A stretch of DNA of 64,000 bases, taken from contig OY282369.1 of NCBI GenBank assembly GCA_958295735.1, positions 1,038,161-1,102,160 on the forward strand, read 5' to 3'. Made by a program: the position numbers and the translations under genes. Within the stretch, counting starts at the first letter, position 1, and every line of letters starts with the position of its first letter. The stretch is from an uncultured Candidatus Cenarchaeum sp. Its GTDB lineage: Archaea > Thermoproteota > Nitrososphaeria > Nitrososphaerales > Nitrosopumilaceae. Below the pieces are notes generated by a model, which searched no databases, was not told the DNA's origin, and saw only the letters and a program-made list of their open reading frames with translations. Positions 1 through 64,000 of the stretch are shown here, piece by piece.

Positions 1-741
1 GCCGCCCCACACCCAGTGGGCGATCGGATCATAGACGAACGTCCCCCAGAGGAGGACGAATATGACCAGCGCGCTGAACTTCATGCGGTCCACCAGGCCG
101 CCCACTATCAGGGCGGGCGTGATGATCGCGAAGGTGCCCTGGAAAGCGGCGAACAGTGCGTGCGGGACCGTGCTAGGCCACGAGTCGCCGCAGGCCTCCT
201 CGGCCTTCATCTGCTGCATCTGGTACGCGTTGGACCAAATGTCGCCGTCGCAGGCCGTCGGGGCCCCGAGCGGCGCGTAGTGCGACACTTGGTTGAACCC
301 GACGTAGTCCAGGTTGCCCATGAACATGTTGGCGTCGTTGTCTATGGGACCGAACGAGAGGGAGTACCCCCACGCGACCCACTGCCAGGCCATGAGGCCC
401 ATGATTATGAACGTCATGCCGATCACGTTGACGGCGTTCTTCGACCTGGCGAGCCCCCCGTAGAAGAAGGCCACGCCGGGAGTCATGAACAGCACCATCG
501 ACGATGCCACCAGCATGAACGACGTGTCGCCCGTGTCTATGTAGCAGGGCGTGAAGGATCCGTCGCCGTTGTCCACCCAGCACTCGTTGGGGTTGGCCGT
601 GTAGATTCCGCTGGTGCCTTTCACGTACCCGTCCATGCCGTCGTTTACCGACTGCGCGTACGCCGTCGACATAGCGCCGACCGCGGTAGCGGCAACCGTT
701 GCCACAAGCAGTAGAGCATACTTGTGGTTCTTTGTTCTCAT
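1..741 (-). CDS. amt: Ammonium transporter Amt, N-terminal part (runs off window)
   Basis: Reading the minus strand from ATG at 741 gives 247 codons with no stop before the window edge. The product starts with a signal-like hydrophobic stretch (residues 8-28), then an extracellular loop and transmembrane segments typical of the Amt/MEP/Rh family, including FFYGGLARSKN and the conserved AFQGTFAIITPALI and DPIAHWVWGG stretches. Amt proteins import ammonium or ammonia across the membrane; in ammonia-oxidising archaea they feed ammonia oxidation and assimilation. The start is supported by a TATA-like element about 28 bases upstream. The C-terminal half, including the second conserved His, lies outside the window. 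The loop between the second and third helices is longer than in bacterial AmtB, which I have seen described for thaumarchaeal Amt proteins but cannot verify here. Confidence 0.95.
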   Translation of the reverse strand, partial: MRTKNHKYALLLVATVAATAVGAMSTAYAQSVNDGMDGYVKGTSGIYTANPNECWVDNGDGSFTPCYIDTGDTSFMLVASSMVLFMTPGVAFFYGGLARSKNAVNVIGMTFIIMGLMAWQWVAWGYSLSFGPIDNDANMFMGNLDYVGFNQVSHYAPLGAPTACDGDIWSNAYQMQQMKAEEACGDSWPSTVPHALFAAFQGTFAIITPALIVGGLVDRMKFSALVIFVLLWGTFVYDPIAHWVWGG

Positions 742-764
742 TGAAGTTTGCCGGTTTCGGAAGT

Positions 765-772
765 CATTTAAG
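765..772 (-). promoter_or_regulatory. TATA-like element for amt
   Basis: CTTAAATG on the minus strand centred about 28 bases before the amt ATG, the spacing of an archaeal TATA box serving a leaderless or nearly leaderless transcript. Confidence 0.5.
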
Positions 773-804
773 CATTGAGGTATCAGGGAACGGTTTCGTG
801 TAAG

Positions 805-812
805 TTATTATA
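805..812 (+). promoter_or_regulatory. TATA box for the gene at 841
   Basis: TTATTATA lies about 32 bases before the ATG at 841 in a GC-rich neighbourhood, consistent with an archaeal TATA box. Confidence 0.5.
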
Positions 813-840
813 CGCGTGAATATTTCCATAGTATCACGTT

Positions 841-1701
841 ATGGGGAAAACTGGACATCAAACGCGGGAGGGGCCGGCCCTGGCCGTGTTCTCGACGTTC
901 AGGACCGGGGGCCGCGGGCCGACCGGCGAGGCCGTCCGGCAGAGGGCCATAATCGGCGTGCTGGCCTCGCAGCCCAACCCCGCGGAGCGCACCAGGACGG
1001 CCATATCCAGGAGGATCGCCGGAGGGAGCGGCTCCCGGTGGAAGAACATCTACTCCGGAATATTCAGGGACGTCGAGGAGGTGCTTTTGCCGCTCGGGCT
1101 GGCCAGGGAGGAGGGCAGGCTCCCCCTGAAGAGGGGCCCGAGGGCGCTGCAGGAGAGGGGCATACCGTACTACGCGCTCACGCGGAAGGGGCGGCTCGCC
1201 GCCCTCTCGGTCGGCGCCGCCCCGGGCCGCGGGATGCTCGACGAGTTCCTCGCGGGCGGGGAGGAAGAGGGCGGGGAGGAGGCCCGCATCTGCAGGGACC
1301 TTGCCGCGGTCTCCAGGGTGTCGCCCGGCCTGGCCCGCCGCCTGTTCGAGGGGTACGTCAGGGCGTACTGCGGGGGCGGGATTCCCGACCTCCTCCCGCT
1401 CAGCGAGGACGGGCTCAGGGCGGCCTCGGGCGGCGCGGCGCGCATGGCGCGGGAGATCCTCGAGGGCTGCGGCGCGGTGCCGAAGCGCGACAGGGACAGG
1501 GCGGCCGCGTTCCTGGGCAGGATCGCCGGGGAGGAGGAGGGGGCGGGGGGCGAGGAGCCGGGGGCGGGCGAGGAAGGGGAAGGCGCGGAGCCGGGGGCGG
1601 AGCAGGAAGGGGAGGGCGCGGAGCCGGGGGCGGAGCAGGAAGGGGAGGGCGCGGAGCCGGGGGCGGGCGAGGAGCCTGCCGCCGGCCGAACCCAACATTA
1701 A
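841..1701 (+). CDS. Hypothetical protein with acidic Gly/Glu repeat tail
   Basis: I do not recognise a family. The 286-residue product has a basic, helix-rich N-terminal two thirds (residues 1-225); residues 40-60 (VLASQPNPAERTRTAISRRI) look like a possible winged-helix segment. From about residue 228 it turns into a low-complexity acidic tail built from an EQEGEGAEPGA unit of 11 residues (33 bases), two clean copies and two degenerate ones. No transmembrane segment or signal peptide is visible. ATG 841 is preceded by a TATA box. It sits directly before the ATP synthase subunit C gene, whose own TATA box overlaps its stop codon, so the two are probably separate transcripts. The tail is probably a recent minisatellite expansion, as seen in several other genes here. 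Confidence 0.7.
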   Translation: MGKTGHQTREGPALAVFSTFRTGGRGPTGEAVRQRAIIGVLASQPNPAERTRTAISRRIAGGSGSRWKNIYSGIFRDVEEVLLPLGLAREEGRLPLKRGPRALQERGIPYYALTRKGRLAALSVGAAPGRGMLDEFLAGGEEEGGEEARICRDLAAVSRVSPGLARRLFEGYVRAYCGGGIPDLLPLSEDGLRAASGGAARMAREILEGCGAVPKRDRDRAAAFLGRIAGEEEGAGGEEPGAGEEGEGAEPGAEQEGEGAEPGAEQEGEGAEPGAGEEPAAGRTQH

Positions 1702-1728
1702 AATCGGCTCCGGCGGCGCCCGCCGCGA

Positions 1729-2781
1729 ATGGGGTCCGGCTCGCAGAAGGTGTTCGCGGCAGCAAAGGCGTACAGCAAGCGCGGCCAGCTGCTATCCAGG
1801 CAGGATCTCCAGGCGTTCGCCGAGGCGCGCGACCTCGACGAGCTGGTAACGCGCATGAGGAACGCCGGCGGGTACGGGGCCGCGCTGTCGGGGCTCCAAA
1901 AGCCGTACACCGCCCAGCGGCTGGAGTCCGTCTTGAGGGGGCGCCTCGCCGAGATCCACCATTCGATAGTGCGCATGTCCGGCGGCTCAAAGGTGCTGCG
2001 CGCGTACTATACGAGGTTCCTCGTGTGGAACCTAAAGCTGGTGCTCAAGGGCAAGGCGGCTGGCAAGACGCAGGACGAGCTGGAGCCGCTCGTCAACCTG
2101 CGCGCCGAGGAGCTCGTGAAGCAGAGGGACACGGTGCTCAAGGCGCTGGCCGCCAAGGATCTGGAGGAGGCCGTGGCCGGCCTGGCCCCCACCGCGTACG
2201 GGGCGGACGCGGCGAAGGCGGCGGCCCTGTACGCCGAGGGCGGGGACGCGCAGGTGTTCGACGCGCACTTTGACAGGGTGTGGGTGGGCCAGCTGAGCTC
2301 CGGCCTGCGCACGGCGGGCGAGAGGGAGGCGGGCAGGCTGGCCGGCATGACCGTCGACTTTTACAACCTGATGGGGGCGCTGCGCGGCAAGTTCTGGGGG
2401 CTGGGCGAGGAGCAGATCCGCGGCCTGCTGGTGGCGTATACGGCCACGGCCCCGCGCGAGACCATAGACGCGATGATCGCGGCCGGCAGCGCGGCCGACG
2501 CGCTGGGCGAGCTGGCCGGCTCCCAGTCCTCGCCGTACAGCGGCCTGGTCCCGCGGTCCGGATCCGAGATGGACGACTTGTCGGGGTTCGAGCGCGCCTT
2601 CGAGATGGCCGTGTACGCCAGGGCCAGGGGCTCGTTCACGCGCATGTTCAGCCCGGCCACCAGCGTGGGGATAGCGATACTTTCCGCCTTTGAGGTGAGG
2701 AACCTGGCGTCCATAGCGTTCGCGGTGGAGCAGGGCATGCCGGCGCGGACCGTCATGTCCAGGATAATAATGGAAGCGTAG
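1729..2781 (+). CDS. atpC: A/V-type ATP synthase subunit C
   Basis: The 350-residue product matches the all-helical subunit C/d family of archaeal and vacuolar ATPases (about 340-350 residues). It starts GSGSQKVFAAAKAYSKRGQL, with the conserved early acid-rich helix (DLQAFAEARDLDELVTRM), a central YNLMGALRGKFWG segment and the family C-terminal pattern EVRNLASIAFAVEQGMP followed by a final short helix. Subunit C links the rotating membrane ring to the central stalk of the ATP synthase at the cytoplasmic face. ATG 1729 is the first start after the previous gene, with TATA-like CATTAAAA about 29 bases upstream. The next gene starts six bases after this stop codon, so the three genes from 1729 to 3695 probably form one operon. 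Confidence 0.88.
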   Translation: MGSGSQKVFAAAKAYSKRGQLLSRQDLQAFAEARDLDELVTRMRNAGGYGAALSGLQKPYTAQRLESVLRGRLAEIHHSIVRMSGGSKVLRAYYTRFLVWNLKLVLKGKAAGKTQDELEPLVNLRAEELVKQRDTVLKALAAKDLEEAVAGLAPTAYGADAAKAAALYAEGGDAQVFDAHFDRVWVGQLSSGLRTAGEREAGRLAGMTVDFYNLMGALRGKFWGLGEEQIRGLLVAYTATAPRETIDAMIAAGSAADALGELAGSQSSPYSGLVPRSGSEMDDLSGFERAFEMAVYARARGSFTRMFSPATSVGIAILSAFEVRNLASIAFAVEQGMPARTVMSRIIMEA

Positions 2782-2787
2782 TCTCGG

Positions 2788-3048
2788 TTGCCGGAGGATG
2801 GCGGCGCCGGGGCGGGAGCGGGCCCCGATCTGGCCGGGCTGGTGTGGAAGAGCAGCGTCATGGCCGCCGTGTTCGCCGGGCCGCCGCTGGCCATACTGCT
2901 CGGCATATACGGCGCCACGGGGGACATCGTGTTCGGCGCGGCGGCCGGGTTCGGGGCGCACTTTGCGGTGCTGGCCTTTTCCGGGAGGATCTCGAGGCTT
3001 CTTATAAGAGGGGGGAGAGGCGGCAGCGGGCGGGGGGATGCGGCATGA
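2788..3048 (+). CDS. Small two-helix membrane protein
   Basis: An 86-residue product that starts with TTG six bases after the atpC stop and ends by a 4-base overlap (ATGA) with the next gene. Residues 20-37 and 42-66 are hydrophobic and can form two membrane helices (AVFAGPPLAILLGIYGA and IVFGAAAGFGAHFAVLAF); the C-terminus is short and basic (SRLLIRGGRGGSGRG). Its place directly behind an ATP synthase subunit suggests a link to that complex, but I do not recognise a family and this is inference from position alone. The tight spacing on both sides argues that it is translated. Confidence 0.65.
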   Translation: MPEDGGAGAGAGPDLAGLVWKSSVMAAVFAGPPLAILLGIYGATGDIVFGAAAGFGAHFAVLAFSGRISRLLIRGGRGGSGRGDAA

Positions 3049-3695
3049 CCATGGGTGACAGGGACTATCGCAGCCTGGTGAGGAGCTCCATAGAGGCCAT
3101 CGGCAGGGAGATAGACGCCAAGGCCGACCCGTCCGACCCGAAGTCCATACACCTGCACGAGGTGGCCGGATGCATGAGGCGCGCCTACTACGACAGGACG
3201 GACCGGCTGGACGTGGAGAGGCGCGGGTTCAACGACCTGCTGAGCGGCCTCCTGCGCAAGCTCGGGTACGGGGTGGAGCCCGGGGAGTTCGACGCGGGGG
3301 GAGGGATAAGGCTGGTGGGCCAGGCGGACATGGTGGTGGACGATGCCGTGATGCTGTACCGCTCGGCGCCGGAGGCCCCCGAGTCGCCCAGGGCCGGCGA
3401 CCTGCTCTTCCTCAACGCGTGCCTGTGGATGCTCGGAAAGCCGGACGGCATCATAGTGTACATCACGGGGGACAGGAGGGAGGCGTCGTTCTCGCTGGCG
3501 AAGAACGCAAAGATGTTCGAGGAGATCATAAGGCGGGCCAAGATACTGGCCGACCTGCTGGAGGAGAAAAAGACGCCCATCATAGAGCCGTCGGCCGACT
3601 GCTCCTCGTGCCAGTACTACCAGAGGTGCTTTTCCAGGGAAAAGATCGGCAGATCCATCTCAATGTCGGAGCTGATCGGCATGAAGAAGGACTAG
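3045..3695 (+). CDS. Cas4/Dna2-like PD-(D/E)XK family protein with four-cysteine cluster
   Basis: The 216-residue product has the architecture of Cas4/RecB-type nucleases: an early cysteine (AGCMRRAYYDR, Cys43), a nuclease-like core (GGGIRLVGQADMVVDD, then NACLWMLGKPDGIIVYITGD), and a C-terminal CSSCQYYQRC cluster (Cys186, 189, 195). Those four cysteines match the iron-sulfur ligand pattern of Cas4. No CRISPR array or other cas gene is in the window, so it is better read as one of the stand-alone archaeal Cas4-like proteins. After the conserved Asp, the place where the catalytic Glu-x-Lys should follow reads VMLYRSAPEAPESP, so the Glu-x-Lys pair appears to be missing. ATG 3045 overlaps the stop of the upstream membrane protein gene. 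The enzyme may be inactive or structural. Confidence 0.6.
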   Translation: MTMGDRDYRSLVRSSIEAIGREIDAKADPSDPKSIHLHEVAGCMRRAYYDRTDRLDVERRGFNDLLSGLLRKLGYGVEPGEFDAGGGIRLVGQADMVVDDAVMLYRSAPEAPESPRAGDLLFLNACLWMLGKPDGIIVYITGDRREASFSLAKNAKMFEEIIRRAKILADLLEEKKTPIIEPSADCSSCQYYQRCFSREKIGRSISMSELIGMKKD

Positions 3696-3750
3696 CGGGA
3701 GAGCGGCCCGCGGGGGCCGGCAGCGGCAGTCCGCGGCGGGGGGCGGGCGG

Positions 3751-3863
3751 GACGATGCCGGGTCGCGGCGGGAGCACGCGGCAACGCCGGCGGCCAGCCA
3801 CGCGTCGAACAGACGGGACGCGACGATGCCGGGTCGCGGCGGGAGCACGCGGCAACGCCGGCG
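3751..3863. repeat. 42-bp direct repeat, two copies
   Basis: The sequence starting GACGATGCCGGGTCGCGGCG is present at 3751-3792 and again at 3822-3863, 71 bases apart, without visible change. It lies between the Cas4-like gene and the 21-bp satellite, in a stretch with no convincing gene. Confidence 0.85.
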
Positions 3864-3869
3864 CAGGAC

Positions 3870-4058
3870 GCGTGGTGAAAAATGCCCCTCGCGTGGTGAA
3901 AAATGCCCCTCGCGTGGTGAAAAATGCCCCTCGCGTGGTGAAAAATGCCCCTCGCGTGGTGAAAAATGCCCCTCGCGTGGTGAAAAATGCCCCTCGCGTG
4001 GTGAAAAATGCCCCTCGCGTGGTGAAAAATGCCCCTCGCGTGGTGAAAAATGCCCCTC
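3870..4058. repeat. Nine-copy tandem array of a 21-bp unit
   Basis: Nine uninterrupted, identical copies of a 21-base unit (GCGTGGTGAAAAATGCCCCT plus one C) run from 3870 to 4058. Each copy holds a GAAAAA tract, so A-tracts recur every 21 bases, that is every two helical turns, which should bend the DNA in one direction. All frames through it are open simply because the unit length is a multiple of three; there is no start codon, ribosome-binding or promoter context for a protein. It is not a CRISPR array since there are no spacers. Confidence 0.95.
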
Positions 4059-4145
4059 GCGGCGCCGAACCGCGCCGTGCGGCCGCCCCGGGAGCGCGCA
4101 GGCTCCGGGCGCTGCGTGGAAAAAGGCGCGCGTGGAACCGGTGCC

Positions 4146-4256
4146 TCAGTCCAGCGGCTCGGGGTGCCCCTTGCCGCGAAGCGCAAAGGTGACCACTGCC
4201 AGAGCGATGGAAACTCCTATTGCGGCGCCGAACGCGCCCATTGATGCCTCTGCCAT
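4146..4256 (-). CDS. 36-residue single-helix membrane peptide
   Basis: Minus-strand ATG at 4256 opens a 36-residue product starting MAEASMGAFGAAIG, with one clear membrane helix (residues 7-26, GAFGAAIGVSIALAVVTFAL) and a short basic then acidic tail (RGKGHPEPLD). A strong TATA box (4280-4288) lies 28 bases before the ATG, exactly right for a leaderless transcript, which is the best evidence that this small gene is real. Family not recognised; single-helix peptides of this size are often accessory subunits of respiratory or ammonia-oxidation complexes, but nothing here proves that. Confidence 0.6.
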   Translation of the reverse strand: MAEASMGAFGAAIGVSIALAVVTFALRGKGHPEPLD

Positions 4257-4279
4257 GCCACGGGGGGGAGGCGCTGGGC

Positions 4280-4288
4280 ATATATAAC
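4280..4288 (-). promoter_or_regulatory. TATA box of the 36-residue peptide gene
   Basis: Minus strand GTTATATATG, centred 28 bases before the ATG at 4256; one of the clearest TATA boxes in the window. Confidence 0.65.
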
Positions 4289-4437
4289 TTTGGCAAATTT
4301 TTTGCCGGTTTTTCTGATTATCACGGTTTTGGAATGCCGTGATACCAAAGCCGGCCCGCGCGGGCCGGCCGCGCGCGCGGAAGCGCCTTGCCGGATCCGC
4401 GCGCGGGGGGGAGGGGGGCGGCCCCGCGCGGGCCGCC

Positions 4438-5013
4438 CTACGGCGCGGGCCGGAACTCAAACTCGACCACGTTCTCGCCCCCGCTGGTCATGGAGCTGAG
4501 GTTGAAGTAGGCCTCGCCGAGCACGCGCCAGTCGAGGTTTCCGGACTCGAGCGCGGCCCAGAGCTCCGGCGTGTTCCCCGTGTTGCGTATGGTGATGCTG
4601 TCGGCGAGCATCGTGGGCCTGTCGGTGAGCAGCGTGAAGTAGTTCGAGCCGGCCACGAAGGCGTCCGGCCGCTCGCCGATCTCCCCCACGTAGATGCGGT
4701 CGGCGCCCTCGTACAGCTCGTACTTTAGGAACTGCAGTATGACGGACTTGAAGTTCGTGTTGGTCACCTCGAAGCGCACCTCTATGGTGGCGGCCCGCCG
4801 CGTGACCTCCTCGACGGTTATGCCGTCCAGCTCTATCCGCACGGGGACGATCTCGGCCGGCTCCCCCGCGGGCGGGAGCAGGAGCCCGCCCTCGGAGACG
4901 TCGTTGATCAGCGACTGGCCGGAGACGGCCACCGCCCCCAGCGCCACGACCAGCGCCCCCACGGCGGCAACCACGAATATCCGCGGGTTCACGGGGCGGG
5001 TGGGCCCCGTCAT
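4438..5013 (-). CDS. Membrane-anchored LEA2/WHy-like domain protein
   Basis: A 191-residue product with one N-terminal membrane helix (residues 12-31, IFVVAAVGALVVALGAVAVS) followed by an extracytoplasmic beta domain. The core (VRIELDGITVEEVTRRAATIEVRFEVTNTNFKSV..., quoted only in part by position 58-92) has the pattern of LEA14-like/WHy domains: alternating strands around an Asn-rich turn (VTNTNFKS). Such proteins are common in Nitrososphaerota and are thought to act at the cell surface or in stress tolerance; the precise role is unknown. It diverges from the repeat-protein gene at 5077 with about 60 bases between, which hold both promoters. Confidence 0.6.
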   Translation of the reverse strand: MTGPTRPVNPRIFVVAAVGALVVALGAVAVSGQSLINDVSEGGLLLPPAGEPAEIVPVRIELDGITVEEVTRRAATIEVRFEVTNTNFKSVILQFLKYELYEGADRIYVGEIGERPDAFVAGSNYFTLLTDRPTMLADSITIRNTGNTPELWAALESGNLDWRVLGEAYFNLSSMTSGGENVVEFEFRPAP

Positions 5014-5046
5014 CTCTTAAGTGTTAAGCGCCCGGCCGGCGGTTGG

Positions 5047-5056
5047 CTATATACGG
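5047..5056 (+). promoter_or_regulatory. TATA box for the gene at 5077
   Basis: GGCTATATAC lies about 26 bases before ATG 5077, fixing that start. Confidence 0.6.
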
Positions 5057-5076
5057 CCGGAGGAGGGGGGAAGGGC

Positions 5077-5754
5077 ATGCAGTACTTCCAGGCGGTGCAG
5101 GAGGGGAAGAGGCGCGCGGCGAGGTCGCAGATGCGGCTGTTCGGGATTGCCGGGTTCGCCATGATCACCCTCACGACCAAGAGGGGCCCCGGCGGCGGCT
5201 TTGAGCCGGTGGGCGAGGAGGACTACGCCGCCGTGATAAGGTCGCCCGACGGCCACGTGGCCGTGCTGGCCGACGGGGACGGATGCACAAAGGCGCAGAC
5301 GAGGGCGTCGGGAAGGGAGGAGGCCGAGGCGGTGTACGGGAAGGCCGTCGGGTCGGGGATACCGGCGTTCGCGGGGGACCGCATAGCCATATGGAACGAC
5401 TCGTACCCGGTGGTCTGCGGCGGCAACAGCGGCGGCGGCAACAGCGGCGGCGGCAACAGCGGCGGCGGCAACAGCGGCGGCGGCAACAGCGGCGGCGGCG
5501 GCAACAGCGGCGGCGGCAACAGCGGCGGCGGCAACAGCGGCGGCGGCGGCAACAGCGGCGGCGGCAACAGCGGCGGCGGCGGCAACAGCGGCGGCGGCGG
5601 CAACAGCGGCGGCGGCAACAGCGGCGGCGGCAACAGCGGCGGCGGCAACAGCGGCGGCGGCAACAGCGGCGGCGGCAACAGCGGCGGCGGCAACAGCGGC
5701 GGCGGCAACAGCGGCGGCGGCAACAGCGGCGGCGGCAACAGCGGCGCGCGGTAG
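5077..5754 (+). CDS. Hypothetical protein with long Gly-Gly-Asn-Ser repeat tail
   Basis: Residues 1-113 form a globular region of unknown family (start MQYFQAVQEGKRRAARSQM, hydrophobic FGIAGFAMITLTT, and a domain ending IAIWNDSYPVVC). The remaining about 110 residues are a near-perfect repeat of GGGNS, with some GGGGNS units, that ends GAR. The repeat is encoded by GGCGGCGGCAACAGC units of 15 or 18 bases from 5420 to 5748. No signal peptide is obvious; the region around residues 20-33 is hydrophobic and could sit in the membrane. The tail would be a flexible, hydrophilic linker. ATG 5077 is placed 26 bases after a TATA box. Confidence 0.65.
   Translation: MQYFQAVQEGKRRAARSQMRLFGIAGFAMITLTTKRGPGGGFEPVGEEDYAAVIRSPDGHVAVLADGDGCTKAQTRASGREEAEAVYGKAVGSGIPAFAGDRIAIWNDSYPVVCGGNSGGGNSGGGNSGGGNSGGGNSGGGGNSGGGNSGGGNSGGGGNSGGGNSGGGGNSGGGGNSGGGNSGGGNSGGGNSGGGNSGGGNSGGGNSGGGNSGGGNSGGGNSGAR
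5420..5748 (+). repeat. 15/18-bp coding microsatellite (GGGNS repeat)
   Basis: About 21 tandem copies of GGCGGCGGCAACAGC, a few with an added GGC triplet. All changes keep frame, which points to selection for an open frame or very recent expansion. Confidence 0.95.
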
Positions 5755-5758
5755 GCCG

Positions 5759-6468
5759 CTACGGCCGGCCCCGCGCGGGCAGCACTACCAGGGTGCCGGG
5801 GGCGGGGCGCGCGCCGCGCGCCGCCCTTTCCACGGCGCGCGGATCGGCCTTCATTATGCGGGTGCTTATGCGCGAGCGCTCTATTATCTTCAGCGCCAGC
5901 AGGTCCATGAGGTCGTACCCGCCCGCGGACATGTCGGCGCCGGCCAGCATGCGGCGCAGGTCCCCCAGGGGCACGCGGGGGAGCAGTCTAGCGCCCGGAT
6001 GCTCGTTCGGGTCCATGTCGTACACGCCGTCGACGTCCGTGGCGTTGATGAACATGGAGGCGCCCGTCCGCTCGGCGATCAGCGCCGCCGTCCCGTTCGT
6101 GCTCTGGCCCGGCTGCAGCCCGCCGGCCACCACCGCCAGGCCGCCGTCGGCGGCCGCGCGCACCTCGCGCAGCGTCGCGGGCGGGTCCCGGTGCGCCGCG
6201 TCGCCCATGGCGGCTATGAGCAGCCTAGCGTTGAGCCGCGAGGCGCCTATGCCGAGCTCGTCCAGCGTGGACTCGTCCGCCCCCGCGGCCCTGGCGCGGC
6301 CGATGTAGTGCCGCGCTATGGCCCCGCCGCCCGCCACCACCACGGGCTGGAACGAGCGGCACAGCCTCTTCAGCGAGGCGGCGTGCGCCTCCAGGGAGCG
6401 GGCCGCCTCCTCGCCGGTGCCGAACACGCTCCCCGACAGTTTTATCACTACGCGCTTTCCAGCGGTCA

Positions 6469-6469
<1 letters not shown>
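5759..6469 (-). CDS. pyrH: UMP kinase (archaeal PyrH)
   Basis: The 236-residue product is an amino-acid-kinase-fold protein: N-terminal [11 protein letters not shown], glycine-rich [14 protein letters not shown], a central [14 protein letters not shown] and [12 protein letters not shown] (the Asp-Val-Asp-Gly-Val-Tyr signature). These fit archaeal UMP kinase, which phosphorylates UMP to UDP in pyrimidine nucleotide synthesis; fosfomycin-kinase-like or isopentenyl phosphate kinases share the fold but lack the DVDGVY-DxDP pattern as seen here. Its ATG overlaps the stop of the upstream HD gene by one base (TGATG), so the pair is translationally coupled. It is the last gene of a minus-strand operon with thymidylate kinase and an HD phosphohydrolase. 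Confidence 0.88.
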
Positions 6470-7715
<1,246 letters not shown>

Positions 7716-7731
<16 letters not shown>

Positions 7732-8801
7732 GGCGCCCCCACCGCGGCCCCCGCCGCCGCCGTTGTCACAGGTGCCGGCGCAATCCCCCCGGCTGCGCGC
7801 ACCGTGGCCATTACGTCCGAGTGGATATCTTCCGGTGTGCGCGAGGCATCCAGCACATGCCATTCCTTTCCCACTGCCAGCTTCTTGTACGCGGCGCGGA
7901 CCCTTTCCAGTAGCCCTTTGTCTTCCTCGAATGCGTCGCGGCCAGACGCCTTCCTCCGGAACGACTCGTCCGGATCTATGTCCAGGACTATCACGAGATC
8001 CGATCGGGGCATGAGCTCGTCAAGGTAGTTCAGCCACGAATACTGCATCCCGTTGGCTAGGCCGTACGCCATGTTGGAGTGGTAGTACCTGTTCATCACC
8101 AGGGTCTGCCCCGCCGCGGCGGCGGCGGTTATCTCCTCCAGCCTTTCCAAGCGGTTGTCTGCCAGCAAGTGATGGATCTCCTCCAGCCTTTCCCGGCGGT
8201 TTTCCTCCTGCAGGCGGCGGATGTCCTCCAGCCTTTCCCGGCGGTTTTCCTCCTGCAGGCGGCGGATGTCCTCCAGCCTTTCCCGGCGGTTTTCCTCCTG
8301 CAGGCGGCGGATGTCCTCCAGCCTTTCCCGGCGGTTTTCCTCCTGCAGGCGGAGGCGGATGTCCTCCAGCCTTTCCCGGCGGTTTTCCTCTTCTCGCAGG
8401 CGGCTGATCTCATCTAGCCTTTCCAGACGGTTTTCTGCCCGCAGGCGATTAACCTCTTCTATCCTTTCCCGGCGGTTTTCTTCCTGCAGGCGGCGGATCT
8501 CCCCCAGCCTTTCCCGGCGGTTTTCCTCCTCCTGCAGGCGGAGGATGTCCTCCAGCCTTTCCCGCCAAATCTCCTCCGTCCTTTCCCGGCGGTTTTCCTC
8601 CTCCCGTAGCCGGCGGATCTCCTCCGGCCGGATCCCGCCGCTGCCCCCCAACCGCTCGCGGATCACCTTGCCGACGGGGGTGGAATAGTCCGGAAATTCG
8701 AACGTCACTACATCGCGCCCTTCCCGGCACAGCGCCCTTGCCAGCATTTCGGACTGGGTCTTCTTGCCCGCCTGGTCCACGCCCTCGATCGCTATTATCA
8801 T
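7716..8801 (-). CDS. tmk: Thymidylate kinase with a large coiled-coil repeat insertion
   Basis: The 361-residue protein is a dTMP kinase, which makes dTDP for DNA synthesis. P-loop GVDQAGKKTQ (7-16), FEFPDYSTPVGKVIRERL (34-51), NRYYHSNMAYGLANG (237-251, the usual DR[YH]xxSxxAYQ) and a lid-like RRKASGRDAF follow in the normal order. Ordinary enzymes have about 200 residues. Here residues 60-224 are a charged 15-residue repeat (unit like RRLQEENRRERLEDI) in about ten copies. The last copy, LLADNRLERLEEITAAAAAG, aligns with the native helix that normally reads like LFxAxRxEHxxxIxPALxxG before the DRY motif, so the insertion seems to be an amplification of that helix. The gene stays in frame and in its operon, so it is probably functional. 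Residue 1 ATG at 8801 begins MIIAIEGVDQ. Confidence 0.88.
8130..8624 (-). repeat. 45-bp coding minisatellite inside tmk
   Basis: Tandem 45-base units (15 codons), four of them nearly identical (8176-8355) and the outer ones increasingly diverged, all in frame within thymidylate kinase. The gradient from identical central to diverged outer copies is typical of repeated unequal exchange or slippage. Confidence 0.95.
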
Positions 8802-8826
8802 GCAACCCCGCCCCGCCGGCCGGCTG

Positions 8827-9687
8827 CTAGCCTTCCCCTTCCCGCCATGCCCCGCCGTCGCGCAGCTTGCGGTCGAACTCCAGCCTGCTCTCCAGCATGC
8901 GCCGGATCTCCTCCTGGTCCCTGAGGGACGGGTCGAGCCCCACCGCGTCGGAGAGGAACATCAGGGCCGCCCCCACCCGGCCGATGTAGTACATCGAGTT
9001 GGCCTTGTTGTAGATGGCCGCCGCGAAGTCGGGGCGGATCCGGATGGCCTCGTCGTAGCAGACGAGCGCCTCGTCGTGCCGCCCCAGGCTGTTCAGCTCC
9101 GTGCCCTTCGAGTCGAACGCGTCGGCCCAGTCGGGGCGGAGCACCGCGCAGCGGTCGAACGCCTGCAGCGCCTCGTGGTGCCTCCCCATCTCGGAGAGGG
9201 TCAGGCCCAGGTTGTACAGCGCGTCCGTGTAGTCGGGCCGGCGCCGCGCCGCCTCGGCGTAGCTGCGCGCCGCCGCCACCAGGTTCTCCTGCTCGCGGGA
9301 GACCTCGTACATCTCGTGAAAGATGACGCCCGTGTTGAAGTGCGAGTCGGCGTCGTCGGGGTCCAGCTGGATGGACTTTTCCAGGCACTCCAGCGACTGG
9401 TGCGGGCGGCCCAGCCTGTACTGTATGAGCGCCTTCCTGCGGTAGGCCCGGGCCGCCAGCCCGCCCATCGAGCCGAGGTCGGCGCCCTCCATGCACTCCA
9501 GGGCCTCGCGCGGCATGCCCTTGTCCAGCAGTATGCCCGACCTGCCCAGCGCCGCCTCGCCGCAGGCGGGATCGCGCTCCAGCGCCTCGCCGTAGATCCT
9601 CGCGGCATCGTCGGGCCTGCCCGCCGACGCCATGCCGGCCGCCTCCCCCACCAGGGCCCGCACCTTCCGATCCACGTAGACCCGCAA
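8827..9687 (-). CDS. Tetratricopeptide (TPR) repeat protein
   Basis: The 286-residue product holds about seven TPR units, for example SHFNTGVIFHEMYEVSREQ, ALYNLGLTLSEMGRHHEAL, AFDSKGTELNSLGRHDEAL and AIYNKANSMYYIGRVGAAL, with the Trp/Leu-Gly-Tyr-Ala-Pro spacing of the motif. TPR proteins are scaffolds for protein-protein contact; no catalytic domain, signal peptide or membrane helix is visible. The listed start is TTG 9687; GTG 9675 (VDRKVRALVGEAAG) is an alternative because a TATA-like TTTAAA at about 9700 would place the transcript start near it. The stop lies 25 bases before tmk, so it probably leads the nucleotide operon. Confidence 0.8.
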   Translation of the reverse strand: MRVYVDRKVRALVGEAAGMASAGRPDDAARIYGEALERDPACGEAALGRSGILLDKGMPREALECMEGADLGSMGGLAARAYRRKALIQYRLGRPHQSLECLEKSIQLDPDDADSHFNTGVIFHEMYEVSREQENLVAAARSYAEAARRRPDYTDALYNLGLTLSEMGRHHEALQAFDRCAVLRPDWADAFDSKGTELNSLGRHDEALVCYDEAIRIRPDFAAAIYNKANSMYYIGRVGAALMFLSDAVGLDPSLRDQEEIRRMLESRLEFDRKLRDGGAWREGEG

Positions 9688-9797
9688 CCGGAGGCGCTTT
9701 AAACTCTAGCTGCCGGGCGGGCGGGGGCCCGCCGGCCGCATCCCGGCGGCGGGGGCGCCGCGCCCCGCCCGTACGAGGTCAGCACCCCCCACTCCTC

Positions 9798-9833
9798 GGG
9801 CGCGAACCTGGATCGGCGAAGTCGTTTTCGCGC
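9798..9833. repeat. Dispersed 36-bp motif, copy 1
   Basis: GGGCGCGAACCTGGATCGGC and the following 16 bases (ending GTTTTCGCGC) recur at 60913-60948 with two differences. The ends GCGCGAA and TTCGCGC are complementary, so the motif can form a hairpin. This copy lies between the divergent TPR and binding-protein genes. Confidence 0.75.
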
Positions 9834-9869
9834 CTGTGACTCATACCCCCGCCCGCCGTATAGTCTTAA

Positions 9870-12545
9870 ATGCGGCCGGGCCAGCGCGGGGCCGTGGCAA
9901 CGCAACGCGGGGCCGCGGCGGCGCGGCGCGCCGCCGCGGGCACGAGAGCGGCCTCGGCCGCGGCCGTCCTCCTGCTGGCGGCCGCCGCCGCCGCGGGCCC
10001 CGCCCACGCCTCGTGGGAGGCGCACGCCGAGGTGGCCGGGACGGTCAGGGTGGGCGCCCTCATACCCCTCACCGGCGCCCTCGGGGTGCTCGGGGGGGAG
10101 ATCGAGGCGGGCCTCGACAAGGGAGTGGCCGACCTCAACGCCCGCCTGGAGGCCTCCGGCGCGGCATGGTCGCTGGAGGTGGACAAGCGCGACACGCGGG
10201 CCGATCCGGCCACGGCCCTGGCGGAGATGGAGTCGCTGCGCGAGGGGGGGATAGCGCTGGTGCTGGGCCCCGCCACCTCGGCCGACGTGGCCGCGGTGCG
10301 CGGCTTCGTGGGGGAGGAGGGGATGGTGGTGCTGAGCTGCTGCTCGTCGGCATCATCCCTCGCGGTTCAGGGCGACGGCATATTCAGGCTGGCGGCCAAC
10401 AACACGGACCTGGGCGCCTTCGTGGCGCGGCACATGCGGGACGCCGGCGCCGAGGCGTACGTCCCCGCGTACAGGACGGACGTCTGGGGCCCCGAGCTCA
10501 AGGACGCGGTGGCCGCCCCCTTTGGGGAGCTGGGCGGGGCGGTCACGGGAGGGGTGCCGTACCCCCCGTCCGGCGCCGATGCCCCCGCGGTGGCCGCATC
10601 GCTGGCGGGCGTGGTGCGGGACTCGCCGGGGAGGCCCGGCGTGCTGCTGGTAAGCTTCGCGGAGAGCGCCGGCATACTGGAAGCCGCCGCGGAGGGGCCG
10701 CACGCCGGCGTCCTGGAAAAAGCCCTGTGGTTCGGGATAAACGCGTACCGCGAGATCCCCGAGGGCGCCGCCTCGGGGCCGTTCGCGGAAAGGGTCGGGT
10801 ACGGGGCCGTCCTGTCGGGGCCCGACCGCGGCCACCCGCTGTTCGGGGAGGTCTCGCGGCACGCGGCCGCGGCCCTCGGCCAGTCCTCCAGCGAGATCGG
10901 CCCGGACGTCTTCGCCTCGTACGATACGGTCCAGGTGCTCGGCTCCGCCATAGAGCGGGCCGGATCTGCCGATCCCGCGGCGGTAAAAGAGGCGCTGCCC
11001 GGGGCGGCGCGGGACCACGAGGGCCTCTCCGGCAGCACCGCCCTGAACGCCGCCGGCGACAGGAGCGCGGCCCTGTACGAGGTGTGGCGCGTGAGGGGCG
11101 GGGAGTGGGCGAGGACCGGCGGACAGGCGGGGATCGGCGGGGTCCAGAACAACGTGGCCAGCATGCTGGAGTCCGAGCCGGGGGCGGCCCCGGCGCCCCC
11201 GATCGTCGCGCCGGCGCAGCCGCAGCCGGCGATCCGCCCCGGCGGGGGGGGAGGGGGAGGGGGCGGCCCGGGAGGAGGATCCGCGCCCTCCGGTTCGAGC
11301 GCCGCGGGGATCACGCTGTACTCGGCGGAGTGGGACTGCGGGGAGGGCGCGGTCAGGATCGTGACCTCGGAGGGCGGCGGACACACGGTGCGGATCGTCA
11401 CCGGGCGCGGCGCGGCGGACGCCGCGCCGGAGCCGGGGCACGGCCTGGAGGGCAGGAGCGTGTTCGTCGCGGACCACGCGGACGAGGTATTCTCGATCAG
11501 GGCGGTGGCGATCGACGGGAGGCAGGTGCTGTCCTCCTCGGCCACGGTGAGGACCGGCGGCGCCTGCACGGGGGAAAAAGTGTTCGCGGAATACCCGCGG
11601 GCCGCCGGCGGCGCCGGGGGGATCCCGGGCGCGGCGCCGTTCGTGGAGCCCGGCGCGGATCCCCGCGCGTACGTGGAGCGCTACGCGGACGACGCGGAGT
11701 GGCGGGAATGGTTCGACCGGACGCACGGGAGCGAATACGGGACGATCTGCGCCGCCGTCGGGCTGGATGAGGGATGCGAGGATGCATACCGCGCGGATCG
11801 GGAGCAGGAAGTCGCCGGGGCGGCGGAAGAGGCGGAGCAGGCGGAGGCCGGGGCGGCGGCGGAGGCCGGGGCGGAGGAAGCTGCCGGGGCGGCGGAAGCG
11901 GCGGAAGTTGCCGGGGCGGCGGAAGCGGCGGAAGTTGCCGGGGCGGCGGAAGCGGAGGAGGCCGGGGCGGCGGAAGCTGCCGGGGCGGCGGAAGCGGAGG
12001 AGGCCGGGGCGGCGGAGGCCGGGGCGGAGGAAGCTGCCGGGGCGGCGGAAGCGGAGGCCGGGGCGGAGGAAGCGGATCCCCCGCCCGCGGCGCAGGACGG
12101 CGGCGGCTGCCTCATAGCCACGGCCGCCCACGGGACGGAGCTGGCGCCCCAGATCCAGAGCCTCAGGGAGATCCGCGACGGGACGCTGCTGCGGACGGCG
12201 GCGGGCGGCGCGTTCGTGGAGGGATTCAGCGCGGTCTACTATGCGTTCTCGCCGGCGGTGGCGGATCTGGAGCGCGAATTCCCCCCGCTCGCCGCGGCTG
12301 TCCGGCTGGCCATCACCCCGATGATCGCGGCCCTGTCGGCCGCGATGTCGCCGCTGCTGGAGGACGGGGAGCGGCCGGGCGAGCACGCCGTGCTGCTGCA
12401 CGGCGCGGCGGGGATCGCCGCGGTCGGCGCCATCTACGTGGCGGCTCCCGCGTGCGCGGCGTACGGGATAGGCCGCCTGCGCGGGGCGCCGCGGCGCCGG
12501 GACGGTCCCCCGAGCGCCTCCGGTGAGCCCGCCCAATATTTATAA
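9870..12545 (+). CDS. Secreted branched-chain-amino-acid-binding-like protein with CFI-box C-terminus
   Basis: The 891-residue product has a signal peptide (about residues 25-48, AAVLLLAAAAAAGPAHA), then a type I periplasmic-binding fold of the LivJ kind (VRVGALIPLTGALGVLGGEI at 57-76; VLGPATSADVAAV; ADPAAVKEALPGAARDHEGL), which binds small ligands outside the cell. A Gly/Pro linker (about 455-475) leads to a beta-rich region, then an Ala/Glu low-complexity stretch (644-741). After it comes GGCLIATAAHGTELAPQIQ, the cysteine-containing box found at the C-terminus of many thaumarchaeal surface proteins, and two membrane helices (about 807-827, 839-867). No permease or ATPase genes are adjacent, so it may be a sensor or surface-attached binding protein rather than part of a transporter. 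ATG 9870 is favoured. Confidence 0.75.
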   Translation: MRPGQRGAVATQRGAAAARRAAAGTRAASAAAVLLLAAAAAAGPAHASWEAHAEVAGTVRVGALIPLTGALGVLGGEIEAGLDKGVADLNARLEASGAAWSLEVDKRDTRADPATALAEMESLREGGIALVLGPATSADVAAVRGFVGEEGMVVLSCCSSASSLAVQGDGIFRLAANNTDLGAFVARHMRDAGAEAYVPAYRTDVWGPELKDAVAAPFGELGGAVTGGVPYPPSGADAPAVAASLAGVVRDSPGRPGVLLVSFAESAGILEAAAEGPHAGVLEKALWFGINAYREIPEGAASGPFAERVGYGAVLSGPDRGHPLFGEVSRHAAAALGQSSSEIGPDVFASYDTVQVLGSAIERAGSADPAAVKEALPGAARDHEGLSGSTALNAAGDRSAALYEVWRVRGGEWARTGGQAGIGGVQNNVASMLESEPGAAPAPPIVAPAQPQPAIRPGGGGGGGGGPGGGSAPSGSSAAGITLYSAEWDCGEGAVRIVTSEGGGHTVRIVTGRGAADAAPEPGHGLEGRSVFVADHADEVFSIRAVAIDGRQVLSSSATVRTGGACTGEKVFAEYPRAAGGAGGIPGAAPFVEPGADPRAYVERYADDAEWREWFDRTHGSEYGTICAAVGLDEGCEDAYRADREQEVAGAAEEAEQAEAGAAAEAGAEEAAGAAEAAEVAGAAEAAEVAGAAEAEEAGAAEAAGAAEAEEAGAAEAGAEEAAGAAEAEAGAEEADPPPAAQDGGGCLIATAAHGTELAPQIQSLREIRDGTLLRTAAGGAFVEGFSAVYYAFSPAVADLEREFPPLAAAVRLAITPMIAALSAAMSPLLEDGERPGEHAVLLHGAAGIAAVGAIYVAAPACAAYGIGRLRGAPRRRDGPPSASGEPAQYL
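11800..12090 (+). repeat. Ala/Glu coding repeat in binding-protein gene
   Basis: Imperfect short units such as GCCGGGGCGGCGGAAGCGG in many permutations encode AGAAEAAEV-type repeats. Frame is kept throughout. Confidence 0.9.
12537..12545 (+). promoter_or_regulatory. TATA box for hsp20
   Basis: ATATTTATAA ends in the stop codon of the preceding gene and lies about 22 bases before GTG 12563, supporting a leaderless hsp20 transcript. Confidence 0.6.
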
Positions 12546-12562
12546 CCAAAAGCGGCCCAGCA

Positions 12563-12952
12563 GTGCAGTTGAAGGTTGTGGAGGCCGTGGCCAAGGAGAT
12601 CGGGAGCAGGACCAGGGAGTTCTACGAGTTCGTGCTGCCGCCCGTGGACATGCGCACGGACGGCTCGTCCCTGACCGTGACCGTCGACGTGCCCGGGTTC
12701 GCGAGGGACGACATAAAGGTGAACGTGGACGGGAACATGCTGACCATCACGGCCAAAAAGGCCGAGGACGGCGGGGCGGGGGGAGACGTGGTCGGGTTCC
12801 CCCAGAGGCCCCGCAGGCTGGACAAGAAGGTGCGGCTGCCGGCGGACGTCGAGGCGGGAGCGAAGTCCGCCGCGGTCACCCACGCCGACGGCGTGCTGAC
12901 CATGGTGTTTCCCATAGAATCCGGAAAAGGAACCGACGTACTCCTGGAGTGA
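12563..12952 (+). CDS. hsp20: Small heat shock protein, Hsp20 family
   Basis: A 129-residue product with an alpha-crystallin domain: PPVDMRTDGSSLTVTVDVPG, DDIKVNVDGNMLTI and the closing GVLTMVFPIES. Hsp20 chaperones hold unfolding proteins in the cytoplasm without ATP. The N-terminal arm is short (about 24 residues) and the C-terminal IxI anchor is not obvious; the protein ends TDVLLE. The start is GTG 12563 (MQLKVVEAV), chosen because a TATA box lies the right distance upstream. No heat-shock operator can be identified by eye. Confidence 0.9.
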   Translation: MQLKVVEAVAKEIGSRTREFYEFVLPPVDMRTDGSSLTVTVDVPGFARDDIKVNVDGNMLTITAKKAEDGGAGGDVVGFPQRPRRLDKKVRLPADVEAGAKSAAVTHADGVLTMVFPIESGKGTDVLLE

Positions 12953-13108
12953 CCGGCGGGCGCCGCGGCCGCGGCGCGCGCGCGAACCTGCCAACGGCAT
13001 CCCCGTTGCGGCATCGGCCGCGCCCCCGGCCCGGCGCCGGCCGGCGGCCCGCCCCTGCCCGCAACAAGCCGGAACTCCGGCGCGGGAGGCGGGAACGCCG
13101 CGCTGCCC

Positions 13109-14677
13109 CTACCGCCTTCCCAGGCAGGCCAGCGCGCACGCTGCCACGAGCGAGGCGGCCATGCCCGCCGCGCCCAGCGCGGCGTCCGACCCGTACAGCA
13201 CCGCGGAGCCGACGAAGACCCCGGCCGACACCACGGCCCAGGGCGTCATGCCGGCCGCCCCGCCCGATGCGGCGCGGCCGCGCCCCGCGGAGCGCGAGTC
13301 GTCGAGGAACCGCCTCAGGTCAGGCGCGAGGCCCAGCGCGGCATCAACCGACCGGCCGAGCCCCACCAGGAACCGCCGGACCTCCTCGGCGTACGCGTCC
13401 CTGATGAGGTTCTCCTCCACCAGTATGCTGCGCAGCACCCTGACGAACTTGAAGTCGACCTCGTGCGTCTTGTATATGCCCTCTATTATGGAGGCCATCC
13501 TCATGTACAGGGCCAGATGCTTGGGCAGGATGAACGGGAAGCGGCTCATGGTCTTGTTGGCTATCTCCATGAGGCCCTGCACCTCCATCTCTTCGGGCTT
13601 GCGCCCGTGCAGCGCCCTCACGGTAAGCTCTATGGCCTTCTCTATGACGGCGCGGTTGAAGTCGGGCGTGAGCATCCCGAGGGAGCTCATCGCGTCTACC
13701 GTCCGGGACGGGTCCTTGTCCACCAGCGCCAGGTACAGCCGTATCAGCTGCATCCGCGTCTCGGCGTCCAGCCTGCCCACCATCCCGTAGTCGTACAGTA
13801 TGAGCCTGCCGTCGTCGGACACGGAGATGTTCCCGGGATGCGGGTCCGCGTGGAAGACGGCGTGGCGCAGCAGCATGGTGAAGAAGACGCGGTGTATGTC
13901 TATCACGAGCTTGCGCCTGTCTATCCCGCGCCTGTCGAGCTCCGCCACGTCGGTCACCTTCACGCCCGGCACGTAGTCCATGGTGAGCACGTTCCTGGAC
14001 GAGAGCTCCCCGTGCACGGCAGGTATTATCACGTCGGGGTGCCCCCGCAGGTTCTCCCGTATCTGCCGGAGGTTGGCCGACTCCAGGGTGTAGTCCATCT
14101 CCTCGCGGATGGTCTCCACGAACTGGGCCAGCATGGCCCTGGCCGAGAGCCGGAGGTTGGGGTCTATGAACCGCATGGCCAGCGGGAGCATCCTCCCGAG
14201 CACCGCGACGTCCTTCTCCACCTCCTCTTCTATGCCGGGCCGCTTGACCTTCACCACCAGGCGGCGTCCGCCGGCCTCGGCCCGGTACACCTGCCCCAGC
14301 GAGGCGCCCGAGAAGGCCTCCCCGTCCATGCGGTCGAACTTGTCCTCCAGTTTCCCGCCCAGCTCCCTCTCCATGACGGGCCGCACCGCCTCGAGGGGGG
14401 CCGGCGGCACGTCGTCCTGGAGCTTCGAGAGCTCCTCCATGTACGGCTGCGGGAGTATGTCCGCCCGGGAGGAAAGCCACTGGCCGAGTTTTATGTACAC
14501 GGGGCCGAGCTCGATGAACGCCGCGAGGGCCCTGCGCGCGTTCCTCCTGTACCGCGCGGTCTCCACGTCGCGCCCCTCGCGCCTTACCCACTGCCGCCTG
14601 TCCCTGCGCAGCGCCAGCAGGCACGGGAGCAGCTTGAAGACTACGCGGGCCGCCCTAGCAACCGACAGCGCGCCCAC
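13109..14677 (-). CDS. ubiB: ABC1/UbiB (AarF) family atypical kinase
   Basis: The 522-residue product shows the UbiB signature: YIKLGQWLSSRADILP (KxGQ motif), FSGASLGQVYRAE (nucleotide loop), VVKVKRPG (catalytic Lys), HADPHPGN and LYDYGMVGRL (metal-binding loop in place of DFG), then a long helical region and two C-terminal membrane helices (about residues 468-520). UbiB/ADCK proteins are membrane-associated ATPases or kinases linked to quinone and lipid biology. Archaeal members may support menaquinone-type electron carriers, but the substrate is unknown. It starts 23 bases inside the upstream gene on the same strand (14655-15128), so the two are likely cotranscribed. Confidence 0.88.
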   Translation of the reverse strand: MGALSVARAARVVFKLLPCLLALRRDRRQWVRREGRDVETARYRRNARRALAAFIELGPVYIKLGQWLSSRADILPQPYMEELSKLQDDVPPAPLEAVRPVMERELGGKLEDKFDRMDGEAFSGASLGQVYRAEAGGRRLVVKVKRPGIEEEVEKDVAVLGRMLPLAMRFIDPNLRLSARAMLAQFVETIREEMDYTLESANLRQIRENLRGHPDVIIPAVHGELSSRNVLTMDYVPGVKVTDVAELDRRGIDRRKLVIDIHRVFFTMLLRHAVFHADPHPGNISVSDDGRLILYDYGMVGRLDAETRMQLIRLYLALVDKDPSRTVDAMSSLGMLTPDFNRAVIEKAIELTVRALHGRKPEEMEVQGLMEIANKTMSRFPFILPKHLALYMRMASIIEGIYKTHEVDFKFVRVLRSILVEENLIRDAYAEEVRRFLVGLGRSVDAALGLAPDLRRFLDDSRSAGRGRAASGGAAGMTPWAVVSAGVFVGSAVLYGSDAALGAAGMAASLVAACALACLGRR

Positions 14678-15128
14678 CGCCGCGTTCCGGCCGGCGCCGG
14701 CGCTGCCCTTCCCGGGCCGGCTCCCGGCGGTCGCGCAGGGTTTTCTTGATCTTCTTGGCGGCCTTGTACCCCAGCCAGCCGGCGGCCGCGGCCGACGCGA
14801 GGGCGGCGGCGGGCCGGGGGCGCCCGCACCTCAGGGCGGCGGGCGCCCCGTACGCGGCGATCCCCGCCAGCGCGGCGCACGCGAAGCCGGCCAGCACCTC
14901 GGGGGCGTCCTCCATGAGGTGGCCCGCCAGGTTCGCGCGCGGGTCGTGCTTGTCCGCGTGCACCGCATAGTGGCTGCCGTACTCCCTGACGTGCAGGCTG
15001 CCGTACCGGTACTGCCTTTTCGCGCCCCTCGGGTCGCCCATCCAGGTCTCCTCCACCCACTCCGGCATGAACTCGCGCACCTCCAAAGGTACCCTGATCT
15101 CCTCGGCCAACTGCCGCGGGATTCCCAC
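14655..15128 (-). CDS. Hypothetical protein, cotranscribed with ubiB
   Basis: A 157-residue product of no family I recognise. Residues 1-70 are soluble (MGIPRQLAEEIRVPLEVREF, then WMGDPRGAKRQYRYGSLHVR and HYAVHADKHDP), and residues 78-125 carry two hydrophobic segments (VLAGFACAALAGIAAYGA and AALASAAAAGWLGYKA) followed by a basic tail. It overlaps the start of ubiB, so a membrane role linked to UbiB is plausible inference. The TATA box at 15131-15141 sets ATG 15128 too close for the usual 25-base spacing by a few bases, so a slightly later start is possible. Confidence 0.6.
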   Translation of the reverse strand: MGIPRQLAEEIRVPLEVREFMPEWVEETWMGDPRGAKRQYRYGSLHVREYGSHYAVHADKHDPRANLAGHLMEDAPEVLAGFACAALAGIAAYGAPAALRCGRPRPAAALASAAAAGWLGYKAAKKIKKTLRDRREPAREGQRRRRPERGGGRAVGC

Positions 15129-15130
15129 GA

Positions 15131-15141
15131 TCGATATATTG
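15131..15141. promoter_or_regulatory. AT-rich TATA element between divergent transcripts
   Basis: TCGATATATTG is the only AT-rich block between the minus-strand gene at 15128 and the candidate RNA on the plus strand; on the plus strand it lies 10-25 bases before the proposed RNA 5-prime end. Confidence 0.45.
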
Positions 15142-15147
15142 GTTTAC

Positions 15148-15437
15148 GGATCGCGGGGGCACGGGGCCGCCGCCCGTCCCTTCAGGGCAGGCGCGGAAGC
15201 GGGCTACGCCTGACTGGGCGACGGGCGCGGCGCCGGCGCTTCCCGGCGCTCGCGCCGGGCGGGGCGGGCCGCCCGGATCGGGCGCGCGGCCTCTCGCGCT
15301 GCCGCGGTGCGGGTTGGGGGAGCGCCGGTTCAAGCCCGCGCGGCGGAGGCTGTGGCTTAACGCGCCGCACACGCGTGCCGGCCTACCGCGCGCGGGCCTG
15401 GTGATCACTCCCCCCGGGGGACAGAACCCCGCTCGAT
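15148..15437 (+). ncRNA. rnpB: Candidate structured RNA, possibly RNase P RNA
   Basis: No credible ORF covers this 290-base stretch, yet it has a TATA element upstream and a terminator-like hairpin with T-run directly after it. The 5-prime end GATCGCGGGG pairs with the 3-prime end CCCCGC-TC-GATC, closing the whole molecule, and the 3-prime region GTGATCACTCC...GGGACAGAACCCCG resembles the conserved ACAGAA (CR-V) region of archaeal RNase P RNA; the length also fits. A long internal hairpin GCCCGTC...GACGGGC (15172-15226) is clear. However, I cannot find a clean copy of the conserved GAGGAAAGUC (CR-I) element, so the assignment is tentative. It could be another structured RNA. Confidence 0.4.
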
Positions 15438-15438
15438 C

Positions 15439-15457
15439 GAAAAACGCCGCGTTTTTC
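15439..15457 (+). terminator. Hairpin and T-run after the candidate RNA
   Basis: GAAAAACG-CCG-CGTTTTTC forms an 8-bp hairpin ending in five T residues, directly after the closing stem of the candidate RNA. Confidence 0.5.
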
Positions 15458-15637
15458 ATGCGTGAAACTTTGTGGTTGTCTGGATGTTCAAGCCAGCCGC
15501 TCGCCTACGTCTGACGCGAATCAGATCAACGAGCGCATTCTCGCGCCTGTGACCAGCAGGTGCGTGGCCGCGCGCGATTGCGAGAAATCCATCCTGCGAG
15601 CTCAACGCCGGACAGATTGCCGACAGGCCACGGTGCG

Positions 15638-16483
15638 CTATTCGTCTTGTAAAAACCCTTCGTCGATGCCTTTTACAGAATAGGTGGCAACGTTGACAAC
15701 TCCAAGATCGTGGTCGTACATGTAATGCGCCAGCATTTTCCCGTCTATCAGTATGATGTTCGCGTCAACGACGCTTTCCACATGCCTGCGCGCATCAGGC
15801 GAAAAATCAGATGCCGTGACGAGGGCCCCCCGCTTGGACTTGGTGCCCATCAGTGTTCCAGTGAATATCTTAACTTGATCCAAGGACACCGTAGCGGACT
15901 GCTGTTTGGTCTGCAGGTGGATTTCGTCGAACCCAATCTTGTCCATTTTGAGCACGGCATCTACCACTCCGCCGCCCGGCATGGCCGGCGCGTGATCTTC
16001 GATCCCATACCCCATTTTTCGTACGAGTCGTATGACCAGACGGTCAAAGGATTCCGGGGAGGTTTTTCTGATCCTGTCCAGCAGTTCGGTTTCTGCCTTC
16101 TGCCTTATGTTGTCGTAGGCTTTCTTGATTTCTTCTTCCGGCGGCTCATCCTCTCGCTTAGATTCATCTATCCGCTCGATGGCAATCTTCCACACGTCCT
16201 CGTTAGACAGGGAACGCGACAATGCGTCTGTGCCGGCGTCGGTGATGGTGATGATTTTGTCATCCACGCGAACAAACCCAGCCTGCTTTAACATCCAGAC
16301 GGCCCAACCCGTCCTTGTCCTAAGAAAAGTTGTATGTCCGCTTGGCTGGAGCCGCTTGCGCTCTTCCTCTGGCAGGTTGAACCTGTCGGCAAGCTTAGAC
16401 GCTAGATCTTTGTATCGAAGCCCGCTGCTGCCTTTGCATATGTCCAGAATAGGAACCACCATCTCTTTGGGCTTGGGTATCAC
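15638..16483 (-). CDS. mrr: Mrr-type restriction endonuclease
   Basis: The 281-residue product has a winged-helix N-terminal domain (residues 1-75, PSGHTTFLRTRTGWAVWMLK) as in Mrr_N, and a C-terminal Mrr catalytic domain: ESFDRLVIRLVRKMGYGIED, GGGVVDAVLKMDKIGFDEIH and LQTKQQS, matching the Asp ... Gln-x-Lys core of the Mrr PD-(D/E)XK fold. The usual GxDGGID motif appears as GGGVVDA. Mrr enzymes cut methylated foreign DNA (type IV restriction). The start is GTG 16483, 25-30 bases after a good TATA box. Its GC content is visibly lower than that of the core genes, suggesting transfer. It lies 227 bases downstream of the HamB-like helicase on the same strand with its own promoter. Confidence 0.85.
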   Translation of the reverse strand: MIPKPKEMVVPILDICKGSSGLRYKDLASKLADRFNLPEEERKRLQPSGHTTFLRTRTGWAVWMLKQAGFVRVDDKIITITDAGTDALSRSLSNEDVWKIAIERIDESKREDEPPEEEIKKAYDNIRQKAETELLDRIRKTSPESFDRLVIRLVRKMGYGIEDHAPAMPGGGVVDAVLKMDKIGFDEIHLQTKQQSATVSLDQVKIFTGTLMGTKSKRGALVTASDFSPDARRHVESVVDANIILIDGKMLAHYMYDHDLGVVNVATYSVKGIDEGFLQDE

Positions 16484-16506
16484 GCCTTGCTAGCGATTCT
16501 GCCTCC

Positions 16507-16514
16507 TATAAATA
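16507..16514 (-). promoter_or_regulatory. TATA box for mrr
   Basis: TATTTATA on the minus strand, about 27 bases before GTG 16483, fixing that non-ATG start. Confidence 0.6.
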
Positions 16515-16710
16515 CCATCCATGGCGCAGTTTATCGGATGGTTGTGCCCAAAAATCGTCTAGAATGTTATTATTCGCGGCGTTTGGGCGGTTTTGTTTGA
16601 CAGCGTGAATGAGAGTCTTGGAATCGCGACCGGACTCGGCCCTGCCTCGCCGCCGAAAGGCCGCGCAACAAGCCCGCGGCGCGGCGTGGCGCGTCCCGGA
16701 AGATGCTGGC

Positions 16711-19635
16711 TCAGGCCGCTTCCGTCTTGGCCTGCGGGGCGTTGCCGCGCGCGTTCTGCATGTCCCGGAACAGCGACCTGGCGGCATCCGGTCTGCCGGG
16801 AAACGCCGAGACGATCTCGCCCTCGGATATGGAGCGCATGTCCCTGCCCCTGCCGGCGCCCCGGGATATCGCGATCGCCGAGTTCCGGCCCGCGCGGTCC
16901 AGCCCCGCCTCTAGGATCTCGCGGGCCAGCGCGTCGCGGCTTCCGATCCTGCAAAAGTCGGCCACTTTGCGGATCTCGCCCGCGAGCTCTTCGCCTTCCG
17001 GCGCGCCGCAGGTTTGTTCCGCAAGGGACGCCGCGTGCATCAGCGTCTGGTGCGCGGCCCTCGCCATTTCCTCCCCCGCCGGCGGCACCGAGCCCGGGTC
17101 AAGGCCGCAGGCCTCCAGGATCTCGGAGTCCGTATACGAGTTGATCCAGTAGTGCAGCAGGCTTGCCGCCCGCGCCGCATCCCCGCGCTCGGACGGCTCG
17201 AGCGGCGGGCCGCCTGCCCGAAACAGCGCATCTGCCGCCTTTTGCACGCCGTCGGGAACCTTGATTCCGTCGGCACCGTCTGCATGGCCCCGCAGATCCG
17301 CGGACAGGCAGGCCAGAACCAGAATCGCGTCCGCACGGCAGTCCGCATCCGGTTCTTGCGCAAGCATGCGCCGCAGGCCGGCAATGATGGCGGCCGCAGA
17401 GTCCGGCGGCAGCATGGACTTGCTGACCGACCGGCCCGCGCCCGTCGCGCGCAGGCGGCCGCCGTCGCGGGCGAGCATGCCGCAGCCGACAAGGACGTCC
17501 AGGGACGATTCCACCGAGCGGGAGATGCCGGCCGCGTCATTTTCCGAGCGCATCAGGCCCCCGAACCACGTGCCGCGCAGGCTTGACAGGATCTCCCGCG
17601 CGTCGGTTCCGGGATGATCCGCGACGTAGTTAAGCAGCTGCGAGCGCAACGCCGCAGCGGCCGGCCCGGGGCCGCCCGCGCTGCGGAGGGGAGACCGCAG
17701 GGGAGCGGGCTCCCGCCAGAACGCCTCCACGTATTCGTCGAGCTCGGCCTCCGTGGCGGCGAGAACTATCGCCTCGGCCGTCTTGTGGTACCCCGGCCTT
17801 CCCGCCCTGCCCGCGATGCTGCGGTACTGCCTGTTTTCCATCGTTTTTTGTGCGCGGCCGCGGCAATATTTTGCGTCGAAAAAGAGCGCCGTCTTGATCG
17901 GGAGGATCATCCCTTCCGCCAGCGTCGGCGTAGCCACCACCACGTCCGCCTCCCCGCCCCGTACGGCGTCCTCCACCGCCCGCCGGTAGCGGTCCGGCAG
18001 GCCCTCGTGGCAGTATGCGACGCCGCATTCGAGCATGGATGCGAGATCCAGCCCGAACTTCGGGAGCGCAACTTCGATCGCTCTTACCTTCTCCGCAGCT
18101 TTCGCGTAGGCCGGCTTCTTTGCCTGCAGCGCGTCCGCGACATCCGGGTTGTCCGGGTCGGGCGAGCGGATGCGTTCCGCGATGTCCCGGGCCAGTTTTG
18201 ATGCGTCCCCGCGGCTATTCGCCGAGATCAGGATCGCCTCGCTGCTCACTACGGCGCGCATGGCGAAGTGCGCCGCGGCCGCCGTTTTTTTCTCGCGCGC
18301 GGATGCGCCGTCTTCTGCAAGCAGCGGGACGGCCTCGGCATCCCCCTCTCTGCGATGCAGCGTTCCGCCTAGGAGGATTCCCTCGCTGACCTTCGTGCAC
18401 TCCCACTTGCTCGACACCCCGACCGCGCCCGCCCAATCGCACAGCCGGCCCCGATCGTTTTCGCCGAGCAGCCCGGATATGCCGATCAGTTGTGTCGTGC
18501 GGCGCCCTTGCAGGAATCCGTCCAGCAGCATCGTGGCCGCCAGCCCGCGCGACTCGTCCTCAAGTACGTGGAGCTCGTCGGCTATGACGCTGCGGAGGCG
18601 CGACGGATCTATTTTTCCTCCCCTGACGAGCGCGTCCATCTTTTCGTACGTGGCCACCACCACGTCGCACTCCGACACGCCGTCGTCCTGGTCGGTCCTG
18701 TCCCCGTTTGATACGGCTATCCTGTGTGCGGAACCCAGCACCCCGCGCAGGTCGTCGTACGCCTGCTCGGAGAGGGGGCGCGTGGGCACCAGGTACGCCA
18801 TCTGCGTGCCGGCTTTGAGGCGCCCCGCCGCAAGGCACGCCAGGAACGACTTGCCCGTCCCGGGCGGCGACGAGTACACCATGCTCCGCCCTTCCAAAAG
18901 CCCGCCGCCGACGGCGGCCTTTTGCGGCGGCCACAGCTCAGTGAATTTGTTGCGGCGCAGCGCGTTTTTCGTTTCCTTCGGCACGTCCAGATTCAGCACG
19001 GAGCGTTCGGCGATGCTGCGGATCAGAATCATGCAGAGCGCGGAGGTGATCTCGATCCACGGATCCGGGGAGAATGTGTCGATCTCGTCGCGAAACTTGC
19101 TCGCGGTCGCGCTTATGTCGGATATCCTGTCCCCGTCCGCCCTGTCCAGGGCGTCTAGCAGGTCGCTAAACAAGCTTACCGTGGAGAGCAGCACGATGTA
19201 GTCGTCCTGGATGCCGTCGCCCACCGTCTTCTCGAAGCGTTCTTTATGTTTGCGCAGATTGGACACCACCCGGGACAGGCCGGCGGCAAGCGGTTTGCTT
19301 TTCCGGAGGCCGATGTGGCCGAAAGCCTCGGTCAGGGATCTTGAGTTCGCCTTTGAGAGCACTATGTACTCCAGGCTGGGATGATCTAGCGTGTCCAGCA
19401 GCCTGTACAGTCTTTGCGCATCATAGGGCTCGTTTGCTATGTCGTACGCCAGGGCCGCGCAGAGCGTGCCGAAGAACTCGTACCGTCTGGAGATATCGCG
19501 TGACTCTACCAGGTCGTCCAGCACCTCCGCTGCCGACCTGAGCGAGTCGCGATCGGTGTCCGCGGTGCGGAGGATTTCCATCAGCGAGTCTCCAAACTCT
19601 CTCCGTGGAAGAGGTTCACGCAGCATGCTCTGCAT
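16711..19635 (-). CDS. Ski2-like DExH helicase, HamB-like (Hachiman/AbpAB type)
   Basis: A 974-residue superfamily 2 helicase. Visible motifs: I SSPPGTGKSFLACLAAG (about 249), Ia VPTRPLSEQAYDDL, II IADELHVLED (DELH, about 353), III region IGISGLLGE, V VVATPTLAEGMILP, VI YRSIAGRAGRPGY (about 605). The DELH box and GRAGRPG ending are typical of Ski2-like helicases, including HamB and AbpB. About 240 residues of helical N-terminal domain precede the motor and 330 residues follow it. It overlaps the upstream PD-(D/E)XK gene by 20 bases. That pairing matches Hachiman (HamA nuclease plus HamB helicase), in which the helicase senses aberrant DNA and releases the nuclease. Family assignment is by architecture and motifs only. 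Confidence 0.72.
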   Translation of the reverse strand: MQSMLREPLPRREFGDSLMEILRTADTDRDSLRSAAEVLDDLVESRDISRRYEFFGTLCAALAYDIANEPYDAQRLYRLLDTLDHPSLEYIVLSKANSRSLTEAFGHIGLRKSKPLAAGLSRVVSNLRKHKERFEKTVGDGIQDDYIVLLSTVSLFSDLLDALDRADGDRISDISATASKFRDEIDTFSPDPWIEITSALCMILIRSIAERSVLNLDVPKETKNALRRNKFTELWPPQKAAVGGGLLEGRSMVYSSPPGTGKSFLACLAAGRLKAGTQMAYLVPTRPLSEQAYDDLRGVLGSAHRIAVSNGDRTDQDDGVSECDVVVATYEKMDALVRGGKIDPSRLRSVIADELHVLEDESRGLAATMLLDGFLQGRRTTQLIGISGLLGENDRGRLCDWAGAVGVSSKWECTKVSEGILLGGTLHRREGDAEAVPLLAEDGASAREKKTAAAAHFAMRAVVSSEAILISANSRGDASKLARDIAERIRSPDPDNPDVADALQAKKPAYAKAAEKVRAIEVALPKFGLDLASMLECGVAYCHEGLPDRYRRAVEDAVRGGEADVVVATPTLAEGMILPIKTALFFDAKYCRGRAQKTMENRQYRSIAGRAGRPGYHKTAEAIVLAATEAELDEYVEAFWREPAPLRSPLRSAGGPGPAAAALRSQLLNYVADHPGTDAREILSSLRGTWFGGLMRSENDAAGISRSVESSLDVLVGCGMLARDGGRLRATGAGRSVSKSMLPPDSAAAIIAGLRRMLAQEPDADCRADAILVLACLSADLRGHADGADGIKVPDGVQKAADALFRAGGPPLEPSERGDAARAASLLHYWINSYTDSEILEACGLDPGSVPPAGEEMARAAHQTLMHAASLAEQTCGAPEGEELAGEIRKVADFCRIGSRDALAREILEAGLDRAGRNSAIAISRGAGRGRDMRSISEGEIVSAFPGRPDAARSLFRDMQNARGNAPQAKTEAA

Positions 19636-20413
19636 TCTCCGTTATTCCGTGCAGTCCCGCCACAAAAAGCAGCAGGGCCGAGACGCAGCGTGGAGCGGAC
19701 AGGTACTTTCCGAGGTTCAGCCGGGACACGAATGCGTGGTGATCGACGCCGAGACTGTGCGCTTTGTCCGTTGCAAGATCTACCTCCACGCATATGTTGC
19801 CCTCTTCGCGGCATCTCTCTATTGTCGCGATCCTCCGATCTATGTACCTCGTATCCGCGCCGCCCGCGACCAGCAGGCGCCTATGCTCAAGGTATTTCCA
19901 ATACAGCTTGGCCAAAAAAGCGTTCGTTTTTTTGTAAGTGTGGTTCTGAAGGCCCACCCGGAGGGTATCCAACATATCTGATGCCTTGTCGTTGCTGCGG
20001 CTCATTGACACGTGGGGATGCTTGCATTCTACAGCAACGAGGCGCCCCGCATGCTCAAAGATCAGATCCACGCCGGAAGATTTGCTGGTTCCGGTATCCT
20101 TCCATTTTATGTGGAACGGAGCCTGCTTCAGGCATTTTGTGTGGTACATCTCGGAGGCCGCCTCCCCGAGCAGGCCCGCGATGTCGTCCGCATCGATGTA
20201 CACGGGATTCAGAGGTAGCGGAGTGTTGCCGCCACCCAAGTGTGACGAATGGGGCGAGTTGTTCTTTCTTAGAATCTTTTGGCGCTTTATGCGCAGAACT
20301 TCCCCCACGACGGAGCCCAGCACGTCGGCATCTTCCGGTCCCAGAGACATCTCGGACGCGTCAAACCGCCATGCGCCGCCGCCGGCGCCGAACAGCGTGT
20401 TGCAGGTTGTCAC
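19616..20413 (-). CDS. PD-(D/E)XK nuclease, HamA-like (DUF1837-like)
   Basis: A 265-residue product with a nuclease core SSGVDLIFEHAGRLVAVECK: Asp116, then Glu129-x-Lys131 in the usual spacing of a PD-(D/E)XK active site. Before it, a helix (IAGLLGEAASEMYHTKCL) and KWKDTGTSKS fit the HamA/AbpA pattern of a small domain followed by a G-x-D ... E-x-K strand pair. In Hachiman the nuclease is held inactive by HamB and degrades DNA on activation; that is known for the family, not shown here. GTG 20413 is supported by a TATA box at 20435-20444. GC content is lower than in neighbouring genes. Other two-gene nuclease-helicase systems cannot be excluded. Confidence 0.62.
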   Translation of the reverse strand: MTTCNTLFGAGGGAWRFDASEMSLGPEDADVLGSVVGEVLRIKRQKILRKNNSPHSSHLGGGNTPLPLNPVYIDADDIAGLLGEAASEMYHTKCLKQAPFHIKWKDTGTSKSSGVDLIFEHAGRLVAVECKHPHVSMSRSNDKASDMLDTLRVGLQNHTYKKTNAFLAKLYWKYLEHRRLLVAGGADTRYIDRRIATIERCREEGNICVEVDLATDKAHSLGVDHHAFVSRLNLGKYLSAPRCVSALLLFVAGLHGITENAEHAA

Positions 20414-20434
20414 GCGTACTGTGTGCGGCCCCCA

Positions 20435-20444
20435 CTATATAAAG
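20435..20444 (-). promoter_or_regulatory. TATA box of the HamA-HamB-like operon
   Basis: CTTTATATAG on the minus strand, about 26 bases before GTG 20413. Confidence 0.6.
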
Positions 20445-20589
20445 AGGCTTGCGAGATGCGCGAAGTCACGCGCCTACGGGTCACAGACATGAAGGCGCTT
20501 TCGCCGATCTGGATTCATGCCCGGAGGAGGGCAACCGGCCCGGTACGGCGGGCCCGGCGCGGCCGCCAGCGCGCGCGGCGGCCGTGCGT

Positions 20590-21981
20590 TCAGAACTGCA
20601 GATCGTCCTGGTCCGGATCGCCGCCGCCGCGGCGCCTCCGCCTCCAGTCCCTCACGCGCCTGTACGCCGATATTCCCACGGCGGCGCACACCAGGAGCGC
20701 GACCAGCACGACGGCGGCGGGGACGCCCACCGTCCGTATGGTCTCCATGCTGACGGTGAACCCGAGGCCCAGGTCCAGGCGGGGCTCCTCCTCCGCCTCC
20801 GGCTCCAGCAGCGTGACGGTGGCCGCGTGCTCCAGGAACGCCTCCTCCCGGAGGGAGTCCTTGTACCTGACGGTAACCAGTATGTCGTGGTCCCCGTACA
20901 CGGGATCGCCGTCGAACTCGACGGGCACGTTGAACGGCACGGGCGAGTCCACCTCTATCTCGTCGATGAACTGCGTCACGGGGGACACGTTGGAGCCGTT
21001 GAGCGGCTCCACCGTCACGAACCCGAACAGCGCGTCCTCGTTGCCCTCGTTTATGATCTCGCCCACGACGGTCTGCCGCCCCGACAGCTCTATGACGCCC
21101 ACGTTGTATATGGACGCGTCCACCATCCCTTTCGCGTAAAAGTCCACGGTCCTCGTCACTTCTTCCCGCTCGCCGTGCGCGTTGAGGTAGGCCGCCCGCA
21201 TCGGCACGCGGAAGGTCTCCCCCCGCAGCGACGAGGGCACGTACACGTCGAACTCCAGGTACTTGGATCCCCCGGGCTCCAGGTTGCCCAGCTCCCAGCT
21301 GCCGCCGAGCAGGACGACCCGCTCCGCGTTGGTCGCCTGCCGCGCCGCCCCGGACCCGGGATCGGCGGCCTGCAGCTCGACGTCCACCCCCGAGGCCGCG
21401 GCCGTGCCGTCGTTGGCCACCTCCACCACGACGTGGTTGCTCCTCAGGGTGGTCAGGAACGGGTCGGCGGCCCTCATGTTTATGACGCTGTCCCCCGTGA
21501 GGCGGAAGTCGAACTGGAACGACGAGCTGCGCTTGCCCGACTCGCGCACCCTGGAATATTCCACGAGGACGGAGGCCGGGTAGCTCCCCGTGGCGGCGTG
21601 CGGGTCGACGTCCACGAAGAACGTGAGCGAAAAGGACTCGCCGGCCCTCGCGCTGGAGCCGCGCTCGGCGGCCGCCGAGGCCGACGTCCCGCCGCCGGAC
21701 GGCGCGAACGCCGGCACCATCGACAGCTGCCCGCCTATCCCGGCGATGTCCAGCGAGCCGACGTTGGCCAGCACCACGGTGAACGGGGCGTTGCTGTCGC
21801 CCGGGGAGACCTCCATCTTGCCGTCCGCCGTCCCAAAGTACGCGTCGAGGAACCTCACGTCCAGGTACTCCCGCTCGAACGGCGAGCCGGCGCTGCCCAC
21901 CTGCGCGCGGGCCTCCGGGAGCGCCGCCGTTGCGAGCGCCGCCACGAGGAGCAGCGCCGCGGCGGCGGCCGGCGCCCTCAT
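20590..21981 (-). CDS. COG1361-like extracellular protein of an ABC export cluster
   Basis: A 463-residue protein with a signal peptide (residues 4-26), two or three CARDB/NEW3-like beta domains (HVVVEVANDGTAAASGVDVE, SIYNVGVIELSGRQTVVGEI, DALFGFVTVEPLNGSNVSPV) and one C-terminal membrane helix (about 425-447, VGVPAAVVLVALLVCAAVGI) followed by a basic cytoplasmic tail. Such COG1361 proteins are often encoded beside MacB-like ATPase and permease genes in archaea. The ATG overlaps the stop of the ATPase gene by four bases (ATGA), so they are coupled. It probably forms the extracellular partner of that transporter; the substrate is unknown. Confidence 0.75.
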   Translation of the reverse strand: MRAPAAAAALLLVAALATAALPEARAQVGSAGSPFEREYLDVRFLDAYFGTADGKMEVSPGDSNAPFTVVLANVGSLDIAGIGGQLSMVPAFAPSGGGTSASAAAERGSSARAGESFSLTFFVDVDPHAATGSYPASVLVEYSRVRESGKRSSSFQFDFRLTGDSVINMRAADPFLTTLRSNHVVVEVANDGTAAASGVDVELQAADPGSGAARQATNAERVVLLGGSWELGNLEPGGSKYLEFDVYVPSSLRGETFRVPMRAAYLNAHGEREEVTRTVDFYAKGMVDASIYNVGVIELSGRQTVVGEIINEGNEDALFGFVTVEPLNGSNVSPVTQFIDEIEVDSPVPFNVPVEFDGDPVYGDHDILVTVRYKDSLREEAFLEHAATVTLLEPEAEEEPRLDLGLGFTVSMETIRTVGVPAAVVLVALLVCAAVGISAYRRVRDWRRRRRGGGDPDQDDLQF

Positions 21982-22637
21982 GCGGGGGCGCCCCCCTCCT
22001 CCTCGAAGGCCCTGCCGTCCTTTATGGTTATCACGCGGTCCACCTCCCCGAACTGGTGGCGGTCGTGCGTGACCACCACGAATGTGAGCCCCATCCTCGC
22101 GGCCATGGACTTCATGAGCCGGACCGTGGCGGCCGCCGTGACCGAGTCCAGGTTGCCCGTCGGCTCGTCCGCCAGCACTATGGCGGGGCCGTTGGCCAGG
22201 CCCCTGGCTATGGCGGCGCGCTGCGCCTGCCCGCCCGATATGCGGTCGGCGCGCCTGCCCGCCTGCTTTTCCAGCCCGACGGCCCCGAGCAGCGCGGCGG
22301 CGCGGCGGCGCGCCCTCCCGCCGGCCCGCCCGGCCATCAGCATCGGCAGCATGACGTTCTCCACCACGGTAAGGTCGGCGAGCAGGTTGGAGAACTGGAA
22401 GACGAACCCCAGCTTGCGGTTGCGGAACTCCGAGACGCGCGAGTCGCCGAGCGAGGCCGCGTCGCTCCCGTCTATGACGATGCGGCCGGAGGTGGGCCTG
22501 TCCAGCAGGCCGATCATGTTCAGGAGCGTCGACTTTCCGGATCCCGAGCTGCCCACCACGAGCACGAACTGCCCCCGGTATATGGTCAGGTCTATCCCCC
22601 GCAGCGCCGCGGTGCGGGCGGCGCCCTCCCCGTACAC
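21978..22637 (-). CDS. ABC transporter ATPase, MacB/LolD-like (start uncertain)
   Basis: Contains all ABC ATPase motifs: Walker A GSSGSGKSTLLNMIG, Q-loop FQFSNLL, signature SGGQAQRAAIARGL, Walker B VLADEPTGNLDS, D- and H-loops (VVTHDRHQFG). The LDRPTSGRI and EFRNRKLGFVFQ regions place it in the MacB/LolD group that powers FtsX-like permeases. GTG 22637 is the only standard start codon in the frame, but it sits inside the conserved N-terminal strand: upstream codons in the same frame read APGAVLRVSGLGK-VYGEG, the normal start of such proteins. So either translation begins at a non-standard codon such as CTG near 22680, or the protein lacks its first strand. It lies between permease and COG1361 genes in one minus-strand operon. 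Confidence 0.85.
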   Translation of the reverse strand: MYGEGAARTAALRGIDLTIYRGQFVLVVGSSGSGKSTLLNMIGLLDRPTSGRIVIDGSDAASLGDSRVSEFRNRKLGFVFQFSNLLADLTVVENVMLPMLMAGRAGGRARRRAAALLGAVGLEKQAGRRADRISGGQAQRAAIARGLANGPAIVLADEPTGNLDSVTAAATVRLMKSMAARMGLTFVVVTHDRHQFGEVDRVITIKDGRAFEEEGGAPA

Positions 22638-22737
22638 CTTGCCGAGCCCCGAGACGCGGAGGACCGCCCCGGGCGCCGCGCGGCCCGCGGGCAGCGCCCC
22701 GCGCCGCCGCGCCGCCCCGCCCGGGGCGCGGGGCGCC

Positions 22738-23925
22738 TCAGGCGTTGCGCATCGCCTCCACCGGCAGCAGCCGCGTCGCCTTGTAGGAAGGGTACAGCGA
22801 GGCGGCCACCGCGAGCGCGAACGCGGCCAGGGCGGTCTGGCCTATCTTTGCCCAGTCGTAGCTGACCTCCAGCGGTATGCTCCCCGCGAAGGACATCTTG
22901 GTCTCTTTCGCGTACACGGTGTAGCCGAGCCCGGCGGCCGTCCCCGCCCCGGCCCCCGCCGCGCCTATTATCATCCCCTGTATGATGAATATGACCAGCA
23001 CGTCGCGGCGGCGCGCCCCTATCGCGCGCATTATCCCTATCTCCCGCGTCTTGCCGTTGACCAGCATCGTCTGTATGGTGACTATGGCGAACGCGGACGA
23101 CATCATCCCAAAGTAGCCGATCATGTTTATCATGGCTATCCCCGACCGGAACCCGGCCAGCTGCTGCTCGGCTGCCTCCTCTATGGTCTGCGCCTCAAAG
23201 TCGTCGTTCGGGAACGCGGCCAGAAAGTGGTCGCGCACCTCGGCGGCCATGCCCGGGTCGCTCAGCTTCACCATCATGGAGCCGGTGGCGCCGGGCCTGC
23301 CCATCATGTCCCGCAGCGACTCGATGTGCACGGCCACGCGGTAGTCGAAGCCCTGCTCGCCCGGCGCCCTCGCCAGCCCGGACACTATGAACCGCCGCTC
23401 CTGGTCCTGCCCCCACCTGTCCACCACCCTCACCTTCACGCTGTCGCCGACCTGGACCCCCCCGAGGTCGCGCGCCACGGCCCCCCCCACCACCATGGAG
23501 TTGCGCGAGAAGACGTACTGCCCCTCGTCCACCGTCAGGTGTATCGTGGAGGCGCGGACGTCCCTCACCGGGTCGACGCCGACTATGGGCACGCGCGACT
23601 CCTCGAACCGCTGGCCGTTCTTGGTGAGGTTGATCTCGGCCGAGCCGGACAGGCGCGGCGCGGCCGCCTCCACGTGCGGCACGCGCTCCAGCCAGGCGGC
23701 GAGCGCCGAGTCCGAGCGCTCGATGTAGTCGTTCTCGTCGGTTATGGAGATGTCGCCGAACTCGTAGTCCGTCAGGTCCCTCACTATGGCATCGAAGAGC
23801 CCCTGGAATATGACGAAGTTGACGTGCAGTACCAGTATGCCCACCATGACGGCCAGCACGGCCGCGGCCAGGCTCCCCCGCTTGTTGAGCAGCATGCGGC
23901 CCGCCAGGCCCGTCCTGTACCCCAC
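22738..23925 (-). CDS. ABC transporter permease, MacB/FtsX-like
   Basis: A 395-residue permease with one N-terminal membrane helix (residues 19-41), a large extracellular MacB-type periplasmic core domain (about 50-265, including GDISITDENDYIERSD and MVVGGAVARDLGGVQVGDSV), and three C-terminal helices of the FtsX domain (MINMIGYFGMMSSAFAIVTI; NGKTREIGIMRAIGARRRDV; AALAAFALAVAASLYPSYKA) ending LLPVEAMRNA. The EIGIMRAIGA and P-x-EA-x-R motifs are diagnostic. With the ATPase and COG1361 gene it would form a mechanotransmission-type or lipoprotein/substrate-moving transporter. A TATA box at 23946-23953 lies 20-28 bases before the GTG start. Confidence 0.88.
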   Translation of the reverse strand: MGYRTGLAGRMLLNKRGSLAAAVLAVMVGILVLHVNFVIFQGLFDAIVRDLTDYEFGDISITDENDYIERSDSALAAWLERVPHVEAAAPRLSGSAEINLTKNGQRFEESRVPIVGVDPVRDVRASTIHLTVDEGQYVFSRNSMVVGGAVARDLGGVQVGDSVKVRVVDRWGQDQERRFIVSGLARAPGEQGFDYRVAVHIESLRDMMGRPGATGSMMVKLSDPGMAAEVRDHFLAAFPNDDFEAQTIEEAAEQQLAGFRSGIAMINMIGYFGMMSSAFAIVTIQTMLVNGKTREIGIMRAIGARRRDVLVIFIIQGMIIGAAGAGAGTAAGLGYTVYAKETKMSFAGSIPLEVSYDWAKIGQTALAAFALAVAASLYPSYKATRLLPVEAMRNA

Positions 23926-23945
23926 GGCGGCCGCCGGCAGTTCCG

Positions 23946-23953
23946 ATATTTAA
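23946..23953 (-). promoter_or_regulatory. TATA box of the ABC operon
   Basis: TTAAATAT on the minus strand, about 25 bases before GTG 23925. Confidence 0.6.
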
Positions 23954-24099
23954 TGTGTTGGGGCCACTCCGTACCCAGACGGGACATTTTCTGCCTGCGC
24001 GGTACGGTTTGCCGCATATTGCAAAAAATCATGCGCGTCGGGGACATTTTTATAGAACTGTGCACGATGTGAGCATGCACGGGGGCAAGACTGGGCAGA

Positions 24100-25008
24100 A
24101 TGGACAGTTTGGACATGCGCATACTGGGCCGGCTGCTGAACAACTGCCGCGAGCCGGACAGGCAGGTGGGGAGGCATCTGGGCGTCTCCGGCGGGGCGGT
24201 CCGCGCCAGGACGAGGCGGATGCGGGAGGCCGGGATAATAGAGCGGTTCGCCCTGCAGGTGGAGCCGCCCCTGCTCGGGCGCGGCCTGTTCTACGTGGTA
24301 GTGACGGGGCGGGACACGGAGGAGGTGACCGCGCAGGCGAGACTGGTAGGCGAGCCGTACCTGGTGGCGCCGTGCGTGGGCGGGGTCACCGTATGCGGGA
24401 TAGTGACGGAAGACGGCGTGCCCCGCGGCATAGAGCTGGCCAGGAACCTCATGAAGGATGCCAGGGTGCTCAGCATATTCGAGGCCGGCGATCCGGGGGA
24501 CGGCACGCGCCTCACGAGGACCGACCTCGCCGTGATGAGGGAGCTGGCGGCGGACCCCAGGCGGAGGATCGATGCGGCGGCGGGGGGCGCCGGGCTCTCG
24601 GCCAAGACAGTCGCGAGGTCGATGGAAAAGATGCAGGGCAGCGGCGCCGTCCGGTTCACGCTGACGTACGACCCCACCAGGATGGCCGGATACATCCCGT
24701 ACGTGGTGCTGACGTGGGCGGGGGGCGGCGCGGCGGCCATGGCGGGGAGGCTCGAGGCCGAGTTCGGCGGGAGCTTCATGCAGGCGCCGTTCGTCGCCAG
24801 GAGCCAGGTGGTGCTGTTCATGTACAGCGACGACATTTTCAAGATGGACGATATGGTGCAGCGGGTGAGGGACGTTCCCGGGGTCGGCTCTGCCGACCTG
24901 TTCATACCGAGGAGGATAACGCTGCCGCAGAAATGGATGCTGGATGCCATCGAGGACGCGTGCCGCTCCCCGACGCTGCACCTGGCGCGGCGCGGCGCGG
25001 CAGGATAA
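24100..25008 (+). CDS. Lrp/AsnC-like regulator with two winged helix domains
   Basis: A 302-residue DNA-binding protein. Residues 1-45 (LDMRILGRLLNNCREPDRQV, then LGVSGGAVRARTRRMREAGI) form an AsnC-type helix-turn-helix; a second similar domain begins near residue 143 (LTRTDLAVMRELAADPRRRI, AGLSAKTVARSMEKMQGSGA). Each is followed by a sensor-like alpha-beta region. This tandem arrangement occurs in archaeal transcription regulators related to Lrp/AsnC. The effector is unknown. It diverges from the ABC operon, so it could control that operon, but this is inference. ATG 24100 starts MDSLDMRIL; the ATG at 24115 is a possible alternative. Confidence 0.72.
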   Translation: MDSLDMRILGRLLNNCREPDRQVGRHLGVSGGAVRARTRRMREAGIIERFALQVEPPLLGRGLFYVVVTGRDTEEVTAQARLVGEPYLVAPCVGGVTVCGIVTEDGVPRGIELARNLMKDARVLSIFEAGDPGDGTRLTRTDLAVMRELAADPRRRIDAAAGGAGLSAKTVARSMEKMQGSGAVRFTLTYDPTRMAGYIPYVVLTWAGGGAAAMAGRLEAEFGGSFMQAPFVARSQVVLFMYSDDIFKMDDMVQRVRDVPGVGSADLFIPRRITLPQKWMLDAIEDACRSPTLHLARRGAAG

Positions 25009-25012
25009 TATA
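25006..25012 (+). promoter_or_regulatory. TATA box for the Nudix gene
   Basis: ATAATATA overlaps the stop codon of the regulator gene and lies about 26 bases before ATG 25035. Confidence 0.6.
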
Positions 25013-25034
25013 CGCGCGGCAGCGGCGCGGCAAC

Positions 25035-25574
25035 ATGGCACGCGCAGTTCCCTCCCGCAGCGCGCGCAGGACCGTGTATTCCGGCCGGATAATCGGGCTC
25101 AGCGTGCACCATGTAACGGTCGGCGGCAGGCGCGTGCGCCGCGAGATAGTGGAGCATCCGGGCGCGGCCGCCGTGCTGGCCCTAGACGGGAGGGGCCGCG
25201 CCGTGATGGTGAGGCAGGACAGGTACCCGCACGGCGAGGCGCTCGAGGTGCCGGCCGGCACCATAGAGAATGGCGAGGAGCCGGCGCGGTGCGCCGCCAG
25301 GGAGCTGCAGGAGGAGACGGGGTACAGGGCGGGGAGCATGTCGCACCTGCTCACCTACTACCCGTCCATAGGGTACAACACGGAACGCATACACTGCTAC
25401 GTGGCGTCGGGCCTGTCGCCGGCCCCGCGCAGGCCGGACGACGACGAGAAGATAACGGTGGAAAGGATCGGCCTGAAGGCCCTCATCCGCATGATAAAGG
25501 CCGGAGAGGTGAGCGACTCCAAGACCATCTGCGCCGTGCTGACGTACGCGGCCAGGAAGGGGATATCGGCGTAG
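25035..25574 (+). CDS. nudF: Nudix hydrolase, ADP-ribose pyrophosphatase-like
   Basis: The 179-residue product carries a perfect Nudix box, GTIENGEEPARCAARELQEETGY in which G, E, REL, EE and G fall at the expected places (residues about 74-96). The flanks are of the ADP-ribose pyrophosphatase type: VRREIVEHPGAAAVLALDG, VMVRQDRYPHGEALEVPAG and the Pro 15-16 residues after the box (TYYPSIGYNTERIHCYVA). These enzymes split ADP-ribose to AMP and ribose 5-phosphate. The start ATG lies 26 bases behind a TATA box, giving a leaderless transcript. A longer open frame upstream is only a shadow of the regulator gene. Confidence 0.88.
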   Translation: MARAVPSRSARRTVYSGRIIGLSVHHVTVGGRRVRREIVEHPGAAAVLALDGRGRAVMVRQDRYPHGEALEVPAGTIENGEEPARCAARELQEETGYRAGSMSHLLTYYPSIGYNTERIHCYVASGLSPAPRRPDDDEKITVERIGLKALIRMIKAGEVSDSKTICAVLTYAARKGISA

Positions 25575-26213
25575 GCGGGGCCGCGGCGGCAGCGTCGCTG
25601 GCGAGCCACCCCGCCCAGTCCGTCGCGCGAAGATCGCCGGCCCCGCCTTCCAACACGCCCGCAGGCGCGATGCCACACAGGGAATTTGGGCTGGCTGAAA
25701 CCTTGGCGGTTGTGGCGGCGGCGGCAAGCGATCAGAAAATGCCGTTCGATCGTTCCAGTGCGACGTTAGACGCGTCCACCCGCCGTGTCGGCATTCGCAC
25801 GCATCGTGTAGATTTTTTCGGCCCGTTCATGGCGCGCGTGACCGTCCACGTCGTGCCTTGCTGTGCGTTGCCTTGTCGCGCTTGATCGGAAACCGGCCAA
25901 CCGGGCGGGCGGATGCGAAGCGCGCAAGCGCCGGATGGGAAGCGGCGCAAGGGACTCCGCCCTTCAGCCTCACGCGCCGCCGGCGGCGCCATCCCACCCG
26001 CAACGGCCGTAGTTGGAGCAGGATCGGCCGGGGCTCTGCTTTGGCCGCGCCCGGGGACGGGCCGCCATCCCACGCGGTGACCGCTGCCGGAAGGAGCCCG
26101 GTCCGCATCAGGCGGCCTGCGCAGCAGGATAGCCTGCCTGCAAAGCCGGAGCAGTCACGGGAGGAGCGCATGGCCAGAGACTGACGGGCCGGCGCGGCCC
26201 GCAAGCACAAATT
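25575..26213. other. Intergenic region without a convincing gene
   Basis: About 640 bases with open frames on both strands but no family patterns, start context or coding-like codon structure. Nothing recognised. It marks the boundary between the core genes to the left and the accessory region to the right. Confidence 0.5.
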
Positions 26214-26223
26214 AAGTATTTAT
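26214..26223 (+). promoter_or_regulatory. TATA-like element upstream of duplicated gene A
   Basis: AAGTATTTAT, clear against a GC-rich background. A transcript from here would carry a leader of over 200 bases before ATG 26477, or would start at ATG 26247 of a small open frame. Confidence 0.45.
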
Positions 26224-26476
26224 CCAACCCCCGTCAAGTGTAGGCGATGGCAGTACTAGGCAGGGGAGGAAGGGTTTGCCGCGACCGGCGCACTGCGGGG
26301 CCGGAAGATGTGGAGGACTGCGCCAAACTCGCCGCCGGGATGCCGGAGCGGGCGGCCCTCAAGATCGGCGGGAACGGGATGAGTGCGGCTGGAGGCGGCG
26401 GGAAATTGCGCGCGGGATGTGGCCCGCGGATCAGAAACGGCCCCGCGGGCGGGCGCGGCCCGGGACGGCACGAGCC

Positions 26477-27613
26477 ATGAACAGCAGACTCCCCAAAGTG
26501 CAGACGAAGTTGGAGTTCATGGACACCCTACAGGACATGATCGTGCCTCCAAAAAGCGAGGATAGTGAATACCCGCCCAAGGGCCGGCTGCGCGAGCTTA
26601 AAACATACATACTAGAGTCCGACAAGGGCTTTCCGAAGCAGTTCGAATCCGACGGCATGCAGTGCGAGGTGACAGACACGGGACTGGACCGCACGAAGAT
26701 CCTGCGCGTACGAAGGGGCGACGACACTACAGAGTTTTTCCTCAATGTGGAAGACAAGCGGTTTTTGTTGCTCCACACCAACGCCAGAGCAGAGGACGCC
26801 GGCAGGATAGTGGACGCGCTGACGAGGGACGGCCGCCACACATTCGACAACGTCTGGCTCCACTCCGCCATGCTGAAGCGGCTCGCCGACAGGCCGGGCA
26901 ACTCCTTTAGGGGTTTCGGCGTGTCATACTCGGGCGGATTACTGCGTTCGGAGGAAGACGGGGATGCAGGCGTTGAAGACCTGAACCTGAGCATGAGCGG
27001 TTCGCTAGCCAAGGAAATGCAGAGCATCGTGGAAGCCAGACCGCACATCAAGAGGGTTGCCGCGCACAGCATGGTGCGGATCATGCGAGGGCTCGGAACA
27101 GATCCGTACGACTTTGTACAGGATGACGTCCACAACACGGGATACATCTCGGTAAAACGCGGAAAATCTGTAGAGGATCACCTACGGCTGGTCGACGCAT
27201 GCAAAGGCGAGTACTCGCAGACGATCGCCGACATAGAGAGCATGCGCATTGGGCTCCGCGACGTGGGGAACAAAACGCGCGTGGAAGGAAGGCCGTTTGA
27301 CTTTGTGTTTCCCCACAGCATAAAGAACCTGGACTTGTTCATAGACAGGGTGTTCAACTCTGCTGCGCCGTTCAGGCTGTGGGGTATGAAATTCATCATC
27401 CGCGACGGCTACTTCAAGATCATGGGCATAGACCTGCACACCGGCAGCCCCATGGATTTTGAGATAGCGGACGACCTGATGCGGGTGTATCTTTTCAAAG
27501 GAAACTGCGGGAACACGGTGCTGCGCCTCCTCACCAACCTGCAGCTGCATTATGACGCCAACACTTCATGCAAGCAGATAGTGGATTGTCACGCCAAGGA
27601 TGCGCAGGGCTGA
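26477..27613 (+). CDS. Unrecognised protein, copy A of a duplicated gene
   Basis: A 378-residue protein of no family I can name, closely related to the product of 31546-32658. Conserved blocks in both copies include LPxVQTxLExMxTLxxMIVP at the start, LHTNARAEDA and FDNVWxHSAMLKRLADRPGN in the N-terminal half, and RPFDFVFP, LFIDRVFNS and LHTGSPMDFEIA in the C-terminal half; the middle (about residues 150-215) is variable. Charged, soluble, no membrane helix. ATG 26477 is chosen because similarity between copies at the protein level starts there. It is followed after 26 bases by a broken nuclease-like gene, and lies among transposons and defence genes; a defence or mobile-element role is inference. 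GC content is lower than in the core genes. Confidence 0.7.
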   Translation: MNSRLPKVQTKLEFMDTLQDMIVPPKSEDSEYPPKGRLRELKTYILESDKGFPKQFESDGMQCEVTDTGLDRTKILRVRRGDDTTEFFLNVEDKRFLLLHTNARAEDAGRIVDALTRDGRHTFDNVWLHSAMLKRLADRPGNSFRGFGVSYSGGLLRSEEDGDAGVEDLNLSMSGSLAKEMQSIVEARPHIKRVAAHSMVRIMRGLGTDPYDFVQDDVHNTGYISVKRGKSVEDHLRLVDACKGEYSQTIADIESMRIGLRDVGNKTRVEGRPFDFVFPHSIKNLDLFIDRVFNSAAPFRLWGMKFIIRDGYFKIMGIDLHTGSPMDFEIADDLMRVYLFKGNCGNTVLRLLTNLQLHYDANTSCKQIVDCHAKDAQG

Positions 27614-27639
27614 TCAGCGTGTTGGGGGAGTTGTGATTC

Positions 27640-28216
27640 ATGCACACCACGCGCCAACGCAATGCCAGTATGCATACCAGGCTCATCAACATGTTTGTGG
27701 GGCTCTGCACGAACACAGAGCGGTGGCCCTCAATCCTTTTTGATCTTGGGTATGATGTAAGGCTCATAGAACCGACGATGGGCATGCAGTCTGCCAACAA
27801 AATAAACCCCGACGTAATAGCCGTGTCCGAAGATCTCTCCCACGCCAGTGGCCGACTGCAAGAGCGGGAACAGCATAAGCCCGGATCAGGATAAAAGGTA
27901 TGGGGAACTAGAGCCGGGCGATCTCACGTATCATGTCGAGGTTGGCCGCCCGGACAGCCTCAAGCACACCGTCTGCTATGTCGACACTCCCGCCAACCAC
28001 AGATCCTTGGCGCAACTCACGCGCTTCCCGTTCATCACGTTCGGGCCGAACTCCGTGGAAGGGCACGGCAGTTTCGGCCAAGCTCAGTTGGATGAGAAGA
28101 TGTTAGTCCTAACCACCCAGAAGAACATGGTAGAACCCGACAGTTTTTATCCGTTCGCCCCAGACGACAGTAGAGTTCATGCGTTTGGCTCGTTGCGGCG
28201 ACTGCCCGCCCCGCGC
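27640..28216 (+). pseudogene. Frameshifted nuclease-like gene, 5-prime part
   Basis: Reading from ATG 27640 gives MHTTRQRNASMHTRLINMF ... KINPDVIAVSEDLSHA; shifting frame near 27845 continues as VADCKSGNSISPDQDKRYGE and on to about QLDEKMLV. Joined, PDVIAV ... DCKSG ... Q-x-x-RY looks like a PD-(D/E)XK nuclease core (Asp, then Asp-x-Lys, then the common Gln-x-x-x-Tyr helix). The shift of one base makes the present sequence a probable pseudogene. Composition is AT-richer than the core genome. Direct repeats at 28217 and the transposase gene at 28387-29574 follow, and an open frame at 29645-29977 with similar composition may be the C-terminal remainder. Confidence 0.5.
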
Positions 28217-28302
28217 GGCCCGGATGTCGCGCCCTTGGAGAATAACAGCGCAATCTGCCGGCCCGGATGTCGCGCCCTTGGAGAATAACAGCGCAATCTG
28301 CC
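28217..28302. repeat. 43-bp direct duplication
   Basis: A unit beginning GGCCCGGATGTCGCGCCCTT occurs exactly twice in tandem (28217-28259, 28260-28302) and starts a third time. It lies at the junction between the broken nuclease gene and the transposase unit. Confidence 0.9.
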
Positions 28303-28386
28303 GGCCCGGGACGCGCGGGCTCGCAGCATCGCAGGATGCCCCGGAACCTGTGCTGTACGGCGGTTTCGCGCGGCTGGAATCCCGCG

Positions 28387-29574
28387 TCAGCGGCACGGGG
28401 GCCGCTTCAGCCGCGCCTCGCGCCACCCGGCCATCATGGATCCGTACAGGCCGGTGCCGGCGGCTATCTCCTTGAACAGCAGGACGAGGTTGCGCAGGCC
28501 CGCCACGATGTTGAATATCCTGTTGAAGTGCTCCGGGGTCCCCCTGAACGGCCTGCGGAGTATCTGGTTGTTCTTCATGTCCGCGTAGGTGTTCTCGATC
28601 TTGTACCTCTTCTTGCTGATCCCCCCGTTCCACTCCTTTTGCGCGGCGGTCAGATCTTTCTTCGCGGTCCTTTTCGCGGGGTTCACGGGGATGATTCCGG
28701 GAAGGCGCTTCTCGGATCCCTGGAACCCCGAGTCCCCGATCAGCCTTATCCTCTCCTTCTCGGGCGTGCCCGGATCCGCCATGCTAGGGAACGTCTCGGC
28801 CAGCCCTTCCAGCATCACGATGTCGTTCCTGCTGCCGGGAAGCGTCTCGCTCATGTGCACGGTCACCGTCCTCCGGTTGATGACCGTCAGCGTGTTCGTG
28901 CAGTGCGTCTTGTTCTTGCGGGTATAGTAGTCCCTCTGCTCCTCCTCGTCGGAAGGCCGGACGTGGGGCACCCGGGTGCCGTCGACCGTCAGGTCGCCGC
29001 CCTTCTTGCCCGGCATGAACTTCTTGCGCTCCTCGTCGGTCTTGCAGGCAGCTATCTCCTTGGAGATGTTCTTGGGCGTGGGCAGCACCTCCTCCATCAC
29101 CCGCTCGTTCATCTTCAGGTACCTGGAGACGGAGCCCTGGTCCACCGCGAACAAGCCGGACAGCTGCTCCTGCGTCGGGTCGGCCTTGATGCGTATCAGG
29201 GAGAGGTACACGGCGTGCTCGTACTCCAGCTTGCACCTGTTGCCCCGGGCCGACGCGGTGCTCGCGCAGTTCCTGAACAGCGGGGTCTTGTTCATGCGCT
29301 CGATCGCCTCTGTATAGTAGGCCACCACGAGCTTGATCTCCTCCGGCGCCAGCCCGGTCCAGCACTTCGACTGCACGGGGTCGTTCATGATGCGGTGCAG
29401 CCACTCGGCCGAGTGCATGCGCGCGGGATCGCCGCACTGGAGCCTCCTTTCGGCGGCGGGCGACTTCCAGAGCGCATTCTCGGCCTCCAGTTTCGCCTTC
29501 AGCCGCTTTACCTCGTTCTCGGACATGGCGAGCCGCCGCTTGAGCGAGTTTGGCATGCCATCCTGTCGTGACAT
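28387..29574 (-). CDS. IS5-group transposase (DDE_Tnp_4-like)
   Basis: A 395-residue transposase. A helix-turn-helix region (PTQEQLSGLFAVDQGSVSRY, about residues 133-152) precedes an RNase H-like core with DLTVDGTRVPHVRPSDEEEQ (first Asp), IRLIGDSGFQG (second Asp) and YKIENTYADMKNNQILRRPF (Glu), the spacing and motifs of the DDE_Tnp_4 group within the IS5 family. The N-terminal 50 residues form a charged coiled coil. ATG 29574 is the first start. I could not find convincing terminal inverted repeats or a target duplication by eye, so the limits of the element are unknown. It appears to separate two parts of a nuclease-like gene. Confidence 0.88.
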   Translation of the reverse strand: MSRQDGMPNSLKRRLAMSENEVKRLKAKLEAENALWKSPAAERRLQCGDPARMHSAEWLHRIMNDPVQSKCWTGLAPEEIKLVVAYYTEAIERMNKTPLFRNCASTASARGNRCKLEYEHAVYLSLIRIKADPTQEQLSGLFAVDQGSVSRYLKMNERVMEEVLPTPKNISKEIAACKTDEERKKFMPGKKGGDLTVDGTRVPHVRPSDEEEQRDYYTRKNKTHCTNTLTVINRRTVTVHMSETLPGSRNDIVMLEGLAETFPSMADPGTPEKERIRLIGDSGFQGSEKRLPGIIPVNPAKRTAKKDLTAAQKEWNGGISKKRYKIENTYADMKNNQILRRPFRGTPEHFNRIFNIVAGLRNLVLLFKEIAAGTGLYGSMMAGWREARLKRPPCR

Positions 29575-29644
29575 GGCTCCTTAACCCGTGGTGTGAACTT
29601 GTTTTGGCATTTGGTCAATACGCGTAAACCCTAGTGACGATGAT

Positions 29645-29977
29645 GTGGTTCCGCACGTACTCAGGGGACTAGTTTCGTACATGATGAAGAGAATCAACGA
29701 GAGGCTGCCCAGCATCACAGATCGCGAGGCCCACGAAATAATTCTTGGGTGGATACACCCATACAGCAAAAAAATCCCCAGCAGGCACCGAACCAGACTC
29801 ATCAACAGAATCAGGAAGGTAGTGAATATGCTTCTGAGCACAAATCAAGATCTACGCTCACAAGTGTCCAAGATCGAGCAGGGAGAGCTGGGCCCGGCGA
29901 CCATGCAGAGCATCAACAACACATGCGAGCGCCTGATCAAAGAGCATCGGGACCAAAGGCGGCTCAGCAGTTTTTAG
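29645..29977 (+). CDS. Hypothetical fragment, possible 3-prime part of the broken nuclease-like gene
   Basis: The open frame reads VVPHVLRGLVSYMMKRINER ... LINRIRKVVNMLLSTNQDL ... RLSSF. In the same frame it continues upstream to about 29597 without a start codon, which suggests a truncated gene end rather than a complete gene. Composition (many A/T third positions) resembles the nuclease-like fragment at 27640-28216 on the other side of the transposase. Largely helical and basic. No family recognised. Confidence 0.4.
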   Translation: MVPHVLRGLVSYMMKRINERLPSITDREAHEIILGWIHPYSKKIPSRHRTRLINRIRKVVNMLLSTNQDLRSQVSKIEQGELGPATMQSINNTCERLIKEHRDQRRLSSF

Positions 29978-30312
29978 ACAGTCCCGGCAGATGCCAATAC
30001 GCTTTCGCGCAGTCGGCTCGAACATCAGCAATAAGAACGGGCGGCAGCAGGGATCGGCCCAGTCACAAGAAGTTGGGGAAAATACGAATCGGCGCGCGGG
30101 GCGCCGCGCGCAGGCTTCAGGCGTTGCACTCCTTGCGTTTGCGGGGTAGCGGCAACGGCGCTTCCCCGTTGCAACGGCCGGCTCGCGCCTGCCGCAACCG
30201 TTTACTTCCCATGGCCGCCGCGGCATTCCAGCATGCGTCCCGCCGCGCGCGGGGGCGAGCGGCACGCCGGGGAGCGCAGGGCCTCCCGCGCGGGGGGGCG
30301 CATCGCGGCACT
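29978..30312. other. Non-coding stretch in accessory region
   Basis: No gene can be supported. Overlapping open frames exist on both strands because of high GC, but none shows family patterns or a promoter. Confidence 0.4.
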
Positions 30313-30625
30313 TGCCTCCCCCCACCTCCCGGCGCGCGCGCCCGGAGACAGTCGGCCGGCGCGCGCAGCGCAGTCCTGGCCAGACGGCAGGATTTTTTGG
30401 CGCGCGCATGCCACTCCGGCGCCCGCCGATCCGACGCGGGATACGGACCGACATTGCTCGCGCGTCCGGCAGATCCTGCTACGGGCGGCTAAGCGGCCGC
30501 CGTTGCTGAGGCCGACACCACCCTATCCCGTCCCGGAGCGGGCGGGTGCGCGAGCCCGGATGCGGGAGCCTCGGCGCGCCAGTCAGGCCCGGCCCAAGGA
30601 CGGGGGCTAGACACGTCCAATTTGT
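30313..30625 (-). repeat. Relic of an IS66-type element right end (copy 1)
   Basis: This stretch aligns with the right end of the complete IS66 element at 61554-63684 (read on the minus strand). It starts with ACTTGCCTCCCCCCA, like the terminal ACTTACCTCCCCCC, and ends with a decayed copy of the transposase C-terminus: the minus strand reads PRPWAGPDWRAEAPASGLAH where the intact gene reads PGPWAGPDWCVFDDPASGLV. The rest of the element is missing. A second relic of the same type is at 60991-61300. Confidence 0.65.
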
Positions 30626-31545
30626 GGCCGCGAAGCATCTTGGCGGCTACCCCGGACACGGACACGTAGCTCTTGCGGCAGGCAAGCGCAGGCACGGTGG
30701 GCTTGAACATCGCGCGCCGCCGCGGCGTGGTGATCCGGCGGCGCGACATTGCGGCCGGTTTCGCGCTCACGCCGCGGGCAAACTTGGCCGTACCCCGTGA
30801 CACGATCCGTTCGTAGAACACAAGGCCGCGGTCGCCGGCGCCGCGGGCGGATACGCAGGAGCGCCGCCCTGCGCAGGGAGCGCGGCGTTGTCCCGCCCAT
30901 CAGGAACGCGCCGCCGCCGCGGGCGGTAACCTGACGACGGGCGGGCGGGGCGCTTCGGGAGAGGCCGGGATTACGCGTCCAGCACACCTCGGACATGTCC
31001 AATGCGGAAAATGCCGCCGGCCGGAGGCGCGGGAGGAGGCCGCGGGCGCGGCCAGCGCCGGACGGTCAAGGCCGCCTTTCCGGCCCCCTGGCGCCCCCGA
31101 AAGACGCACGGGCGCGCCGATGCAGAAGAACGGGGCCCGCGAGGCCAAATCCGAGTCGGCGCCTTTAGCGAGTCAGTCGGCACGGCAACGGAGAAGATCG
31201 GGTAAAGAGGCCCCGGGGGAACGGGGGGATGGAACGGAGTCAGGGCACCGCCGAGGAGTGTGAGGCAGACTATCTCATAACGTCTTTTAACACGCTCCGC
31301 CACACGTACGCAATGGCGGCATGGAATCGCGACGGAGAAGTCTGCCGTGGCTGGCGCGCCGCGGGGCCAGAAGGCGCTGGGAACTGCGGCAAATTCGCCG
31401 CAAGGATGCCCTGCCCCGCGGCCCGCGAAGACGGCGGGGACGGCACGCGGGTTCGGCCGGCCGGCGGGGGGAGCCGGCGGGGGGAGCCGGGCCCGCGAAT
31501 CAGAAACGGCCCCGCGGGCGGGCGCGGTCAGGGACGGCACGGGCC
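30626..31545. other. Long non-coding or decayed region before duplicated gene B
   Basis: About 900 bases with no supportable gene. The last 230 bases (from about 31313) are similar to the sequence upstream of copy A at 26247-26476, so the duplicated unit includes the leader region as well as the gene. Confidence 0.5.
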
Positions 31546-32658
31546 ATGAGCGGCAGACTCCCCCGAGTACAAACGAGGCTGGAGCTCATGAACACTTTGG
31601 AGGAGATGATCGTGCCGCCAAAAAACGATGGGGGACATACTCACAAGGGCCGACAGCGCGAGCTTAAAACTTACATGCTAGAGTCCAACGAGGGGTTTCC
31701 AAGCAGGCTCGAATCCGACGGCATGCTGTGCGAGGTGGAAGACACGGGGCTGGACCGCATGAAGATCCTGCGCGTGCGGAGGGGCGAAGCCGCCACCGAG
31801 TTTTTCCTCGACATGGAAGACGAGCGGTTTCTGCGGCTCCACACCAACGCCAGAGCAGAGGACGCCGACATGATAGTGGACGCGCTAACGAGGGACGGCA
31901 ACCACGCATTCGACAACGTCTGGTTCCACTCCGCCATGCTGAAGCGGCTCGCCGACAGGCCGGGCAACTCTTTCAAGAGTTTTGGCGCATCGTACTCGAG
32001 CAGAGTCTTCCGTCCGGGGGAAGGGAAAGGCGAGCAAGAGGTTGCCGACGACCTAAGTCTGAGCAACAACGGCTCGCCGGCCAAAAAAACGCAAGGCGCC
32101 GTAGAGAGCAGGCGGCACGTCAGGAGGACTGCCGCGCGCGGCGGCGCGCGGGGCATGCGGGGATCTTGGACGGATCCGCACGACCCCGCACAGGACGGCA
32201 TGCGCGGCGCCGGATACTTTGCGGCAAAGCGCGGAAAATCTGTGCGGGACCACCTGCGGCTGGTCGACGCGTGCAAGGACGAATACTCGCGGACGATCGC
32301 CGACATAGAGAGCCTGCGCATCGGGACCAGCGAGGTGGGGGGCAAAATGCTCGCGGAGGGAAGGCCGTTTGACTTTGTGTTCCCGGACGGCATAGAGGAT
32401 CACGACCTGTTCATAGACAGGGTGTTCAACTCGGACATGCCGTTCAAGCTGTGGGGGATGAAATCCGTCGTCCGCAAGGGCTACTACAAGATCTTGGCCG
32501 TCGACCTGCACACCGGTAGCCCCATGGATTTTGAGATAGCGAAGGATTTTATGCGAGTGTATATTTTCAAGGGCGGGTGCGGAAACACGCTGCTGCGTAT
32601 CCTCACCAACCTGCAGTTGCGCCACGACGCCAACACCACATGCGACCAGATAGGCTGA
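31546..32658 (+). CDS. Unrecognised protein, copy B of a duplicated gene
   Basis: A 370-residue paralogue of the product of 26477-27613, with matching blocks RELKTYMLESNEGFPSRLES, LHTNARAEDADMIVDALTRD, WFHSAMLKRLADRPGNSFKS and LHTGSPMDFEIAKDFMRVYI. The central 70 residues differ strongly and are richer in Arg and Gly here (RRTAARGGARGMRG), and this copy is more GC rich, as if ameliorating or relaxing. Many differences in the outer blocks fall at third codon positions, which indicates that both copies were under protein-level selection. Unlike copy A it has no nuclease-like gene behind it. Function unknown. Confidence 0.65.
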   Translation: MSGRLPRVQTRLELMNTLEEMIVPPKNDGGHTHKGRQRELKTYMLESNEGFPSRLESDGMLCEVEDTGLDRMKILRVRRGEAATEFFLDMEDERFLRLHTNARAEDADMIVDALTRDGNHAFDNVWFHSAMLKRLADRPGNSFKSFGASYSSRVFRPGEGKGEQEVADDLSLSNNGSPAKKTQGAVESRRHVRRTAARGGARGMRGSWTDPHDPAQDGMRGAGYFAAKRGKSVRDHLRLVDACKDEYSRTIADIESLRIGTSEVGGKMLAEGRPFDFVFPDGIEDHDLFIDRVFNSDMPFKLWGMKSVVRKGYYKILAVDLHTGSPMDFEIAKDFMRVYIFKGGCGNTLLRILTNLQLRHDANTTCDQIG

Positions 32659-33094
32659 ATCTCCTGCCCGCGATCACGCCCGTCTGATCAGCGGGTCACG
32701 TTTGCGGCTTTCAGCGTTCTGGCCGGCGCGCCTTGGCACGGACGATCAGCCGCAAGAGAGGGAAGGCGAGCCGCGCCGCCCGCCAAAAGATCGCGCTTAA
32801 CGCCGCAGCATACGGGGATATGGCGCGGGGCAGAAGATCCCGCGCCGTGCCGAGCCCGGCGGCAAGGCGGGCGGGCGAGCAAGGAGCGATGCAGCAAATC
32901 CCGTCCGCAACGGATGCCAGCCACCCATGTCGGGCCCGCGAGCCGAAAGAGATCCCCCCGATTGACGGAGCCCGAGACCTGTCAGGGACAAGATCATGAC
33001 ACCGAGCTAAATCCGCGTCCCTGAGCGCAGCATTGCGGCAGGCTTCGCATCCAGATCGCAAAGAAACCCGAGCGCTCGTATGCGGGAGTGCAAA
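32659..33094. other. Intergenic region, nothing recognised
   Basis: About 430 bases between duplicated gene B and the OLD nuclease gene; no gene, repeat or RNA pattern could be supported apart from the TATA box at its end. Confidence 0.4.
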
Positions 33095-33102
33095 TACTTA
33101 TA
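33095..33102 (+). promoter_or_regulatory. TATA box for the OLD nuclease gene
   Basis: TACTTATA about 29 bases before TTG 33128; the transcript start would fall within a few bases of that codon. Confidence 0.5.
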
Positions 33103-33127
33103 GTTGCGGGCGACATGCGCATCGGCG

Positions 33128-35104
33128 TTGGTATTTTTGGAAAAATTGACCTTCGCGGGGCTGTTTTCGTACGCGGAAGAATCCACGGTGTTGCTTTCAA
33201 AGCGCGCCGTTATAGTGGGCCCCAACAACGCGGGCAAATCAAACTTGTTCCGGATCATACGCATCTTAGCAAACGCGCTTTACCGCGGGGAGCGAAATCT
33301 ACAGGCCTCAGAGATGTCACAGTCTGCAGTCAAATCCCACATAAAGGCAGAGATCTTCCTCTCGTCGGCCGAGGTTGACATACTTGTAGACTATTTTGCG
33401 TGTGGAAAAGGAGACAACAATGCAGGGTTGCAAATGATCCGCATGCCTAACCGAAAAAGCATTGCAGATTCCTCAGGCAGCATAACGATAAAGGTCGAGT
33501 GGAAGAGGATGCAGGACGGATCGGGCGGCGATCCCTACATAGAGATACAGTTCCCAAAATGTGGATTCAAATGCGGCGGCAATCTTGGACCCGATTACTT
33601 CAAGATAGGGCCTCTTGGTGAGGGGCCGTATACTGATCACTCTGACCCAGCGCAATTCAACAAGTTCATAGCGCGCATTTTTAAGGACAATGACCCGATG
33701 GAGGGTTCTGCGGCGTTTTTTAGAGGTTCAGGCGGCGTAGCTCACCGGGCAGTCGAGTTCATGACTACGTCTAGCCGCTGGAGGAATTCTAAATCGCGAT
33801 CAAAAATTCAAGATTTGATGAATTATTTGGGTGCCAATGACGGCACCACGGTTAGTCTCCCACGCATGCTTGGCACGATCCTGGAAAAGGGAATCGTTCA
33901 CGCTACGGAGAATAGAAACCTCGTGCAAGACAAAGACGCAGAAACATTCCAAAATCTCTCTCTTTTCGGAAAACGGCTCGAAGATTTTGAGAGCGGCTAC
34001 AACCGCGCGTTGATGGATCAGATCCAAGCGCATAGCTTGTCACATGCGAATGCGTTGGAAGACGACGGTAGCAACATTGCGCGGTTTCTCTTTAACTTGA
34101 AAAACTCGCCCCGGCGTTCGGAAACGAAACGCTACAAAACGATCAAGGAGCAGTTTGAGCGATTGTTCCGCTCCCAAAAATTGACCATCGAGTCGATCTT
34201 GGAGAGATATACCATCGATAAGCCGATGGCAGGCATCAGAGAAGTTTCTAGGCCCAGCATAGTGGTCGTGGACAAAAAGCTGCCGGAACACCTACCGCTG
34301 GCACACGTGGGCTCGGGAGCACGCAACGTGATCTACATGCTGGCGGCCGTCTATGGCACCAAGAATTCCATAGTGATGCTGGACGAGCCCGGGATCAACA
34401 TGCACCCCACAATGCTACAGGCCGTCATGGAGGGGATGGTCGGGCAGAACTCGGACAACCAGCTCCTTGTAGTGACCCACTCCCCGGATCTCTTGCGCAA
34501 CGAGGCGATCCGCGAAAAGGCTGAAATAATATGCGTTAGAAATACCCGCGGACAGAGCAAAATTTGCCAAGATGAGGCCACAGCGAGGCAAGGCAATAAC
34601 GATCTTCGTGAAATTGGACGCCTGATCGACCCCGGAGTGTTTTTTGCCAGGCGCGCCATCCTAGTAGAGGGCGAATCCGATCGTGTCGTGTTGGGTTTCG
34701 CGGAAGACATGGCCGCCAAAGATCCCAAATACAACCTGCCGCTTAACGACATAGCCGTCGTCGGCGTTAACGGCGACGGTAATTTCAAAAAATACAGAGA
34801 GTTGCTGCACAAATACTGCATCCCGCTGGTGATCTTGGCAGATGGGGACACGTTAGGACGTACATTCGAAGATAAAGAAGTGTCGTGGATTTCCAAAAGC
34901 GGGGTCAAGGGCAAAGGGCCCATATACCTCATAAGGGGCAAACTTGAGGTGTTTATGAAAGAGTTAGATCCGGACATATTCGCCAAAGCCAACCGTGGAG
35001 GTAAAATCTGCGTTGCAAACAAGTTCGTGAATATGATGCGGGAAAAAAATCCGGACCATGTCCCTCCTTCCATCGTCGAATTTTTGGATCGATGCGTGAA
35101 GTGA
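33128..35104 (+). CDS. old: OLD-family nuclease (AAA ATPase plus TOPRIM)
   Basis: About 658 residues. The ATPase half has Walker A VGPNNAGKSNLFRIIRILAN near the start, the ABC-like signature region LAHVGSGARNVIYMLA, and Walker B VMLDEPGINMHPTMLQ followed by VVTHSPDLLRNEA. The C-terminal half is a TOPRIM domain: ILVEGESDRVVLGFAEDM, then LVILADGDTLG with its acidic metal ligands. This is the overcoming-lysogenisation-defect architecture, known from phage P2 Old and from GajA of Gabija. No UvrD-like GajB gene is adjacent, so this is a class 1 (single-gene) OLD. TTG 33128 (LVFLEKLTFAGLFSY) is preferred over the longer frame from 33104, since the family begins with such a strand and the TATA spacing fits. 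GC content is far below that of the host genes: recent transfer is likely. Confidence 0.88.
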   Translation: MVFLEKLTFAGLFSYAEESTVLLSKRAVIVGPNNAGKSNLFRIIRILANALYRGERNLQASEMSQSAVKSHIKAEIFLSSAEVDILVDYFACGKGDNNAGLQMIRMPNRKSIADSSGSITIKVEWKRMQDGSGGDPYIEIQFPKCGFKCGGNLGPDYFKIGPLGEGPYTDHSDPAQFNKFIARIFKDNDPMEGSAAFFRGSGGVAHRAVEFMTTSSRWRNSKSRSKIQDLMNYLGANDGTTVSLPRMLGTILEKGIVHATENRNLVQDKDAETFQNLSLFGKRLEDFESGYNRALMDQIQAHSLSHANALEDDGSNIARFLFNLKNSPRRSETKRYKTIKEQFERLFRSQKLTIESILERYTIDKPMAGIREVSRPSIVVVDKKLPEHLPLAHVGSGARNVIYMLAAVYGTKNSIVMLDEPGINMHPTMLQAVMEGMVGQNSDNQLLVVTHSPDLLRNEAIREKAEIICVRNTRGQSKICQDEATARQGNNDLREIGRLIDPGVFFARRAILVEGESDRVVLGFAEDMAAKDPKYNLPLNDIAVVGVNGDGNFKKYRELLHKYCIPLVILADGDTLGRTFEDKEVSWISKSGVKGKGPIYLIRGKLEVFMKELDPDIFAKANRGGKICVANKFVNMMREKNPDHVPPSIVEFLDRCVK

Positions 35105-35423
35105 CGCGCCACGCCCTTGCTGGCTCCTGCAGGGAATTTCGTCCCGGATGCTACGTTCCAGACGCGCGCAAACGTTGATCCTGACAAGGCATGCGCGGAT
35201 GCCAAGACGGCGGCCTTTGGATCGTCCAGCACCCTGCAAGACTCAGGCGCGATCGGCTCGTGCTTCCCGCGGATCCCCCGCATCATGCCCAGCCAGCCCG
35301 GCAGAAGCGGCGCCTCTGCACCTTGGTTTCGTCCCGGGCACGCAGGCCTTTCCGGGCCCGCGCCGCGGCGCGTTGCTTGCGATCGGCATCGCTTCTGCCT
35401 GCGCGCCAGCTCCGGGCGTCCCG
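35105..35423. other. Intergenic region, nothing recognised
   Basis: About 320 GC-rich bases between the OLD gene and the left end of the outer IS630 element, without a supportable gene. Confidence 0.4.
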
Positions 35424-36266
35424 TAGTAAATCCAACTAATAAGGAATGGAAAAATCAATACTTTTTTAAGTACGACGTTTGGACCCTAGCACGGTCAACA
35501 CGATGAATGCCGACGAATCTTCGATACCAACAGGCGATAAATTCCTGGCCGGCACGTCCTCGAATCGCCTGAAAAAGATGCAAAAGGCGGAGAAGGATCC
35601 CAAAGCCGCGGTCAGGCTGATAGCGTACAACCTGCGCAAGGACGGCATGACGATACAGCAGATAGCGGACTCGCTCAAAAGATCGTACTCGACCGTCCGC
35701 AACTGGCTCGTGCGCGCCGTCCAGTCGGGCGTCGACGGCCGGCACAGCATCCCCCAGAAAGGCGCGCCGAACAAGCTCAGCCCGGGGCAGCAGGGGCAGC
35801 AGGGGCAGCTGCACGCGGACCTGGTGGCGGGCCCGCGCGCCTGCGGGTTCGAGTCGGGGGCGTGGACGGTGCCGCTGCTCATGCGGCACGTCAAGAAAAA
35901 GTTCGGCGTGGAGTACGCCCGCTCCAGCATGTACGTCGTCCTGCACAGGCTGGGCTTTTCGTGCAGGAAGCCCAGGCCGAAGCACCCGAAATCGGCCTCG
36001 ACCCGCCAGAAAAACGCGTTCAAAAAAAAAGTTGAGGCCGTGGCCGCCGCGAACCCGGACCACAAGAAGTTCGCGATAGACGGGGCGTGGTTCATCGCCG
36101 GCTGGAACATCCAATACGCGTGGTACCTCAAGGGCCTGCCCATCTCGTGCCCGATCAGCCTGTCGCGCGAAAGGGTCTACATGCTGGGCGCCCTGCACAG
36201 CGGCGGTTTCGACTCCGAGTTCTACGGAAAGATGGACACCGCCGCGATCATAGACATGCTGAGCTA

Positions 36267-37595
36267 TAGTAAATGGTGTTGATAGTTGGCACTAATTGGC
36301 GCTTGACGGAAGAACACACGCACAGCAGACTGACCAGTGGTTGTTTTCCGGCGCAAAAGCCGCATGCGCGCGCCATCGCGCAAACGCGGGGCTGCGAGGA
36401 CGTCTTTGCGCGATTCGCGCGCATGCGGGCCCTGCGGCGCCGCGGAAAAGCCGCGGCGAACGGGGAGACAGGCCGGCGGTGCGGCGGGGGGAGGGGCGGC
36501 TACGACGGCAAAAGGTAGTCATGCAGCTTTACGATCCGGATCAGCTTGTTCTTCAGGCCGTCCATCAGGGCATCGCAGGCGTCGTCGATGCTGTCATACA
36601 TGTTGTTGGCGAGATAGCGCCGGATGGCCACCCACTGGGTCTCCGTCGGGTTGAGCTCGGGCGTGTATTTCGGAAAGTACACCGCGACCACCTCGTCGCC
36701 CGTGATGCGGCTGACCTCCTCCAGTACCTTCTCGCCGTGGTAGGACGCGTTGTCCATGAACACGATCGGCCTGTCGAACTTTTTGTGGAGGGCCGCCAGG
36801 AAATCCGCCATGTTCTCGGAGTTGGCTGTCTCGTAAGTCTTGAAGAAGCTTTTGCCCCCTGGCCCGATCGCGCCGATTATGGAGATCCTCGATCTGTTGG
36901 GGCTTACCGGCGCGATGGGCCTTCCGTGCCTTAGTAGCCAGTCCTTGTGGACCCGCCCTTGCTTACCCAGATGCATCTCATCTACGGCGAATGAGTCGCG
37001 CCCGGCCTTTTTGTACCGCGCGGCCAGCCGGGCGGCTTTTTTTTTTAAACTCCTCGCGCTCTTTCGGGCCGGCCCTCTTGGGGTTGGCCGGGCGCGGGGC
37101 CTTGTACGAGAATCCCAGCCTGCGGATCAGTTCCCAGACCGAATGCAAGTCGTAGTCCACGCCGAACTCCTTTTTGATGTGCCTTGCGACCAGCGGAACC
37201 GTCCACGTGCCGGCGCCCAGCCCGAACTTCCCGGAGCCCGCCATCATGTTCCTGACCAGCTGCTTTCTTTGTTCCTTGTTGAGCTTGCACGCGGCCCCCT
37301 TTCTTTTGATGGCGCGCCTGCGGCGGATCCCGCCGCGGGAAATGTTGGAAAGCCAGTAGCCTACCGTGGAGCGGGGCACTTTCAGGATGTCCGCAATCTC
37401 GACGTTGGTTTTTCCTTCCTTCTTGTGTATGCACGCGACCAGTTTTGTCCTCGCTTTCGGATCTTTTTCTTTCTTGAGCGCCTTGCGCAGGTAGTCAGTT
37501 TTGGTGTGCGGAAGGAATTTTTCTCTGCCCACGCGTAACCCCCGTTGTGTCCCTTTATAGACATTTCTACGGCCAGCTATCAACACCATTTACTA
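36267..37595 (-). mobile_element. Inner IS630-family element inserted in the outer one
   Basis: Terminal inverted repeats TAGTAAATGGTGTTGATAG at both ends, flanked by a TA dinucleotide on each side (36265-36266 and 37596-37597), the target duplication expected for this family. The element is 1329 bases and carries one transposase on the minus strand. Its first eight terminal bases are the same as those of the host element. Confidence 0.92.
36500..37532 (-). CDS. Inner IS630 transposase in two frames joined at an A10 run
   Basis: Frame one (from about GTG 37532) encodes the N-terminal helix-turn-helix domain (GKTNVEIADILKVPRSTVGY) up to EREEFKKK; frame two continues as AARLAARYKKAGRDSFAVDE (first Asp), then IVFMDNASYHGEKVL (second Asp) and YFPKYTPELNPTETQW (Glu), ending LHDYLLPS. 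The frames meet at a run of ten A residues (37037-37046, minus strand). Frame two is offset by +1. Several IS630-family transposases are made by frameshifting or polymerase slippage on such A-runs, so the gene may still be active; a decayed copy or a sequencing error in the run is the alternative. Confidence 0.8.
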
Positions 37596-38062
37596 TACCT
37601 GCACAAGCGCTACGGCAAGTCGATCGTGGTCCTCGACAACGCCAGCTACCACAAATCCGCGGGGGTCAAGAAGTTCGTCGACTCGCTCGGCGGGGACATG
37701 ATCCTCATGTACCTGCCCCCCTACACGCCGGAACTCAACCCCGTGGAGGGGCAGTGGAAGATGTTCCGGAAAGCGACCGCGAACATGCTGCATGACAGCG
37801 CGGGCGCGATGGAAAAGTCGATGCTGGCCATGCTGCGCAAGGGCGAGGTCAAGATCGCCAAAATGAGTTCTTATTTGTCTTAGGCGGCGCGTTGCCGCCT
37901 CCGGCTTTTTTTTTTTGGCGATCTGCGGGCGCGCCGGTCGGGGATTTCCCGCCTGCTGGCGTTGCGGGCCCGCTGGCATTCGCGGTGCTGGCAGCGCTGA
38001 GAACTAAACGTCATGCTTAAAGGGCCGCAGATCTGTTAGTCCGTAAGTAGTTAGATTTACTA

Positions 38063-38405
38063 CGCACGGTTCACCCTGCGCGCGCGCCGCCGGCCTCGCC
38101 GCCGCCCCGTCCCGGTATCCGCGCTTCGCCCCAATCCTCTTGCCTGCCGAGAGCCGCGATCTGCAACCGTTCCTGCCCGTTTTGGCGGGCATCTGCCCGC
38201 CCCCGAAGCCGCGCGCGGGGGCCCTTTCCCGGCCCCGCGGAATACGCGCCGGCCGGCGGCCGCGTACATCACGCCCTCCCGCGCGGTCCGCGCACGAATG
38301 CTTCCCGGCGCGCTTTTCCGGGCTGGCGCGAGGCCCTGCCCTAGTGGAGAATCCGGGCTGGCACCCTACGCAACCGCGGCAGCGCCCCGCGGTTGCGCCG
38401 CCCCC
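38063..38405. other. Intergenic region, nothing recognised
   Basis: About 340 GC-rich bases between the IS630 right end and the AbrB-PhoU gene; no supportable feature. Confidence 0.4.
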
Positions 38406-39401
38406 CTACCGCGAGTACACCGGCTGGACGAGATCCGCGATGTCGGCCCAGGCGCGCCCCGTCCGCTCCAGCAGGTACACGGTGTCCAGGTAGCCGATCG
38501 GCACGTCCGGCCCGCCCCCGAGCGAGGCCTTCGCGGACCGCAGGGCCTCCTCGAAGGCGCGGTGCTGCGCTATGGCCTCGATGGCCAGCTTGCGGTCGCG
38601 CGACACGAACGCCTCCACGGCCTTGGCCCCCACGCTCCCCAGGCGCGAGGCGGCCGCGTGCACCTTCTTGCGGTGCGCCCGCGGCGCGCCGGCCGAGCCG
38701 GCCAGCTCCACCACGGCGTCCCCGGCCCCCTCCAGCAGGTTGGCCGCCACGCGGTAGTCCAGCACGTCTATCCCCTCCAGGCCGAAGGCGCCGGCCAGCC
38801 GCCGGTCGATCGTGGCGCTCCTCGTGAGCCGCACCAGCAGGAAATACTGCCGGTTGACCTCCTCGTCGCGGCCGGCGACGGCCAGCAGGTCGGGGCGGCG
38901 GCGGCGGGCCGGGGCGGCGGCGCCGGGGCCGAGCAGCCAGGCCGACGCGTCGGAGTACATGCCGAGGACGATGTGGCCCATCCGCCTGAGCGTCTTCTGC
39001 GGGCTTATCGCCGAGGCGTCCAGCAGGAACTGGGCGCTTATCTCCGCCGAGTCCTCCTCGACTATCTCCATGCCGACCAGCCGCCTCATCAGGCTGCGCA
39101 CCTTCTCCCGCTCGGCGGACGGTATCGCGGGGGAGCCCCGTATCCGGATGGAGTCGTACCCGAGCAGGTAGGCCCCCGTCAGGTCCGCCGCGATGTTCTC
39201 TTCTGGGGGCAGGGGGTACGGGATGACCACCTCGCGGTGCGGCCTGCCCCGGGGGCGGGCCGCCACCGTAACCCACCCGCCCTCCGCCTCCAGCTCCACC
39301 TCGTCGTTCTTTTCCAGGCCGTTCGAGTCCACCCACGCCTTGGGCAGGGACACCAAAGTGCTGCTACCGATGCGCTGGAGGCGCCGAACGAACCTGTCCA
39401 A
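38406..39401 (-). CDS. AbrB-like plus PhoU-domain regulator
   Basis: A 331-residue protein whose first 50 residues are a swapped-hairpin AbrB/SpoVT domain (RRLQRIGSSTLVSLPKAWVD, then LEKNDEVELEAEGGWVTV), followed by two helical PhoU-like domains. This fusion is common in archaea and is annotated as a phosphate-uptake regulator. In bacteria PhoU signals phosphate status to the Pst transporter; here no phosphate transporter is adjacent, so targets are unknown. The start is TTG 39401 (MDRFVRRLQ), the usual first residue of the family. It diverges from the coenzyme A operon. Confidence 0.82.
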   Translation of the reverse strand: MDRFVRRLQRIGSSTLVSLPKAWVDSNGLEKNDEVELEAEGGWVTVAARPRGRPHREVVIPYPLPPEENIAADLTGAYLLGYDSIRIRGSPAIPSAEREKVRSLMRRLVGMEIVEEDSAEISAQFLLDASAISPQKTLRRMGHIVLGMYSDASAWLLGPGAAAPARRRRPDLLAVAGRDEEVNRQYFLLVRLTRSATIDRRLAGAFGLEGIDVLDYRVAANLLEGAGDAVVELAGSAGAPRAHRKKVHAAASRLGSVGAKAVEAFVSRDRKLAIEAIAQHRAFEEALRSAKASLGGGPDVPIGYLDTVYLLERTGRAWADIADLVQPVYSR

Positions 39402-39433
39402 TTTATTCCGATTTATACTGTTTAAGCCATATT

Positions 39434-39442
39434 CTTATATTT
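39434..39442 (+). promoter_or_regulatory. TATA box of the coenzyme A operon
   Basis: CTTATATTT centred about 28 bases before ATG 39466. The same AT block may also serve the divergent AbrB-PhoU gene. Confidence 0.55.
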
Positions 39443-39465
39443 TTGCCGCAGTTTAAACGCGGATC

Positions 39466-40446
39466 ATGGACGGAGCGGGGGCGGCCTTCTGCCCTGCCCA
39501 TATAACCGGCTTTTTCAAGCCGGAGGTGGGGGGCGGCCGGCCGGCCGAGGAGCGCGGATCCACGGGCGCCGGCTTTTCCGTGGGGCTCGGCGTGGCCACC
39601 ACGGCGAGGGCCTCGCGGGCCGCGGGGAAGGGCCGCGCTTCCGTGACCGCGTCGGGGTACGCGCCGGGCGATGCGGCCGTCTCGGAATGGGTGGCGAGCG
39701 AGTTCCTGGGGAGGCCGGAAGGGGAAGGGATGCTGCTGGAGGTGCACCACGCCATAACGGCCCCGGTCGGCTACGGGCTGGGCTGCAGCGGCGCGGCGGC
39801 CCTCTCGGCGGCCATGGCGCTCAACGAGGCGCTCGGAGCGGGGCTGTCCGGGGAAGAGGCGGGGCGCGTGGCCCACGCGGCGGAGCTCGAGTGCGGGACG
39901 GGGCTCGGCGACGTGCTGGCCGCCTACCACGGCGGGCTGGAGGTGAGGACCGTGCCGGGGGCGCCCGGGACGGGGCGGGTCGAGCGCATGGGGAACGGCG
40001 CCTCGGAGGCCCTGCTGGCCTGCTTCGCGCCCGTCTCCACCAAGGGCTTCATGGCGCGGAGGCTCGGGGAGGTGAACGGGCTGGGCGGCAGGATGCTCGG
40101 CGAGCTGGCCGCCGGCGGGGGGGCGCGGCGGTTCCAGGAGATGTCCATGGAGTTCGCCCGGCATCTGGGGGTGGTGACCCCGAGGATGGGGGCGCTGGCC
40201 GCCGATCTCCGCGCGGCGGGGCTCGGGTGCGGGGTGGCGCTGTTCGGGGAGACGGTATTCTCGCTGGCCGGCCGTACGGGCGAGGCGGACGCGGCGGAGC
40301 GCATCATGCGGGGGCACCGCGGGGCCGCCGTGCTGAGGGCGGGGATAGAGCGGCGCGGGGCGCGGCTCGTCGGGGCGGCGGGGCTTGCGCGCGCCCCGGA
40401 AGCCGCCGCGGGGCGGCGCGGGGGGCGGCCCGCCTGGTGCCGGTGA
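39466..40446 (+). CDS. Pantoate kinase (archaeal, GHMP family)
   Basis: A 326-residue GHMP-type kinase: the start FCPAHITGFFKPEV, the glycine-rich ATP loop APVGYGLGCSGAAALSAAMA (about residues 101-120) and ELECGTGLGDVLAAYHGGLE follow the archaeal pantoate kinase pattern. The enzyme phosphorylates pantoate to 4-phosphopantoate, the archaeal route to coenzyme A. The next gene, overlapping by one base, encodes the phosphopantothenate synthetase that uses this product, which confirms the call. The C-terminus is Arg/Gly rich and probably disordered. Confidence 0.9.
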   Translation: MDGAGAAFCPAHITGFFKPEVGGGRPAEERGSTGAGFSVGLGVATTARASRAAGKGRASVTASGYAPGDAAVSEWVASEFLGRPEGEGMLLEVHHAITAPVGYGLGCSGAAALSAAMALNEALGAGLSGEEAGRVAHAAELECGTGLGDVLAAYHGGLEVRTVPGAPGTGRVERMGNGASEALLACFAPVSTKGFMARRLGEVNGLGGRMLGELAAGGGARRFQEMSMEFARHLGVVTPRMGALAADLRAAGLGCGVALFGETVFSLAGRTGEADAAERIMRGHRGAAVLRAGIERRGARLVGAAGLARAPEAAAGRRGGRPAWCR

Positions 40447-41246
40447 TGCCAGCCACAATCCCGGAGACGCACCCGCGCCGCGAGTCGCTGCTGGTGCGCG
40501 AGAGGCTGGCGCGCGGGTTCGGGGAGGGCCTGGTGGCCGCCGAGGGCCTCATGGCGCACGGCAGGGGCGAGGCGTTCGACTACATCATCGGGGAGAGGAC
40601 GCGCGGGTTCGCCCGCGCCGCGATCCGGGCGGCCGCCGCCACATTGCTGCTGGCGGAGCGCCCCGCCATATCGGTGAACGGGAACGTCGCCGCGCTGTGC
40701 CCCGGGGAGGCGGCGGGGCTGGCGCGCGCCACGGGAGCCGTAGTGGAGGTCAACATGTTCTACGCCGACGCGGGGGATCCCGCCGGCGGCACCTGGGCCA
40801 GGAGGAGGAGGGCGGCCGCGGCGCTCGCCCGCGCCGGAGCGCGGGAGGTGCTCGGGGCCTCCCCGGAAAACGCGGGGAGGCTCCCCGGCACGGACTCGGA
40901 GCGCGGGACGGCCGACGTCCGGGGCGCGCTGGCCGCCGATGTCGTCCTGGTGGCGCTGGAGGACGGGGACAGGGCGGCCGCGCTGGCGGCGGCGGGCAAG
41001 ACCGTCATAGCCATAGACCTCAACCCGCTGTCCAGGACCGCCGCCGCCGCCCACGTCACAATAGTGGACAACGTGGTGCGCTGCATGGGGGAGCTGGCGG
41101 CGGAGTGCGGCCGGCTGTCCGGGAACGGCAGGGAAGAGCTGGAGGGCGCGAGGGACTCGTTCGACAACGCGGCGAACCTGGCGTCGGCCGTGCGGGCGAT
41201 GGCGGCGGGGCTGGAGGCCAGGGCGGCAGGGGCGGGGACCGCGTAG
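40446..41246 (+). CDS. 4-phosphopantoate--beta-alanine ligase (phosphopantothenate synthetase)
   Basis: A 266-residue archaeal DUF137-type enzyme that joins 4-phosphopantoate and beta-alanine with ATP. Family marks include HPRRESLLVRERLARGFGEG at the start, AISVNGNVAALCPGEAAGLA, VEVNMFYADAGDPAG and AIDLNPLSRTAAAAHVTIVD-type sequence near the end, then the NAANLASAVRAMA tail. ATG 40446 overlaps the pantoate kinase stop by one base (TGATG), so the two are coupled; panB follows after one base. Confidence 0.92.
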   Translation: MPATIPETHPRRESLLVRERLARGFGEGLVAAEGLMAHGRGEAFDYIIGERTRGFARAAIRAAAATLLLAERPAISVNGNVAALCPGEAAGLARATGAVVEVNMFYADAGDPAGGTWARRRRAAAALARAGAREVLGASPENAGRLPGTDSERGTADVRGALAADVVLVALEDGDRAAALAAAGKTVIAIDLNPLSRTAAAAHVTIVDNVVRCMGELAAECGRLSGNGREELEGARDSFDNAANLASAVRAMAAGLEARAAGAGTA

Positions 41247-41247
41247 G

Positions 41248-42099
41248 ATGGCGCGCGTGTCGGCCCCCGACGTGGCCGCCATGAAGGGCGTAAGGAAGAT
41301 AGTCGCCGTGACGGCCTACGACTATACCATGGCGACCCTGTGCGGCAGGGCCGGCGCCGACATAATGCTGGTGGGGGACAGCGCGGGGATGGTGGTGCTG
41401 GGGCACGAGGGGACGGCCGGCGTCACCATGGAGCACATGTGCGCGTTCACGGGGGCCGTGGGCCGCGCCGGCGGCGGGGCGCTCGTGGTGGCCGACCTCC
41501 CGTTCATGTCGTACCAAGCCAGCGATTCCGATGCCGTCCGCAACGCGGGGAGGCTCGTGGCGGCCGGGGCCGGCGCCGTAAAGCTGGAGGGCGGGAGCGG
41601 CATGGCGGGCAGGGCCGCCGCCATATCGCGCGCCGGCATACCCGTGATGGGCCACGTCGGGCTCACGCCGCAGACCAGCGGGCTGGCGGGGAAGGGGCGG
41701 CACGTGCAGGGAAGGACGGCGGCCTCGGCGGCCGCCCTCGCGGCCGATGCCGCGGCCGTCGAGGAGGCCGGCGCGTTCTGCGTGGTGCTGGAGATGGTCG
41801 CCGCCGAGGCGGCCGCGGCCATAACGGGGTCGGCCGGGGTGCCCACAATAGGGATAGGCTCGGGCGCCGGCTGCGACGGGCAGGTGCTGGTCATCCACGA
41901 CCTGCTCGGCATGTACGACAAGGTGAAGCCCAGGTTCGCCAAGAGGTACCTGGATCTGGCGGGCGCCATAACCGGGGCCGTGGAGGAGTACGGCAGCGAC
42001 GTGAGGGAGGGGCGCTTCCCGGCAGAAGAGAACACGTTCCGCATGGACGGGGGCGAGGCCGAAGCGATGCGGCGGGGAGCCGGGGCCGGAGGGGGGTAG
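41248..42099 (+). CDS. panB: 3-methyl-2-oxobutanoate hydroxymethyltransferase
   Basis: The 283-residue product is a standard PanB: VAVTAYDYTMATLCGRAGAD, LVGDSAGMVVLGHEGT (metal-binding Asp), VVADLPFMSYQ, VKLEGGSG, VMGHVGLTPQT and TIGIGSGAGCDGQVLVIHD are all present in order. It transfers a hydroxymethyl group from methylene-tetrahydrofolate or tetrahydromethanopterin to ketoisovalerate, the first step to pantoate. It is third in the coenzyme A operon. The C-terminus is Gly-rich. No ketopantoate reductase gene lies in the cluster, so that step must be encoded elsewhere. Confidence 0.95.
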   Translation: MARVSAPDVAAMKGVRKIVAVTAYDYTMATLCGRAGADIMLVGDSAGMVVLGHEGTAGVTMEHMCAFTGAVGRAGGGALVVADLPFMSYQASDSDAVRNAGRLVAAGAGAVKLEGGSGMAGRAAAISRAGIPVMGHVGLTPQTSGLAGKGRHVQGRTAASAAALAADAAAVEEAGAFCVVLEMVAAEAAAAITGSAGVPTIGIGSGAGCDGQVLVIHDLLGMYDKVKPRFAKRYLDLAGAITGAVEEYGSDVREGRFPAEENTFRMDGGEAEAMRRGAGAGGG

Positions 42100-42101
42100 G
42101 A

Positions 42102-42335
42102 GTGGCCAAGGCGGCGGGGAGCGGGGCCAAGGCGGCGGGGAGCGGGGCGGGGGCCAAGGCGGCGGGGAGCGGGGCCAAGGCGGCGGGGAGCGGGGCCAAG
42201 GCGGCGGCTGCCGGGAGCAGGGCGGGGTCACGCAGGGGGCCACGGAGCAGCGGGAGATCAGGCAGGGCCAAGGCGGCGGCTGCCGGGAGCAGGGCGGGGG
42301 CCAAGGCGGCGGGGAGCAGGGCCAAGGCGGCTCCG
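42102..42335 (+). repeat. Coding repeat at the start of coaBC
   Basis: Tandem GCCAAGGCGGCGGGGAGCGG units with variants, all in frame, encode a basic, flexible N-terminal extension not found in ordinary CoaBC. Confidence 0.9.
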
Positions 42336-43604
42336 GAAAAGGGCGACTACAACCACCCGTCGCTGGACATCGTGGGCTCGCGCGGGGCGGAGCTGGCGGG
42401 AAAGAAGGCCGTGCTGTGCGTCTCGGGAAGCGTGGCCGCGTACAAGGCCATAGAGCTGGCCAGGCTCCTCATGCGGCACGGCGCCGAGGTGACGTGCGTG
42501 GCCAGCGCGGCCGCCACGAGGCTGGTGCGGCCCGAGTACTTCAGGTGGGCCACGGGCAGGCCCGCCGTCACCAGGCTGACCGGCGGCATGGAGCACGTGA
42601 GGCTGGCGGACTTCGGCAGGGCGGACGTCATAGTGGCGTACCCCGCGACCGCCAACACGCTGGGCATGCTGGCCAACGGCATCGACGACACGCCGGTCTC
42701 CACCGTGCTCACCGTGGGGCTCGGGGCCGGCATGCCGGTGCTGGTCTGCCCCGCGATGCACGCGTCCATGTACGGGAACGCGGCGGTGCGCCGCAACGTG
42801 GAGTTCCTCCGCGGCAGGGCGGAGGTGGTGGGCCCCCGCATGGAGGAGGGCAAGGCCATGGCGGCCGAGCCCGAGGAGGTCCTGGAGAGGGTGCTGGCGC
42901 GGCTGGGGCGCTCCCCCGAGCTGGCGGGCAGGAGCGTGCTGATGACGGCGGGGCCGACGGCCGAGCCCATAGACCCCGTGAGGTCGATAACCAGCAGGAG
43001 CACCGGCAGGACGGGGGCGCTGCTGGCGCGGGAGCTCGTGGCCGCCGGCTGCTCCGTCACCATGGTGTACGGGCCGGGCTCGGAGGAGCCCCCCGCGGGC
43101 GCGAGGGTCGTGCGGGTGACCACCGTAAAGGAGATGGACGGGGCCGTCCGCGGGGAGATGGCCGGGAAAAAATTCGACATACTGGTGATGGCCGCCGCCG
43201 CCGCCGACTATACCGTGAAGCGCCCGCGAAAGGCCAAGATCGACAGCGGGGCGGAGAGGATGACGCTGGAGCTGGAGAGGGCGCCAAAGATCATACTGCG
43301 GGCCAGGGAGGCGCAGCGGGGGGCCCTCCTGGTGGGGTTCAAGGCGGTAGTAGGCGCGACCCGAGAGGGGCTGGAGCGCGGGGCGCTGGAAGGGATGCGG
43401 CGGTCGGGCGCCGACATGGTGGTGGCCAACGACGTGGGCGACCCCAGGTACGCGGGGAACCCGCGCAGCAACAGCGTGCTCATAATGACGCGGGGCGGGA
43501 GGAAGAGGCGGACGGGATGGCAGAAAAAGGAGCGGATAGCCGCCGCCGTAAGGGCCGAGATCGGCAGGGAGATGGGCCGGCGGGCAAGGGAGGGGGGCGG
43601 CTGA
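42102..43604 (+). CDS. coaBC: Bifunctional phosphopantothenoylcysteine decarboxylase/synthetase with repeat N-terminus
   Basis: A 500-residue CoaBC. The decarboxylase flavoprotein domain shows VLCVSGSVAAYKAIELARLL, VIVAYPATANTLGMLANGID and VCPAMHASMYGN; the synthetase domain shows VLMTAGPTAEPIDPVRSITS and LVMAAAAADYTVKRPRKAKI. The enzyme makes 4-phosphopantetheine from phosphopantothenate and cysteine. The first 75 residues are unusual: an Ala/Lys/Gly/Ser low-complexity repeat (AKAAGSGAKAAGSG) encoded by 18-21 base units between 42102 and 42340. GTG 42102 follows the panB stop by two bases; translation from an internal GTG nearer the conserved domain (YNHPSLDIVGSRGAELAG) is possible but no better start is visible. 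Confidence 0.93.
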   Translation: MAKAAGSGAKAAGSGAGAKAAGSGAKAAGSGAKAAAAGSRAGSRRGPRSSGRSGRAKAAAAGSRAGAKAAGSRAKAAPEKGDYNHPSLDIVGSRGAELAGKKAVLCVSGSVAAYKAIELARLLMRHGAEVTCVASAAATRLVRPEYFRWATGRPAVTRLTGGMEHVRLADFGRADVIVAYPATANTLGMLANGIDDTPVSTVLTVGLGAGMPVLVCPAMHASMYGNAAVRRNVEFLRGRAEVVGPRMEEGKAMAAEPEEVLERVLARLGRSPELAGRSVLMTAGPTAEPIDPVRSITSRSTGRTGALLARELVAAGCSVTMVYGPGSEEPPAGARVVRVTTVKEMDGAVRGEMAGKKFDILVMAAAAADYTVKRPRKAKIDSGAERMTLELERAPKIILRAREAQRGALLVGFKAVVGATREGLERGALEGMRRSGADMVVANDVGDPRYAGNPRSNSVLIMTRGGRKRRTGWQKKERIAAAVRAEIGREMGRRAREGGG

Positions 43605-43636
43605 GCAGCAGGAGGCCGCGGCGGGAGGCCATAAGC

Positions 43637-44761
43637 GTGGAGCCCGAGGTCGCGCGGTGGCTCATAACGGGCAGCGGCTGGGAGATCGGGGAGCTGGCGA
43701 AAAAGATCCGGGTCCCCGAGCCGCGGATCAGGGGCTGGATGGAGGGGGAGAAGATCAGCCTGCCGCAACTGGAAAGGCTGGCGGGGCGCGTAAAGCGGCC
43801 CGTCGCGCTGTTCCTGCTGGAAAAGCCGCTCGAGGAGGGCGAGGCGACGGACTACAGGATGCTCGCCGGCGCGGACAAGAAGCGCCTGTCCCACGAGACC
43901 GTCGTGTCGATCAGGAAGGCGCGCTGGCTGCAGTCGGTCGCGGCGGAGATGATGGGAAGGATGGGGACGGGCACGCGGCCTATGATCGGATCCGTAACGA
44001 CGCGGGACGGGCCCGGGGAGGCGGCCAGAAGGGAGATGGAACGGCTCGGGGCCGCGGCACCCCAGCGCCTCAAGGCATCCAACGCCCGCGATTTATACAA
44101 GGAGCTGAGGGCCGCCGTGGAATCCCTCAACGTGCCGGTGTTCCAGGCGCCCATTGACGTAAGACAGGTGCGCGGGCTCGCGCTCTCGGCCGAGGAGCCG
44201 AACGCGATACTGGTGAGCAGCAGGGACGGGCACGAGGCCAGGGCGTTCACGCTGCTCCACGAATACGGGCACCTGCTGCTGCGGGAGGGCGACGGGATGT
44301 GCACCCCCGCGGCGGACGAAGCGGACGGCAGGCGGGGGAAGAAGGCGGAGCGGTGGTGCAACGCGTTCGCGGCGGAGGCGCTCATGCCGGAGCGGGAGTT
44401 CCGAGGAGAGCTCCGCGGGCGCGAAGGCGAGGGCGCGGGCGCGCGGGAAACGGTCGGGCGGCTGGCGAAAAGGTTCAGGGCGGGCAGGAGGGCGGCCGCG
44501 CTGCGCGCCGTGAAGGTAGCGGGCAAGGGGCGGGCGGGCGACTACCGGCGCCTCTTGGAGGAGCTTCCGGGCGGAAGGGCGCGCGGGGCCGGAGGGGGCG
44601 GCTCGAGCGAGGCCGAGAGGTGCGCGGGCGAGAGGGGGAGCATGTTCGTCTCGCTGGTCTTCGAGGCGTACGGGCGCGGAGAGATCACCACCAAGGACGT
44701 GATCGACTTCTTGGGGGTCGGCCTGAAGCAGGTAGACGAGGTGCGGGGGGCCGCGGGCTGA
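43637..44761 (+). CDS. HTH domain plus ImmA/IrrE-like (M78) metallopeptidase
   Basis: A 374-residue protein. Residues 1-60 form an XRE-type helix-turn-helix (SGWEIGELAKKIRVPEPRIR) and the C-terminal half carries the zinc peptidase motif FTLLHEYGHLLLREG (HExxH) followed by WCNAFAAEALMPEREF. This fusion is known from bacterial and archaeal regulators that cleave repressors or act with toxins and mobile elements. GTG 43637 (MEPEVARWLITG) is the only sensible start between the coaBC stop and the HTH. It is probably cotranscribed with coaBC. The frameshifted gene that follows might be its partner, but I cannot identify it. Confidence 0.85.
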   Translation: MEPEVARWLITGSGWEIGELAKKIRVPEPRIRGWMEGEKISLPQLERLAGRVKRPVALFLLEKPLEEGEATDYRMLAGADKKRLSHETVVSIRKARWLQSVAAEMMGRMGTGTRPMIGSVTTRDGPGEAARREMERLGAAAPQRLKASNARDLYKELRAAVESLNVPVFQAPIDVRQVRGLALSAEEPNAILVSSRDGHEARAFTLLHEYGHLLLREGDGMCTPAADEADGRRGKKAERWCNAFAAEALMPEREFRGELRGREGEGAGARETVGRLAKRFRAGRRAAALRAVKVAGKGRAGDYRRLLEELPGGRARGAGGGGSSEAERCAGERGSMFVSLVFEAYGRGEITTKDVIDFLGVGLKQVDEVRGAAG

Positions 44762-44838
44762 CGCGGGCGGCCTGGACCGTCCCCGGGCGCGGCGGGCGGC
44801 GTGGGAGAGGAGGCAAGCACGCGGAGGTGGAAAACGTA

Positions 44839-44847
44839 CGATAATAA
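44839..44847 (+). promoter_or_regulatory. TATA box for the frameshifted gene
   Basis: CGATAATAA about 26 bases before ATG 44870, favouring that start over the longer frame from 44801. Confidence 0.5.
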
Positions 44848-44869
44848 CGGAGGCGCCTACGTGGTGAGC

Positions 44870-45951
44870 ATGGCGCCGTCCGGCCTCCCGCCCGGCCTGG
44901 CCTCCGCCTTGGACGGCCGGCTGAAAAGTCGCAGGGCCGTCAAGGTGCAGTGCCTGCTGTCGGACTCGGACGCGGCCGAGATGATAGAAAAGGCGCGGCT
45001 CCCCGGCGGGTGGACGGCGCGGGGCAGACTCGCGGAGTACGGCGGCTTTCGGCACGGCGAATTCGAGGTGAGCGACGGGGGAGGCCGGCGGGGATCCTCC
45101 ACACGGTGCAGGCGGGCGACGAGCTGTACGCCGCGACCGGCGACGGGGCGGCGTTCTTTTCAAAATACGCGTCCCGCATAATCAAGAGCCTGCACCCGCG
45201 CATCATAGCCGCGGCGGTCAACTCGGAAACGGTGCGCAAGTTACTCCAGGATTACGAAAAGGACACCGGCAGGCGGTTGAACCCCAAGGAGTACGTCAAG
45301 AAGAAGGGCCGCGGGGCAAGGCTCGAAACCGAAAGAAGGCGGATCCCGCGCGGCGCGGCGGGGGGCCGCGGCACCGTGGGGGACGTGTTCGCGGATGCCG
45401 GGGACGGCGGCGGGTACGTCGACCGCGTGAGGGTGTTCTCCGGGCCGGAGTCGAGCCCGGACCTGGACCTGTCCGTGTCGCGCAGGGGGCTGGTGTCGGT
45501 GCACGCGGGAACGTTCGAAGACGTCTTCGCCTGGCTGCTGCGCCCCGTGGCGAGGAAGGGGATGGAAAGCAGGGAGATGTTCGGCGGGCGGGGCAGGAGC
45601 GAGACAAAAGGCGGGGAGCCGATGCCGCTCCTCGTGGACTTTGGCGCGGGCGTCTTCCGGGACGGCCGGACGAGGAAGGAGTTCGCGCGGATCATGGAAA
45701 GGTACCCGAACTGCAACTATTCCGTGATGCACGAGGGGTACCACGTCTACGTGTCCGTCCTGGACAGGAACGACTACTCGGCGTTCTCCATAAGGACCGT
45801 GGGCGGCAGCGGGCTGCTGATAATACCGCAGATCAGGTGCTCGGCCGCGTCGCTCATGAGGTTCTCGGAGTTCCTCACCGGGTCGTTCAGGGAGGGGGAG
45901 ATCCGGGACTACGCGGAGGCCGCGCGCCGCCGCCCTGCACGAATTCGGTGA
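44870..45951 (+). pseudogene. Frameshifted hypothetical gene
   Basis: Frame one starts MAPSGLPPGLASALDGRLKS and runs to about FRHGEFEVSDGG; near 45080, in a G-rich run, frame two takes over with AGILHTVQAGDELYAATGDG and continues through SKYASRIIKSLHPRIIAAAV, CNYSVMHEGYHVYVSVLDRN and RCSAASLMRFSEFLTG. Both halves look like real protein, so one base has been gained or lost (or the run was misread). No family recognised. The last residues (RRRPARIR) run into an IS630 relic, so the natural end may have been lost. Confidence 0.55.
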
Positions 45952-46192
45952 TCTCCACCTTTACCATCCTGGGCAGGCCGGGGCGGGGAAAATCGTCCAG
46001 GCCCTGCAGCCCGTCCCGCAGGTAGCGCTTGTGCCATTCCTCGATCGTGCCCTGCTGCTCCATCATGTCATGCGCGGCTTTCTCGTAGCTTGACCCGCTG
46101 ATCTCGATCTGGCAGATCGCGAGAATCTTCGTCATCTTGCGCACGTTCTTTTCCGTGCGGAGGGCGCGCTTGAGCTCCTCGTCGGTCAGCAT
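45943..46192 (-). pseudogene. IS630-family transposase relic (N-terminal part)
   Basis: The minus strand reads MLTDEELKRALRTEKNVRKM ... GTIEEWHKRYLRDGLQGLDD and ends after FPRPGLPRMVKVEITEFV: the helix-turn-helix end and the linker W-x-x-R/Y-x-x-x-G-x-x-G-L-x-D typical of IS630 transposases. The catalytic domain is missing, so this is a truncated remnant. Confidence 0.65.
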
Positions 46193-46414
46193 GCCGCGTC
46201 GGCAAAAATAGTCCAAATTAATGTTCCCGGCCTCCCGGAAGGGCTTTCCCGCCGCCGCGCGATGCGGGCGGGCGGCCCGCCGGCGGGGGGCGCGGGAGCC
46301 GGCCGGCCGCGGCGCCCCGCGCCGCGGGGGGCCCGGTTTCTCGTGCGCCTTCCCCGCGGCGGGGGGCTTGCGGCGCGGGCTCCCGCGGGGCCGCCGGGGG
46401 GCGGATGCAAGGCT

Positions 46415-46422
46415 TGTATATG
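46415..46422 (+). promoter_or_regulatory. TATA box for the PP-loop gene
   Basis: TGTATATG about 24 bases before ATG 46442. Confidence 0.55.
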
Positions 46423-46441
46423 GCCGGCGCGGCCGGGCCGC

Positions 46442-47464
46442 ATGCCGGGAGGGGAGGGCAAGAAGAAGAAGGTCGTGGCCCTGCTGTCCGGCGGCCTGGA
46501 CAGCCAGCTGGCGGTGAAGATGATGCAGAAGCAGGGCTTCGAGGTCTCGGCCGTGGCCATAAAGACGCCGTTCTGCGACTTTGACTGCGGGAGGGGCTGC
46601 GGCTTTGAGATCCGCGGGAGGGCCGACGACCTCGGGGTCGACCTCAAGACGGTGTACCTGGGCGAGGAGTACATACGCATGCTGAAGGGCCCCAAGCACG
46701 GCTTCGGCGCCGGCATGAACCCGTGCATAGACTGCCGCGCCATGATGTTCGAGGCCGCCAAGGAGAGGATGGCCGAGATCGGCGCCGAGTTCGTCATATC
46801 CGGGGAGGTCCTCGGCCAGAGGCCCATGAGCCAGCACGGGCCCGCGCTGCGCACCATAGAGCGCGAGTCGGGGCTGGAGGGCAAGATCGTGCGCCCGCTC
46901 TCCGCCGCGCTGCTGCCGCCGACGGATCCCGAGCGGGACGGCCTCATACGCAGGGAGGACCTCGGGATGATACGCGGGAGGAGGCGCAAGGACCAGCTCG
47001 GCATGGCAAAAGAGTACGGGATAGAGGATCCGCCCAACGCGGGGGGCGGCTGCCTCCTGACGGATCCGGCCTTCGGGCGCAGGGCAAAGGACCTGTTCGC
47101 GCACACGCCGGATCCCACCGTCAACGACATCGACCTGCTCAAGGTCGGCAGGCACTTCAGGCTGGACGCGTCCGCCAAGCTCGTGGTGGGCAGGGACCAC
47201 AAGGAGAACCAGGTGATCGGGGCGCTGGCCCTGCCCGGCGACGTTCTGCTCGAGGTCAGGGACCACGTGGGCCCCACGTCGCTGCTGCGCGGCCCCGGCG
47301 CGGCCGCGCACGAGGGGACGGCCGCCGCCGTGACCGTGAGGTATTCCGACGCGCCGGACGGGGAGGGCTGCGCCGTGTCGGTGACGCGCGCGGGCGGCGA
47401 AAAGGCGGAGATCACGGCCGAGGGCGCGGCCGAGGGCAGCTACGCGCGGTACAGGCTGTCCTAG
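46442..47464 (+). CDS. PP-loop tRNA sulfurtransferase, MnmA/ThiI-like
   Basis: A 340-residue protein with the PP-loop VVALLSGGLDSQLAVKMM at residues 9-27, a cysteine-rich segment CDFDCGRGCGF, then NPCIDCRAMMFEAAKERM and GGGCLLTDPAFGRRAKDLF. These features are found in archaeal MnmA/ThiI-related thiouridine synthases, which adenylate a tRNA uridine and replace its oxygen by sulfur with the help of cysteines. The exact tRNA position is not evident. The open frame extends 60 codons upstream, but ATG 46442 is chosen because a TATA box lies 24 bases before it and the family starts just before the PP-loop. Confidence 0.78.
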   Translation: MPGGEGKKKKVVALLSGGLDSQLAVKMMQKQGFEVSAVAIKTPFCDFDCGRGCGFEIRGRADDLGVDLKTVYLGEEYIRMLKGPKHGFGAGMNPCIDCRAMMFEAAKERMAEIGAEFVISGEVLGQRPMSQHGPALRTIERESGLEGKIVRPLSAALLPPTDPERDGLIRREDLGMIRGRRRKDQLGMAKEYGIEDPPNAGGGCLLTDPAFGRRAKDLFAHTPDPTVNDIDLLKVGRHFRLDASAKLVVGRDHKENQVIGALALPGDVLLEVRDHVGPTSLLRGPGAAAHEGTAAAVTVRYSDAPDGEGCAVSVTRAGGEKAEITAEGAAEGSYARYRLS

Positions 47465-47632
47465 GCGGCGGTTCCCTGTCCCCGGAAGGGCGGCGCGGGC
47501 CCGCGCGCCCGGTGGGAACGCGCCGCCGGAACGCATCCCGCGCGGCCCCGGTTTCACGCCGGGAGGACCGCCGCGGGCGCGGGGCGGGCCGGCAAGGCGC
47601 ATCCCGCGGCGGCCGCGGCGAAGCGGCCCCCC

Positions 47633-47755
47633 GCGCCCGAAATCCGGGCCGCGGGGCGAGCCGCCAAAATACGGTCCGCCCCACAACCGCGCCCGCGGCG
47701 GGGCGGTTTTCCGCGCCCGAAATCCGGGTTATGAGACGGACTGCCAGAATAGAAT
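47633..47755. repeat. Diverged direct repeat upstream of sepF
   Basis: CGCGCCCGAAATCCGGG occurs at about 47633 and 47711, each followed by a related stretch (GCCGCCAAAATAC and CTGCCAGAATAG). It looks like an old local duplication of the promoter region. Confidence 0.5.
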
Positions 47756-48066
47756 GGTTTTTGAGCAAGGGGATCGCATTCCGGCCGATGCAAAAGCACG
47801 AGGCCCCCACGTACCTGAAGGCCATGACCATAAGGGATCCGAGCGACGTCCACGCGATAAAGGAGGACATACGGAGGGGGCTCATACTGATACTGCGTGT
47901 CACCCCGCTGGCGCGCAAGGACGTGGACCAGCTGCGCGGGGTGGTGGAGGACCTGCACACCATGGCGAAGGCCTCGGGGGCGGACGTTGCGAGGTTGGGC
48001 GAGGAGAGGATCATAGTGGCGCCCACCAACGTCAAGATCTGGAGGCCCGAGTACGATCTAAAGTAG
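47731..48066 (+). CDS. sepF: SepF-like cell division protein
   Basis: The product (111 residues from ATG 47731, or 92 from ATG 47788) carries a SepF core: YLKAMTIRDPSDVHAIKEDI, LILILRVTPLARKDVDQLRG and GEERIIVAPTNVKIWRP. SepF is the membrane anchor of FtsZ in many archaea. The segment RIEWFLSKGIAF at the longer N-terminus could be an amphipathic membrane-targeting helix, which favours 47731; however the upstream bases partly repeat those at 47633-47677, so 47788 (MQKHEAPTYLKAM) remains possible. Confidence 0.8.
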   Translation: MRRTARIEWFLSKGIAFRPMQKHEAPTYLKAMTIRDPSDVHAIKEDIRRGLILILRVTPLARKDVDQLRGVVEDLHTMAKASGADVARLGEERIIVAPTNVKIWRPEYDLK

Positions 48067-48202
48067 GGACGGCCGCGGCGCGCCGCCGCGGGGGCGCTTC
48101 GGGAACGCGGGGCCGCCGAGGCGCGGGGGGGGCCGGGAGCAGGCCGCGCCCCGCCGGCGCTGCGCGGCCGCGGGCCGCCGCGGCGGGGCCGGCCGCGCCC
48201 CG

Positions 48203-50146
48203 CTAGAACAGCCTCATTGACTCCTGGACCTGCGGGTTGTGGGCGGGCACGCGGTACATGCGCCGTATGGACGCGGCCAGGTTCTCGCTCTTGCGGCGCT
48301 CGCCGTGGTTCACCAGGACGCGGCGCAGCTTTGGCCGCAGCCTCTTGACGAAGGAGAGCAGCTGGTTGTAGTCGCTGTGGCCGCTGAACCCGTCGAGCTT
48401 TTCCATCCCGCAGTTGATGTTCACGACCTCCACCTTGCCCTCCCTGCCCATCAGCGAGACCTGCCTGGCGCCGTCCATCACGCGGCGGCCCAGGGTGCCG
48501 TTCACCTGGTACGAGACGAACAGCACCTTGTTGCGCCGCACCGGGGCTATGCTCCGAAAGTACTCCAGCACGGGCCCGCCCTCCAGCATGCCGGAGGTGG
48601 CCAGCACTATGCACGGCAGGCCGTCCCGGAGCGCCTCCTCCCTCTTGTCCGCGTGCTCCACGTTGGTAAAGTACTCCGAGTCGAACGGGTTGTCGTCCGT
48701 CTCCAGTATCTTCTGCTTCAGCTCCCGCGCCAGGTACTCCGGGTGGGCCTCGTGTATGGCCGAGGCCTCCGATATCATCCCCTCCGTGAACACGGGCGCC
48801 TCGACCATCTCGCCGGACTTCATGTAGTGGTCGATGACCATCATTATCTCCTGGGCGCGGCCGACCGCCGGTATGGGTATGAGCACCTTGCCGTCGTCGG
48901 CGAGCGTGTGGTTCACCGCGTTTATGAACGCCGACTCGACCTCCTGCCGGGACGGCTGTATGTCCTCCTTCGCGCCGTACGTGCTCTCCACCAGCAGGGT
49001 CTCGACGCGCGGGAAGTTCCAGCTGGCCGCCTCGAACAGTATGCTCTTGCCGAACTTGATGTCGCCGCTGTACACGAAGTTGTGGTCGCCGCTCCCGATG
49101 TGGAAGTGGCACAGCGCCGAGCCCAGTATGTGGCCGGCGTTGGCGAGCACCAGCTTTATGTCCGGCGATATGTCGGTCACCGTCGAGTACGGCAGCGTTA
49201 TGGCCTGCCGCATTATCCGGCGGACGTCGCGCTCGGCGTACAGGGGGGCCCTGCCCTGCGCCGCGGCCACCTTGATGGCGTCCAGCTGTATGAGGTTCAT
49301 CATGGGCAGGGTCGGCTCGGTGCAGTACACGGGCCCCCTGTACCCGTACTTGCACAGCGCGGGCAGGAACCCCGTGTGGTCCAGGTGGGCGTGCCCTATC
49401 ACCACCGCGTCCAGCTCGTCCAGGGTTATCCCGGCCCAGTCCAGCCGCGGGTACGACTCGGAGGGGGCCGCGGCCCCCGGGTTTATCCCGCAGTCTATGA
49501 GCACGCGGCTGTCGGCCGTGGAGAGCAGCATGCACGAGCGGCCGACCTGCCCGAACCCCCCCAGGGCCAGCAGCGAGACCTCCGAGCGCTGCACCAGCCT
49601 GGGCCGGAATATGCCGTCGCCCACCGCCCGCAGCTGCTTGGAGCGGTCGGGCGCGGACGTGCCGAGGCTGTAGTTTATGGCGCGCATCGTGCTGGACGGG
49701 TTGGTGGTGGCCTTCCTCACGCGGAGCCTCCAGCCTATGCGCTCGGTCACGTCGGGGTGCGCGAACTCGGGCGCGTTCCTCTGGAGCAGCCAGGGCCGCT
49801 TGGCCTCCAGCGAGACCTCGCCGGTGGCCGTGTCGAAGAACGTCCCCTGGAGCTGCGCCTCGGCCGGGACGAGCTGCGCCAGCAGCCTGCGCGCCTCGGC
49901 CTCGCCCTTGCGCACCGACTCGTCCGTGCGCACCACTATGCGCTTCTTTATGGCGTTCACGAGGTCGGATATGATCTCGCCGTGCTCCAGCAGGTAGCGC
50001 GGCGCCTTGGTGTACAGCGCTATGCGGGGCCCCTCGTACTCTATGCGGGTGACGGCCGCCTCCCTGGACATCCTCCTGAGTATGGTGGCCATCATCCCCC
50101 CGGGCGGCGGGGGATCCCTCCTGGGCTGCGGCCTTCGTTGCGTCAT
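48203..50146 (-). CDS. fttA: KH and beta-CASP ribonuclease FttA (aCPSF1), archaeal transcription terminator
   Basis: A 647-residue protein: N-terminal KH-type domains (about 1-145), then a metallo-beta-lactamase core with LLALGGFGQVGRSCMLLSTA, the zinc motif IGHAHLDHTGFLP (HxHxDH) and ANAGHILGSALCHFHIG, a beta-CASP insert, and closing LATSGMLEGGPVLEYF and FSGHSDYNQLL. This is the archaeal CPSF73 homologue that cleaves nascent RNA and triggers transcription termination genome-wide. Length and domain order are normal. The gene starts three bases after the proteasome beta stop codon on the same strand, so the two share a transcript. An internal ATG at codon 18 is an alternative start. Confidence 0.95.
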   Translation of the reverse strand: MTQRRPQPRRDPPPPGGMMATILRRMSREAAVTRIEYEGPRIALYTKAPRYLLEHGEIISDLVNAIKKRIVVRTDESVRKGEAEARRLLAQLVPAEAQLQGTFFDTATGEVSLEAKRPWLLQRNAPEFAHPDVTERIGWRLRVRKATTNPSSTMRAINYSLGTSAPDRSKQLRAVGDGIFRPRLVQRSEVSLLALGGFGQVGRSCMLLSTADSRVLIDCGINPGAAAPSESYPRLDWAGITLDELDAVVIGHAHLDHTGFLPALCKYGYRGPVYCTEPTLPMMNLIQLDAIKVAAAQGRAPLYAERDVRRIMRQAITLPYSTVTDISPDIKLVLANAGHILGSALCHFHIGSGDHNFVYSGDIKFGKSILFEAASWNFPRVETLLVESTYGAKEDIQPSRQEVESAFINAVNHTLADDGKVLIPIPAVGRAQEIMMVIDHYMKSGEMVEAPVFTEGMISEASAIHEAHPEYLARELKQKILETDDNPFDSEYFTNVEHADKREEALRDGLPCIVLATSGMLEGGPVLEYFRSIAPVRRNKVLFVSYQVNGTLGRRVMDGARQVSLMGREGKVEVVNINCGMEKLDGFSGHSDYNQLLSFVKRLRPKLRRVLVNHGERRKSENLAASIRRMYRVPAHNPQVQESMRLF

Positions 50147-50149
50147 GCG

Positions 50150-50782
50150 CTATATCGCGACGACGGCCTTCCTCTGCTCCCCGGTCAGGAGGCGGAACCC
50201 CTCCCCGTCCACGACGGCCAGGTTGATGCCGTCGCCCGTGCCTATGTTCCTGGTTATGGCCGCCTTTACGGCCCGCAGCGCCAGGGCCTTGGCCTCCGCC
50301 ACGCCCATGCCGGGCGAGTAGCCCTCCTCCAGCGCGCCGTACGCGACGGGGGAGCCGCTGCCCGTGGTCACGTACGGCTTGGGCTCCACCGAGCCGAACA
50401 TGTCCACGTTGTACAGGGCCGGGCCGCCCGCGTCGAAGCCGCCCAGCAGCACGTCGGCCACGAACGGGTAGCCGCGGTTCTGGTGGAATATGAGCGAGGC
50501 CAGGCGGGCCATCGACCTCACCCGCATGGGGCCCCCCGCCCGTATCCTGTGCAGGCCCGCGTGGTACCGCAGCACGTCCACTATGTTCTGGGCGTCGGCC
50601 ACGCCGCCGGCCAGCGTCAGCCCCGCGTGCTCGTCTATGCGCTGTATCTTCATGGTGTTGTTGTTGGCGATGAAGTAGCCGGCGCTGGCCCTCATGTCGG
50701 CGCAGAGGACCACGCCGTCGCCCGCCCTTATCCCCACCGTGGTGGTTCCGTGCAGTACCTTGTCTTCCACTCCGCTGGCCAA
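50150..50782 (-). CDS. psmB: Proteasome subunit beta
   Basis: A 20S proteasome beta subunit: a short propeptide ends in Gly before the catalytic threonine (VLHG-TTTVGIRAGDGVVLCA), followed by Asp and Lys of the active site region (ADMRASAGYFIANNNTMKIQ), SGSPVAYGALEEGYSPGMGV and the C-terminal helices. It degrades proteins in the cytoplasm after self-processing. Two in-frame starts are possible: TTG 50782 (12-residue propeptide) and GTG 50770 (8 residues); a longer frame to 50863 would overlap the promoter. The promoter is shared with divergent egsA. Confidence 0.92.
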   Translation of the reverse strand: MASGVEDKVLHGTTTVGIRAGDGVVLCADMRASAGYFIANNNTMKIQRIDEHAGLTLAGGVADAQNIVDVLRYHAGLHRIRAGGPMRVRSMARLASLIFHQNRGYPFVADVLLGGFDAGGPALYNVDMFGSVEPKPYVTTGSGSPVAYGALEEGYSPGMGVAEAKALALRAVKAAITRNIGTGDGINLAVVDGEGFRLLTGEQRKAVVAI

Positions 50783-50816
50783 AAATACACCCGAGATGCC
50801 GCCGCTCCGGCCCACC

Positions 50817-50828
50817 CTTTTAAATAAC
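50817..50828. promoter_or_regulatory. Bidirectional TATA element between psmB and egsA
   Basis: CTTTTAAATAAC is the only AT-rich block between the divergent genes; it lies 25 bases before ATG 50848 on the plus strand and about 40 before TTG 50782 on the minus strand. Confidence 0.6.
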
Positions 50829-50847
50829 TTTGTCCGGGACGGCGGGC

Positions 50848-51906
50848 ATGCCGGGCCCCGCACGGCGCGATCCCGCGCCGGCCCACACCATGGAGCTCCC
50901 CCGCCTCATAACGGTGGGCGAGGGCAACATCGGGGGGCTGGGGGGGTTCCTCGCGTCCCTCGGCCCCGGCGGGACGGCCTCCCTCGTGGCGGGGCCGGCG
51001 GTGAGGGCGGCCGTGGGCGGGCGCGTGGAGGGCTCGCTGCGCGGCGCGGGCATGGGGTGGGCGTGGCACCGGACGGCGCGGCGCAACGATGCCGCGTCCA
51101 TAGCCGCCGTCCAGGAGGGCGTGGCGGCCGACGGCAGCTCGATAATAGTGGGGATAGGCGGCGGGCGCGCCGTGGACGCGGCCAAGATGGCGGCGTTCAA
51201 CCTGGGCGTGCCGTTCGCCAGCGTGCCCACCGCCGCCTCCCACGACGGCATAGCCAGCCCCTTCGTGTCCGTGCGGGGCAGCAGGCCGCACTCCGTGACG
51301 GCCAGGGCGCCGCTCGGGGTCTTCGTCGACATCGGGATAATACGCGGCGCCCCGCGCAGGCTGCTGGCCAGCGGGTGCGGCGACCTCGTAGCCAACATCA
51401 TAGCCGTGCGGGACTGGGAGCTGGGCCGCGACCGCGCCGGGGAGTACTACGGGCGCTACGCGGCGAGCCTGGCGCTCATGAGCGCCGGCATAATAATGGA
51501 GGGCGGCGGGGCGCCGGACGAGAGGGCCGTAGTCGAGGCGCTGATAAGCGCCGGCGTGGCCTCGTGCATTGCCGGCAGCAGCAGGCCCTGCTCGGGCGCC
51601 GAGCACCTCTTCTCCCACGCGCTGGACAGGATCGCGCCGGATGCCGGCCTGCACGGCGAAAAGTGCGGCATAGGGGCCATAATGATGGCAAAGTTGCAGG
51701 GGCAGGACTGGAGGGGCATATCAGGGGCGCTCCGGAGGGCGGGGGCGCCCACGACGGCGGCGGAGATAGGGCTGGGGGGCGCCGAGGTGGCCGAGGCGCT
51801 GGCCATGGCGCAGGGGCTGCGCCCCGAAAGGTACACCATACTCAGGGAGGCGGACACGACGCGGGAGGCCGCGCTCGCCCTGGCCAAGGCGACCGGCGTG
51901 CTGTAG
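50848..51906 (+). CDS. egsA: sn-Glycerol-1-phosphate dehydrogenase
   Basis: A 352-residue product of the G1P dehydrogenase family, which reduces dihydroxyacetone phosphate to sn-glycerol 1-phosphate, the backbone of archaeal ether lipids. Marks: LPRLITVGEGNIGGLGGFLA, SSIIVGIGGGRAVDAAKMAA (nucleotide binding), SVPTAASHDGIASPFVSVRG, GCGDLVANIIAVRDWELG and the zinc ligands in GSSRPCSGAEHLFSHALDRI and GLHGEKCGIGAIMM. ATG 50848 is set by the TATA spacing; ATG 50890 is an alternative. Strong evidence that the genome is archaeal. Confidence 0.95.
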   Translation: MPGPARRDPAPAHTMELPRLITVGEGNIGGLGGFLASLGPGGTASLVAGPAVRAAVGGRVEGSLRGAGMGWAWHRTARRNDAASIAAVQEGVAADGSSIIVGIGGGRAVDAAKMAAFNLGVPFASVPTAASHDGIASPFVSVRGSRPHSVTARAPLGVFVDIGIIRGAPRRLLASGCGDLVANIIAVRDWELGRDRAGEYYGRYAASLALMSAGIIMEGGGAPDERAVVEALISAGVASCIAGSSRPCSGAEHLFSHALDRIAPDAGLHGEKCGIGAIMMAKLQGQDWRGISGALRRAGAPTTAAEIGLGGAEVAEALAMAQGLRPERYTILREADTTREAALALAKATGVL

Positions 51907-51944
51907 CGGGGAGGCGGGGGCCGGCCCGCCGCGGATGCGGGCCC

Positions 51945-53150
51945 CTACTTGCCCGGGGCCCGGGGCAGCGAGAACCGCTTGCCGCCGTCATCGTCATCGT
52001 CATCGTCATCGTCGCCGTCATCGTCATCGTCATCGCCGTCAAAGTCGTCCTCGTCGTCCTCCTCGTCGTCGTAGTCTTCGTCGTCGTCGTCATCGTCATC
52101 CTCCTCGTCGTCATCCTCGTCATCCTCGTCATCCTCGTCATCTTCGTCATCTTCGTCCTCGTCATCTTCGTCCTCGTCATCTTCGTCCTCGTCATCTTCG
52201 TCCTCGTCATCTTCGTCCTCGTCCTCGTAGTCGTCGTCATCCTCCTCGTCGTCGTCATCCTCCTCGTCGTCGTCATCCTCCTCGTCGTCGTCATCCTCCT
52301 CGTCGTCGTCCTCGTAGTCCTCGTCGTCGTCCTCGTAGTCCTCGTCGTCGTCGTCCACCACGCCGAAGCCGCCCCCTTCGCGCTCGACGGGGCCGGTCAG
52401 CTCGTAGTCCTCCTCGGCGCGGGGCTCGCCGGGATTGAAGAACGAGTCGATGAAGACCACCACCCGCGCGCTCGGCACGTACTTGAAAACGTCCGCCTGG
52501 ATCAGCTGCTTGTTCCTGCCCAAGTCGACCGACCGGACGAGGGCCTCCGGCACGTGCACGGCCACGGTGTTGTCCTGCCTGGAAAACTTGACCTTGTCCA
52601 CGCCGAACCGCTGCCGCAGGATCGCCCCCGTCTTGTCCTCGTCGGACTCCAGATGCTTGGTGACCCTCGCGCTGTACAGTATGGTCTGGCCCGCGTACTT
52701 GTGGTTGAAGTCGACGGTCACCCTCCCGGAGCTCACGAAGCGCACCACCCCCGCCCGGTCGTCCACATTCACCCGGTAGCCGGGCTCCGCCCTGTCTGCG
52801 TCGTCGCCGAGCTTCCTCAGCGGCAGGGTCTTCACCTTGGAGCGCTCCACCTCGCCGAACCCCTTGGCGGGGGGGACCTCCACCTCCAGCTCCGCCCCCA
52901 CCTCCGCGCCCGCGAGGATCTCGTCGAGCGCCTTGGGCACGGAAAAGTTCGGCTGGCCGATCGACACCAGCTGCGGGCGGAACTTCGCGGGCGAAGCGCC
53001 CAGGTTCGCCTTCTTGGCCTCCGCCGCGTCCGTCGTGAGGAAGACCTCGCCGGACTCTTTTATCCTGGCGGTGTATTCCGCTACGATAAGTTCGCCTTTG
53101 TCGAAGGGCACGCGGGCCGGGCGCGCCCGGTCATATTTTAAGTTAGACAT
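51945..53150 (-). CDS. FKBP-type peptidyl-prolyl isomerase with a long acidic Asp/Glu tail
   Basis: A 401-residue protein. Residues 1-160 match archaeal FKBP with an inserted IF domain: GELIVAEYTARIKESGEVFL, EILAGAEVGAELEVEVPPAK-type sequence, FGEVERSKVKTLPLRKL and RVTVDFNHKYAGQTILYSAR. Residues 160-265 form the extra domain of the archaeal long form. From about residue 270 to 390 the protein is almost only Asp and Glu with a few Tyr, encoded by GAC/GAG triplet repeats, then a basic end GGKRFSLPRAPGK. FKBPs help folding; acidic tails of this kind are known from nuclear and ribosome-associated chaperones but this length is extreme. ATG 53150 (MSNLKYDRARP) is clear. Confidence 0.88.
   Translation of the reverse strand: MSNLKYDRARPARVPFDKGELIVAEYTARIKESGEVFLTTDAAEAKKANLGASPAKFRPQLVSIGQPNFSVPKALDEILAGAEVGAELEVEVPPAKGFGEVERSKVKTLPLRKLGDDADRAEPGYRVNVDDRAGVVRFVSSGRVTVDFNHKYAGQTILYSARVTKHLESDEDKTGAILRQRFGVDKVKFSRQDNTVAVHVPEALVRSVDLGRNKQLIQADVFKYVPSARVVVFIDSFFNPGEPRAEEDYELTGPVEREGGGFGVVDDDDEDYEDDDEDYEDDDEEDDDDEEDDDDEEDDDDEEDDDDYEDEDEDDEDEDDEDEDDEDEDDEDEDDEDDEDDEDDEDDDEEDDDDDDDEDYDDEEDDEDDFDGDDDDDDGDDDDDDDDDGGKRFSLPRAPGK
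51985..52365 (-). repeat. Asp/Glu triplet-repeat tract in the FKBP gene
   Basis: GTC/CTC/TTC/ATC triplets on the plus strand (GAC, GAG, GAA, GAT on the coding strand) in short nested repeats such as TCGTCATCTTCGTCC encode about 120 acidic residues. Confidence 0.95.
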
Positions 53151-53441
53151 GGAGAAACGGCGCGGCCGGGCAGCCGCGGGGGCGATGCCCCGCCCGAAAG
53201 CCCGCCCGGGCGCCGCGCGGGATCCCGCATCGCGCGGGCGCCGGCATCGCGGATCCGGGGCGCCGCCCGCCGGCGCCCGCGGGGCGCCGGACCCCCTTCC
53301 GGCCGCGAGCGGCCGGGGCTTGCCCGCCGCTGCCGAGGCGCGCGGCGGATCCGGGGCGCCGCCCGCCGGGCGCCGGCGCCGGGAGGGCCGATCCGCGCGC
53401 CCCGCGGATTCCGGCCGCCCCCGCCGCCGCCGATCCCAATC

Positions 53442-53450
53442 CATATTATC
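53442..53450 (+). promoter_or_regulatory. TATA box for the CopD-like gene
   Basis: CATATTATC about 26 bases before ATG 53471. Confidence 0.5.
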
Positions 53451-53470
53451 AGCGCGGCCCGGCCCGCCGC

Positions 53471-53965
53471 ATGGCCGTCGAGCACGCCCTGCTCACGTGG
53501 GCGCACCTCGTGGCCGCCTCCGTGTGGGTGGGCGGGGGGCTGTTCCTGGGAATGGTCATGGCCCCCGTGCTGAAGCGGACGTCGATGACGCCGGCCGAGC
53601 GGCTGGGCCTGATGGTGGCGGTGGGCCGGCGGTTCAACCTCGCGGCCGTCCCCGCGCTGGCCGTGCTGGTCGGCACGGGCCTGTACGTCTCGCACCCCCT
53701 CCTGGCGCGGCCCGGCCTGCTGCTGGAGAGCAGCTACGGGACGTTCTTGGCGATCAAGATCGTCCTGGTGGCGGCCGTCATAGTGGCGTTCGCGGCGCAC
53801 GTCAGGCTGATCCGCGGCAGCGTGGAGGAGGACGTGGCGTCGGGGCGCGTGCCGGAGGAGGGCCTGCGGCGGCTGAGGCGGCGCGTCATAATACTGGGCG
53901 AGCTGACCATGGCCCTCTCCGTGGCGATCCTGCTCATGGCGGCCCTGATGGACGCCGGGGTGTGA
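53471..53965 (+). CDS. CopD-like four-helix membrane protein
   Basis: A 164-residue membrane protein with four hydrophobic helices (about residues 7-30, 52-72, 88-110, 138-160). WAHLVAASVWVGGGLFLGMV in the first helix has the conserved His and W-x-G pattern of the CopD/DUF2269-type family, whose members are linked to copper uptake or haem-binding membrane domains. Ammonia oxidisers need much copper, so a copper role is attractive but unproven. Leaderless start at ATG 53471 after a TATA box. Confidence 0.7.
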   Translation: MAVEHALLTWAHLVAASVWVGGGLFLGMVMAPVLKRTSMTPAERLGLMVAVGRRFNLAAVPALAVLVGTGLYVSHPLLARPGLLLESSYGTFLAIKIVLVAAVIVAFAAHVRLIRGSVEEDVASGRVPEEGLRRLRRRVIILGELTMALSVAILLMAALMDAGV

Positions 53966-54073
53966 GCCCGGCGGGCGGGGGCGGCGCGCCGCCGCCTGGC
54001 GCGGCATCGGATTGCCCGCCCATACGCGGCGCCCCCCGCCACGGTTTTTTTAGCCCCCTCCCCTCCTCCATAC

Positions 54074-54580
54074 ATGGACGGCCTCCTGGTCGGCCGGTTC
54101 CAGCCATTCCACCTGGGGCACGCGGCCGCCGTGCGCTTCGCGCTTGGCGCGGCAAGCAGGCTGTGGGTAGGCATAGGCAGTTCCAACAGGCCCCCCTCCC
54201 CGGACAACCCGTTCAGCGCCGCGGAGAGGGAGGAGATGATCCGCTCCTCGCTGGGCGGCCCGGAGCTGGCCCGCGTGCGCGCGTACCGCGTGCCGGACTT
54301 TGGCGACCACTCCGCGTGGCTGGAGTGCCTGCGCCGGACCGTCCCCCCGCACGGCGCCGTGTTCTCGAACGACCCCGACACGGCGCGCCTCTGCGGCGCG
54401 GGCGGCGCGGTCCGCGCCGTGCGGATCCCCCTTGTGCGCCGCTCCGAGCTGTCCGGGACGGCGATACGGGGCATGATCCTGCGTGGCGATCCCGGCTGGG
54501 AGCGCCTGGTGCCCGGCGGCACGAGGCGGGTGCTCCTGTCCCTGGGCGCGGCGGCCAGGCTGCGCGGCGTGCAATTATAA
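54074..54580 (+). CDS. nadM: Nicotinamide-nucleotide adenylyltransferase
   Basis: A 168-residue archaeal NMNAT: GLLVGRFQPFHLGHAAAV at the start (GRFQPxHxGH nucleotide-binding motif), GIGSSNRPPSPDNPFSAAER and the closing RRSELSGTAIRGMILRGDPG (SGTxIR). It makes NAD from NMN and ATP. The length is normal. A T-rich TATA-like element (GTTTTTTTAG) lies about 27 bases upstream. The NAD synthetase gene at the right window edge is another part of the same pathway. Confidence 0.93.
   Translation: MDGLLVGRFQPFHLGHAAAVRFALGAASRLWVGIGSSNRPPSPDNPFSAAEREEMIRSSLGGPELARVRAYRVPDFGDHSAWLECLRRTVPPHGAVFSNDPDTARLCGAGGAVRAVRIPLVRRSELSGTAIRGMILRGDPGWERLVPGGTRRVLLSLGAAARLRGVQL
54573..54580 (+). promoter_or_regulatory. 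TATA box for the class V aminotransferase
   Basis: AATTATAA overlaps the nadM stop codon and lies about 29 bases before ATG 54606. Confidence 0.55.
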
Positions 54581-54605
54581 GTGCGGGCCGGGGCGGCCGG
54601 CCGTA

Positions 54606-55751
54606 ATGGAGTACCTCTCCATGCTGCCGGGCCCGACCAACGTGCCCGACAGGGTGATGCGCGCGATGCTGGCCCCGATAATAAACCACCGCAGCGACGA
54701 TTTCGTGCGGCTGTACCGGGACGTGGTGGAAAAGACGCGGCGCGTCTTCCGGACCGAAGGCGACGTGGTGGCCCTCTCGGCCTCGGGGACCGGCGCCGTC
54801 GAGGCAGGGGTCGTGAACATAGTGAGGAAGGGCGACAAGGTGATAGTCCCGGTCAACGGCGAGTTCAGCGGGAGGCTGGCGCAGATGATAGAGTGGCAGG
54901 GCGCCGAGACGGTGCGGCTCGAGACCCCGCCCGGCGCCAACGCCACCTTCGGGCAGGTCAGGGAGGCCTTCGATAACAACCCCGACGCCAAGGCCTTCTA
55001 CGTGGTGCACAACGAGACCTCCACCGGTACGATGGTGAACTACCTGGACCGCGTGAAGGACCTCGCGTCGCGCACGGGGGCCCTGTACGTCGTCGACTCG
55101 GTCTCGCTGCTCGGCGGCGCCCCCCTCCCCGTGGACGAGTGGGGCATAGACGTCTGCATGACCGGGGCCCAAAAGGCGATAGCGGCCCCCCCGGGCATAT
55201 CGCCCATATCGGTGGGCCCGCGGGCCAAAAAAATGATGCTGGCCGACCCGCCCAAGACCATGTACTTCAACCTCCCGCGCTACTTCAAGTACTACGAAGA
55301 GTCGTCGCACACGCCGTTCACGCCCGCCCTGCCCCTCATGTACGCCTTCCGGGAAGCGCTATCCATGATGCTCGAGGAGGGCCTCGACGACATATACGCG
55401 CGCCACAGGGCGTGCTCGGAGGCCCTGTACGCGGGCCTCGGGGCCGTCGGGCTCTCGCCGTTCGCGAGGGAGGAGGACCGCTCCGTGTCGATAGTGGCCC
55501 TGAACTACCCGGAGGGGCTGGAGGACGGCCCGTTCCGCCGCACGCTGGCCGAGCGGTTCAGGGTGCTGGTGGCCGGCGGGTTCGGCGACCTGAAGGGGAA
55601 GGTCTTCCGCGTCGGCTGCATGGGGGAGGTGAGCGCCTACCACGTGATGAGGACCATATCCGCCGTGTCGTCGACGCTGGCCATGATGGGGTTCGAGGCG
55701 GACGCCGGGGCGGGGCTGGCCGCGGCGCAGGAAAAGCTGGGATCCCTGTAG
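54606..55751 (+). CDS. Class V aminotransferase (serine/alanine-glyoxylate type)
   Basis: A 381-residue PLP enzyme: LPGPTNVPDRVMRAMLAPII at the start, SASGTGAVEAGVVNIVRKGD, VVHNETSTGTMVNYL, YVVDSVSLLGGAPLPVDEWG (PLP-binding Asp), CMTGAQKAIAAPPGISPISV (Schiff-base Lys). This matches the serine--pyruvate/alanine--glyoxylate aminotransferase group; an aspartate aminotransferase-like role is also possible. It transfers amino groups between small amino acids and keto acids in the cytoplasm. ATG 54606 follows a TATA box by 29 bases. Confidence 0.9.
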   Translation: MEYLSMLPGPTNVPDRVMRAMLAPIINHRSDDFVRLYRDVVEKTRRVFRTEGDVVALSASGTGAVEAGVVNIVRKGDKVIVPVNGEFSGRLAQMIEWQGAETVRLETPPGANATFGQVREAFDNNPDAKAFYVVHNETSTGTMVNYLDRVKDLASRTGALYVVDSVSLLGGAPLPVDEWGIDVCMTGAQKAIAAPPGISPISVGPRAKKMMLADPPKTMYFNLPRYFKYYEESSHTPFTPALPLMYAFREALSMMLEEGLDDIYARHRACSEALYAGLGAVGLSPFAREEDRSVSIVALNYPEGLEDGPFRRTLAERFRVLVAGGFGDLKGKVFRVGCMGEVSAYHVMRTISAVSSTLAMMGFEADAGAGLAAAQEKLGSL

Positions 55752-56016
55752 GGGGTCGGCGCGGCGGGCAGGCGCCCCGCGGGCCGGCGCCGGCAGGGTC
55801 CCGCTCCCGGCCGCAGCGCGCGTAGATGGCGATCCCGGCGCGGCATGTTCCGAATCTCCAAGGACTGCGGGCTTTGGCCCGGCGCGGCGCGAAGCGCGGG
55901 CGCGATCGGGCCGCGCGCGGCCCGCCCCCTGGCCGGCAACCCGAGGGCGGCGGCCTTTCCGGCCCCGCCCCCGATTCCCGGCCTTCCCCCGCCCGCGCAT
56001 GCCGCGGGAGGCCGGC

Positions 56017-56232
56017 TACCGGCTTCGCATCCAGCCGGTTATCCTTATCGCGTTTTCTTCCTGGTTGTGCAGGACGAGTTTGGATCCGGGTTCAATGTAG
56101 CACGTGTTCGGCTTGCTGTGCCACGTCTTGCCGTACTCTTCGCACGGATAGTATTTTCCCTCGGCGCGGTTCACAAAATCGCTGACCACCGTGTCGGGGG
56201 GAAGCAGGTATATCGTAAAACCGACGTATTCG
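56017..56232 (-). pseudogene. C-terminal part of the matrixin-like gene, cut off by IS66
   Basis: Read on the minus strand from the target duplication, the frame of the metalloprotease gene continues as EYVGFTIYLLPPDTVVSDFV, then KYYPCEEYGKTWHSKPNTCY and HNQEENAIRITGWMRSR with stop at 56017-56019. About 70 residues. It joins perfectly to the 58201-60838 part when the IS66 element and one 8-bp repeat are removed, completing a small beta domain. Confidence 0.88.
56225..56232. repeat. 8-bp target duplication of IS66 element 1 (left)
   Basis: CGTATTCG at 56225-56232 and again at 58201-58208, directly outside the inverted repeats; eight bases is the length IS66 elements generate. Confidence 0.92.
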
Positions 56233-56240
56233 GTAATAGC

Positions 56241-57977
56241 TCACGATTTTGAGGCAGTTTTGCCCGCATCCGCGTCCGCGTCCGCGGGCTCGGGGAACGG
56301 CCACGCCTCCCCGCCGGGCGCCGGCCCGGCCGCCGCGCGGCGGGACGCCTCCGGGGACCCCCTGTCCAGGTACTTGACGCAGAACTCGTAGAAGTTCAGG
56401 CCGTTCATCCTGCACGTCTCCTTCACGCTCATCAGCACCGCGTGGCCGCGCGCTCCCTTCCGCGAGCGGCTCCCGCCGGTGATGTTCCGTATGATCACGC
56501 TGAGCCGCAAGGCCCGCTCCGCCCTGTTGTTGTCGCTCGGGATGCCGGCCATTATGAACGTGAACGCGTGGTCCCTCTCGCGCTTCAGCCTCTTGACGAA
56601 CCGCTTGCAGTTGGGCTCGTCGTAATCCTTGGAGATCAGCCTGTCCAGCCGGGCCAGGAGCCTGGCCACCCCGCGCTTCCGCTCCTCCGGGTCCGCGCAC
56701 GCGGCCACCTCGTGGGAATCGTGCAGCATCTTCTTGAACGTGCGCGCGAAGCGCCGGAACTGGGGCCCGGGATCCTTTAACTCGAGGGTCTCTTTTACCT
56801 CGCGCAGGTAGTGCACGTGGCACTTTTGGTGCGAGTCCCCCACGTGGTTGTACGGGGGATGCGAGTCGCTGGTCATGGTGCCCTTGAATCCATCCAGCAG
56901 GGACAGCAGGACGGACGCGCCGCGCGAGTATTCGACCTTGAACACGGCGAACCGCTCGGCGACGAGCACCCACAGCCACGCGTTCGCGCCGTTGATCCGC
57001 CACGAGGTCTCGTCGCCGTTTATCGCTTTGGCCTTGCGCAGCATTCCCGCCATCGCCGCGTGCAGCGGCTCGAGCGCCCTGGCCGCCCTGCCCACCATCT
57101 TCACGATCGTCCCCGCCGCGACGTCGATGCCCAGCACCGTCCGGAATATGTCCGCTATGTTGCGGTATGACATGCCGCACATCTTGAGGCTGACCGCCGC
57201 CATCTGCGTGTTCAGGTCGTGCCTGCAGCCGGGCATGGCCCCGGGGGTGTGCGGCGTGTGCACCTTGTTGCACCGGGGGCAGCGCCTCTTGACCTTGTCG
57301 TACCTCACGTTCTCCGTCTCGATCTTCAGCCTTTTCACAGTGCGCGAGCACCTGCCTTCGATCCCCGCCAGCTCGCAGCCGCAGTCCTGGCACGCGCGCG
57401 GGTCGACCTCGACGATCCTGTCGGGCTCCTCGCAGATCTTCCAGGCGCCCCCCCTCTTCTTGGCCTCGCCCTTCTTGGCCTCGCCCTTCTTGGCCTCGCC
57501 CTTCTTGGCCTCGCCCTTCTTGGCCTCGCCCTTCTTGGCCTCGCCCTTCTTGGCCTCGCCCTTCTTGGCCTCGCCCTTCTTGGCCCGCACGTTGGGCTTT
57601 GCCCTGATGAGCTTGGCCGAGACGGCGGAATTGATCTTCCTGGCCTGCACGAGATCCTCCTTCAGCCGCTTGTTTTCTTCCCCGTACGGGCACGGGCCGC
57701 CGCCGTGCGCTTTCTCGCACGCCTGCTCCTTCAGTTTTTTGTTCTCCTCCTTCAGCTCGCCGTTCTCCTTGCCGAGCTTCGCGACCTCCGCGTCCCGCGC
57801 CGAGAGGGCCCTGCCGAGCTTCGCGACCTCCGCGTCCCGCGCCGAGAGGGCCCTGCCGAGCTTCGCGACCTCCGCGTCCCGCGCCGAGAGGGCCCTGCCG
57901 AGCTTCGCGACCTCCGCGTCCCGTGCCGAGAGGGCCTTCCTGCCGGCCCTCCTGCGGGAGCGCTTGGACTTCGTCAT
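56241..57977 (-). CDS. IS66-family transposase (element 1)
   Basis: A transposase of about 578 residues. An N-terminal coiled coil of four 14-residue copies ([14 protein letters not shown]) is followed by an eight-copy AKKGE repeat, a zinc-finger-like region ([12 protein letters not shown] ... [14 protein letters not shown]) and the DDE core: [34 protein letters not shown] and [20 protein letters not shown], then the IS66 C-terminal domain. ATG 57977 ([12 protein letters not shown]) is preferred to the slightly longer frame. The repeats are in frame and differ from those of element 2. Confidence 0.92.
57468..57950 (-). repeat. Two coding minisatellites in IS66 transposase 1
   Basis: TTGGCCTCGCCCTTC (15 bases, plus strand) is repeated about eight times from 57468 to 57590, and a 42-base unit containing GAGCTTCGCGACCTCCGCG is repeated four times from about 57775 to 57945. 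Confidence 0.93.
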
Positions 57978-58200
57978 CTGCGTGGGGGTAAATATACGCA
58001 GCAATAAACTTACCCATTCGAGCCGTTCCGGGACGGCCAGGAAAGCCCGCTCCGGCCGAACGCCGTCGCGCAGCGCGGGATTTCGCGGGCGTGCCCGGAA
58101 TGCTTGCCGATCTGCTTCAAAAGCGCGGGATTTTGCGGCCCTGCTTGGATCTCAAAGCCGCGGTTGCGAGGCAAATCGCCTCAAAATCGTGAGCTATTAC

Positions 58201-60838
58201 CGTATTCGCTGTCCGTGGAAAGGCCGTAGCTGATGTCCGGCGTGCACAAGGTCCACCACACGTACTGGCCCGGCTCGAGCGCTTGGTTCACCTTGAAATC
58301 GTACGAATGATCGTCGCCGGCGCAGGGGCTCGAAGCGGCCGGGTTTCTGCCCGCATCGCCGCCGCTGCCCGAGCCCCCCGCAAAGACCTTCTGCTTGTAT
58401 GCGACCCCGTTGTTCGGGTATTGGAAGCCGTCGGCGCCGTATAATGCCGCTACCGCATCCATATTCAGCCTGGAAGGCGCGTTGGGTTTGTTTCCCCTAT
58501 AGTCGCATGTTTGCATGTCGTTCTCTACGCTGCACATCATGTCTGCTACGTTGCCGAACGTGTGGCCCACGCCCATCGCATGGATGAACTCGTGCGCAGC
58601 CGTGGCTACGACGTCTTCATGCGAGCGATCTGTTTTCTGTACTTGTGTGCACACTATTGTGCTGACGGCCCCCTCCGGCGGCTCTCTGCGGTTGACGCCA
58701 TATGCCAAACCTGCCCAATCCGCGCAACCCTCTTCGCCATGTATCCCATATGCCGACTGGTATGTCACCAAATTCATGGAAATGTCCGGCTCTCTGCTAA
58801 ATTTATCTCCGGGACGGACGATTTCGGAAGTGACTGCCCAGTCGCCGCCGTGCTGCGCGGCCATGCGTATTGACCACATTTGAAGTCCTTCCTGCACGGC
58901 GCCCATGTACTTCTTGACATCGTCGACTTCGTCAGGGTGCGGCGTTATCGCCACGTGGGGCGGGCTCCGAAACTGCTTGTTCCAGTAGATTTCCATGTAC
59001 ACGTCGTCCCCGGGAGCCGCGGCAGGGGCTTTTCGGGCCTCCGCGATGCCGATCGTCTGCTGTTTCGTCGTGAGCCTCTTGTGGGTGCTGTCCCCCTCGA
59101 ACACCGCAAAAATTTCCCCAGCGCCGTACAGGGGATCCACGGGCACCGCCGTCCAAGTCGTGGAGAACCGGCCGTATTGGTTAACGTACGCGGTAGCCAA
59201 AAGATCGTCGCGCCTCAGGTCGTCCTCGTCCTTGATGTACACGATCGAGCCCTTGGCAGGGGAGTCGTGCAACCGCAGCGTGCCCGAAAAAGTGACGCGA
59301 TCCCCCACCTTGGCCGTGTCCGGAATCCTATCCAGCGTCAGGGAACCGCCGCGCTTTACGACATACATCTCCTGGTTGGCCGTCCTGGATCTCTCGTACG
59401 ACGAGCTGCCGGTGAACAGCGCGTACACGTCGAATTCCGTCTCCAGATCCGCCGCGGCGGCCTTCCACGGTATAGAGAACCGCCCGGTGCCGTCGGTCCT
59501 GCCCCAGGCAAGCCTCTCGTCCTTGGCTAGCGGATCGTCCTCCATTATCCTCACGACCGCGTTGCTCACGGGCCAGCCCCCCGACGTGAGCTTCCCGGTG
59601 AACGTGACGCGATCCCCCACCCAGGCCGCGTCCGGGATCTTATCCAGCGTCAGGGAACCGCCGCGCTTTACGACATACATCTCCTGGTTGGCCGTCCTGG
59701 ATCTCTCGTACGACGAGCTGCCGGTGAACAGCGCGTACACGTCGAATTCCGTCTCCAGATCCGCCGCGGCGGCCTTCCACGGTATAGAGAACCGCCCTGT
59801 GCCGTCGGTCCTGCCCCAGGCAAGCCTCTCGTCCTTGTCTAGCGGATCGTCCTCCATGATCCTCACGACCGCGTTGCTCACGGGCCATCCCCCCGACGTG
59901 AGCTTCCCGGTGAACGTGACGCGATCCCCCACCCAGGCCGCGTCCTGAATCCTATCCAGCGTCAGGGAACCGCCGCGCTTTACGACGTCCATCTCCTGGT
60001 TGGCCGTCCTGGATCTCTCGTACGACGAGCTGCCGGTGAACAGCGCGTACACGTCGAATTCCGTCTCCAGATCCGCCGCGGCGGCCTTCCACGGTATAGA
60101 GAACCGCCCGGTGCCGTCGGTCCTGCCCCAGGCAAGCCTCTCGTCCTTGACGAACGGATCGTCCTCCATGATCCTCACGACCGCGTTGCTCACGGGCCCG
60201 TCCCCCGACGTGAGCCTTCCGGTGAACGTGACGCGATCCCCCACCCAGGCCGTGTCCTGAATCCTATCCAGCGTCAAAATCGTGGAATAGTCCCTTATGC
60301 TGTTGGCGGGCGCGCCGCCGGACGCTCCAGAATGGCGGGACGAGACGTCGACGCCGTACGTGGAGCTGCGCGCCTCGCTTACGCGCTGACTGCCGCCATA
60401 CGTGGCATAAAAGTCCCACTCCCCGCTGCTGCGCGGTTTTGCGGTCCACGCGACGCGGAACTCCCCGCGATCGTCGGTGAACGCTTTTCCGATCACCGTG
60501 TCGCGGCCGAAGCTGACGTCGTCCTTTATGTATACGGTGGCGCCTGGTACGACGTGGTTCGAGGTGGTGGTGAGCTTGCCCGAAAAGACGACGGCATCCC
60601 CCGTCCTTATCTGCGGCGGCACGGGATCGAGCCTCAGCACGGCCGTGTACGACTGCGCCTCGGCCGGGACCGCCGCCAGCGGCACGGCGGCAATGCAGGC
60701 AATCGCGACCACGCACACCGCGGCGGGGAGGGGCGGCGGCGGGGAGAACGGCCACGAGGCGCGCGCTGCGCGGCCGCGCGGCTTTGCCGCTCCGGGGCAG
60801 TCGTGGTGTGCGGGCGCCTCGCCGCGCAACGCGGGCAT
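58201..60838 (-). pseudogene. Secreted matrixin-like metalloprotease with Ig-like repeats, interrupted by IS66
   Basis: Starting at ATG 60838 (TATA box about 25 bases upstream), the product has a signal peptide (about residues 30-62), five related Ig-like beta domains (about 65-575; each contains GDRVTFTGxLTS or similar and a D-G-x-G-x-F motif), and a zinc protease domain with ATAAHEFIHAMGVGHTFGNV (HExxHxxGxxH) near residue 750. The three middle Ig-like domains are almost identical 104-residue copies. The reading frame enters the IS66 element at 58200 and stops at 58181, losing the last 70 residues. The intact protein would be an extracellular protease or adhesin-protease, fitting surface interaction with a host or neighbouring cells. 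Confidence 0.85.
59331..60266 (-). repeat. Three 312-bp near-identical tandem repeats (Ig-like domains)
   Basis: TCCAGCGTCAGGGAACCGCC recurs at 59331, 59643 and 59955, and its start again at 60267, an exact 312-base period (104 codons). The copies differ by only a few bases, while the outer Ig-like domains of the same gene are well diverged. Confidence 0.95.
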
Positions 60839-60859
60839 GGCGCGCGGCGGGGCTTCCGA

Positions 60860-60867
60860 GTTATAAG
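60860..60867 (-). promoter_or_regulatory. TATA box of the metalloprotease gene
   Basis: CTTATAAC on the minus strand, about 26 bases before ATG 60838; it rules out the longer frame that starts at 60985. Confidence 0.6.
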
Positions 60868-60912
60868 GTTGTAGTACGCGCTTGCGCACGAGGCCGGCAA
60901 CCCCCGCTCCGC

Positions 60913-60948
60913 GGGCGCGAACCCGGATCGGCGAAATCGTTTTCGCGC
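60913..60948. repeat. Dispersed 36-bp motif, copy 2
   Basis: GGGCGCGAACCCGGATCGGC ... GTTTTCGCGC, matching 9798-9833 with two differences and the same complementary ends. Confidence 0.75.
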
Positions 60949-60990
60949 GTGCGGCTGACGGATCCGTGACCTCGTACGCGCTCACGTGCG

Positions 60991-61300
60991 CACTTGCCTC
61001 CCCCCATCCCGCTGTCCGCCGCGCCCCCGGACAGCCACTGCCGCCCCGCGCGCCGCGCGATCACGTCAGGATTGTAAATGTTTTGGCGCGCGCCGATGCT
61101 GCGCGCCGTCCCGGTGCCACACGCGCACTGACGCAGACATGGCGCGCCCGGCAGGTCCCGCCGCGGGCGGTCAGGCGGCCGCCGTTGCGGGAGCCGGCCA
61201 CCGCCCCGCCCCGGAGCCGGGCGGGCGCACGAGCCCGGATGCGGGAGCAGCGGGCGCGCCAGTCGGGCCCGGCCCACGGACAGGAATTGAACATGTTCCA
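60991..61300 (-). repeat. Relic of an IS66-type element right end (copy 2)
   Basis: Starts CACTTGCCTCCCCCCAT and runs colinear with the right end of the complete element 61554-63684 (read in reverse) into a decayed transposase C-terminus (minus strand SCPWAGPDWRAR against GPWAGPDWCVF in the intact gene). Also closely similar to 30313-30625. Confidence 0.7.
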
Positions 61301-61677
61301 TCCGGGGCCGCCATCTCCCGCACGCGACCCAGCACTTTCAACCCCGGGCGCCCCGTGGAAGGTTTCGGAGCCAAGCCGAGGCCGCGGGGCGCCGTCTCTT
61401 ACAAGGCACGCACGGTGTCGCAACGGCGCATTGATTTGCGGGGTTTCATCCACACGCTCCCAAGAGCTGACACTAGGTGTCCACTCGAGGGATTTAGATA
61501 CCCCACGAAAGTGATGATTATGCCGGCTATATCAACTTTATTTTCCGGTCGGCGTACACACTTACCTCCCCCCCCTCCCGCCGCGACTTGGCCGCCCGGG
61601 CGGGCCCGCGCGCCGCGCAAGCTTAGGCTGGCCTAAGGGTCGATTTGTATAATTGTGGCGAGTTTGGGCCTGCCGGC

Positions 61678-63408
61678 ATGGCGGAATCCGGGGCGGCGCT
61701 GTTGCGCAAGGAACTGGCGGCCGCGTTAGAAAAGATCGCCGGGCTGGAAGCCGAGGCCGCGGAGCGGGCGGCCGAGATCGCGATGCTGAAGGCCAAGTCC
61801 ACGGAGCAGGCGCTGCTGCGCAAGGAACTTGCGGCCTCGCTCGAAAAGATCGCCGGGCTGGAAGCCGAGGCCGCGGAGCGGGCGGCCGAGATCGCGATGC
61901 TGAAGGCCAAGTCCACGGAGCAGGCGCTGCTGCGCAAGGAACTGGCGGCCGCGTTGGAAAAGATCGCCGGGCTGGAAGCCGAGAACGCCGGGCTGAAGGC
62001 CAAGGCCGCCGAGCAGGCGGTCAGGCTTGCCGTGTGCGACGGCCCGAACGCGCCCTCGTCGTCCCTCACCACGTACGGCCCCCGGCGGAACGCCTGGCGC
62101 AAGGAGCGGGGCTACAAGGGGAGCGACGGGGCCGGGAGCGACGGCAAGCCCGCTCCGGACGGCGGCGCCCCGCGCAAGATGGGCCCGCCCCAAGGGCACA
62201 AGGGCGTCTCGCACTGCAACAAGCCCGAGTTCACCATGAAGTGCGGGATCCTGACGTGCCCCGTGTGCTGCGGCCCCCTGGAGAAGTTCGACAGGTGGCG
62301 AAAGCTGGTCAACGACTTCGATCAGTTCTGGCGCGTGGTCACCGCGATGATCGAGGTGGAGACGGGCTGGTGCGGCAAGTGCGAGAAGTACTACGAGGCC
62401 CAGGCGCCGTTTCCGAAGGGCACCTCGTGCGGCCCGAGGGCGCTCGGCCTCATAATGGCGCTGTTCGAGATGGGCTGCACGGACGCGAGGATCGCCGGCT
62501 TTATCGAGTCCACGTTCTACTTCCGCATCTCGGAGGCGGCCGTGGCGAAGGCCCGGAGGGCCATGGCGGGCGCGTCGAAGAAGCAGCTGGAGGAGATCAA
62601 GTGGGCGTTCAGCGAGAGCATGTTCGTGCACATGGACGAGACCGGGTTCAAGATCGGCGTGCTGGGCAAGACCGGCTGCGCCCGGGTGGCCGTCGTGGGC
62701 AACGCCGTGTGGGTGCACTTCGCGCCCACCCGGGGGGCGGCGGTCCTGAGGGAGCACTTCGGCTGGCTGTCCCGCAGGGCGGTGGTGGCCGACGGGCTGC
62801 CGGCGTACCGCGCGTGGTTCCAGCATCTGCAGAGATGCTGCAGGCACCTGCTCGCCAAGGGCGAGGCCGTCGCCGTGGACGGCGACCCGGGGGACGAGGC
62901 GAGGCACGACTGGATGCAGGGGTACTACCACAAGATACGCGGCATCAAGACGCTGGCGCCGTTCACCGTGACGTACCTGGCCAGGGAGTTCCACGACGCC
63001 GTGTCGGCGTACCCCGACGGCAAGCTGAAGACGCACCTCGCCAACGCCGAGCCGCACGTGCTCACGTTCATGGGATTCCGCGGCATGCCGCCCCACAACA
63101 ACCCCGCCGAGCTCGCCATACGCGACCTCATAGTGACGCAGCGCAATGCGCACCACAAGATCTCCACGCCGGAGGGGCGCAAGGCGTTCTCCGAGCTGGT
63201 CACGATCGGGGGCACCGCCCGCATGAACGGCATGTTCCCGGGCAGGGCCTTCACCGAGATCGCCCGCAACTCCGACTGGAAAATGTTCGACCCCGGCCCG
63301 TGGGCCGGGCCCGACTGGTGCGTCTTCGATGACCCCGCATCCGGGCTGGTGCGCCCGCCCGGCTCCGCGGCGGGGCGGGCGCCGGCTCCGGCAGCGGCGT
63401 CCGCCTGA
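61678..63408 (+). CDS. IS66-family transposase (element 2)
   Basis: About 576 residues from ATG 61678. The N-terminus is a coiled coil built of a 38-residue unit (LLRKELAAALEKIAGLEAEA...) in two full copies and one partial. A cysteine-rich region (CGILTCPVCCGPLEKF, CGKCEKYYEAQAPFPKG) and the DDE core follow: FVHMDETGFKIGVLGKTG, AVVADGLPAYRAWFQH and PHNNPAELAIRDLIVTQRNA. It ends with a Pro/Ala-rich tail (PGPWAGPDWCVFDDPASG), whose sequence marks the relic copies elsewhere in the window. Transposes its own element by cut-and-paste. Confidence 0.92.
   Translation: MAESGAALLRKELAAALEKIAGLEAEAAERAAEIAMLKAKSTEQALLRKELAASLEKIAGLEAEAAERAAEIAMLKAKSTEQALLRKELAAALEKIAGLEAENAGLKAKAAEQAVRLAVCDGPNAPSSSLTTYGPRRNAWRKERGYKGSDGAGSDGKPAPDGGAPRKMGPPQGHKGVSHCNKPEFTMKCGILTCPVCCGPLEKFDRWRKLVNDFDQFWRVVTAMIEVETGWCGKCEKYYEAQAPFPKGTSCGPRALGLIMALFEMGCTDARIAGFIESTFYFRISEAAVAKARRAMAGASKKQLEEIKWAFSESMFVHMDETGFKIGVLGKTGCARVAVVGNAVWVHFAPTRGAAVLREHFGWLSRRAVVADGLPAYRAWFQHLQRCCRHLLAKGEAVAVDGDPGDEARHDWMQGYYHKIRGIKTLAPFTVTYLAREFHDAVSAYPDGKLKTHLANAEPHVLTFMGFRGMPPHNNPAELAIRDLIVTQRNAHHKISTPEGRKAFSELVTIGGTARMNGMFPGRAFTEIARNSDWKMFDPGPWAGPDWCVFDDPASGLVRPPGSAAGRAPAPAAASA
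61702..62000 (+). repeat. 114-bp coding repeat in IS66 transposase 2
   Basis: TGCGCAAGGAACT recurs at 61703, 61817 and 61931, a period of exactly 114 bases, giving two full units and a partial third in the coiled coil. Confidence 0.92.
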
Positions 63409-63899
63409 CCGGCCCCAGCGGATCTGCCGGGCGCGCGCGGGCGGCGTCAGCCCGCGTCAGGCATCGGGACGGAGCGCCGTACCGGGGCGGCCGCGCGCCG
63501 AAAATGCCCCGAACCCTGCCGCGATCGCGCGGCGCGCGCCGATCGGGGCAGCCCGGGCGCGCGGGGGGCGGCGCCCGCCCGCCGAAGGATCCCCGCTCCG
63601 GCCGCGATCGCGCGGCGCGCGCCGATCGGGGCAGCCCGGGCGCGCGGGGGGCGCCGGGAGGGGGGGGGGGAGGTAAGTGTGTACCGGTCGGCCTACTGTA
63701 GTCCCGAAACCGTTCCGCTTCCCGGCGTGCGCGGCGCGCTACTCCCGCGGCCCAGCCTTTTGCCGCGCCCGCCGCCGGGCGCGTTCCGCGCGGGCGCCGC
63801 GGGCCGCGCCCCCGGCGCGCCTTGATCCGGGGGCGCGGGGCGGGCCGGTCCCCCTGCCCGGGCGCAAGCCCGAATCAGGGCGCCCGCCGGCCGCCCAAG

Positions 63900-64000
63900 T
63901 CACCCGCGCGGCGCGGCCCCGCACGCCCTGAGCTCGGCCGCCGGCGGCATCCTGCGCTTGTGCTCCGTCCCCGCCATCATGCGCTCGACGCGCTCCACCG
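63900..64000 (-). CDS. nadE: NAD synthetase, C-terminal end (runs off window)
   Basis: The last 33 codons on the minus strand read VERVERMMAGTEHKRRMPPA followed by AELRACGAAPRG and a stop at 63900-63902. The pattern V-x-R-V-x-x-M-x-x-x-x-HKRxxPP is the C-terminus of ammonia-dependent NAD synthetase. The rest lies beyond the window. The call rests on a short segment. Confidence 0.6.
   Translation of the reverse strand, partial: VERVERMMAGTEHKRRMPPAAELRACGAAPRG

What the first reader, a model, noticed from the sequence alone, without database searches (positions are those of the whole stretch)
15638..20413. Hachiman/AbpAB-like two-gene defence module with an Mrr nuclease downstream
Seen: a 265-residue protein with D116 ... 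E129-x-K131 overlapping by 20 bases a 974-residue DELH/GRAGRPG helicase; an Mrr nuclease with its own promoter follows on the same strand. Known: HamA (DUF1837 nuclease) plus HamB (Ski2-like helicase) is the Hachiman layout. Inference: a defence island of three nuclease-related genes in an ammonia-oxidising archaeon, where this system is little described. The proteins are divergent enough that it could be a new subtype.
Basis: partly seen in the sequence, partly recalled or inferred. Interest (0 to 1): 0.68.

Follow-up and report, generated by a model that had tools for sequence, protein, structure and literature searches.

The report
Archaeal nuclease-helicase pair resembling Hachiman
In an archaeon related to ammonia oxidisers, two overlapping genes encode a DNA-cutting enzyme and a DNA-unwinding motor that are built like the bacterial anti-virus system Hachiman, but the motor is closer to the repair helicase Hel308, so this looks like a new and rare relative rather than a standard member.

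Summary
A 265-aa D116/E129-x-K131 nuclease overlaps a 974-aa Ski2-like helicase by 20 bases; a separately promoted Mrr gene follows. The pair is accessory. Six relatives keep the flanking genes 2.4-3.4 kb apart, against 8.1 kb here. Only four genomes with the nuclease (own included) turned up in all samples searched. The pairing is conserved in five intact copies, plus one degenerate copy and a helicase remnant in the same genome. In other archaea it lies beside viperin-kinase or restriction-modification genes.

It works like Hachiman: DxnExK effector nuclease, Ski2-like sensor helicase, and an all-helical N-terminal helicase extension in the place of HamB's HamA-binding domain. It is not a canonical member. 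The nuclease fails the HamA/DUF1837 cut-off; only distant homologues give weak HamA matches. In a rooted tree the helicase falls with Hel308 (99/98), outside both HamB groups.

Best reading: a divergent, Hel308-type HamAB-like defence module. The window copy carries two substitutions at otherwise near-invariant helicase residues, so its activity is uncertain. Mrr shares the insertion but is not a conserved part.

The parts
19616..20413 (-). Predicted PD-(D/E)xK nuclease (HamA-like), 265 aa, GTG start
   Evidence: ORF and translation; motif GE84..K103-W104..G114-x-D116..E129-x-K131-H-x-H134 invariant in five homologues
20021..20068 (-). Codons for D116 to K131 (D116 20066-20068, E129 20027-20029, K131 20021-20023), predicted active site
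   Evidence: invariant in all five intact homologues, lost or changed in degenerate copy 3 (D116C, K131R)
16711..19635 (-). Ski2/Hel308-like SF2 helicase with N-terminal extension (HamB-like), 974 aa
   Evidence: Pfam DEAD 66.5 bits and Helicase_C over cut-off; Hel308 and HamB profile matches; tree
18991..19635 (-). About 215-residue all-helical N-terminal domain of the helicase, absent from Hel308; position of HamB's HamA-binding NAH domain
   Evidence: AlphaFold2 model, all helices, pLDDT mostly 55-80; Hel308 matches begin at residue ~212; NAH described in PMC12278908
18847..18861 (-). Walker A GTGKS (residues 259-263)
18568..18579 (-). Motif II DELH (residues 353-356)
17791..17829 (-). Motif VI QYRSIAGRAGRPG (residues 603-615)
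19616..19635 (-). 20-base overlap of the two genes (probable translational coupling)
   Evidence: overlap also in L028, L029, L030 and L037
20436..20443 (-). TATA box TTTATATA of the two-gene operon, 23-30 bases before the GTG (leaderless-type)
   Evidence: only perfect match in the window
15638..16483 (-). Mrr-type (type IV) restriction endonuclease, 281 aa; same insertion, not a conserved part of the module
   Evidence: Pfam Mrr_cat/Mrr_N, PADLOC mREase_IV 1e-41; absent beside copies in L027-L030 and L037
16507..16514 (-). TATA-like TATTTATA upstream of Mrr (own promoter)
15130..20589 (.). Approximate extent of the insertion between the COG1361-like gene (ends 20590) and the 157-aa ORF plus ABC1/UbiB kinase (14655-15128; 13109-14677)
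   Evidence: flank order intact and uninterrupted in G001, G022, G018, G033

Best explanation
A two-gene nuclease-helicase antiviral module that works like Hachiman (HamAB) but forms its own divergent subtype with a Hel308-type helicase. The leaderless operon makes the small nuclease and the helicase in coupled amounts. The nuclease docks on the all-helical N-terminal domain of the helicase and is held inactive. The helicase surveys DNA; a free 3' end or abnormal DNA made during viral replication or genome damage loads into the motor, ATP hydrolysis moves the N-terminal domain, and the DxnExK nuclease is unleashed on DNA, ending the infection (probably with the cell). Shown here: the genes, motifs, conserved pairing, accessory and mobile distribution, and defence neighbourhoods. 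Inferred: complex formation, docking site, DNA-end sensing, nuclease release and the antiviral outcome; these steps are taken over from HamAB (PMC12278908).
For: Same order and overlap of nuclease and helicase in five intact copies in four genomes of the phylum. D116..E129-x-K131 plus GE84 and K103 invariant in five nucleases, the same motif order as HamA ('D-E(X)K', E138/K140). Weak but repeated HamA link: PF08878 19.1 bits, E=0.0012 for P0005 over the catalytic region; one family member hits a PADLOC HamA model at 0.014; hhalign of the family against two HamA proteins p~0.002, above all 191 unrelated decoy ORFs. Helicase: intact motifs I, II and VI; PADLOC HamB 2e-27 to 3e-43, in P0008 collinear to the C-terminus; all-helical N-terminal extension as in HamB. 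Foldseek aligns HamB 8vx9_B (1.6e-18) over more columns and with higher TM per query (0.34) than Hel308 (0.24), on a mediocre model. Defence context: viperin plus thymidylate-type kinase beside it in G115 and G357; N4/N6 methyltransferase plus BsaWI nuclease in G189; Mrr here. Accessory: insertion into conserved synteny; present in 3 of 300 order genomes (own included; a fourth match, G129, was rejected as spurious) and 2 of 398 sampled phylum genomes; own copies 2 and 3 lie beside transposases. Low GC of the nuclease (57%) against 68% for the window.
Against: The nuclease is below every curated HamA threshold. The AlphaFold model of the nuclease failed (pLDDT 39.6), so its fold was not tested. 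Homology of the N-terminal domain to HamB's NAH is unproven (hhalign p 0.017-0.059; but two accepted HamB groups also fail against each other, 0.12). The helicase tree puts it with Hel308. The window copy has H542C and N577I at otherwise near-invariant helicase positions, and dN/dS between the two intact own copies is about 0.5, so the copy may be weakened. No viral or plasmid relatives of the nuclease. No phage data.
Confidence: 0.68

Rival explanations
1. A DNA-repair or replication-fork module: a second Hel308-type helicase recruited with a nuclease for fork or end processing, not for defence.
For: Helicase core, winged-helix, ratchet and HLH domains are collinear with Hel308 (hhalign 2.5e-17; NCBIfam PRK02362 262 bits); the tree places it with Hel308 at 99/98.
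Against: Very sporadic (3 of 300 order genomes), inserted in a conserved locus, beside viperin, RM or Mrr genes, near transposases in own copies 2 and 3, three copies in one genome with decay of one; the genome keeps its own Hel308 (G000:C1:1591337).
Confidence: 0.15
2. A decaying relic: the module was once functional but this copy no longer works. This concerns the state of the copy and is not exclusive of the best explanation, which concerns the kind of system.
For: Window helicase departs at T258P, H542C, N577I and G620A from columns at least 88% identical in 34 helicases; dN/dS ~0.5 against own copy 2; own copy 3 has lost Walker A lysine, motif II, part of motif VI and nuclease D116/K131, and a fourth locus keeps only a fragment.
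Against: Full-length overlapping frames, all nuclease-invariant residues intact, Walker A K262, D353-E354, R610 and R613 intact, perfect TATA box.
Confidence: 0.3
3. A canonical Hachiman or AbpAB system.
For: Two-gene layout; HamB profile matches; weak HamA matches in distant homologues.
Against: PF08878 and PADLOC HamA not reached by the window protein; helicase outside both HamB groups; a canonical Hachiman exists separately in G115, 85 kb from the variant; nuclease is a single 265-aa protein without the Cap4-like domain of AbpA.
Confidence: 0.1

Closest known systems
Hachiman (HamA/DUF1837 nuclease + HamB Ski2-like helicase), E. coli ECOR31, PDB 8vx9
   Same: Gene order, overlapping or abutting genes, DxnExK nuclease, Ski2-like helicase with DExH motif II, all-helical N-terminal helicase domain, profile similarity to HamB along the core and C-terminus
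   Different: Nuclease below HamA thresholds; helicase phylogenetically with Hel308; retains the Hel308-type C-terminal domains; 974 aa rather than the 1174 aa of ECOR31 HamB
AbpAB (E. coli)
   Same: Nuclease plus Ski2-like helicase pair
   Different: AbpA carries an N-terminal Cap4-like nuclease fused to an inactive HamA-like domain (PMC12278908); here one short protein with an intact DxnExK motif
Hel308/Hjm (archaeal repair helicase; PDB 2va8, 2p6r)
   Same: RecA1, RecA2, winged-helix, ratchet and HLH domains collinear; best sequence and fold hits
   Different: No N-terminal 215-aa helical domain; Hel308 is present in nearly all relatives, this helicase is not
PADLOC candidate PDC-M23 (M23B helicase)
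   Same: Related Ski2-like helicase with N-terminal extension; two copies in the same genome
   Different: M23B branches with HamB2; the window helicase matches the M23B model only as well as HamB
Mrr type IV restriction enzyme
   Same: Window gene 15638-16483 is a plain member by Pfam
   Different: Separate gene, not part of the conserved pair

Membership tests
Hachiman (HamAB) | HamA (DUF1837, PF08878) at curated cut-off | tested here: not met
   P0001 no hit; best family member P0005 19.1 bits, cut-off 25
Hachiman (HamAB) | D-E(X)K nuclease motif in the small protein | tested here: met
   D116, E129, K131 invariant in five homologues
Hachiman (HamAB) | Ski2-like SF2 helicase with intact motifs I, II, VI | tested here: met
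   GTGKS, DELH, AGRAGRPG; Pfam DEAD and Helicase_C over cut-off; note N577I and H542C
Hachiman (HamAB) | N-terminal helical (NAH) domain of the helicase that binds HamA, absent in related Ski2 helicases | tested here: inconclusive
   An all-helical ~215-aa extension is predicted and absent in Hel308, but sequence homology to NAH is not shown
Hachiman (HamAB) | Helicase groups with HamB | tested here: not met
   Groups with Hel308 at 99/98 on a tree rooted with an Lhr-like outgroup. HamB itself is not one clade there; the AU p=0.0005 against a clade of this group with HamB1 and HamB2 alone may depend partly on M23B branching with HamB2
Hachiman (HamAB) | Two-gene operon, nuclease first | tested here: met
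   All five intact copies
Hachiman (HamAB) | Antiphage activity dependent on both active sites | not testable with these tools
   no experiment
AbpAB | AbpA fusion with N-terminal Cap4-like nuclease | tested here: not met
   265-aa protein; only a weak Mrr_cat match, E=0.19
Hel308 orthologue | Curated NCBIfam Hel308 score | tested here: not met
   171 bits against a cut-off of 1200; PRK02362 262 against 887
Hel308 orthologue | Conserved, near-universal and syntenic in relatives | tested here: not met
   Locus empty in six relatives by flank distance, in four of them by gene order; own Hel308 elsewhere
Mrr type IV restriction endonuclease (gene 15638-16483) | Mrr_cat and Mrr_N domains over cut-off | tested here: met

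The most novel reading that the evidence does not exclude
Coupling of a HamA-like nuclease to a Ski2-like DNA helicase is older than, or arose separately from, HamB: this lineage is a nuclease-helicase immune system on the Hel308 branch itself, so that the Hel308/HELQ repair helicases are nested among immune nuclease-helicase systems and could descend from, or have donated to, genome-integrity-sensing immunity.
Probability: 0.2. Interest if true: 0.72.

Novelty: new variant of a known kind. Interest (0 to 1): 0.5.

Why it matters
Hachiman was proposed, from genetic and functional similarity, to be related to Hel308 (PMC12278908). This module looks like a natural intermediate: Hel308-type motor and C-terminal domains, a HamB-type N-terminal helical domain, and an overlapping nuclease with a HamA-like active site. 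It gives a concrete object for testing whether DNA-integrity sensing by a nuclease-helicase pair works with a Hel308-type motor. It adds a defence module that current profiles miss to archaea of the Nitrososphaeria; PMC12988326 reports generally low defence prevalence in Thermoproteota apart from RM, CRISPR-Cas and argonautes, and names under-representation of archaea in current models as one possible reason.

Tried and rejected
Canonical Hachiman or AbpAB: rejected on HamA thresholds, the tree and the lack of a fusion. Housekeeping Hel308: rejected on distribution and the empty site. Mrr as third component: rejected, absent beside the other copies. G129 weak nuclease hit: stop inside and no helicase in the stretch read, taken as spurious. 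G028 C74 helicase: helicase match without a nuclease match, not a module. hhalign of the N-terminal domains: uninformative even between accepted HamBs. Viral contigs and plasmids for the nuclease: no relatives. The first, unrooted trees were read with care: a midpoint root could not tell whether the group is sister to Hel308 or to HamB, so an outgroup tree was made. Direct or inverted repeats at the ends of the insertion: nothing beyond GC-rich chance matches. The paper on archaeal Ski2-like helicases (PMC10946056) is not held.

Full report
Observation. Both strands of 12-25 kb were listed. The nuclease (19616-20413, minus, GTG) and helicase (16711-19635, minus) overlap by 20 bases, and D116, E129 and K131 are correct. 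The operon is headed by the only perfect TTTATATA in the window, 23-30 bases before the GTG; Mrr has its own TATTTATA. A sigma-70 scan finds nothing, as expected for an archaeon.

Families. The nuclease hits no Pfam, PADLOC or NCBIfam model convincingly; the best is Can1 at E=0.029 in PADLOC and Mrr_cat at E=0.19 in Pfam. The helicase has DEAD and Helicase_C over cut-off. It matches PADLOC HamB at 2e-27 and PDC-M23B at 5e-27, and matches Hel308 models far better (PRK02362 1e-77) but far below their cut-offs (262 of 887 bits). Mrr is a plain Mrr.

Relatives. The window lies in a 3.17-Mb single-contig genome, G000. A search of 61 relatives finds a Hel308-type helicase in nearly all, at about 30% identity and mostly starting only at query residue ~205-215; the genome's own Hel308 is at 1591337. 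Full-length homologues of the window helicase occur twice more in G000 (70% and 66%). The nuclease is much rarer: among 300 genomes of the order it occurs in G000, G115 and G189; among 398 of the phylum it adds G357; 257 genomes of G357's class and 70 of G115's family add none. The fourth match in the order search, G129, is taken as spurious. Each real hit is followed by the helicase with overlapping frames. Own copy 2 is intact in frame and active-site residues, though motif II reads DEID. Own copy 3 is degenerate: Walker A GTGKS to GAGRS, motif II to DGID, motif VI deleted, nuclease D116C and K131R. A fourth place holds a helicase fragment.

Accessory status. In G001, G022, G018, G033, G027 and G029 the flanking FtsX permease and ABC1/UbiB kinase lie 2.4-3.4 kb apart; in G000 they are 8.1 kb apart. 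In G001, G022, G018 and G033 the permease, ABC ATPase, COG1361-like gene, 157-aa ORF and kinase are in unbroken order. The extra ~5.4 kb carries the pair and Mrr. The nuclease (57% GC) and Mrr (52.5%) stand out from the window (67.7%). Copies 2 and 3 lie next to DDE and rve transposases.

Defence context. In G115 and G357 the pair lies near a viperin (PADLOC pVip 1e-18) and a thymidylate-type kinase, with a shared 370-380-aa gene of unknown family; in G189 it lies beside an N4/N6 methyltransferase and a BsaWI-type nuclease. G115 also carries a canonical Hachiman pair 85 kb away. G000 has no canonical HamA.

Is the nuclease a HamA? The family shares the order GE - K(W) - GxD - ExK with HamA; Tuck et al. 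describe a D-E(X)K motif and need E138 and K140 (PMC12278908). P0005 reaches PF08878 at E=0.0012 (19.1 bits, cut-off 25), over the catalytic region. One member reaches a PADLOC HamA model at 0.014. Profile comparison with HamA proteins of plasmids gives p~0.002 for two of them, above 191 unrelated decoy ORFs, and nothing for the rest. Homology is likely but not proven. The AlphaFold model failed.

Helicase anatomy. Beyond the core, the C-terminal half is collinear with Hel308 (2.5e-17), and about a hundred of its columns also match DUF1837-type HamB (1.8e-4), which itself does not match Hel308. Before the core is a ~215-residue domain predicted all-helical, in the place of the NAH domain that binds HamA and is absent from related Ski2 helicases. 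Foldseek ranks Hel308 first by E-value but aligns HamB over more columns; the model is mediocre (mean pLDDT 60), so this is only suggestive. The N-terminal profiles are too shallow to prove homology.

Phylogeny. The five module helicases are one clade (100/100). In unrooted trees they lie between the HamB/M23B groups and Hel308 plus Hel308-like bacterial and haloarchaeal helicases. Rooted with five helicases that look like the Lhr family, they group with Hel308 and those helicases at 99/98, outside both HamB groups. An AU test rejects a clade of this group with HamB1 and HamB2 alone (p 0.0005), perhaps partly because M23B branches with HamB2; a clade with Hel308 alone is not rejected (0.197). 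So: HamB-like architecture on a Hel308-type motor.

Mechanism. By analogy with HamAB, the helicase holds the nuclease through its N-terminal domain, senses DNA ends or damage, and releases DNA cleavage. The layout, motifs, conserved pairing and accessory behaviour are shown; binding, sensing and outcome are inferred. A caution for the window copy: H542C and N577I at near-invariant positions, and dN/dS ~0.5 against copy 2. Copies in G115 and G189 are better test objects.

Verdict. A real, rare, mobile nuclease-helicase module of probable defence function, Hachiman-like in layout and probable action, not a member by the tested criteria, and best called a new variant. Mrr is a neighbour in the same insertion.

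Noticed in passing
window 33104-35104 (+): OLD-family ATPase-TOPRIM nuclease (Pfam OLD-like_TOPRIM over cut-off; PADLOC GajA 7e-26) in a low-GC stretch (about 52%), a second likely defence gene 13 kb from the module.
   Followed up: partly
G000:C1:166000-178000 (L070 183-3029 and 4258-7530, +): Two adjacent PDC-M23B-type helicases (PADLOC 9e-120 and 2e-271) in the same genome.
   Followed up: partly
window 28387-29574 (-): DDE_Tnp_4 transposase.
   Followed up: no
L071 3201-3682 (-): Fourth, fragmentary remnant of the module helicase (residues ~682-842, 48% identity).
   Followed up: partly
L029 9395-10540 (+) and L037 6673-7794 (-): A 370-380-aa gene shared by G115 and G357, next to the viperin and kinase genes; the G115 copy hits no Pfam or PADLOC family. 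Possibly a new part of the viperin cassette.
   Followed up: no
L029 4721-5524 (-) and L030 5178-5993 (-): A 267-271-aa protein (looks like a flavin/F420 luciferase-like enzyme, not searched) directly after the helicase in both Nitrososphaera genomes, not seen in the other copies.
   Followed up: no
L048, L049 (plasmids): Hel308-like helicases whose N-terminus matches the PADLOC caspase model, a sign that this helicase branch is used with several effectors.
   Followed up: no
window 58181-60985 (-): 934-aa protein with Ig-like and transthyretin-like domains, probably a surface protein.
   Followed up: no
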